29,676 bases of DNA from a virus. Numbering within the stretch: the stretch's first letter is position 1; the number at the start of each line of letters is the position of its first letter. Made by a program: the position numbers and the translations under genes. Shown in pieces: positions 1 to 29,676 of the stretch. The stretch covers positions 1 through 29,676 of the IMG/VR virus record IMGVR_UViG_3300030419_002675, one strand, 5' to 3'. Below the pieces are notes generated by a model. That model was not told where the DNA came from and searched no databases. It worked only from the letters and a program-made list of their open reading frames with translations.

Positions 1-60
1 AGCGAGCGTATTATAACACGAACGCCCGAAAACTACAAGACCCTCGGTAATACTTTGTAA
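1..60 (+). CDS. Possible 3' end of an upstream gene, cut by the window edge
   Basis: Frame 1 is open from the window start to a TAA at 58-60 and would give a 19-residue C-terminus ending KTLGNTL. Frame 3 is also open to a TAA at 48-50, so the reading frame is uncertain. The stop in frame 1 lies inside the left arm of a perfect inverted repeat (50-85), as would fit the end of a gene. No function can be given from so short a fragment, and it may not be coding. Confidence 0.25.
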   Translation, partial: SERIITRTPENYKTLGNTL

Positions 61-85
61 CCCTTAATCGTCCGTTACAAAGTAT
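50..85. repeat. Perfect 12-bp inverted repeat
   Basis: ATACTTTGTAAC at 50-61 is the exact reverse complement of GTTACAAAGTAT at 74-85, separated by 12 bases. It could fold as a stem-loop at the end of the upstream gene. No T-tract follows it, so it is not a standard intrinsic terminator. It lies just upstream of two promoter-like elements (97-104 and 117-145), so a protein-binding site or an mRNA-end hairpin are both possible. The symmetry is seen directly; the function is inferred. Confidence 0.6.
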
Positions 86-96
86 GAACAAACCCG

Positions 97-104
97 TATA
101 AATA
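97..104 (+). promoter_or_regulatory. T4-type late promoter motif TATAAATA
   Basis: TATAAATA is the T4 late promoter consensus, recognised in T4 by gp55 with the gp45 clamp. It sits 12 bases upstream of the -35 box of a sigma-70-type promoter. If used, transcription would begin near 111 and read into the gene at 176. An 8-base AT-rich match can arise by chance in this DNA, so the call is tentative. Confidence 0.45.
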
Positions 105-116
105 ACACCACTATTC

Positions 117-145
117 TTGACAGTTTTCCACAGAGGACTTATAAT
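117..145 (+). promoter_or_regulatory. Consensus sigma-70-type promoter for the gene at 176
   Basis: TTGACA at 117-122 and TATAAT at 140-145 are separated by exactly 17 bases, a perfect bacterial housekeeping promoter. The predicted start is near 152, giving a leader of about 24 bases. AGGGG at 162-166 lies 9 bases before the ATG at 176. Early genes of T4-like cyanophages are thought to be read by unmodified host polymerase, which fits this site. Confidence 0.8.
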
Positions 146-175
146 ACTAACTATAACTCCCAGGGGTCTAATCCT

Positions 176-349
176 ATGCCAGTTTCTTACTACAACTGTA
201 CACCTACTAAGTATAGAATAACGCTAGAATTAGACGTAAATGATGACTTTAACCCTAGGCAAATTAACTGGGAGAAACTGTTTCAATTGGAGGAAAATGA
301 GTCTGTCCAAAGTTATATCGAGGAGTTGAATAGTGCTGAAGGATGGTAA
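176..349 (+). CDS. Small hypothetical protein, 57 aa
   Basis: The ATG at 176 follows a consensus promoter (117-145) and an AGGGG ribosome site at 162-166. It opens a frame of 57 codons ending at TAA 347-349. The product is acidic, with a core ITLELDVNDDF followed by NPRQINWEKLFQL and a helical C-terminus ESVQSYIEEL. It resembles short conserved hypothetical proteins I recall from cyanomyoviruses, but I do not know its function. The last 17 bases overlap the next gene, whose Shine-Dalgarno lies inside this one, so the two are probably translationally coupled. The promoter, ribosome site and overlapping downstream gene support it being real despite its size. Confidence 0.7.
   Translation: MPVSYYNCTPTKYRITLELDVNDDFNPRQINWEKLFQLEENESVQSYIEELNSAEGW
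321..325 (+). promoter_or_regulatory. Ribosome binding site AGGAG that decides a GTG start
   Basis: AGGAG lies inside the upstream gene, 7 bases before a GTG at 333. The only other in-frame codon after the previous stop (327-329) is ATA, so this site fixes GTG as the start of the gene at 333-509. Confidence 0.7.
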
Positions 350-509
350 CACAAAATACACGTTAATTCCACCCGCTATTATAGAACAACTACGTGATGC
401 TAATAGAAAGGGGGAACCTCTAAAGTGTACTAGTAATGTACAACGAGGCACCATGATTCACCACACCTTCGATTATAGCGAACTTTTGGAGTATTATGCG
501 TGGAGGTAA
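333..509 (+). CDS. Small hypothetical protein with GTG start, 58 aa
   Basis: The gene starts with GTG at 333, well placed after AGGAG at 321-325, and ends at TAA 507-509. It encodes 58 residues including a basic, polar middle (IIEQLRDANRKGEPLKC) and an aromatic tail (FDYSELLEYYAWR). It overlaps the end of the preceding gene by 17 bases and shares its promoter at 117-145. I do not recognise the family. The non-ATG start and short length make it easy to miss. The strong ribosome site, open frame and coupled arrangement argue that it is real. Confidence 0.62.
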   Translation: MLKDGNTKYTLIPPAIIEQLRDANRKGEPLKCTSNVQRGTMIHHTFDYSELLEYYAWR

Positions 510-577
510 CACTAACTGACACCTAATTGACCTGCCTTAAGTAACACAAACCCCAACCCTTATTTGATCCCTTAATT

Positions 578-706
578 ATGTCTAACTCCAACACACAGTT
601 TGTATCAAGAAACTTCGCAGAATTCCTTCTTGAAAGTGCAAACAATGGTAATGAAATCCTTGCCGTATTAGATGATCTTTATGAGGTGCAATCTACCCCA
701 CTCTGA
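578..706 (+). CDS. Small hypothetical protein, 42 aa
   Basis: The ATG at 578 opens 42 codons ending at TGA 704-706. The product reads as one helical domain: residues FVSRNFAEFLLESA, then NNGNEILAVLDDLYEV. Short proteins with a G-x-EIL-x-x-LD pattern are common among hypothetical proteins of cyanophages and their hosts, but the function is unknown to me. No clear Shine-Dalgarno precedes the ATG. The gene lies 68 bases after the previous stop and just before an intrinsic terminator (733-767), so it is probably the last gene of the first unit. Confidence 0.6.
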   Translation: MSNSNTQFVSRNFAEFLLESANNGNEILAVLDDLYEVQSTPL

Positions 707-732
707 GTAACAACAATTAGAACGTAATCAGT

Positions 733-767
733 GGGTGAGTTTCTGTTAGTTACTCACCCCCTTTTTT
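733..767 (+). terminator. Intrinsic (Rho-independent) terminator
   Basis: GGGTGAGT at 733-740 pairs perfectly with ACTCACCC at 752-759 around an 11-base loop. A CC and then a run of six T (762-767) follow. It lies 26 bases after the stop of the gene at 578-706 and closes the first transcription unit. Confidence 0.85.
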
Positions 768-804
768 ATGCCTAGTTAGTGTTAACAATGGCGTTACACA
801 GTTG

Positions 805-833
805 TTGACACTGAGGGGCACGTATGTTATGAT
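805..833 (+). promoter_or_regulatory. Near-consensus sigma-70-type promoter
   Basis: TTGACA at 805-810 and TATGAT at 828-833 are 17 bases apart, one mismatch from perfect. The start would be near 840. The next convincing gene starts at 1049, which implies a leader of about 210 bases unless transcription starts again in the TATATAAAAAA region (928-1035). The 342-base gap from 707 to 1048 holds only the terminator, this promoter, a GC-rich stretch (about 890-928) and that repeat. Confidence 0.75.
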
Positions 834-927
834 AGGTTTATAACACTTAATGAGGTTATGAGTTTCTAACAGTGAATTTGACAGTATTAGCGCCCTTGTG
901 TGTTAGCGTGCCGGTCCGCGTTGCCCG

Positions 928-1035
928 TATATAAAAAAGATAGAGACCCTAACCTACAGACGTGACAATTCGAGATGTATATAAAAAAACCGCCAAAAAT
1001 TTTCCAGACCTCATTACCTTTCATATATAAAAAAA
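928..1035 (+). repeat. Three spaced copies of TATATAAAAAA in a leader
   Basis: TATATAAAAAA starts at 928, 978 and 1024, about 50 and 46 bases apart. Copies two and three are both followed by a CGCC-containing stretch (ACCGCC, ATCGCC) and another A-run, which suggests partial duplication. They could be repeated -10-like or late-promoter-like elements, or protein-binding sites. No matching -35 box is seen at the expected distance for any copy. The gene at 1049 follows with no visible Shine-Dalgarno. Confidence 0.5.
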
Positions 1036-1048
1036 TCGCCCATAAAAA

Positions 1049-1273
1049 ATGACGGACGAAACCCTTTACCATATATACGCAAAAGATAGATGTTTATATC
1101 CGTGTTTAAAAGAAGATGAATTCCAAGTAAAATGGGCAGAACTCAAAGCAATGGTTGGTTTAATGAAGACAGATTATACAGAAAACGACCTTGCATTTGT
1201 GGAGTGCCCAGCTGAGAGTAAGATTGGCGGCGGTGGGGGATCTTTCGATGATAACTTAGAACCTTCTTATTAA
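1049..1273 (+). CDS. Conserved cyanophage-type hypothetical protein, 74 aa
   Basis: The protein begins LYHIYAKDRCLYPCLKEDEF, followed by a KWAELKAMVGLMKTDY segment. This pattern matches a small conserved protein I recall in many T4-like cyanophages; its function is unknown. The N-terminal two thirds look like one compact alpha/beta domain with a Cys-x3-Cys pair. The tail is a five-Gly run followed by acidic residues, typical of a flexible linker. No Shine-Dalgarno precedes the ATG; an A-run does. The stop is followed after one base by the ATG of the next gene, so the two are probably co-transcribed from the promoter at 805-833. Coding status is near certain, function is not. Confidence 0.8.
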   Translation: MTDETLYHIYAKDRCLYPCLKEDEFQVKWAELKAMVGLMKTDYTENDLAFVECPAESKIGGGGGSFDDNLEPSY

Positions 1274-1274
1274 T

Positions 1275-1673
1275 ATGGAAACGATTGTAGTAATTGGACA
1301 AGATATATTATTCAACCTCCCTGATGAAGAGAGAGAAAAGTTTATTCATTGGGAGAGATATAAAAGAATGTATGAACGGGAATATTACAGTGATGAAGAA
1401 GGAGATGTTGAATGGGAAGGAGATGTTTTGTTTAAGGATATTGGAGATTTAATGGATTTTTGTGGTGAAGATGATTTAGCAGTACTGGGTAATGATGTAT
1501 CTACAAGGAAATATGATGTTTTTACAGAAGAAGATAAAAAGTATTTTGAGGATCTAGCAGAGAAAGAGGATGGAAATCAATTGATAATCAGATATGAAGA
1601 TGAGGGATGGTATAAAGCAAATATCCATAATCCTAAAAACTTTATGTGGAGACCTGACAATTACAAAGGTTAA
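1275..1673 (+). CDS. Acidic hypothetical protein, 132 aa
   Basis: The ATG is one base after the stop of the previous gene, so translation is likely coupled. The protein is strongly acidic, with clusters such as SDEEGDVEWEGD and GEDDLAVLGND, and aromatic-rich near both ends. I see no transmembrane segment, signal peptide or catalytic motif. The overall charge is compatible with a DNA-mimic or with a regulator that binds a basic partner, but nothing in the sequence proves that. No terminator follows. The next promoter (1694-1722) starts 20 bases after the stop, so the unit either reads through into the glycosyltransferase unit or ends by another mechanism. Confidence 0.75.
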   Translation: METIVVIGQDILFNLPDEEREKFIHWERYKRMYEREYYSDEEGDVEWEGDVLFKDIGDLMDFCGEDDLAVLGNDVSTRKYDVFTEEDKKYFEDLAEKEDGNQLIIRYEDEGWYKANIHNPKNFMWRPDNYKG

Positions 1674-1693
1674 CCGAACATTGATATTATTCA

Positions 1694-1722
1694 TTGACAC
1701 TATACATATATCAGTGTATAAT
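1694..1722 (+). promoter_or_regulatory. Consensus sigma-70-type promoter for the glycosyltransferase unit
   Basis: TTGACA at 1694-1699 and TATAAT at 1717-1722 are separated by exactly 17 bases, the second perfect match in the window. The predicted start is near 1729, only about 17 bases before the ATG at 1746. AGGA at 1731-1734 serves as a ribosome site at the very 5' end of the message. The unit runs from here to the terminator at 3130-3155. Confidence 0.82.
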
Positions 1723-1745
1723 GAAGTGAAAGGAATTAAAAGTTT

Positions 1746-2549
1746 ATGGCAAAAGGATTTACTGTAAAGGCAAATGCTCCTAAGAAGAAAGCACCTGATT
1801 GGGACTATGATGCCATTAAAGCAAGAATGAAAGGTAAGACGATTGTATTTTGTCTTCCTGGTCGTGGATGTTCTTACATTTTTCTGAAAAACTTTGTGCA
1901 GTTATGCTTTGATATGGTTCAGAATGGTATGTCTATCCAGATATCCCAGGACTATTCATCAATGGTTAACTTTGCACGTTGTAAGTGTTTAGGTGCAAAT
2001 GTATTGAGAGGTCCTAAGCAAATACCTTGGGATGGTAAACTTAAGTATGATTATCAACTATGGATTGACTCAGATATTGTCTTTGACACTAATAAGTTCT
2101 GGCAATTATGTGATATGGCAATCCCTGCAGAGTCAGTAAATGAAGATGGAAGTACTAATGAGGAAGTATTAGAAAATCGTGCAATTGCTGCCGGTTGGTA
2201 TGCTACAGAAGATGGAAGCACTACCTCTGTGGCACATTGGTTAGATGAAGAGGATTTCCGTAAGAATGGCGGAGTTATGAATCATGAAACCGTCGAAAGT
2301 ATCTCGAAACGTAAGAAGCCTTTTACAGTTGATTACACTGGATTTGGTTGGTTATTAATTAAGAAGGGTGTATTTGAGAAACTTGAGTATCCTTGGTTTG
2401 CTCCTAAGATGCAAGTCTTTGAAAGTGGGCAGGTTCAAGATATGTGCGGCGAAGACGTATCCTTCTGCTTAGATGCAAAAGAGGACGGTTATGAAATCTG
2501 GTGCGATCCTCGGATTAGGGTAGGTCACGAAAAAACTCGCATCATTTAA
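1746..2549 (+). CDS. Probable GT-A fold glycosyltransferase, 267 aa
   Basis: After a basic N-terminal tail (about 25 residues) the chain enters KTIVFCLPGRG, a Rossmann-like first strand. A helix follows, then a strand ending WIDSDIVF, where D108-S109-D110 is a DXD motif that in GT-A enzymes binds the metal and nucleotide sugar. Later come YTGFGWLLIKKGVFE, G235-E236-D237 in CGEDVSFC (position of the acceptor or base residue in family 2-like enzymes) and GHEKT at 260-264. T4-like phages use such enzymes to modify DNA, virions or host surface sugars; the substrate here cannot be told. It is the first gene of a promoter- and terminator-bounded unit. A catalytic role is inferred from motif order; an inactive relative is possible. 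Confidence 0.65.
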   Translation: MAKGFTVKANAPKKKAPDWDYDAIKARMKGKTIVFCLPGRGCSYIFLKNFVQLCFDMVQNGMSIQISQDYSSMVNFARCKCLGANVLRGPKQIPWDGKLKYDYQLWIDSDIVFDTNKFWQLCDMAIPAESVNEDGSTNEEVLENRAIAAGWYATEDGSTTSVAHWLDEEDFRKNGGVMNHETVESISKRKKPFTVDYTGFGWLLIKKGVFEKLEYPWFAPKMQVFESGQVQDMCGEDVSFCLDAKEDGYEIWCDPRIRVGHEKTRII

Positions 2550-2551
2550 CA

Positions 2552-2725
2552 ATGGGCGTTTTTGGAAGTAAGCATCCGGATTTTTCTCTTAAAACTGATG
2601 AACAACTCTGGTATGAAATAGCAGAGAACCTAACTGAACTTAAAAATAGAGATTCAGTTGAATATAGGGTAACCGCCTCTCGTGACTCGGTAAAGAAAAA
2701 ACTTGAAGAACTTGATTTATTATGA
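2552..2725 (+). CDS. Small hypothetical protein, 57 aa
   Basis: The ATG is 2 bases after the glycosyltransferase stop, and 57 codons end at TGA 2723-2725. The product starts MGVFGSKHPDF and is then mostly helical and charged (DEQLWYEIAENLTELKNR, then SVKKKLEELDLL), so a short helical hairpin or coiled coil is likely. Its stop overlaps the start of the next gene as ATGA (2722-2725), a classical translational coupling junction. Tight packing on both sides supports it. I do not recognise the family. Confidence 0.7.
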   Translation: MGVFGSKHPDFSLKTDEQLWYEIAENLTELKNRDSVEYRVTASRDSVKKKLEELDLL

Positions 2726-2805
2726 TTTACGTTATTCTCAGTCTATTATTAATTGTTAGTATTGTTACTTTATACTATATGTTTAAATACAATCCACATA
2801 CATGA
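2722..2805 (+). CDS. Membrane micropeptide, 27 aa
   Basis: The ATG at 2722 overlaps the previous stop (ATGA), and the TGA at 2803-2805 overlaps the next start (again ATGA at 2802-2805). The 27 residues are almost entirely one hydrophobic helix, IYVILSLLLIVSIVTLYYMF, followed by a short polar tail KYNPHT. This is the form of a single-span inner-membrane peptide. The double ATGA overlap is strong evidence that it is translated. Phage membrane micropeptides can affect lysis timing, superinfection or membrane proteins, but nothing points to one role. It is too small for normal gene calling. Confidence 0.6.
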   Translation: MIYVILSLLLIVSIVTLYYMFKYNPHT

Positions 2806-2990
2806 CCAAATTATACAATATTAAATTTAAAACTGATATTTTGCATAGTCGTTTAACTGCTGAAGAGGCAGCAGATAAGTTACAGGACTATGCAGATAAG
2901 TTTTATGCCCAAAAAGATGACCCAAATGCATGGCCATTTGACCCACAAGACCTAACTATGGAGGAAATTATCGATGCCGGTCAGAATTAA
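2802..2990 (+). CDS. Small hypothetical protein, 62 aa
   Basis: It starts by ATGA overlap with the membrane peptide gene and ends at TAA 2988-2990, overlapping the next gene by 17 bases. The protein begins with a beta strand (KLYNIKFKTD), then a helix SRLTAEEAADKLQDYADKFY, then an acidic, Pro-containing tail ending LTMEEIIDAGQN. The strand-helix pattern suggests a small compact fold, but I do not recognise it and see no catalytic motif. A GGAGG for the next gene lies inside its last third. Confidence 0.72.
   Translation: MTKLYNIKFKTDILHSRLTAEEAADKLQDYADKFYAQKDDPNAWPFDPQDLTMEEIIDAGQN
2960..2964 (+). promoter_or_regulatory. Ribosome binding site GGAGG
   Basis: GGAGG ends 9 bases before the ATG at 2974 and lies within the preceding gene. 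It fixes the start of the 50-residue basic protein and implies coupling of the two genes. Confidence 0.7.
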
Positions 2991-3126
2991 GCAAGGATCA
3001 TGGGGATCTTCGCAATTTATAGAATCAATTCCGAAAAAAACTCGTCAGGGAGAAGGCAAACATACAAAATATGCCGCGAGTTCTCGTAATCATGCAAAGA
3101 AAAAGTATCGTGGACAAGGAAAATAA
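2974..3126 (+). CDS. Small basic cyanophage-type protein, 50 aa
   Basis: The ATG follows GGAGG at 2960-2964, and 50 codons end at TAA 3124-3126. The protein is very basic and polar: KKTRQGEGKHTKYAASSRN, then KKKYRGQGK. This K-T-R-Q-G ... R-G-Q-G-K pattern matches a tiny protein I recall as widespread in T4-like cyanophages and usually left as hypothetical. Composition suggests nucleic-acid binding or a disordered tail-like peptide, which is inference only. It is the last gene of the unit that starts at 1694 and is followed at once by an intrinsic terminator. Confidence 0.75.
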   Translation: MPVRIKQGSWGSSQFIESIPKKTRQGEGKHTKYAASSRNHAKKKYRGQGK

Positions 3127-3129
3127 CTC

Positions 3130-3155
3130 AAAGGGCGGAAATAACGCCCTTTTTT
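3130..3155 (+). terminator. Intrinsic terminator of the glycosyltransferase unit
   Basis: AAAGGGCG at 3130-3137 pairs with CGCCCTTT at 3145-3152 around a 7-base loop, and the T-run continues to 3155. It begins 3 bases after the stop of the small basic protein and separates the early-type genes from the late structural cluster. Confidence 0.88.
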
Positions 3156-3160
3156 AATGT

Positions 3161-3167
3161 GTAAATA
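3161..3167 (+). promoter_or_regulatory. Possible late promoter motif GTAAATA
   Basis: GTAAATA, continuing as TATAAAAAG, is one base from the CTAAATA form of the cyanophage late motif. It lies 24 bases before the ATG at 3192 and directly after the terminator, where the late cluster should begin. The call is by position and similarity only. Confidence 0.4.
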
Positions 3168-3191
3168 TAAAAAGAATGAAGGATTAGAGAA

Positions 3192-3383
3192 ATGAACGAC
3201 TTTTTAGACAACTTAGCGAACGATCAACATCAAAAAATGCTTCGTGAAATCGCAAATGATGCTATTACACCTAAAAAACGTGATAGAAAAGTCCAAAATG
3301 ACCTCTATGAGAAGAAAAAAGACGATGATTTCTATGAAGGATTAGATTATGATGACGATATGATCCCAAGCGCTGAATTTTAG
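3192..3383 (+). CDS. Small acidic hypothetical protein next to gp25, 63 aa
   Basis: The ATG follows AAGGA (3179-3183) at 8 bases. The 63 residues begin with a helix, FLDNLANDQHQKMLREIAND, then a basic stretch (PKKRDRKVQNDLYEKKK) and a very acidic tail (DDDFYEG, DYDDDM). The split charge suggests disorder or assembly with partners. It lies between a terminator and the late motif of gp25, so it may be a late gene and could be a minor virion or assembly factor; that is inference from position. It is the only gene of the late cluster with a good Shine-Dalgarno. Family not recognised with certainty. Confidence 0.7.
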   Translation: MNDFLDNLANDQHQKMLREIANDAITPKKRDRKVQNDLYEKKKDDDFYEGLDYDDDMIPSAEF

Positions 3384-3392
3384 TTAGTAAAC

Positions 3393-3404
3393 CTTAATAA
3401 ATAA
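3393..3404 (+). promoter_or_regulatory. Late promoter motif upstream of gp25
   Basis: CTTAATAAATAA contains AATAAATA at 3396-3403, matching the xATAAATA late motif of T4-like cyanophages. It lies about 20 bases before the gp25 ATG, so the leader would be only about 10 bases. The same 12-base string occurs before gp8 (19912-19923) at almost the same distance. Confidence 0.65.
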
Positions 3405-3423
3405 CTAAAATTTCTATACTTCA

Positions 3424-3825
3424 ATGCCTCTCGAAAGAGTTAGTACTGCTTTTAAGGATATAAGTATGACTTTTCAGGCTAATCCCCTGAATTTTGACCT
3501 TATTGGACTTAAAAATGAGAATGCAATTGCACGCTCAGTGAAAAATATTGTATTTACTTTGCCTGGAGAGAAATTTTTCAATGAAGATTTTGGTTCTAAC
3601 ATCACTGCATCTATTTTTGAGAACATAGATGAAATTTCTGCATCCTTAATCGTTGATGAAATCAAAACTTCAATCGATAATTTTGAACCTAGAGTTGATT
3701 TAATTGATGTGAAAGCATTTCCAAACTTTGATAATAATCAATTTGACGTAATTATTACATATAACATCATAGGAGCTGAATTACCTCCTCAAGAACTACA
3801 ATTCGCGTTGCAATCAACAAGATAA
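3424..3825 (+). CDS. 25: Baseplate wedge subunit gp25
   Basis: The 133-residue protein has almost the length of T4 gp25 (132) and aligns with it along most of its length. F52-NEDFG corresponds to FDPEFG in T4, and E88-P89-R90 in NFEPRVDLIDV is the EPR motif shared by gp25-like proteins of contractile tails and type VI secretion systems. In T4, gp25 joins two gp6 chains and gp7 in the inner core of the wedge, near the tail tube and sheath initiation. Here it is directly followed by gp6 with no spacer (TAA then ATG), so wedge-core partners are made together; in T4 the gene lies far from gene 6. There is no Shine-Dalgarno, but a late motif lies at 3393-3404. Confidence 0.95.
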   Translation: MPLERVSTAFKDISMTFQANPLNFDLIGLKNENAIARSVKNIVFTLPGEKFFNEDFGSNITASIFENIDEISASLIVDEIKTSIDNFEPRVDLIDVKAFPNFDNNQFDVIITYNIIGAELPPQELQFALQSTR

Positions 3826-5751
3826 ATGCCACTAGTAAACTTTTCTAACCTTGATTTTGATCAGGTTAAGACTTCGCTTAAAGAATATCTTAAAGCAAAC
3901 TCTACTTTTACCGATTATGACTTTGAAGGGTCTAACCTTTCATCAATTATTGACCTTTTAGCATATAATACTTACATTACTTCATATAATGCCAACATGG
4001 TTTCTAATGAAGTATTCATTGATAGTGCTACTTTAAGGGAAAATGTGGTATCTTTGGCGCGAAACATTGGATATTTACCAAAATCTAAGCAAGCAGCGAC
4101 TGCAACAATCACTTTTTTCGTAGATTGCTCAAATATTACCCCAACACCTTCAAATTTGACCCTTAAAAAAGGTCCGGTAGTGGCAACTGCTGGTGTTTTT
4201 GGTAATCAATCCTTTATTTTCTCAATTCCAAGTGATGTTACTGTTCCTGTACTCGATGAAACTGCTACATTTAATGAAATGAGCGTTTATGAAGGATCTC
4301 TTTTAACATCTAACTTTACATATAGCACGAGAACGCCAAATCAGAAGTTTATTTTACCAAATTCTGGAATTGACACCACTTTATTGCAAGTAAATGTAAA
4401 AGGAAACCAACAATCTACAACTTTAACAAAATATAGCATTCAAGACAGTCTTTTTAACATCGATTCAGATTCTAAAGTGTATTATCTTCAAGAAATTGAA
4501 GATGAAAGATATCAATTAATATTTGGAGACGGTATTTTTGGAAAAGCACTTGAAGAAGGTAATTATATCACTGCTGACTACATTGTAACTAATGGAGACA
4601 GTGCAAATGGCGTAAATCAATTTGAATTTGCTGGAAATCTTTCATATACTAGAAATGGAAGCACTTATAATGTAACTTCGGGCATTTCTTTAGTAACAAC
4701 TGATATTGCAGCACAAGGTGGGCAAACTATTGAGTCCATAGATTCAATTAAAAAGTTTGCACCTCGAATTTATGCTTCCCAAAACCGTGCATTGACAGCA
4801 AATGACTATGAAACTCTAATTCCAGCAAAAATTTACCCAGAAACAGAGTCAATTTCTGTTTTTGGAGGTGAAGAATTGGTTCCACCTCAATATGGAAAGG
4901 TTTTTATCAGCATTAAACCAAAAACAGGTGATTTTTTGCCTAATTTGATAAAAGAAAACATTAGAATGAAGTTGAAGAAGTATGCTGTTGCGGGAATTGT
5001 CCCAGAAATCCTTGATTTGAAGTATTTGTATATTGAAGTTGATTCTAAGATCTATTTTAACAGTAATCTTGCACCTACAGCAGCTTCTGTTTCTAGTGTA
5101 GTTCAAGCAAATGCTAATAAGTATGCAGAATCATCAGAAATGAACAAATATGGTGCAAGATTTAAATATAGTAAGTTTTTGAATATTATTGACCAAAGTG
5201 ATGAAGCAATAACATCTAATATTACAACACTTTCTATAAGAAGAGATTTAAGAGCTGTTTTAAACACATTTGCTGAATATTCAGTAGGATTTGGAAATGC
5301 ATTCCATATTAGAAGTATGGATGGTTATAATATCAAATCTTCTGGTTTTAAAATAAGTGGAGTTAATGAAACTGTCTATATTTCAGATCTTCCTAATACA
5401 AATAGAGTTAATGGGTCTCTTTTCTTATTTACAGTCCCTACATCCGCTTCGACTGATCCAACAATTGTCAGAAGGAATGTTGGAACTATTGATTATGAAA
5501 ATGGGATTATAACAATTAATCCAATTAATATTTTATCCGGAAAATTGAAGGATAGTCAAACTATTATTGAATTATCTGCTTGTCCATCGTCTAATGACGT
5601 TATTGGATTACAGGATTTGTATTTACAACTAGATATAAGTACAAGTAACTTTGAAACAGTGGTAGATGAAATTTCTTCTGGATTGGATCCTGCAGCATCA
5701 CAATATGTTGTAACTTCTAGCTATGCAAACGGGAAACTAGTAAGATCTTAA
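3826..5751 (+). CDS. 6: Baseplate wedge subunit gp6
   Basis: The 641-residue protein is close to T4 gp6 (660) and shares its N-terminal signature. Residues 31-50 read DYDFEGSNLSSIIDLLAYNT, nearly the T4 string, followed by SATLRENVVSLARNIGYLP (about 67-85), matching the T4 region ending NGYLPTS. The middle carries the gp6/J-type baseplate features DERYQLIFGDGIFGK and ENDYETLIPAKIYP-like segments (here ANDYETL). In T4 two gp6 copies per wedge form the continuous inner ring that holds the baseplate together. The ATG directly follows the gp25 stop, and the gp7-like start comes one base after the gp6 stop. No truncation is seen. Confidence 0.95.
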   Translation: MPLVNFSNLDFDQVKTSLKEYLKANSTFTDYDFEGSNLSSIIDLLAYNTYITSYNANMVSNEVFIDSATLRENVVSLARNIGYLPKSKQAATATITFFVDCSNITPTPSNLTLKKGPVVATAGVFGNQSFIFSIPSDVTVPVLDETATFNEMSVYEGSLLTSNFTYSTRTPNQKFILPNSGIDTTLLQVNVKGNQQSTTLTKYSIQDSLFNIDSDSKVYYLQEIEDERYQLIFGDGIFGKALEEGNYITADYIVTNGDSANGVNQFEFAGNLSYTRNGSTYNVTSGISLVTTDIAAQGGQTIESIDSIKKFAPRIYASQNRALTANDYETLIPAKIYPETESISVFGGEELVPPQYGKVFISIKPKTGDFLPNLIKENIRMKLKKYAVAGIVPEILDLKYLYIEVDSKIYFNSNLAPTAASVSSVVQANANKYAESSEMNKYGARFKYSKFLNIIDQSDEAITSNITTLSIRRDLRAVLNTFAEYSVGFGNAFHIRSMDGYNIKSSGFKISGVNETVYISDLPNTNRVNGSLFLFTVPTSASTDPTIVRRNVGTIDYENGIITINPINILSGKLKDSQTIIELSACPSSNDVIGLQDLYLQLDISTSNFETVVDEISSGLDPAASQYVVTSSYANGKLVRS

Positions 5752-5752
5752 G

Positions 5753-8700
5753 ATGGCAGAAAAGAGAATCCAGTTTAATAACATAGTTCAGAACCAGCTT
5801 CCGGCATATACGAAGACTGAGTTCCCATTAGTTTCTGATTTTTTAAAACAATACTATCTTGGTCAAGAATACCAAGGTGGTCCTATTGATTTAATTCAGA
5901 ATATTGATCAATACGTAAAAGTTTCTGAACAAACTAATCTAGCTGAATCAGTTGGGTTATCTACTAATATTGATGCTTTTGCAGAAACTATTCCTGTTGA
6001 TATGGTGCAACACCCAGCAGGAACATCTGGATTTCCAAACTCCTATGGATTACTAAAAATTAATGATGAAATTATCACGTACACTGGTACAGCCACTACT
6101 TGTTTTACCGGTTGTATACGTGGATTTTGCGGTATAACCTCTTATAAGACAGCAAACAGTCCAGATGTACTAGAATTCAATTCAAGCACCTCACAGGAGC
6201 ATACAACGGGGTCTGAGATTAAGAATTTAAGTTGTTTGTTTCTTAAAGAATTTCTACTCAAAACAAAACATCAACTTTTACCTGGATTAGAGAATAGAAG
6301 TTTACATGGTGATTTAAATCAAGATCTTTTTATAAAACAATCAAAAGATTTCTATCTTAGTAAAGGTACTGATAGATCTTTTGAAATTTTATTTAAAGCA
6401 TTATATAATGAAGATGTAAGAATTATAAAACCAAGAGATTTTCTCTTTACTCCCTCAAATGCCAATTATAGGGTTGTAAAGGACTTTGTAGTTGAATCAA
6501 TTGAAGATGAAGGAAATCCTGTACATCTTGAGAATTCCACTTTATTCCAAACTGAGTATAAATTTGGAAATTATGGAAATGCTTATGCTCCTGTTACTTC
6601 AGTAGAGCCTCTTAATACTGGAGATGTTGGAGTAGGGCAAACTTTCTATAAGTTAAGTATAGATGCAGGATATGATAGAGATGCTAGAGTTGATGGGTCA
6701 ATATATGGCGAATTTAAGACTCATCCCAAAACCAGAGTAATTGGACAAGTATCTGCAGGTAATACTTATCTGGATGTAGATTCAACAGTTGGATTCCCAA
6801 CAAGTGGTGAATTATATACAACATACACTAGTGGGGATATTGGAATTGTTTCATATACCTCTAAAAACTTAACTCAATTCTTTGATTGTTCAAATATAAA
6901 TGGAACAATTGCGGATGCACAAAATATTGGGATTAATACTTACGTATATGGAGTGTCTAATGTAGATAGTACAAAAACTATTAAGGTAAGAATTGGATCT
7001 GTATTAAACAATCTTGAATATCCTAAAAATACCGTAAACTTTAGTCCTGGTGACACTGCAAAAATTAAAACTTTAGGTGTTGCTGATAATAGCTTTAAAG
7101 GAAGAAATTGGTTCTATAATATTTCTCCTGTTTATCAGGTTAAAGGATTAACTCTAATTGATAGTTCGGACTGGACATATCAAGTTGATTTGAATGTAAA
7201 TCATTGTTTTAGAATAGGGGATTTAGCTTCTATTTTATTAGGGGGAAATGAAAGAGCAGTTTCTACTGTAATTAAAATTCGATCTGCTACATCTTTTGAA
7301 ATAAAGGGTCAAGGAAGACTTAATAACGAAAAACCCAATACATATCAGATTAAGAGGCATATTTTAAAAGCACAATCTAATAATTTTCCTTCTGCTACCA
7401 TTTATTCTACTAATGTACAGAATGTTTATAAAAAAGGTGAAAATTTCTTAGTTGCTTCTGGTTCTATTCCATCATATAATGCTCAACCACTTGATGTATA
7501 TGGACAAACAGTTACTTTTTCAGGAACCTTTGAAGGAGATGAATTTTTAATAAATCCATTGACTGAAGATCATGGATTCTATACCGGTGATGCAGTTTAT
7601 TATTCTCCTGAAAGAGTTAGTGAAAATTATTTTGATTCTTTTGGTAATGAAAAAACAAGAATAGTTGATGGTGCTGCATTATTTGATGAAGGTCTTTATT
7701 TCGTATATAGAATTAATAATTCTAAAATAAAATTAGCAACAAATAGAACAAATATTTCTAATGGGACTTTTGTTACTTTAGATAGTGCAAGGATTGTAAC
7801 AAATAGTAAAATAGAACCATATGATTTTAGGTTTAAAACTCTACAATCACAAAATATTTTAAGGGAAATTGCTCTTCCTGAAGAAGATAATGACAAGATA
7901 GTCGAAACTGAACCAGGATTTACTGGAATATTGGCAAATGGAGTTCAGGTTTTAAATTATAAGGCAGGTGATGTTATTAGATATGGACAAATTAATAAAA
8001 TTGAAGTTAGTAGTCCAGGAAATTCTTATGATGTAATTAATCCACCTATTGTTCATATTAAAGATAATGTTGGAACGGGTGCTACTGGATATGCTGCTGT
8101 TTCTGGATCTGTAGAGGCACTTAGAATTCTTGATTCTGGTTTTGATTATGAAGAAACTCCTACTGTAACTATTACTGGTGGTAATGGTTCAGGTGCAGTT
8201 GTTGATGTAAATATGAAGCAAGTTGATCATTCAGTTGATTTCTTTGCTGATGCTAATATTCATGCTGGTGAAACCACTTCTTGGGTAGGCATAGGAACTG
8301 GAGATTCGACAATTGGTTTTAGTACATATCATAAATTTAGAAATGCTGAACAAGTAATTTATTATACTTACGGTCAAACTGCAATTGGTGGAATTACCAC
8401 TAATGCAACTTATTATATTTCTTCTATAAACGATACAAAAGTAAGACTTCATCCAACAGAAGGAGAGGCACTTGCTGGTATTAATACTGTTACTTTAACT
8501 TCTCACGGTGTAGGAAAACAGACTCTAAAATCTATTAAGAAAAAAGCAGCCGTAGCTAGTATTAATATACTTGATGGGGGATCTGGATATGCAAATCAAA
8601 AGAGAAGTACTCCTACAGAAGCAGGAAGTGGAATTAATACTGCTTTTGATACTGTAACTATTCCCAATCATGATTATAATTCAGGAGAAATTGTTAAGTA

Positions 8701-11700
8701 TACTGCTGAAGGAACTGCTGCTGGTGGACTTACTAATGGAACTGAATATTATGTTACTAAAATCGATAATAATCAATTTAAATTATCTACTGTTGGGTTT
8801 AGTACTGATAAAACTTTCTATTATAGAACAAGACAATATATTGATTTTACCTCTGTTGGTGTAGGAACTCATACTTTTAATTATCCTGATATTTCAGTAA
8901 CTCTTAAAGGAAAAGTTGGAATAGATTCAATAGGAACTAATACTTTTAAATGTGAAGTTCAACCTATTATTAGAGGTAGCCTTACTTCTGTACATGTATC
9001 TAGTAATGGTGTTGGATATGGATCATCAGAGATTATTGGTTTTGATAGACAACCACAAATTACTTTAATTGCTGGATACGAGGCACAATTAGAACCAGTT
9101 ATTAATAATGGACAAATTACAGAAGTATTAGTATTAAATAGCGGAATTGCTTATAATTCTCCTCCGGATTTAGTAATTAAGGGTGATGGTGTTGGTGCTG
9201 TCATTACTCCGGTAATGGTAAACAATTCTATAAGTGCTGTTAAAGTAATTGAGGGTGGTGTAGACTATACTTCTGCTGGTACTAGCATTGAAGTTAGTAT
9301 TCCAGGAGAAGGTGTAGATTTTAGAGCAGAAATACAAAGTTGGAGATTAAATTTATTCCAAAGACATATTGAGAATTTTACTAGTGATGATGGTATTATT
9401 GCCGATCAATTTAATATAGATAGAGGTCTTCAATACGCACATTTATATGCCCCTAGAAAACTTAGGGAAGCAATGTATGGAACGGACCAAGATGGGAATA
9501 CTTTATACGGACAGAGTGATTTACAACGAATTAATAGTGCAGAGGTAGCATCTTCTGATCACTCTCCTATACTTGGTTGGGCATATGATGGAAATCCAAT
9601 TTATGGACCTTATGGGTATTCTACTCAAACAGGTGGTGTAGTAACACAGATGAAATCTGGATATGTTGAAAAATTGAAGGCTAGCAGACCTCCAGTTGGT
9701 CAATTCCCGCCAGGATTCTTTATTGAGGATTATTCTTATAGTGAAGTAAATGATCCAACAATTCTTGATGAAAATAATGGAAGATTTTGTATTACTCCAG
9801 AATATCCAAATGGAACTTATGCTTACTTTGCTACAATTGAACCTGGTAATGCTGATTCATCAGGAGCATTTGTAGGATATAAAAGACCGGTATTCCCTTA
9901 TTTAATTGGTAACAATTTTAATTCTACACCAAATAAATTTAATTTTAGTTCATATTCAAACCAAGATCAATATCTTTTAAATGGTTCTGGATGGTATAGA
10001 AATACTGAGTTTTATAATCTCATTGAAGGATCTGGAGATAAAGATTTAGAATATGATTATGCTTATATTCCGGATGGATTAAAACAAACTCTTGATATAA
10101 AATCAGGAATACCTGGAAAGATTAACAAAATAGGAATTGTAACTGGAGGAGATTTATATCGAATTGGAGATTCTGTTGTATTCAATAATACGGGTACAAG
10201 GGGAGATAGAGCTTCTGCTAAGGTTTCTTTACTTGAGGGTAAGGCATTAAGTAATATTAGTGTTGCTACAAGTAGTATAAGTGGTGTTGAAGTTTATCCT
10301 TCACGTCAAAAAGGTGAATATATTCTTTGGTCTACAAAACCACATAATTTTTATAAAAATGATTTAGTTAAAATTTCTGGATTATCTACCACATCTTCAA
10401 AAATTGGTGGTACTTATAAAGTAGGAATTACTACAGATAGTTTTGTATTAACTGGGGTTGGTTCTACTCCTACTGGTATTGGATCAGATGGGGTAACTGG
10501 AATAGTTACTTATTTCGATGTAAATGGAATTTTCAATTATCCTCATATTAAAGTTAATGATATTTTAAAAATAGGATCAGAAAAAGTTCAAGTTTTAAAT
10601 ATAGAACCAGAGTTTTCTAGAATTAGAGTTCTTAGAGCTGTAGAAGGAACTGCAGGGGCTGCACATACTGCTACTACTGTTCTTTATGAAGATCCAAGAA
10701 AGTTAATTGTAAATATAGGATTTAGAACTACCTATAATTCTAAAATAAACACACAAGTTTATTTTGATCCAAATGAAAGTGTTGCATTAGGAACAGCTTC
10801 TGGTGTTGGTATTGGCACAACAATAGGTTTATATAAGAGTGGAACAAATCCAGGTGCAGGAATATCGGAAGTCTTTATTCCTACAAAAACCATGTGGATT
10901 AGAGGTCATGGTTTTGAAACTGGAGATCAATTAACTTATTATCATAATGTAGGTGATGGTGTAGCCATTCATACAGGAGCAGGTATTAATGTTCAAAATG
11001 CTGGTGGTGGTATATCAACATTAAGCAATGGTCAAACTCTTTATGCCTTTAAACATAGTCCCAATTTAATTGGAATTGCTACTGTTAGAGTTGGACTTGA
11101 TAGTACAGGTAACTCTATAGTTGGTATAGCAACCACCTTTAGAAGTTCTTCAACATTATTCTTCACTGGGATTGGAACTGGTACATGGCATAGCTTTAAA
11201 ACTAACTATACTCCAATTACTGCTCAGATTTCTAGGAATTTAATTACAGTATCTACAGGAAGTAGTCATGGATTAGCAACTGATGATATTGTTAATATTG
11301 ATGTAAATCCATCAACTATTTCTACAACATTTACCGTTAAATATAATGATTATAATAGAAGAGTTATAATAAATCCCAAAGATTTTGTTTCGGGTGGAAT
11401 TAATACTGTAACAAATTCTATTACTTTAGTAAATCATGGTTTGATAACAGGTCAAAAAGTTATTCATACCGCATCTATACCCTGTGGTGGTTTAACAGAT
11501 CAAGGTTTATATTATGCTGTTAAAATTGATAATGATACAATTAAATTATCAGACACTTCTTATAATTCTAAATTATTAAAACCAGTCATTGTTGGAATTA
11601 CTAGTGCTTCTGCTGGAACTATTAATCCAATAAATCCACCAGTAAAAGCGTATAAGAATTCTACTGCTATATTTGATGTTTCAGATTCTTCTTTAGCATA

Positions 11701-14700
11701 TGTAAATCAAGGAACATCATATCCGGCATTCCAATTAAATTTATTTACAGATCAGAATCTTTTAAAGGTATGGGATACTAGTAAAGTTACTAATAATTTT
11801 AATGTTGTAAGATCTGGAACTGTTGGATCTGCAAATGCAACAGTTACTGTAACTATTAATAACGATATACCCAAGGTTTTATATTATAGCCTTTCTCCAT
11901 TATTTGAGAGTAGTATTCCTCCAGTTAAAGAACAAATTATTAAAGATAATGATATTGTTGCTGGAAGTGAACTTCAGACATTAGATAGTGATTATGACGG
12001 AGAACAGACTATTTCTGTAGGTGCAACAAATTCCTTTACATATAGCGTAAAGGATTTGCCAGAAAGAGCCTCATATATTTCCACTACATCCGATTTAAGT
12101 TATAAAACAACTTCAAAAACTGCTTATGGACCTATAGCAGAGTTTGAAATATTTGATGGTGGAGAAAATTACTATTCTCTCCCAGGAATTACTACTATCA
12201 GTTCCGGTTTAGGTAGAAATGCTGATGCTGAAGCTTCTAGTGATACAATAGGAAGAATTGGTAAAACAAAACTTAAAGATATTGGATATAATTTCCCTTC
12301 AGACCAAACACTTAGCCCAAGTGTTGCTCTACCTCAAATAATAGAAATAACTGATCTTGGAAAAATTCAGAGTATTGGAATAACTTCAGTTGGAAGAGGA
12401 TATAGTGTAGCACCAACTCTTAAAGTTTTTGATGGAATAACAGGAGAATTAGATACTGATATTGATCTAAAATATACTCTTGGAGATTCAAATGTAACTA
12501 TCCTTAAGGGTACTAAAGGACTTAGTAATGTTAGACCAACTATTCTTCCTATACACAATACTAATGGTGTAGGAATTCGTACCGTTGGATTTAATACAAC
12601 TACTAAAGATGTATCTATTACTTTAGATGTTGGATTTAGTACTGCTGGTTCTTTCCCATTCTCAGTCGGCGATAAAGTAATGATTGAGAATGTGAGTGTT
12701 GGTGTTGGTACAACTGCAAGAGGATACAATTCAGATGCATATAATTATAAGTTATTTGAATTAACCCAAGTTGACGAAAATATTGGTGGACTTGGTATTG
12801 TTACTTATACCTTATATGATTATTTTAATGATTTGGATCCAGATTTAACTCCCGGAGTTTTTGATTCTAAGAATTCTGTAGGTAGAATAATACCTGAAAA
12901 ATATTTCCCAATGTTTAATCCTATATTAACTACACAGGATTATTTTGATGGAGAAACTGTTACTTCAAATTCTGCTAGTGGTACTGTTGAGAAATGGGAT
13001 GCAAAACTTGGATTATTGAAAATATCCAGTAGTGAAGATTTTAAAGTTGGAGATATTATTAAAGGAGAATCCTCAGATACTTATGGTGTTGCTTCTTCTA
13101 TAACATCATATGAATCTACTTTTAATATAGGTCCATTCTCTACAGTAGAAAAAGGATGGGAAACTGATTCTGGTGTTCTTAATGCAAATATGCAAAGAAT
13201 ACAGGATAGTTGGTATTATCAAAATTTCTCTTATTCATTAAGGTCTAGAATAGCATATGAAACTTGGGATGATGTTGTAAGTGCATTAAACCACACTTTA
13301 GGTCATATAAAATTCTCTGATATGCAAATTGATACATTGAATGAGAATTCAATGCAAGTTGGTTTATCAACTGATATAACTTCTTATGATATTGTAAACA
13401 ATTTGGTTGGCCATGGTGATTTAAATACTGTTCATGATTTTGATCTAGTAACAGAAAATTCATTAAATGTACAAGATAGGATACTTTCTAATGAAATAAT
13501 ATTCTCTAGTAGAGTTCTCATGGATTATGATGAATCTGTGGGTAATAGGGTTCTCTCTATAGATGATATGAGTGGAGAATTTAATAGTAATCCTAGAGCT
13601 ACTCGATATAGTATTGCTACTGAATTTGATTTAAGTACAACAAGATCAGCAAAATACTTTGTTTATGTTAGAGATAGAAGATATACTGCTCAAAGGCAGT
13701 TGCAAGTCGTTGACCTTGTTCATAATAATTCTGACATTTATTTGAATCAATATGGAAGAATAGAAAGTGTTTATAATTTAGGATACTTAGATGCTAATGT
13801 TCTTGGAACTAAGGGAAGATTGCTTTGGTATCCAACGAATTATAAAGTAAACAATTATGATGTAGTATCTCTTTCATATCAACTAGATGATAATTTATTA
13901 AGTGTAGGAAATACTAGTTTTGGAGTTACAGAGATAAACTCCACAAGTACAAATGTTGCTACTGCTACTACAACAGGAGTTAATATTGTAAGTATTGCTT
14001 CTTCTTATCGATCTGCTAAAATATTAGTATCGATTACAGCAGATAGTACAAAATTAAGTGGTGGAGAATTTGAATTTGATGAATTAAACCTAATTCAAGA
14101 TGGAACTAACGTTGATGTAGTTGAATATGGTCATTTGCTTAGTGAGGTTGAGGTAACATCTGATCCAGCTTCTGGATTTGGAACTTATTCTGCATATCTT
14201 TCTGGCGGTAATATAAAAATTGATTGGTTCCCTGATCAAACAAATGCTGGAATTGGAACCACTGCAGTTGTTAATACTGTTCAAGTTGCAATAGCAAAAA
14301 CTGTTGGATCAACAGGATCGGTTGATATTAAACATGCTAGATTGAAGTCGCAATCGACTAGTATAGCATCTACCACTTCTCCAACAGCAAATGTGATTGG
14401 TGAATATGTTAGTCAGAGTTCTTCTACTGTAGATGGATATGATGCTGGTTATTTTGTATCTCAGATTTCAGATACTACAAACAGTACATATTACATGTCG
14501 GAACTACTTGTTCTGGATGACTTTGTTTATGGATCAGGTATAACTGGAGAGACTTATGATACTGGTCCTTATGCTGAAGTTGGTACTTCTGGATTAGGAA
14601 CATTTGGAACCAGATTAATTACTGATGCTACTGCTGGAGTTTCGACAGTTCAGTTGTTATTTACTCCTATTGCAAGTATTGCAGTTGAAGCACAAACTTA

Positions 14701-17700
14701 TCTTAATGCAATAAAAGATGCAGATGATGATAAAGATAATATTTCATTGACGAATTCTTATGTGGTGTCCGAATATGGACTATATGAAGGTACTGAAAAT
14801 TCTCTTAAGAGATCATTTGAATTAAAGCATAAAAATGAAAGAATTTTCGAAAGAAGTTTTGAAGGAAACAATTCTGATATTGTAAGTATTTCTGATAATA
14901 CAATTAAGATTCCAAATCATTTCTTTGTCACTGGAGAAAAGATTACTTATATTCATGAAGGTGCTGGTACTGTAGGAGCAATCGGAATAGGTACAACAGA
15001 TGGTTTTGTGGGAGTTGGAACAACTACTCTTTTACCTGCTAGTGCATTTGTTATTAAGATTAATGATGATAAAATTAAATTAGCAGAAACTGCTGCAAAA
15101 TCTCTACAAACAATTGCTGTACCTTTAGACCTTACAAGTGTTGGTGTTGGTACTTCTCATAGATTTGTTTCTACAAATCCAAATGCAAAAGTTATTCTTA
15201 GTTTGGATAATATTATCCAATCTCCTGTTGTATCAACAGCAGTAACATATACTCTTGCTAAATCAGTAACTACTACTGATGATTTAATCTACTTAACTGG
15301 AATTACCTCTATTACGGGTGGTGATTTAGTTGAAGTTGGTAGTGAAATTATGAGAATTGATTCTGTTGGTGTTGGTAGCACCAATAGGTTTAGAGTTAGA
15401 AGAGAATGGTTAGGAACTACTCTTGCTGGACATTCTACTGGTGCATTAGCAACTAAAGTTGATGGTAGTTATAATATTGTTGAGAATGTTCTTAATTTTG
15501 TTGAAGCTCCATATGGAAATGTTCCTTTAAGTAGTACTACAAATCCACCAGATTCTAGGGACTGGGTAGGAATAGCTACGGGATCTCTCTTCAGTGGAAG
15601 AATGTTTATGCGTTCTGGAATTACAGATACTGCTAATGAAACATATTATCAGAATTTAACTATTGACGATATTAGTCATGAATTTGATGGATCTACAGCA
15701 GACTTTAATCTTACTGGTAGTAATCATATTCAGAGTGAAGGATCTAACATAACTGGGATTGCAACTGAAAATGCTGTCATTTTAATTAATGATGTATTCC
15801 AAGGACCAATTAGTAATTATACACTAAAGGAGAATGCAGGTATTACAAGTATTTCATTTACTGGAACTGCATCATCAACAAGTGAGGTTAATGTATCAAC
15901 TCTTCCTATTGGTGGAGTACTTCAATCTGTAGGTTCAACAGAAGGTCATGGTTATCAACCATTAGTTGCTGCTGGAGGAACAGCAGTTGTTTCAACTGCA
16001 GGTACTATCGCCTCTGTTAGTATTGGATATAGTGGAAGGGGTTATAGATCTGGTATCGGTCAAACAGTTAATGTTGGTGTTGGTACAACAAGTCTAACAA
16101 CTCCCAATACACAATGGGTTGGTACTGCTACAATTGGATCCAATGGTACTTTAACTGGTGTAGCAATTACAATTTCTAAGGGTGGATATAGTCAAACGGT
16201 TCCGCCATTTGTTGTTATTGATTCTCCACTCTCATACACAAATATACCGTTAGAGTATAGTTCTGATTCCACTGCTGGAGTGGGAACTAATGCAACTGTT
16301 GATATTGTTGTTGGTCAAGGATCAAGTGTAATTGATTTTAGAGTTAATAATCAAGGAAGTGGATACTCAGATGGTGATATATTAACAGTTCCGATTGGTG
16401 GAACAACTGGTATTCCAACTAATACTACACTTCATTATAATGAATTCCAACTTACAGTTGAGGATGTATTTACTGATTCGTTCAGTGGATGGACTATTGG
16501 AACTTTGGAAGCTTTGGATGATTGGAATAGTCAATTTGATGGTGAAACTACTACTTTCCAATTAATGAGATCTGGATCATATGTTGCTATTAGATCATCT
16601 AAAGGATCTAAGATTGATGTTGAAGATACTCTTCTTATCTTCATTAATGATATTCTTCAAGTTCCTGGTAAGGGATATACTTTTGGTGGTGGTAGTCAGG
16701 TCACCTTTACAGAAGCACCTAAAGTTGGGGATACATCTAAGATTCTTTTCTATAAGGGAAGTGGTGATACAGATGTAGTATCTAAAGAAATTATTGAGAC
16801 AGTTAAAAAGGGTGATGATTTAACTATTAATTGGGATCCTGATAATGGACAAAGGTATTGGCAACAAGAAACTGTAAGAGGTGTAAGTACTGTATCTTCA
16901 ACAGATATTGTACAAACTGTTCCATATTTTGGTCCTGGAAATACTCAGGATGAAAGTCTCTTAAGACCTGTTATTTGGCGCAGACAAACTGAAGATAAAA
17001 TTGTAGGTGAAGAATTAGTAGGTAAGAGTAGAGAACTTTATGAGGCCAATATTAACCCATATGCCTTTATTACTAAGAATGTTGGAATTGGTTCAACTGT
17101 AATTTACGTTGATAATGTAAAACCATTCTTTGATCCTGATAATGAAATGGCGAATGCCACTAATCGTGCTCTTCGTCAGGATAAGATAACTATTGTTTCT
17201 CAAAATTCTAAGGTTGGTGCTGTTGCAACTTGTCTTGTAACTACGGCTGGTATTGTTACATCAGTAGATATTACTGATGGTGGTAGTGGATATACTGCTG
17301 CACCAACTGTAACATTTGGTCAAACTGGTGTTGGTACAACTGCTGTTGGTAGATCCTTTATTAATGCTGTTGGCGTTGTTACTGGAATTGAAATTACTAA
17401 TAGCGGAACTGAGTACTTACAAACAAATGTTCCAACATGTCTGATTCAACCACCTGAACCAATTGCAGAGGTTGATTCTGTAGGTGAATATAAAGGTGAT
17501 AATGGAGTTATTGTTGGATTTGGAACGGTTGGTACAGCAGCTTCAATTTCTAAGAGTCTGATTTTTGATATTCATGTACCATATGATTCATATTTGAGAG
17601 ATACCGCTATTGTGGGCACTGCTATTACATTAAGTTCTATTGATGTTGGTGATTATTTTGTAGTTAAGAACACTTATGTTGGATTCGCTAATACAACTAT

Positions 17701-18136
17701 TAGATCTCTAGATATAGCAGATGAAACGATTGGTATTGGAACAAACTTTGCCGATAACATCTATCAGGTAGATACTGTTGAGAACCATATAACAGGTGCT
17801 CTTACTGGAATTGGTACTACTACATTTAGAAGAGTTACTGCAAAAATTGCTGGTGTATCCACTATTACATGGGATTATACCACTGTTGGATTTGCTAGTG
17901 TAACTTATGACTTCTCCTCTGCTGGTCAAGGTTCAGGTTTGGGATGGAGTGGAGCGTTTACAACTTCTTACTATCTTGGTGATTTTAGTTGGGGTAAGAT
18001 TAGTCTTGTAAATAGATCGGAGTCAAATACATATAATGCATATACCCAAGATGGGCCTACAGGAATAATTACAGGTGGATTTGTCAGGAGAACAAATGCT
18101 CTCAAGGCAAAAGGATATGATGGTCAAATAGTCTAA
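5753..18136 (+). CDS. 7: Giant gp7-like baseplate wedge protein, 4127 aa
   Basis: Only about the first 230 residues look like T4 gp7. QLPAYTKTEFPLVSDFLKQYY (near 15-35) parallels a segment of the T4 C-terminal third, and KDFYLSKGTDRSFEILFKAL followed by YNEDV (about 198-222) parallels T4 YDFYSTKGIEASYKFLFKVL. In T4, gp7 (1032 residues) bridges the wedge core to gp8, gp10 and gp53. After this come about 3900 beta-rich residues: eight H-x(2-3)-TG-[DE] modules (about 604-677, 858-928, 969-1046, 1527-1575, 1715-1818, 1835-1880, 1890-1962, 3052-3142), many Gly-x-Gly-Tyr modules, a YHYH-type domain (about 1268-1390), and over a dozen G[VI]G[TS] turns. No signal peptide or membrane span is seen. It starts one base after gp6. 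Large size suggests an extended peripheral wedge or fibre role, which is inference. Confidence 0.85.
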   Translation: MAEKRIQFNNIVQNQLPAYTKTEFPLVSDFLKQYYLGQEYQGGPIDLIQNIDQYVKVSEQTNLAESVGLSTNIDAFAETIPVDMVQHPAGTSGFPNSYGLLKINDEIITYTGTATTCFTGCIRGFCGITSYKTANSPDVLEFNSSTSQEHTTGSEIKNLSCLFLKEFLLKTKHQLLPGLENRSLHGDLNQDLFIKQSKDFYLSKGTDRSFEILFKALYNEDVRIIKPRDFLFTPSNANYRVVKDFVVESIEDEGNPVHLENSTLFQTEYKFGNYGNAYAPVTSVEPLNTGDVGVGQTFYKLSIDAGYDRDARVDGSIYGEFKTHPKTRVIGQVSAGNTYLDVDSTVGFPTSGELYTTYTSGDIGIVSYTSKNLTQFFDCSNINGTIADAQNIGINTYVYGVSNVDSTKTIKVRIGSVLNNLEYPKNTVNFSPGDTAKIKTLGVADNSFKGRNWFYNISPVYQVKGLTLIDSSDWTYQVDLNVNHCFRIGDLASILLGGNERAVSTVIKIRSATSFEIKGQGRLNNEKPNTYQIKRHILKAQSNNFPSATIYSTNVQNVYKKGENFLVASGSIPSYNAQPLDVYGQTVTFSGTFEGDEFLINPLTEDHGFYTGDAVYYSPERVSENYFDSFGNEKTRIVDGAALFDEGLYFVYRINNSKIKLATNRTNISNGTFVTLDSARIVTNSKIEPYDFRFKTLQSQNILREIALPEEDNDKIVETEPGFTGILANGVQVLNYKAGDVIRYGQINKIEVSSPGNSYDVINPPIVHIKDNVGTGATGYAAVSGSVEALRILDSGFDYEETPTVTITGGNGSGAVVDVNMKQVDHSVDFFADANIHAGETTSWVGIGTGDSTIGFSTYHKFRNAEQVIYYTYGQTAIGGITTNATYYISSINDTKVRLHPTEGEALAGINTVTLTSHGVGKQTLKSIKKKAAVASINILDGGSGYANQKRSTPTEAGSGINTAFDTVTIPNHDYNSGEIVKYTAEGTAAGGLTNGTEYYVTKIDNNQFKLSTVGFSTDKTFYYRTRQYIDFTSVGVGTHTFNYPDISVTLKGKVGIDSIGTNTFKCEVQPIIRGSLTSVHVSSNGVGYGSSEIIGFDRQPQITLIAGYEAQLEPVINNGQITEVLVLNSGIAYNSPPDLVIKGDGVGAVITPVMVNNSISAVKVIEGGVDYTSAGTSIEVSIPGEGVDFRAEIQSWRLNLFQRHIENFTSDDGIIADQFNIDRGLQYAHLYAPRKLREAMYGTDQDGNTLYGQSDLQRINSAEVASSDHSPILGWAYDGNPIYGPYGYSTQTGGVVTQMKSGYVEKLKASRPPVGQFPPGFFIEDYSYSEVNDPTILDENNGRFCITPEYPNGTYAYFATIEPGNADSSGAFVGYKRPVFPYLIGNNFNSTPNKFNFSSYSNQDQYLLNGSGWYRNTEFYNLIEGSGDKDLEYDYAYIPDGLKQTLDIKSGIPGKINKIGIVTGGDLYRIGDSVVFNNTGTRGDRASAKVSLLEGKALSNISVATSSISGVEVYPSRQKGEYILWSTKPHNFYKNDLVKISGLSTTSSKIGGTYKVGITTDSFVLTGVGSTPTGIGSDGVTGIVTYFDVNGIFNYPHIKVNDILKIGSEKVQVLNIEPEFSRIRVLRAVEGTAGAAHTATTVLYEDPRKLIVNIGFRTTYNSKINTQVYFDPNESVALGTASGVGIGTTIGLYKSGTNPGAGISEVFIPTKTMWIRGHGFETGDQLTYYHNVGDGVAIHTGAGINVQNAGGGISTLSNGQTLYAFKHSPNLIGIATVRVGLDSTGNSIVGIATTFRSSSTLFFTGIGTGTWHSFKTNYTPITAQISRNLITVSTGSSHGLATDDIVNIDVNPSTISTTFTVKYNDYNRRVIINPKDFVSGGINTVTNSITLVNHGLITGQKVIHTASIPCGGLTDQGLYYAVKIDNDTIKLSDTSYNSKLLKPVIVGITSASAGTINPINPPVKAYKNSTAIFDVSDSSLAYVNQGTSYPAFQLNLFTDQNLLKVWDTSKVTNNFNVVRSGTVGSANATVTVTINNDIPKVLYYSLSPLFESSIPPVKEQIIKDNDIVAGSELQTLDSDYDGEQTISVGATNSFTYSVKDLPERASYISTTSDLSYKTTSKTAYGPIAEFEIFDGGENYYSLPGITTISSGLGRNADAEASSDTIGRIGKTKLKDIGYNFPSDQTLSPSVALPQIIEITDLGKIQSIGITSVGRGYSVAPTLKVFDGITGELDTDIDLKYTLGDSNVTILKGTKGLSNVRPTILPIHNTNGVGIRTVGFNTTTKDVSITLDVGFSTAGSFPFSVGDKVMIENVSVGVGTTARGYNSDAYNYKLFELTQVDENIGGLGIVTYTLYDYFNDLDPDLTPGVFDSKNSVGRIIPEKYFPMFNPILTTQDYFDGETVTSNSASGTVEKWDAKLGLLKISSSEDFKVGDIIKGESSDTYGVASSITSYESTFNIGPFSTVEKGWETDSGVLNANMQRIQDSWYYQNFSYSLRSRIAYETWDDVVSALNHTLGHIKFSDMQIDTLNENSMQVGLSTDITSYDIVNNLVGHGDLNTVHDFDLVTENSLNVQDRILSNEIIFSSRVLMDYDESVGNRVLSIDDMSGEFNSNPRATRYSIATEFDLSTTRSAKYFVYVRDRRYTAQRQLQVVDLVHNNSDIYLNQYGRIESVYNLGYLDANVLGTKGRLLWYPTNYKVNNYDVVSLSYQLDDNLLSVGNTSFGVTEINSTSTNVATATTTGVNIVSIASSYRSAKILVSITADSTKLSGGEFEFDELNLIQDGTNVDVVEYGHLLSEVEVTSDPASGFGTYSAYLSGGNIKIDWFPDQTNAGIGTTAVVNTVQVAIAKTVGSTGSVDIKHARLKSQSTSIASTTSPTANVIGEYVSQSSSTVDGYDAGYFVSQISDTTNSTYYMSELLVLDDFVYGSGITGETYDTGPYAEVGTSGLGTFGTRLITDATAGVSTVQLLFTPIASIAVEAQTYLNAIKDADDDKDNISLTNSYVVSEYGLYEGTENSLKRSFELKHKNERIFERSFEGNNSDIVSISDNTIKIPNHFFVTGEKITYIHEGAGTVGAIGIGTTDGFVGVGTTTLLPASAFVIKINDDKIKLAETAAKSLQTIAVPLDLTSVGVGTSHRFVSTNPNAKVILSLDNIIQSPVVSTAVTYTLAKSVTTTDDLIYLTGITSITGGDLVEVGSEIMRIDSVGVGSTNRFRVRREWLGTTLAGHSTGALATKVDGSYNIVENVLNFVEAPYGNVPLSSTTNPPDSRDWVGIATGSLFSGRMFMRSGITDTANETYYQNLTIDDISHEFDGSTADFNLTGSNHIQSEGSNITGIATENAVILINDVFQGPISNYTLKENAGITSISFTGTASSTSEVNVSTLPIGGVLQSVGSTEGHGYQPLVAAGGTAVVSTAGTIASVSIGYSGRGYRSGIGQTVNVGVGTTSLTTPNTQWVGTATIGSNGTLTGVAITISKGGYSQTVPPFVVIDSPLSYTNIPLEYSSDSTAGVGTNATVDIVVGQGSSVIDFRVNNQGSGYSDGDILTVPIGGTTGIPTNTTLHYNEFQLTVEDVFTDSFSGWTIGTLEALDDWNSQFDGETTTFQLMRSGSYVAIRSSKGSKIDVEDTLLIFINDILQVPGKGYTFGGGSQVTFTEAPKVGDTSKILFYKGSGDTDVVSKEIIETVKKGDDLTINWDPDNGQRYWQQETVRGVSTVSSTDIVQTVPYFGPGNTQDESLLRPVIWRRQTEDKIVGEELVGKSRELYEANINPYAFITKNVGIGSTVIYVDNVKPFFDPDNEMANATNRALRQDKITIVSQNSKVGAVATCLVTTAGIVTSVDITDGGSGYTAAPTVTFGQTGVGTTAVGRSFINAVGVVTGIEITNSGTEYLQTNVPTCLIQPPEPIAEVDSVGEYKGDNGVIVGFGTVGTAASISKSLIFDIHVPYDSYLRDTAIVGTAITLSSIDVGDYFVVKNTYVGFANTTIRSLDIADETIGIGTNFADNIYQVDTVENHITGALTGIGTTTFRRVTAKIAGVSTITWDYTTVGFASVTYDFSSAGQGSGLGWSGAFTTSYYLGDFSWGKISLVNRSESNTYNAYTQDGPTGIITGGFVRRTNALKAKGYDGQIV
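7560..15185 (+). repeat. Eight divergent copies of a H-G-x-TG-[DE] beta module in the gp7-like protein
   Basis: The fullest copies read as N-H-x(2-3)-[TS]-G-[EDQ]-x-[VI]-x-Y, then G-[GL]-[LI]-T-x-G-x-x-YY-V-x-x-I-[ND]-[ND]-x-x-[FI]-K-L. In two copies there follows TSVGVGT-x-H-x-F. Approximate starts are 7565, 8327, 8660, 10334, 10898, 11257, 11424 and 14908. The DNA of the copies has diverged, so this is a protein-level repeat. The units are about 70-100 residues, fitting tandem beta domains interrupted by other modules. Confidence 0.7.
7989..17470 (+). repeat. Recurrent Gly-Tyr (GGSGY) beta modules in the gp7-like protein
   Basis: Short units with the pattern [IV]-x-[IV]-x-x-x-G-x-G-Y-x(3-6)-P-x-[IV]-x-[IV]-x-G-x-G-x-G-A are scattered through the giant protein. 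Clear examples start near 7989, 8551, 8981, 12366, 16006, 16330 and 17257 (the last reads VDITDGGSGYTAAPTVTF). Similar units lie in gp8 (about 20571-20770) and in the 2525-residue protein (about 27271-27480). The pattern is protein-level and divergent. Confidence 0.65.
9557..9925 (+). other. YHYH-type domain inside the gp7-like protein
   Basis: Residues about 1268-1291 (SPILGWAYDGNPIYGPYGYS) match the Gly-[FY]-Ala-x-Asp-Gly-x-Pro-Ile-Tyr-Gly-Pro signature of the YHYH domain family. About 55 residues later come TPEYPNGTYAYFATI and VFPYLIGN, the second conserved block. Where bacterial members have Tyr-His-Tyr-His, this one has Tyr-Ala-Tyr-Phe. The family's biochemical role is not established to my knowledge. 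In cyanophages such domains lie in virion structural proteins. Confidence 0.75.
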
Positions 18137-18139
18137 ATA
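18133..18139 (+). promoter_or_regulatory. Late promoter motif CTAAATA overlapping the gp7-like stop
   Basis: CTAAATA overlaps the TAA stop of the giant gene (18134-18136) and lies 22 bases before the ATG at 18162. This matches the late-motif form and spacing seen before gp25 and gp8. It would let the fibre-connector gene be expressed independently of the 12.4-kb giant. Confidence 0.55.
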
Positions 18140-18161
18140 CTTCAAACATAGTGTCTCAATA

Positions 18162-19898
18162 ATGGCTTTAGTAGGGATAAATACGGGATCTGCAGCAAAT
18201 GCGGGAGATGGTAGCACTCTCCGCGCAGGTGCTAACATTGTTAACGCCAATTTTACTGAGATTTACACCTATTTCGGTGATGGAACCAACCTGACTTATA
18301 CGGGTGGTAAATGGATATCTGTTAATACGGGAATTAATACGCTTTCTTATGTTGGTATCGGAACTACTAATCCGACAGATGCTCTAACTGTTTTAGGAGG
18401 TGCTAACATAAGTGGTGTTGCTACTGCTACTAAGTTTAGTGGTATTGGTAGTTTTACTGATGTAGTTGTATCTGGTTCTTCTACAGTTAATGGTAATCTT
18501 CATGTTGGAGCTGCACTGACATTCTATGGTGCTTCTGGCATCATGAGTGCATCAAAATTCTATGGTGATGGATCTGCTTTACTTAGTGTTCCATCAGGAT
18601 TAGGAACTGCATTAAGTGATGATACTTCTAGTCCATTGAATAAAATATATTATGTTAATGCTAATTTAAGTGTTGGTTCAACAATTACTATTGATCCTCC
18701 AGATTCATCTCAAGTTGCATTTACTAACTATCCTAATGTTCAAGTTGATGATACTTATGATTTAATTGTTGGTGATGGGGATGATTTCATACCGGATATT
18801 CTTGGAATAGGAACTACTGGTATTGGAGGAGTTCTTAGTGGTGCTGGTGGACGAGTTCGTGCAGATAATTACACTAATAAAGCAGGTGGTGCTCCTACTT
18901 TCCCTGCAGGTGTTGTACTTAGTGGTGTAACTACTGTTAGTGGTATAGGTGTAACTAGTATTAATGCTTCTGGTGTATGTACTGCGTCTGGTGGTTTTGT
19001 TGGTGATCTTACTGGTGATGTAACCGGTGATTTAACAGGAACTGCATCTACAGCAACCGCGGCTGCTAATGCATATGGAATAACAGGAAGTCCAAATATT
19101 TCGGTTAATAATTTGACAGTTTCGGGAGATCAAACTGTTGGTGGGGGATTAACGGTTACTGGTAACTTCACGGTTGATGGTACTCAAACTATTATTAATA
19201 CTACTACTCTGGATGTTGCTGATAAAACTGTAGGTATTGCATCAACGACTGCTGCAACTGATACAACGGCAAATGGAGCAGGTCTGGAAATTTTTGCTAG
19301 TTCTGCAACTGCAAATAATAATAAGACTTTTACTTGGAATCGGGGTAGTGGATCATGGGAACGTAATGTCCCAGATAAGTTTTTAGGAGTTCATGAAACT
19401 TCTTCGGGAGTAACCACTTATACAGATGCTAGTGGAAATATTGTATTAGAATGTGATGTACAAGCACAAACTGTATTTACATATTCTATACCAGCAGTAT
19501 CTTCAGCTGGTAGGGGTGCTAATATAGGTATTGTATCATTTAAAAATGTCCCCGCTAATGCAGAAAATGTTACCACTGCGACTATAATCTTTACACAAGT
19601 AGGAGCACATGGTGGTGCTGCTGGATTTGGTAATACTGTGGCTACCAATGGAATTGGAGTTACTTGTACCGTTGTTCCTATAAACAATGGATCGCCAATT
19701 GCTGGTATTCAAACTAGAGCACGGTGTAATATTACATCAGGAGCTGCGTCAACAGTAACTGTGACACCTGCTGCTGGTGATTCAAGTGTTATTAGCTTCT
19801 TGATTCATTATACTGGTGGTACTAATACGGCATTAACCAGTTATAAACTCTATGTTTCCAATAGTGGTGGGTACAATTGGGGTAGTGTAGGCATCTAA
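18162..19898 (+). CDS. gp9/gp10-type baseplate protein with fibre-like repeats, 578 aa
   Basis: The N-terminus (residues about 8-48) has GDGSTLRAGANIVNANFTEI then a Gly-Asp-Gly, matching the G-D-x-L-x-x-G-G-x-K-I-N-x-[ND]-F-x-x-[IL]-Y segment found at the start of both T4 gp9 and gp10, the proteins that attach to the wedge and carry the long fibres or gp11/gp12. After it come fibre-type repeats: VGIGTTNPTDALTV, two S-x-S-K/TKF-x-G units, a 12-base tandem (GDLTGDVTGDLTG, 281-293), and TVDGTQTIINTTTLDVADKT (about 337-360). The C-terminal 180 residues form a Gly/Ala/Thr-rich beta domain that could bind a receptor or another fibre; this is inference. A late motif lies 22 bases upstream. gp9 versus gp10 cannot be decided. 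Confidence 0.7.
   Translation: MALVGINTGSAANAGDGSTLRAGANIVNANFTEIYTYFGDGTNLTYTGGKWISVNTGINTLSYVGIGTTNPTDALTVLGGANISGVATATKFSGIGSFTDVVVSGSSTVNGNLHVGAALTFYGASGIMSASKFYGDGSALLSVPSGLGTALSDDTSSPLNKIYYVNANLSVGSTITIDPPDSSQVAFTNYPNVQVDDTYDLIVGDGDDFIPDILGIGTTGIGGVLSGAGGRVRADNYTNKAGGAPTFPAGVVLSGVTTVSGIGVTSINASGVCTASGGFVGDLTGDVTGDLTGTASTATAAANAYGITGSPNISVNNLTVSGDQTVGGGLTVTGNFTVDGTQTIINTTTLDVADKTVGIASTTAATDTTANGAGLEIFASSATANNNKTFTWNRGSGSWERNVPDKFLGVHETSSGVTTYTDASGNIVLECDVQAQTVFTYSIPAVSSAGRGANIGIVSFKNVPANAENVTTATIIFTQVGAHGGAAGFGNTVATNGIGVTCTVVPINNGSPIAGIQTRARCNITSGAASTVTVTPAAGDSSVISFLIHYTGGTNTALTSYKLYVSNSGGYNWGSVGI
19002..19040 (+). repeat. 12-base tandem repeat encoding GD[LV]TG
   Basis: Three 12-base units (GGTGATCTTACT, GGTGATGTAACC, GGTGATTTAACA) encode GDLT, GDVT and GDLT, and GGA continues the pattern. 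Such Gly-Asp-Leu-Thr-Gly stretches are common in phage tail-fibre shafts and are often followed by a Thr/Ala-rich segment, as here. Confidence 0.75.
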
Positions 19899-19911
19899 TG
19901 ATTATAAAATA

Positions 19912-19926
19912 CTTAATAAATAAATA
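19912..19926 (+). promoter_or_regulatory. Late promoter motif upstream of gp8, tandem AATAAATA
   Basis: CTTAATAAATAA at 19912-19923 is identical to the element before gp25. A second overlapping AATAAATA at 19919-19926 extends it. The ATG of gp8 is at 19941, so the leader would be very short. The element lies in the 42-base gap after the gp9/gp10-like gene. Confidence 0.65.
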
Positions 19927-19940
19927 AAAAGTTTCAAAAA

Positions 19941-21491
19941 ATGGCTGCAATTATAACAGATCAAATAAGGATATTAAATGCAAAGAATTTTCTTGCTGGG
20001 GTAACTACAGCAACTAATGCATATTATTCTTTTATTGGTCTGCCAAATCCTTCTGATATTCAGTCAGATTGGGACTCTAGTCCTCCTTCTCCAAAAGATA
20101 ATTTTAGTGAAGAGGATGATTATTGGGATACTATGATTGCATTGAAAAAGATTAATTCTACAGATGCTAGGCAGGTTGTTACAAGAAGAGTTTGGACATC
20201 TGGTACAACTTATGATATGTATCGTAGCGATTATAGTAGATCTAATACAGCAAAAGTTTCCGGTGCAACAAATTTATATGCGGCTTCATATTATGTTTTA
20301 AATAGTGATTATAGGGTTTATGTCTGCCTTCAGAATGGCATGGATCCAGATAACCCAAATGGTAGACCTTCATTAGATGAACCAACTTTTACTGATTTAG
20401 AACCAAAATCTGCTGGTACTAGTGGAGATGGTTATATTTGGAAATATCTTTATACTATTAAACCAAGTGATATTGTAAAATTCGAATCTACAGATTTTAT
20501 TCCAACCCCTCTCGATTGGGATACTAGTTCTACTACTGCAGCAGTAAGAGATAATGCAATAGATGGATCTATTAAAATTGTAACAATTACTGAACGTGGT
20601 GTTGGATTAGGTACTGCAAATAGTACTTATACAAAAGTTCCTATTAAAGGTGATGGTACTGGAGCAGAGTGTACTATTGTTGTTAATAATGATCAAAAAG
20701 TTGAGAGTGTAACTGTTTCTAATCAAGGTCAAAATTATACTTATGGAAATATAGATCTGGAAGCAGGTGGAGTTCCTACAGGAACTACACGACCTTTATT
20801 TAATGTTATTATGTCTCCTCCTGGAGGACATGGAAATGATGTTTACAGAGAATTGGGAGCATATAATGTTCTTTTATATTCGAGGATTGAAAATGATATT
20901 GAGAATCCAGATTTTATAACAGGAAATCAGATTGCAAGAGTTGGCATTATTGAAAATCCTAAAGCTACAAGTGGTGCTCTTTTATCAGCAGATAAGGCAA
21001 GTGGTGTAGGTGCTTTAAGATTAACAGGAACGGGTTATAGTACTGCTGAGTTTGATCCTGATTCATATTTTACCCAGACAGTAGGAACAGCAGTTACAGC
21101 AGTTGGTAGAGTTGTTAGTTACGATTCTAATACTGGAGTATTAAAATTCTGGCAAGATCGGACTATGGCTGGATTCAACACTGTTGGAACAGCACAAACT
21201 AACCCAACATATGGATACGATTTGACGGAGTTTACTGCTTCTCCTGATACTGGTGGAAATTTAACTATTGTTCCATCAAGTGGTTCTAATTTAGCGATAG
21301 ATACTTCCTTCACAGGTGTCTCTACCGTAATAAATAGTCGTACCTATTATCTTGGACAAGATTTTACTGACGGTGTTGCGGCAGCGGAAGTCAAAAAGTA
21401 TTCAGGAAACATCATTTATGTTGATAACAGACCTTCTATAACTAGGTCTACTAATCAAAAAGAAGATATCAAAGTTATTTTGCAGTTCTAA
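19941..21491 (+). CDS. 8: Baseplate wedge subunit gp8, enlarged, 516 aa
   Basis: The ends match T4 gp8. Near the N-terminus AYYSFIGLP parallels NFYNSIG and YWDTMIALKKIN ... RRVW parallels the T4 MWTHMMGTVKVL ... RRDW. GDGYIWKYLYTI (about 162-173) parallels GDGYVWEYLFEI, ARVGIIENP parallels the T4 RQISIITNP, and the C-terminus IIYVDNRPSI (from 491) parallels MIYMENRPPI. In T4, gp8 dimers bind gp7 and gp10 in each wedge. T4 gp8 has 334 residues; here about 180 more sit mainly at two places, a Gly-Tyr module at about 210-276 and a beta segment at about 340-485. No Shine-Dalgarno is seen, but a late motif lies at 19912-19926. Confidence 0.93.
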   Translation: MAAIITDQIRILNAKNFLAGVTTATNAYYSFIGLPNPSDIQSDWDSSPPSPKDNFSEEDDYWDTMIALKKINSTDARQVVTRRVWTSGTTYDMYRSDYSRSNTAKVSGATNLYAASYYVLNSDYRVYVCLQNGMDPDNPNGRPSLDEPTFTDLEPKSAGTSGDGYIWKYLYTIKPSDIVKFESTDFIPTPLDWDTSSTTAAVRDNAIDGSIKIVTITERGVGLGTANSTYTKVPIKGDGTGAECTIVVNNDQKVESVTVSNQGQNYTYGNIDLEAGGVPTGTTRPLFNVIMSPPGGHGNDVYRELGAYNVLLYSRIENDIENPDFITGNQIARVGIIENPKATSGALLSADKASGVGALRLTGTGYSTAEFDPDSYFTQTVGTAVTAVGRVVSYDSNTGVLKFWQDRTMAGFNTVGTAQTNPTYGYDLTEFTASPDTGGNLTIVPSSGSNLAIDTSFTGVSTVINSRTYYLGQDFTDGVAAAEVKKYSGNIIYVDNRPSITRSTNQKEDIKVILQF

Positions 21492-21497
21492 GTAATC

Positions 21498-24400
21498 ATG
21501 CCACAGCAAACCAATCTAAATGTAGCACCATATTTCGACGACTTTGATCCGGCTGATGATTATCATAAGGTGCTGTTTAAGCCTGGATATCCTGTACAGG
21601 CAAGAGAATTAAGCAATCTTCAATCTATACTGCAAAATCAGATTGAAAAGTTTGGTCAACACTTTTTTAAAGAAGGTGCAAAAGTAATACCTGGAAATAC
21701 TGGATATACTCAGATATATAAGTGCGTTCAATTAGATAATAATTTTCAAGGAATTCCTGTATCTGCATATATTGATCAATTAATTGGCACACAAATTACA
21801 GGAGAGATATCTGGAGTAACAGCAGTTGTTGATAAAGTTTTACTTGCTGAAGATTCAGATAGAAATAATCTTACTCTTTATATTAATTACTTAAAATCAA
21901 ATACAAGTAATAATTCAACTGAAGTATTTTCTGATGGTGAAAATTTACTTACAAATGTAACTATTAGTTCAGGATTACTTGGGAATACCACTATAGCAGG
22001 TGGTAGTCCATTTGCTGTAACAATTGCAAGTGGGGCTGCAGCAACTGGATCTGCTTTCCAAATTCAAGAAGGTGTTTATTTTATTCGTGGAAATTTTGTT
22101 ACTGTAGAATCAGAAACTCTTATTCTTGATCAATATTCTAATACTCCTAGTTATAGAATTGGTTTAAATGTACAGGAGCAGATAATTACTCCTGATATGG
22201 ATGAGACTTTGAATGACAATTCTCAAGGATATAATAATTATGCTGCACCTGGAGCGGATAGATTAAAGATAACTACTAGCCTATTTAAAAAATCTTTAGA
22301 TAATTTTGATGATGATAATTTTATAGAATTAGGGTCAGTTAATGCTGGACGGTTAAAAGCAGTAACTAGATCTGGATTTGGTGTAGGTCCGAATGGTGGA
22401 GTATTTTACGAGGATTTGGAAAATGTTCTTGCAAGAAGAACTTATGCAGAATCTGGAGATTATTATACTGCACCCTTTGATATTACTGCTTTAAATTCTT
22501 TAAATGATAATGTTGGTAATAGAGGAGTATTTCAGGAAGGACAATTTACCCCAGGAGGAAAAACTCCTGCTGAGGATTTAGCAATATATAAAGTTTCCCC
22601 AGGTAAAGCTTTTGTTAGGGGATATGAAATTGAAACAATAAATCCAACTTTTTTGGATGCGCCTAAAACTAGAACAGTTAATACTGTTGATTCTCAGCAA
22701 ATTACATATAATACAGGTCCAACTCTAAGATTAAATAATGTTTATGGATCACCTACTATAGGAATTGGTAATACTTATACTGTAAGTCTTAGAAATCAAA
22801 GAGTTGGTGTAAACAGCAGAACAGTAGCAGGAGATGAAATCGGTGTTGCCAGAGTATATGATATGGCAATGGAGTCAGGATCATATGATGCAACCAATTG
22901 GAAATTAAATGAATGGGATATTGCCTTATATGATATACAGACAGTAACTAATATTACTTTAAACCAACCTATTTCTCTTACTACTCCAGTTTATATTAAG
23001 GGTGCTAATAGTGGTGCGACTGCATGGCTTAAAGATTCCGTTACTTCAGGATTAGGATTAACTGTTTATGAATATGATGGAACTTTCATTAAAAATGAAG
23101 CACTTATTTTTAATGGAGACACAGATGGAAGAATTGCAATAGCAATTACTGCTGAAAGTTTAAAGAATGTAAAATCCATATATGGATCTAATGATAAGGC
23201 TGTTGGAACTGCTAATACTTTTGCTGCAGATGTAATGCAGGAAATAGAATATCATGTTGGATTGGCAACTATTGGTGCAGCATTGCAAGGTGGTATAGCA
23301 ACTGTAACTGCTTTTGATCCTAATTTTGTTGGGATTGCGACTATTAATGATTTACTTTGTTTTAATGATTCTTCATTAGGACAATATCCAACATATGCAA
23401 GAGTTACTGCAGTTAATGCAAATACTGTTGAGATTGTTGGAGTTGCTACTGTAACAGGATTTGCTAATGGTGGATTATCTACTACTACTGCTAGTACTCA
23501 GGTAGAAGATCTTAAGATATTACAAACAGAGCTTCAAACATCAACGGATAATACTTTATATACAGAACTTCCAAGAACTAGTATTTCTGATGTTGATTTA
23601 ACAAATGCTTCTCTTTCTATTAGAAAAACCTATACAGTTAATATTAGTGGTAATAAGTTATCTTCTCCAGTTTCTTGTGGAGCAAGTGAAACTTTCTTAG
23701 GATTTGATGAAGAAAGATATTCATTAGTTAGATCTGATGGTCAAACTGAAGCACTTGATAGTGGTGATTTAATTTTTACTGATGGTACTTCTTTACAAAT
23801 TTATAATTTAGGAGCAAATGATACTGGTGCAACTCTTGTTACAACTGTTAAAAAATTAAAACCAACAGCAAAAGATAAATTAAAGAATAGTGTTAATTCT
23901 GTAATTGTTTCTAAGTCTTCTACTGAAGGGTCTGGTATTGGAACGACAACTTTCAATGATGGATTGGATTATGGTGGTGGTGGGTATCCATATGGAACTA
24001 GAGTTCAAGATGAAATTATATCACTGAATGTCCCTGATATTATTGAAATTCATGGGGTTTTTGAATCATCTGATACTGGAGCAGCATCTGCACCTAAGAT
24101 GACTCTTACTTCATTAACTAGTGCATCAACTACGACTGCAGAGTTAATAATTGGAGAACAGGTAGTTGGACAAGTATCAAATGCTGTTGCTATTGTAGCG
24201 GAGAAAGTATCTAATTCTTCTTCTCAAATTGTTTATATCTATAAGAATGATGTAACTTTTAAAGAGGGAGAAACTGTTATATTCCAAGAATCTAACGTAG
24301 AAGGACAAATTAATACTTTAGATGCTCCAAGTTTTGATGTATCTTCAGAGTATACTTATAGTACTGGACAAGAGAGTACTTTCTATGACTATGGAATAAT

Positions 24401-27400
24401 TAAGAGAAAGTCTGATGCTGATGCTCCTACAAGACAGCTTAAAGTATACTTTATGAGTGCATATTATGCCACTACAGATAGTGGAGATATCACAACTGTA
24501 AATTCATATGATGATTTTGATTATGGCACAGAAATTAAATCGGTAGATGGTGTATTTAATGCTGACATGATTGATATCAGACCTAGAGTATCTGATTACA
24601 CCGTTGCTGAAAATACAAGATCTCCATTAGAATTTTATGGAAGGGCATTTAATGGAGCTGGAAATTCTGCAGGGAATGTCTTAGCATCTGATGAAACTAT
24701 TGTAGTTGCATATTCAAATTATCTTGGAAGAGTTGACAGAATTTTCTTAACGAAAGATGGAAAATTCCAAGTAAATTATGGTACTCCTGCTGATGAACCT
24801 GAGAAGCCAGGTCCAGTTGATGATGCTATAGAAATTGCTACTATAACATTACCACCGTATGTTTATAATATTAGTCAGGTAGGTGTCAAATACCAAGACC
24901 ATAAGAGATATCAGATGAAAGATATCAGGAAACTTGATGATAGGATCAAGAATCTTGAATATTATACTGCTCTTTCAGTATTGGAAACAAATACCGCTAA
25001 CATGTTTGTAGCGGATGCTGATGGTTTGAATAGATTTAAATCTGGTTTCTTTGTTGACAATTTCACTGGATTCCAACCACAAGAAACAGCAGTAACTCTT
25101 AAGAATAGTATTGATAGAAAATATAAGCAGTCCCGACCTACACATTATACAAATTCAGTTGATTTAATGTTTGGTCCTGTAACCAATACAGACCCAACTG
25201 ATGATTTAGCTTTTACTGCAATTGAAGGACTTAATGTAAGAAAACAGTCTGATATTGTAACTTTAGATTATTCTGAAGTTGAATATATTAAACAGTCATT
25301 TGGGACAAGAAGTGAAAGCGTAACACCTTTCTTGATTAGTTTTTGGCAGGGAAGTCTTGAATTAACTCCTGCATCTGATACGTGGACTGACACGGTAAGA
25401 TTAGAAGCTAAGACAATTGAAATTGAAGGTGATTATGAGCGTACTATGGAAGATGCAGCGAGGACTATGAATGTAGATCCTCAGACTGGATTTGCACCTA
25501 CTGTTTGGAATTCATGGGAGACTAATTGGACAGGACAAGATATTGTAGAAACAACAAGAGTTAGAACTATTAGTACTGGTGGTGAGTTCCGAGGATGGAT
25601 GGGTCAACCTGGTGGTGGAAGAAGAAATGTATTTGGAACTAGAACAAACACGACAGTTGAAGAGACAGTATTGAGTGGTAGAAGGACTGGAACTGAATCA
25701 CGAACAGGGATGCGAACTGTTGTTACTGAGCATTGGGATAGAACTTCTGTTGGTGATAGAACTGTAAGTAAGGAGTTACTTCCTTATTGTAGATCAAGGA
25801 ATATAGAATTTGTTTCTAAGAGGATGAAGCCTCTTACTAGAATGTATGCATTCTTTGATGGTCAGGATGTTACAAAATGGTGTGTACCAAAACTTATTGA
25901 AATTAGTATGACTTCTGGTGCATTCCAGGTTGGAGAAAAGGTTAAGGGATATGTTAGACCAACTGGTTTAAATCCTGTAGGTCCTTGGAGTCAATCAGGA
26001 TTAGATCCAACGATCATCTTTAGAGCGGCTCAGATAAACCATAAAGAGGGTCCTTATAATCTTCCTACTAAAGTTTATCCAGAAGATCCTTATTCACAAC
26101 TACCCCTTTCTTCATCTTATGCATCTACTTCAACTGTTGTAAATGTAGATACTTTCTCACTAGCCCAAGAAGCACAAGGAGATTATTATGGGTGGATTGA
26201 AAGTGGAATGGTTCTTAAAGGAGAATCTTCTGGAGCAGAAGCAACTGTTACAGATCTTCGACTTATTTCTGACTTAGCAGCAGATATTAGTGGAAGTTTC
26301 TTTATTCCCAATCCAAATAATATTGATTACCCAAGATTTGAGGTTGGTAGTAAGGTCTTTACACTTATAAATGATGAAGATAATGATCAAGATAATTGTA
26401 CTACTATTGCTGAGGAATCATATACTGCAGCAGGAACTCTTGAGACGGTTCAAGAAAATATTATTGCTGTTAGAAATGCAAGAATTGAACAAAAACAGGA
26501 ATTCCAAGAGAGACATGTTTCAGAACTTTTAGATGGTGAAGTAATTGCTTCCAGAACACTTGGCGTAACTCAAGAGAGAGTTATTATTGGATGGTATGAC
26601 CCTCTAGCACAATCTTTCTTAGTTGAAGATGATACTGGTGTTTATTTGACTAAGTGTGACGTATTCTTCCGTTCTAAGGATGACATGGATATTCCATGTG
26701 TATTCCAGATAAGATCAATGGAGAATGGATTCCCCACACAACATATTCTTCCTTTCTCTGAGATTGTACTAGCACCTGATGATATTACAACTTCTGCTGA
26801 TGGATCTGTTGCTACTACTATTGAATTTAAATCTCCGGTTTATTGCGAACCAGGGAAGGAATATGCAATTGCTTTGGCATCAAACTCAACGAAATATAGT
26901 GTTTATATTTCAAGAATAGGTGAGCAGGATCTTATTACTCAGACCTTTATTTCCAACCAGCCTTATTTGGGATCACTCTTTAAGTCCCAGAATGCTTCTA
27001 CATGGGAAGCAAGTCAGTGGGAAGATCTTAAATTTACTCTTTATAGAGCAGATTTCGTAGACTCAGGAACTGTAGAACTTTATAATCCAACTCTTTCAAA
27101 AGGAAATGATCAAATTCCTCAATTAATGCCTCAATCTTTAGCATTAAATTCTAAAGAAGTTAGAGTGGGACTTGGTACTACAGTAGCAGACGGTGGACTT
27201 AGACCTGGTAATGTAGTTTATCAGATGGGAACTCAAGCTAGTGCTAATTTAGTTGGAGTAGCAGGAACTGTAACTAGTTTGGCTATCACTAATGCTGGAT
27301 TGGGATATTCTCCTTCCGATGGACAAGTTACTTATAGTGGTGTTAATTTAGTTACTCTTACTGGTAATGGTAGAGGAGCAACTGCTGATATTACTATCAA

Positions 27401-29075
27401 TAGTGGATCTATTGTTGCTTCTGGTGCAACAATTAATGCTGGTGGTTCTGGTTATGTTGTAGGCGATGTAGTTGGGTTTAATACTATTGGATTAACCACT
27501 CAAGGAAGAAATGGAAGATTATCTATTGTTTCTGTTGGTGGTACAAGTGAACTAGTTCTAAACAATGTTCAGGGCAACTTCGTGGTTGGATCTGCTAAGA
27601 CAGTAATGTATATTGATACTGCTAATGCTGTTAAAGTATTGAATGCTAGTCATGGTGGAGATGTCCAGATAAATGCAGTTAATAGTGTTACTGGTAAGGA
27701 TGGTTTGCATATTAAAGTAAATCATAAGAACCATGGTATGTATTGGTCAGATAACCAGGTTGAGATTTCTGGAGTAGAAAGTGATATTAAACCTACTAAA
27801 CTTGCTGTTGCTTATGCTTTAGGGGATACTGGATCCATATCGGTTGATAATGCATCCGGATTTGAAACTTTTGAGAATGTAGGTGTTGGAACTACTAATA
27901 CTGGATTCCTTAAGATTGGAGATGAAATTATTGAATATACTTCAGTTTCTGGTAATATAATTGGCGGAAATGTTGTACGGGCACAATCAGTTGTTGGTAG
28001 TGGTGAAGGTATATCCTATCCAGTAGGAACTCCCGTTTATAAGTATGAACTTGGTGGAGTTAATCTGGCAAGAGTCAACAAAACTCATAATTTAAGTGAT
28101 GTAACGGTTGCAAATCCAATTACATATGATTCATATTATATTAAGTTGGATATGTCTTCTATATGGGATGACAATCAAGCTAATGATAATAGGAGTAATG
28201 ATGTTGGATATCCTCAACTATTCTTGAATAATAATAAGTCATGTGGTGGATACAAGATAAGAGCATCTCAAAATATGCCTTTTGAGCTTATTAGACCACT
28301 TATTCATAATGTAACCGTTCAGGGATGTTCACTAAGTGGAGAACTTAGAACGACTACTAGTAAGAGTTTTAGTGGAAATGAAATTCCTTGGATTAATAAT
28401 GGATTTGAACCAATTTCCTTAAATCAAACTAATTATCTTACTACTCCTAGAATGATTGCATCCAAGGTTAATGCAACTGCTAAATTAGGTACTCTTCCTG
28501 GTGAAAAATCATTACAATTAAGGTTATTCCTTAATACTTCAGATTCTCGTATAAGTCCAGTTATTGATGCTCAGAGATGTAGCGTTATTACTACTTCAAA
28601 TAGAGTGAATAATGTAATTACAAATTATGCAACAGATGCTAGAATTAATACTATTGATACTGATCCTACTGCATGTCAGTATATTTCTAAAGAAATCAAA
28701 CTGGAAAATGCAGCATCTTCTCTAAAAGTAATGGTAGATGCTCATATTCATAAGGAATCGGATATCAGAGCATTCTATGCAATTAGTGATCAGGATGCGT
28801 TTGAACCAATCTTTACACCATTCCCAGGATATGCAAATCTCAATGTAAGAGGTCAAATAATTGATCCTTCAGAGAATAATGGAGAGTCTGACAAATTAGT
28901 TACTAAGTCCAATGGTTATGGATTTGATAGTGGAAATATGCCATTTAAAGAATATACTTTTACTATTGATAGATTGCCTACATTCAGGACTTATAGAATT
29001 AAGATTGTAATGACTTCGAATAGTCAAGTTTATGTACCTAGAATGAGAGAACTGAGGGTAATTGCATTAGCATAA
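21498..29075 (+). CDS. Giant DUF4815-type virion structural protein, 2525 aa
   Basis: The N-terminus (about 12-66, containing FDDFDPADDYHKVLFKPGYP and QARELSNLQSILQNQIEKFG) is the signature of DUF4815 proteins, large tail or baseplate components of T4-like marine phages. Later landmarks are a helical segment DIRKLDDRIKNLEYYTALSV (about 1142-1161), an Arg/Thr-rich patch (about 1370-1415), YCRSRNIEFVSKRMKPLTRM then FFDGQDVTKW (about 1427-1456), WYDPLAQSFLVEDDTGVYLT (about 1699-1718), a Gly-Tyr module (about 1925-1990), and a C-terminus ending FRTYRIKIVMTSN and PRMRELRVIALA. The last four blocks recur in many phage structural proteins. By position after gp8 it may do the job of T4 gp10 or support fibres, but I see no gp10 sequence. 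No Shine-Dalgarno; the ATG is 6 bases after gp8. Confidence 0.85.
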   Translation: MPQQTNLNVAPYFDDFDPADDYHKVLFKPGYPVQARELSNLQSILQNQIEKFGQHFFKEGAKVIPGNTGYTQIYKCVQLDNNFQGIPVSAYIDQLIGTQITGEISGVTAVVDKVLLAEDSDRNNLTLYINYLKSNTSNNSTEVFSDGENLLTNVTISSGLLGNTTIAGGSPFAVTIASGAAATGSAFQIQEGVYFIRGNFVTVESETLILDQYSNTPSYRIGLNVQEQIITPDMDETLNDNSQGYNNYAAPGADRLKITTSLFKKSLDNFDDDNFIELGSVNAGRLKAVTRSGFGVGPNGGVFYEDLENVLARRTYAESGDYYTAPFDITALNSLNDNVGNRGVFQEGQFTPGGKTPAEDLAIYKVSPGKAFVRGYEIETINPTFLDAPKTRTVNTVDSQQITYNTGPTLRLNNVYGSPTIGIGNTYTVSLRNQRVGVNSRTVAGDEIGVARVYDMAMESGSYDATNWKLNEWDIALYDIQTVTNITLNQPISLTTPVYIKGANSGATAWLKDSVTSGLGLTVYEYDGTFIKNEALIFNGDTDGRIAIAITAESLKNVKSIYGSNDKAVGTANTFAADVMQEIEYHVGLATIGAALQGGIATVTAFDPNFVGIATINDLLCFNDSSLGQYPTYARVTAVNANTVEIVGVATVTGFANGGLSTTTASTQVEDLKILQTELQTSTDNTLYTELPRTSISDVDLTNASLSIRKTYTVNISGNKLSSPVSCGASETFLGFDEERYSLVRSDGQTEALDSGDLIFTDGTSLQIYNLGANDTGATLVTTVKKLKPTAKDKLKNSVNSVIVSKSSTEGSGIGTTTFNDGLDYGGGGYPYGTRVQDEIISLNVPDIIEIHGVFESSDTGAASAPKMTLTSLTSASTTTAELIIGEQVVGQVSNAVAIVAEKVSNSSSQIVYIYKNDVTFKEGETVIFQESNVEGQINTLDAPSFDVSSEYTYSTGQESTFYDYGIIKRKSDADAPTRQLKVYFMSAYYATTDSGDITTVNSYDDFDYGTEIKSVDGVFNADMIDIRPRVSDYTVAENTRSPLEFYGRAFNGAGNSAGNVLASDETIVVAYSNYLGRVDRIFLTKDGKFQVNYGTPADEPEKPGPVDDAIEIATITLPPYVYNISQVGVKYQDHKRYQMKDIRKLDDRIKNLEYYTALSVLETNTANMFVADADGLNRFKSGFFVDNFTGFQPQETAVTLKNSIDRKYKQSRPTHYTNSVDLMFGPVTNTDPTDDLAFTAIEGLNVRKQSDIVTLDYSEVEYIKQSFGTRSESVTPFLISFWQGSLELTPASDTWTDTVRLEAKTIEIEGDYERTMEDAARTMNVDPQTGFAPTVWNSWETNWTGQDIVETTRVRTISTGGEFRGWMGQPGGGRRNVFGTRTNTTVEETVLSGRRTGTESRTGMRTVVTEHWDRTSVGDRTVSKELLPYCRSRNIEFVSKRMKPLTRMYAFFDGQDVTKWCVPKLIEISMTSGAFQVGEKVKGYVRPTGLNPVGPWSQSGLDPTIIFRAAQINHKEGPYNLPTKVYPEDPYSQLPLSSSYASTSTVVNVDTFSLAQEAQGDYYGWIESGMVLKGESSGAEATVTDLRLISDLAADISGSFFIPNPNNIDYPRFEVGSKVFTLINDEDNDQDNCTTIAEESYTAAGTLETVQENIIAVRNARIEQKQEFQERHVSELLDGEVIASRTLGVTQERVIIGWYDPLAQSFLVEDDTGVYLTKCDVFFRSKDDMDIPCVFQIRSMENGFPTQHILPFSEIVLAPDDITTSADGSVATTIEFKSPVYCEPGKEYAIALASNSTKYSVYISRIGEQDLITQTFISNQPYLGSLFKSQNASTWEASQWEDLKFTLYRADFVDSGTVELYNPTLSKGNDQIPQLMPQSLALNSKEVRVGLGTTVADGGLRPGNVVYQMGTQASANLVGVAGTVTSLAITNAGLGYSPSDGQVTYSGVNLVTLTGNGRGATADITINSGSIVASGATINAGGSGYVVGDVVGFNTIGLTTQGRNGRLSIVSVGGTSELVLNNVQGNFVVGSAKTVMYIDTANAVKVLNASHGGDVQINAVNSVTGKDGLHIKVNHKNHGMYWSDNQVEISGVESDIKPTKLAVAYALGDTGSISVDNASGFETFENVGVGTTNTGFLKIGDEIIEYTSVSGNIIGGNVVRAQSVVGSGEGISYPVGTPVYKYELGGVNLARVNKTHNLSDVTVANPITYDSYYIKLDMSSIWDDNQANDNRSNDVGYPQLFLNNNKSCGGYKIRASQNMPFELIRPLIHNVTVQGCSLSGELRTTTSKSFSGNEIPWINNGFEPISLNQTNYLTTPRMIASKVNATAKLGTLPGEKSLQLRLFLNTSDSRISPVIDAQRCSVITTSNRVNNVITNYATDARINTIDTDPTACQYISKEIKLENAASSLKVMVDAHIHKESDIRAFYAISDQDAFEPIFTPFPGYANLNVRGQIIDPSENNGESDKLVTKSNGYGFDSGNMPFKEYTFTIDRLPTFRTYRIKIVMTSNSQVYVPRMRELRVIALA

Positions 29076-29293
29076 TGTATAATATTGACGGAAACAAAGA
29101 TCTTGCTAGAGATCCAAGAACGAGTTCAATAGTTAATGTTAATGATCATGATTATGAACATTATATTGCATCTCGTCACGCAAAAAAAGTAAAACGTGAA
29201 AGAACAGACAATATGGAACAGGATCTTGCTAATCTAAAAAGTGAAATGAGTGAAATCAAATCTCTACTTAAGGAATTAGTCCATGGCAACTAA
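29075..29293 (+). CDS. Small coiled-coil protein of the baseplate cluster, 72 aa
   Basis: The ATG shares one base with the stop of the giant gene (TAATG). The first half, NIDGNKDLARDPRTSSIVNV then a basic stretch (SRHAKKVKRER), is polar. The second half, NMEQDLANLKSEMSEIKSLL then KEL, has heptad-like hydrophobic spacing and should form a coiled coil. Small proteins with this LARD-x-x-T ... LK-x-E-[LM]-x-E-IK-x-LLKEL pattern occur in T4-like cyanophages next to structural genes as I recall; the role is unknown, perhaps assembly or a minor structural part. Its end overlaps the next gene by 11 bases. Confidence 0.8.
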   Translation: MYNIDGNKDLARDPRTSSIVNVNDHDYEHYIASRHAKKVKRERTDNMEQDLANLKSEMSEIKSLLKELVHGN

Positions 29294-29676
29294 GAAGATA
29301 ACTTTTGATCCATCTGCAGGAGTTCCTGTAGCATCAAATTTAACCATTTATACTGGGGCAGATTTTAGTGCTATATTTACTATAGTAGATACATCAGACG
29401 CAGCATTTAATCTTTATTCTGATAGTGCCGCTTGGACTGGTTCTTCTCAGGTACAAAAAGGTGCCGGTGTAGCAGCGACAACAACTCCAGCAGGAACTTT
29501 TGTTGTAGGAGTTGATACAAGTGCTGGTAAGATTTCTTTATCCATGGGTTCTACTGATACTTCATCTCTTGCACAAGGGAGGTATTTGTATAATGTTTTA
29601 GTTGGTACTGGAGCATCTATTTACAATATGATAGATGGTAATATCCGTGTTTACACAGGTATTTCCTCTGCACCCT
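29283..29676 (+). CDS. Beta-rich virion structural protein, C-terminus cut by window
   Basis: The ATG at 29283 overlaps the previous stop by 11 bases, and the frame stays open to the window end (131 codons visible). The sequence is Thr/Ser/Gly-rich and beta in character: NLTIYTGADFSAIFTIVDTS, then a Ser/Ala-rich insert, GKISLSMGSTDTSSLAQGRY, YNVLV, and NIRVYTG. The order strand-(D-x-x-D), GxIxLSL, T-x-x-L-x-x-G-x-YxYxV, V-x-V-x-x-G is typical of small Ig-like or upper-baseplate-type domains in phage tails. Position after the DUF4815 giant supports a baseplate or fibre-attachment role. The exact family is not identified. Confidence 0.75.
   Translation, partial: MATKKITFDPSAGVPVASNLTIYTGADFSAIFTIVDTSDAAFNLYSDSAAWTGSSQVQKGAGVAATTTPAGTFVVGVDTSAGKISLSMGSTDTSSLAQGRYLYNVLVGTGASIYNMIDGNIRVYTGISSAP

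What the first reader, a model, noticed from the sequence alone, without database searches (positions are those of the whole stretch)
2552..3126. Four-gene micro-cassette with a hidden 27-residue membrane peptide
Genes at 2552, 2722, 2802 and 2974 are joined by ATGA, ATGA and a 17-base overlap with an internal GGAGG. The second is a single hydrophobic helix of 27 residues. With the glycosyltransferase 2 bases upstream, they form one coupled early unit that could act together on the host envelope.
Basis: partly seen in the sequence, partly recalled or inferred. Interest (0 to 1): 0.55.

Follow-up and report, generated by a model that had tools for sequence, protein, structure and literature searches.

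The report
Hidden YNPH membrane micropeptide of cyanophages
Between known genes of ocean viruses that infect photosynthetic bacteria lies a conserved, unlisted 27-residue gene for a probable membrane-crossing peptide, which different viruses keep at different places in their genomes.

Summary
Four ORFs of 57, 27, 62 and 50 codons lie at the stated places, joined by ATGA, ATGA and a 17-base overlap; a GGAGG lies just before the last start. A consensus sigma-70 promoter (1694-1722) precedes the glycosyltransferase-like gene, and a terminator (3130-3152) follows the fourth ORF.

The 27-residue peptide is a real gene. Relatives form a family of about 25-32 residues: one hydrophobic helix ending in YNPH. 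It is under purifying selection (pooled pN/pS 0.33; shifted frames 0.84 and 1.82). It is unannotated in the records of cultured P-TIM68 and P-SSM2, and no Pfam, PHROGs or NCBIfam model covers it.

The "four-gene micro-cassette" is not a fixed unit. The glycosyltransferase and the 50-codon gene are the stable ends of a variable small-gene slot. The 57-, 27- and 62-codon genes come and go in it: 46 of 84 distinct 57..50 segments lack the peptide. The peptide also sits at other sites, such as a psbA-side slot and P-SSM2 57787-57873, without those neighbours.

Best reading: an accessory membrane micro-effector, translated by coupling here, probably made early, and acting on a host membrane partner rather than with its neighbours. 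The partner is unknown. Joint action on the envelope is unsupported.

The parts
1694..1722 (+). sigma-70 consensus promoter TTGACA-N17-TATAAT of the unit; inverted repeat TATACA (1701-1706) / TGTATA (1715-1720) overlaps the -10
   Evidence: 12 of 12 consensus bases; best site 10-12 of 12, 50-54 nt before the start, in 78 of 78 loci examined (window plus 77 relatives), shuffled mean 8.0. The inverted repeat was seen by eye.
1746..2549 (+). glycosyltransferase-like protein (267 aa, phrog_1574; relatives are called T4-GC 102 in named records), stable upstream end of the slot
   Evidence: phrog_1574 E 2.8e-115; remote relative L195 passes the Pfam GT2 cut-off, 24.0 against 23.3 bits; DxD, ED and H columns invariant in 10 rows; T4-GC label
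2552..2725 (+). 57-codon gene; accessory; predicted two-helix protein
   Evidence: 109 related open frames at E < 1e-3 in 165 sequences, copies not removed; AlphaFold2 mean pLDDT 78, helices 16-34 and 44-53; no PDB fold match
2722..2805 (+). 27-codon gene: single hydrophobic helix ending YNPH(T); ATGA start coupling; no Shine-Dalgarno sequence of its own seen
2802..2990 (+). 62-codon gene (weak phrog_3252 relative), accessory; ATGA start coupling; its 3' end encodes the ribosome-binding site of the next gene
   Evidence: phrog_3252 E 7.5e-4; GGAGG kept in 28 of 36
2960..2964 (+). GGAGG inside the 62-codon gene, likely ribosome-binding site for the 50-codon gene
   Evidence: sequence; conservation
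2974..3126 (+). 50-codon basic protein (phrog_516), stable downstream end of the slot
   Evidence: phrog_516 E 4.3e-23; matched in 442 phage records, all named Synechococcus, Prochlorococcus, Cyanophage or Marine
3130..3158 (+). intrinsic terminator closing the unit (stem 3130-3152, then T run)
   Evidence: a perfect-stem terminator after this gene in 32 of 76 loci listed, window included (my count of the listing)

Best explanation
The 27-residue ORF is a real accessory phage gene for a one-pass membrane micropeptide of an uncatalogued cyanophage family (about 25-32 residues, hydrophobic helix, C-terminal Y/F-N/D-P-H/N). Here it lies in a five-gene unit behind a host-type sigma-70 promoter, so it is probably made early, and it is translated by stop-start (ATGA) coupling to the gene before it. 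Because the family also occurs away from the glycosyltransferase and the 57-, 62- and 50-codon genes, at other genome sites with other start signals, its partner is most likely a host membrane protein or complex. I infer that it inserts N-out/C-in, docks by its helix, and presents the YNPH end at the cytoplasmic face as a small regulatory subunit. Shown: selection on the coding frame, family, modular distribution, promoter motif. Inferred: translation, expression time, membrane insertion, topology, host partner.
For: Coding: 38 of 84 distinct 57..50 segments carry it. In the other 46 no hydrophobic ORF of 20-45 codons was found, and the gap is at most 44 nt except in five (158 nt) that hold the 62-codon gene. 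Pooled pN/pS is 0.33 against 0.84 and 1.82 in shifted frames, and the Y, N, P and H codons vary synonymously. A profile built from the members leaves a gap between them plus one new copy, L077 (E 3e-4 or better), and everything else (0.03 or worse) in the loci then held. Early: sigma-70 sites in 78 of 78 against a late-type motif before gp25 in 66 of 79 (late motif in 10% of shuffles). Published passages link sigma-70 motifs with early and NATAAATA with late cyanomyovirus genes (PMC2984593, passages). Independence from neighbours: seven slot combinations in 120 loci. In pattern scans blind to gene context, 84 of 99 new loci hold a family ORF; of 77 distinct ones 48 are in this slot, 18 at psbA-side sites, 7 in other small-gene clusters and 4 unplaced. 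Cultured phages: P-TIM68 between glycosyltransferase and 50-codon gene; P-SSM2 57787-57873 in an unannotated gap. Topology: 23 of 36 aligned members have K or R within two residues before the motif, and none has a charged residue further upstream.
Against: No transcript, ribosome-profiling or peptide data were found. The peptide prefers company with the 57-codon gene in the GT-selected set (13 of 22 with it, 3 of 51 without; Fisher p 2e-6, relatedness not corrected), so a partnership with that gene in this slot is possible. Early expression may be local to this slot. At the endonuclease/glutaredoxin-flanked sites the sigma-70 score is only 9-11 (shuffled mean 7.9) and a late-type motif is present in 16 of 16 (shuffled 7%); in the five clustered loci the score is 7-8, no better than shuffled; the psbA-adjacent locus has 12 of 12. 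In 12 of 78 loci the glycosyltransferase promoter spacer itself holds a late-type motif. Fourteen named phages score 12 (4), 11 (3), 10 (6, one at another position) and 8 (1), with no shuffled control there. The three pattern scans required YNPH, so they do not test that motif independently. Single members reach nominal matches (DUF2964 E 4e-4, phrog_33949 E 2e-3), so a distant catalogued relative is not excluded.
Confidence: 0.5

Rival explanations
1. The peptide is a membrane anchor or partner of the 57-codon protein (or of the glycosyltransferase) and the coupled genes build one complex at the host membrane.
For: Strong co-occurrence with the 57-codon gene in the GT-selected set, 13 of 22 against 3 of 51; ATGA coupling in 28 of 38; P-TIM68 has the peptide overlapping the end of the glycosyltransferase gene by one base.
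Against: The 57-codon gene lacks the peptide in 46 of 84 segments. Peptides exist in the slot without it (L004, L033, L067, P-TIM68) and away from the glycosyltransferase and 50-codon gene at other sites.
Confidence: 0.2
2. It is a membrane-damaging peptide: a small holin-like lysis factor or a type-I-toxin-like depolarising peptide.
For: Size and a single hydrophobic helix fit that class in general (recalled). At the endonuclease/glutaredoxin-flanked sites a late-type motif lies just before the start in 16 of 16 loci.
Against: Sigma-70-type promoter in this slot. No charged residue in the helix of 36 aligned members, and a conserved C-terminal motif that a mere pore-former would not be expected to need (inference). 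No holin or toxin model among the matches; PADLOC was not searched.
Confidence: 0.12
3. It is a phage-made extra subunit or mimic of a small subunit of a host photosynthetic or respiratory complex (photosystem, cytochrome, NDH or KdpF/CydX-like class).
For: Right size and one helix. One site follows psbA directly (L249), and of 17 loci with endonuclease- or glutaredoxin-like neighbours, 6 show the end of psbA upstream on the same contig. Weak single-member matches fall in this class (1 of 36 each: CcoQ 0.015, KdpF 0.08, CydH 0.1, PsbN 0.18), but equally weak ones fall elsewhere.
Against: No significant match to any such family or to solved chains. Most distinct copies (48 of 77) lie in the glycosyltransferase slot.
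Confidence: 0.18
4. The hydrophobic frame is a by-product of composition and gene packing, not a translated gene.
For: Five other short plus-strand frames of the window pass the same hydropathy cut-off. tblastn of the window peptide, with its low-complexity filter on, finds nothing in 50,697 phage records.
Against: Purifying selection in this frame and not in the shifted ones, presence or absence as a whole, recurrence at several sites, some with a ribosome-binding site of their own.
Confidence: 0.03

Closest known systems
Small-gene hot spot between gp46 and gp25 of cyanomyoviruses (Sullivan et al. 2010, PMC3037559)
   Same: Same neighbourhood, before gp25; small genes, mostly of unknown function
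   Different: The passage read describes genes found only in Synechococcus-isolated phages and does not name this peptide; only passages were read
phrog_1574 / GT-A glycosyltransferases (GT2-like)
   Same: DxD and later ED and H columns; remote relative over the Pfam GT2 cut-off
   Different: Own protein matches no Pfam family at E 1; substrate unknown; the peptide is not obligately linked to it
phrog_516 (50-codon gene) and phrog_3252 (62-codon gene)
   Same: Direct family matches, strong and weak respectively
   Different: Both of unknown function; they occur without the peptide in many loci
Bacterial one-helix accessory subunits (KdpF, CydX/CydH, CcoQ, cyanobacterial PSII small subunits; class recalled)
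   Same: Size, single helix
   Different: No significant sequence match; C-terminal YNPH; copies seen so far are in phage sequence, but host genomes were not searched for it
phrog_33949 and DUF2964
   Same: Best nominal matches of single members (2 of 17 at E 1.8e-3; 1 of 17 at 4.1e-4)
   Different: The window's own peptide matches neither; after allowing for the number of members scanned these are marginal; both are of unknown function
Phage small proteins that reprogram hosts (review PMC11323111, abstract and outline read)
   Same: Under 100 residues
   Different: The abstract covers lifestyle and gene-expression regulators; nothing seen there on this peptide

Membership tests
YNPH micropeptide family (defined here) | ORF of about 25-32 codons with one hydrophobic helix | tested here: met
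   27 aa, 17-residue hydropathy maximum 2.8
YNPH micropeptide family (defined here) | C-terminal Y/F-N/D-P-H/N within a few residues of the stop | tested here: met
   ...FKYNPHT; P invariant, Y, N and H in at least 90% of 36 rows (rows from the pattern scans were chosen with YNPH)
YNPH micropeptide family (defined here) | Purifying selection in frame | tested here: met
   pooled pN/pS 0.33 over 16 pairs, shifted frames 0.84 and 1.82
   57, 27 and 62 together before the 50-codon gene in 15 of 120 distinct loci; seven combinations in all
Early transcription unit | Conserved sigma-70 promoter in front and terminator behind | tested here: met
   Promoter 10-12 of 12 in 78 of 78, weaker in some named phages; terminator in the window and in 32 of 76 loci, window included, by a strict rule
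Early transcription unit | Transcript present early in infection | not testable with these tools
   no expression data held
GT-A glycosyltransferase (1746-2549) | Family profile match | tested here: inconclusive
   Own protein: none in Pfam; phrog_34859 glycosyltransferase E 1.5e-5; relative L195 over the GT2 cut-off
GT-A glycosyltransferase (1746-2549) | GT-A fold | tested here: inconclusive
   AlphaFold2 model mean pLDDT 43, not usable
Host small complex subunit | Sequence match to a known small subunit | tested here: not met
Host small complex subunit | A relative encoded in cyanobacterial genomes | not tested
Holin or type I toxin | Family match | tested here: not met
   (PADLOC not searched)
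Holin or type I toxin | Membrane permeabilisation | not testable with these tools
   needs experiment

The most novel reading that the evidence does not exclude
Cyanophages carry a dispersed, unannotated one-helix micropeptide whose YNPH tail docks onto a conserved cytoplasm-facing site of a host photosynthetic or respiratory membrane complex, so that the phage adds its own removable subunit to the host's energy machinery. Phages keep it at whichever promoter slot is at hand, including beside psbA.
Probability: 0.18. Interest if true: 0.85.

Novelty: new member of a known kind. Interest (0 to 1): 0.55.

Why it matters
A conserved gene is missing from the annotation of well-studied cyanophages, including P-SSM2 and P-TIM68, and no model of the family libraries searched here covers it, so omics studies built on those annotations cannot see it. 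Its spread over several genome sites suggests a common need in infecting marine cyanobacteria. It is small enough to synthesise, tag and test directly. If its partner is a host membrane complex, it would give a handle on how phages retune host energy metabolism.

Tried and rejected
Direct tblastn of the 27-mer and the 62-mer against phages gave nothing, so relatives had to be reached through the neighbouring genes and then through DNA patterns. The search for related loci with the peptide alignment confirmed only 4 of 133 pattern stretches, probably because tblastn is weak on 27 residues. The 50-codon gene as a relative of T4 UvsY.-2: no alignment. Glycosyltransferase fold: model too poor to search; no PDB sequence match. 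The 57-codon gene: no PDB fold match. Host origin of the glycosyltransferase: the 7 genome contigs confirmed among 57 pattern stretches are in bins of unrelated phyla at 74-86% identity, which I read as cyanophage contigs in mixed bins. Two copies in one virus: none of 20 further viral records had more than one match; 11 of 20 had one at E 0.1, three of those only partial. The peptide was not searched in cyanobacterial genomes: the one genome-contig scan had gone to the glycosyltransferase and no cyanobacterial handle was at hand. A Prochlorococcus-phage preference (2 of 3 Prochlorococcus against 0 of 17 Synechococcus/cyanophage records at E 1e-3) is suggestive only: S-B05 is a partial record, the first look may miss short hits, and S-SCSM1 and P-HM2 gave weak partial matches (E 0.015-0.04) that I did not count. 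G+C of the loci does not separate carriers from non-carriers (34.7% in 34, 35.7% in 85). Published expression of this unit: none seen in the listings (most listed papers not read). Naming of the peptide in print: none seen in the listings.

Full report
Setting. The window is a 29.7-kb IMG/VR virus record with gp25- and gp6-like baseplate genes just after the finding (gp6 by position and by the named relatives); its gene order is that of T4-like cyanophages. All four ORFs, the two ATGA overlaps and the 17-base overlap are as described; the GGAGG lies just before the overlap. I see no clear Shine-Dalgarno sequence before the 57-, 27- or 62-codon gene; the 50-codon gene has GGAGG nine bases before its start. 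The simplest reading is stop-start coupling at the two ATGA junctions and separate initiation for the last.

The transcription unit. A sigma-70 site with 12 of 12 consensus bases lies at 1694-1722, before the glycosyltransferase-like gene, and a terminator at 3130-3152 after the 50-codon gene (in that scan the number of promoter-like sites over 5 kb, 20, equals the shuffled mean of 19.9, so it is the perfect score and its conservation that count). In the window plus 77 of 80 relatives (three had under 130 nt upstream; some loci are copies) the best site scores 12 in 42, 11 in 33 and 10 in 3, with the -35 element 50-54 nt before the start; shuffled sequences average 8.0. Before gp25 the score is 7-10, and a late-type motif is present in 66 of 79, against 10% of shuffles. 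Early cyanomyovirus genes have been linked to sigma-70 motifs and late genes to NATAAATA, with some genes carrying both, though sigma-70 motifs were not found in S-RSM4 (PMC2984593, passages seen). Twelve of the 78 have CTAAATA inside the spacer. Fourteen named phages score 12 (4), 11 (3), 10 (6, one at another position) and 8 (1), without a shuffled control there. So an early unit is likely, and a mixed early/late one in some relatives; no expression data were seen.

The slot. Glycosyltransferase and 50-codon gene are the stable ends. Over 120 distinct loci, drawn from searches with the glycosyltransferase and with the 57-codon family and so not a random sample, the space between holds: nothing recognised 29, 57 alone 35, 62 alone 19, 57+27 17, 57+27+62 15, 27 alone 3, 57+62 2. 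On a quick glycosyltransferase tree the fewest changes for presence of the peptide are 7 (support values not examined, no shuffled comparison). The region belongs to a published small-gene hot spot (between gp46 and gp25, PMC3037559, passages). In the glycosyltransferase-selected set alone, 73 distinct loci have the 50-codon gene (5 duplicates and 2 loci without it dropped); 16 carry the peptide, 13 of them with the 57-codon gene. In that set two loci without the peptide (L029, L031) hold other hydrophobic ORFs that do not end in YNPH, and L001 and L002 have a second hydrophobic frame overlapping the peptide gene.

The peptide is a gene. Of 84 distinct 57..50 segments, 38 carry a hydrophobic ORF of the family; in the other 46 no hydrophobic ORF of 20-45 codons was found, and the gap is too short for the gene or holds the 62-codon gene. 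Twenty-eight of 38 start by ATGA on the gene before. Sixteen disjoint pairs give pooled pN/pS 0.33; the same sequences read in the shifted frames give 0.84 and 1.82. The four C-terminal residues use alternative synonymous codons, so the motif is kept as protein. In 23 of 36 aligned members K or R lies within two residues before the motif and no member has a charged residue further upstream, which points to a cytoplasmic C-terminus by the positive-inside rule (inference).

The family lives elsewhere too. Three DNA patterns, blind to neighbours but requiring YNPH, were run over IMG/VR. They matched 103 stretches, 4 of them loci already held; of the 99 new loci, 84 hold a family ORF and 15 do not. 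Of 77 distinct ones, 48 lie in this slot (many on contigs already seen), 17 beside an endonuclease-like and/or a glutaredoxin-like gene (6 of them with the end of psbA upstream on the contig), 1 directly after psbA, 5 in small-gene clusters (sorted by a helicase-like gene or a GGAG before the start; one of them, L235, also lies 3.5 kb upstream of a glycosyltransferase), 2 at 1.6-1.8 kb upstream of the glycosyltransferase, and 4 unplaced. Gene labels there are by eye, except that annotated records name the matching stretches photosystem II D1 and endonuclease. At the endonuclease/glutaredoxin-flanked sites the best sigma-70 score is 9-11 (shuffled mean 7.9) and a late-type motif is present in 16 of 16 usable loci (shuffled 7%); the psbA-adjacent locus has 12 of 12; the five clustered loci score 7-8, no better than shuffled. 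In P-HM2, psbD is followed by the same downstream gene (T4-GC 162) with no annotated gene between.

Named phages. Profile search of 23 whole records gives hits at E 1e-3 or better in P-TIM68, P-SSM2 and the single-cell record AG-345-O18; 17 Synechococcus/cyanophage records, P-HM2, AG-345-E15 and T4 have none. In P-TIM68 the ORF overlaps the end of the glycosyltransferase gene by one base and is followed at once by the 50-codon homologue (by eye); it is not annotated. In P-SSM2 it fills the gap between PSSM2_073 and PSSM2_073.1 (57787-57873), about 13 kb before the glycosyltransferase, after GGAGGAG, and is not annotated. P-SSM5 is 99.8% identical over 432 bases there, and a stretch of AG-345-L05 aligns over nearly exactly the peptide gene alone.

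Neighbours. The 57-codon protein is predicted as two helices. The 62-codon gene encodes the ribosome-binding site of the next gene near its end (GGAGG in 28 of 36; in MEEI/LEEI codons by eye).

Mechanism. Since no phage neighbour accompanies the peptide everywhere, the constant partner is most likely of the host (a phage core protein is not excluded). A one-helix peptide with a conserved tail fits a regulatory or accessory subunit of a membrane complex better than a pore-former. Searches against Pfam, PHROGs, NCBIfam and the PDB gave no family-wide match; the best single-member ones are DUF2964 (4e-4, 1 of 17), phrog_33949 (2e-3, 2 of 17) and Loki-CTERM (6e-3, 2 of 36), and the best PDB E-value is 0.4. 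The partner, topology and time of expression remain inferred.

Verdict on novelty. Small membrane proteins of phages are a known kind; this family was not seen in the listings and has no model in the libraries searched. The finding deserves a corrected title: a conserved, movable cyanophage micropeptide inside a variable slot, not a four-gene cassette.

Noticed in passing
window 117-145 and 805-833: Two further strong sigma-70 sites (12 and 11 of 12) upstream of other small ORFs.
   Followed up: no
window 1701-1720: Inverted repeat TATACA/TGTATA between and over the promoter elements, possibly an operator (by eye).
   Followed up: no
L007, L008, L012, L018, L022, L029, L031, L035-L038, L067 upstream of the glycosyltransferase: Late-type CTAAATA placed inside the sigma-70 spacer, an overlapping early/late promoter.
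   Followed up: partly
L167, L168, L169, L170, L172, L175, L181, L182: The glycosyltransferase-to-gp25 interval also hosts metabolic genes: purM, CP12, 2OG oxygenase, tryptophan halogenase, ferredoxin.
   Followed up: no
P-SSM2 PSSM2_073; L067; L213; L282: A small protein of the form MLV-L-KDEL...VCTCKE (T4-GC 69 in P-SSM2) recurs beside or near the YNPH peptide, by eye.
   Followed up: no
L029, L031: Other hydrophobic ORFs, one of 29 residues ending ADPNKM, sit in the same slot without YNPH.
   Followed up: no
L187-L193: Genome bins labelled as archaea, Chlamydiae, Bacteroidetes-type or Gammaproteobacteria carry what look like cyanophage contigs.
   Followed up: no
endonuclease/glutaredoxin-flanked loci such as L200, L210, L263: CTAAATA ends about 10 bases before the peptide start, so a late transcript would be nearly leaderless.
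   Followed up: no
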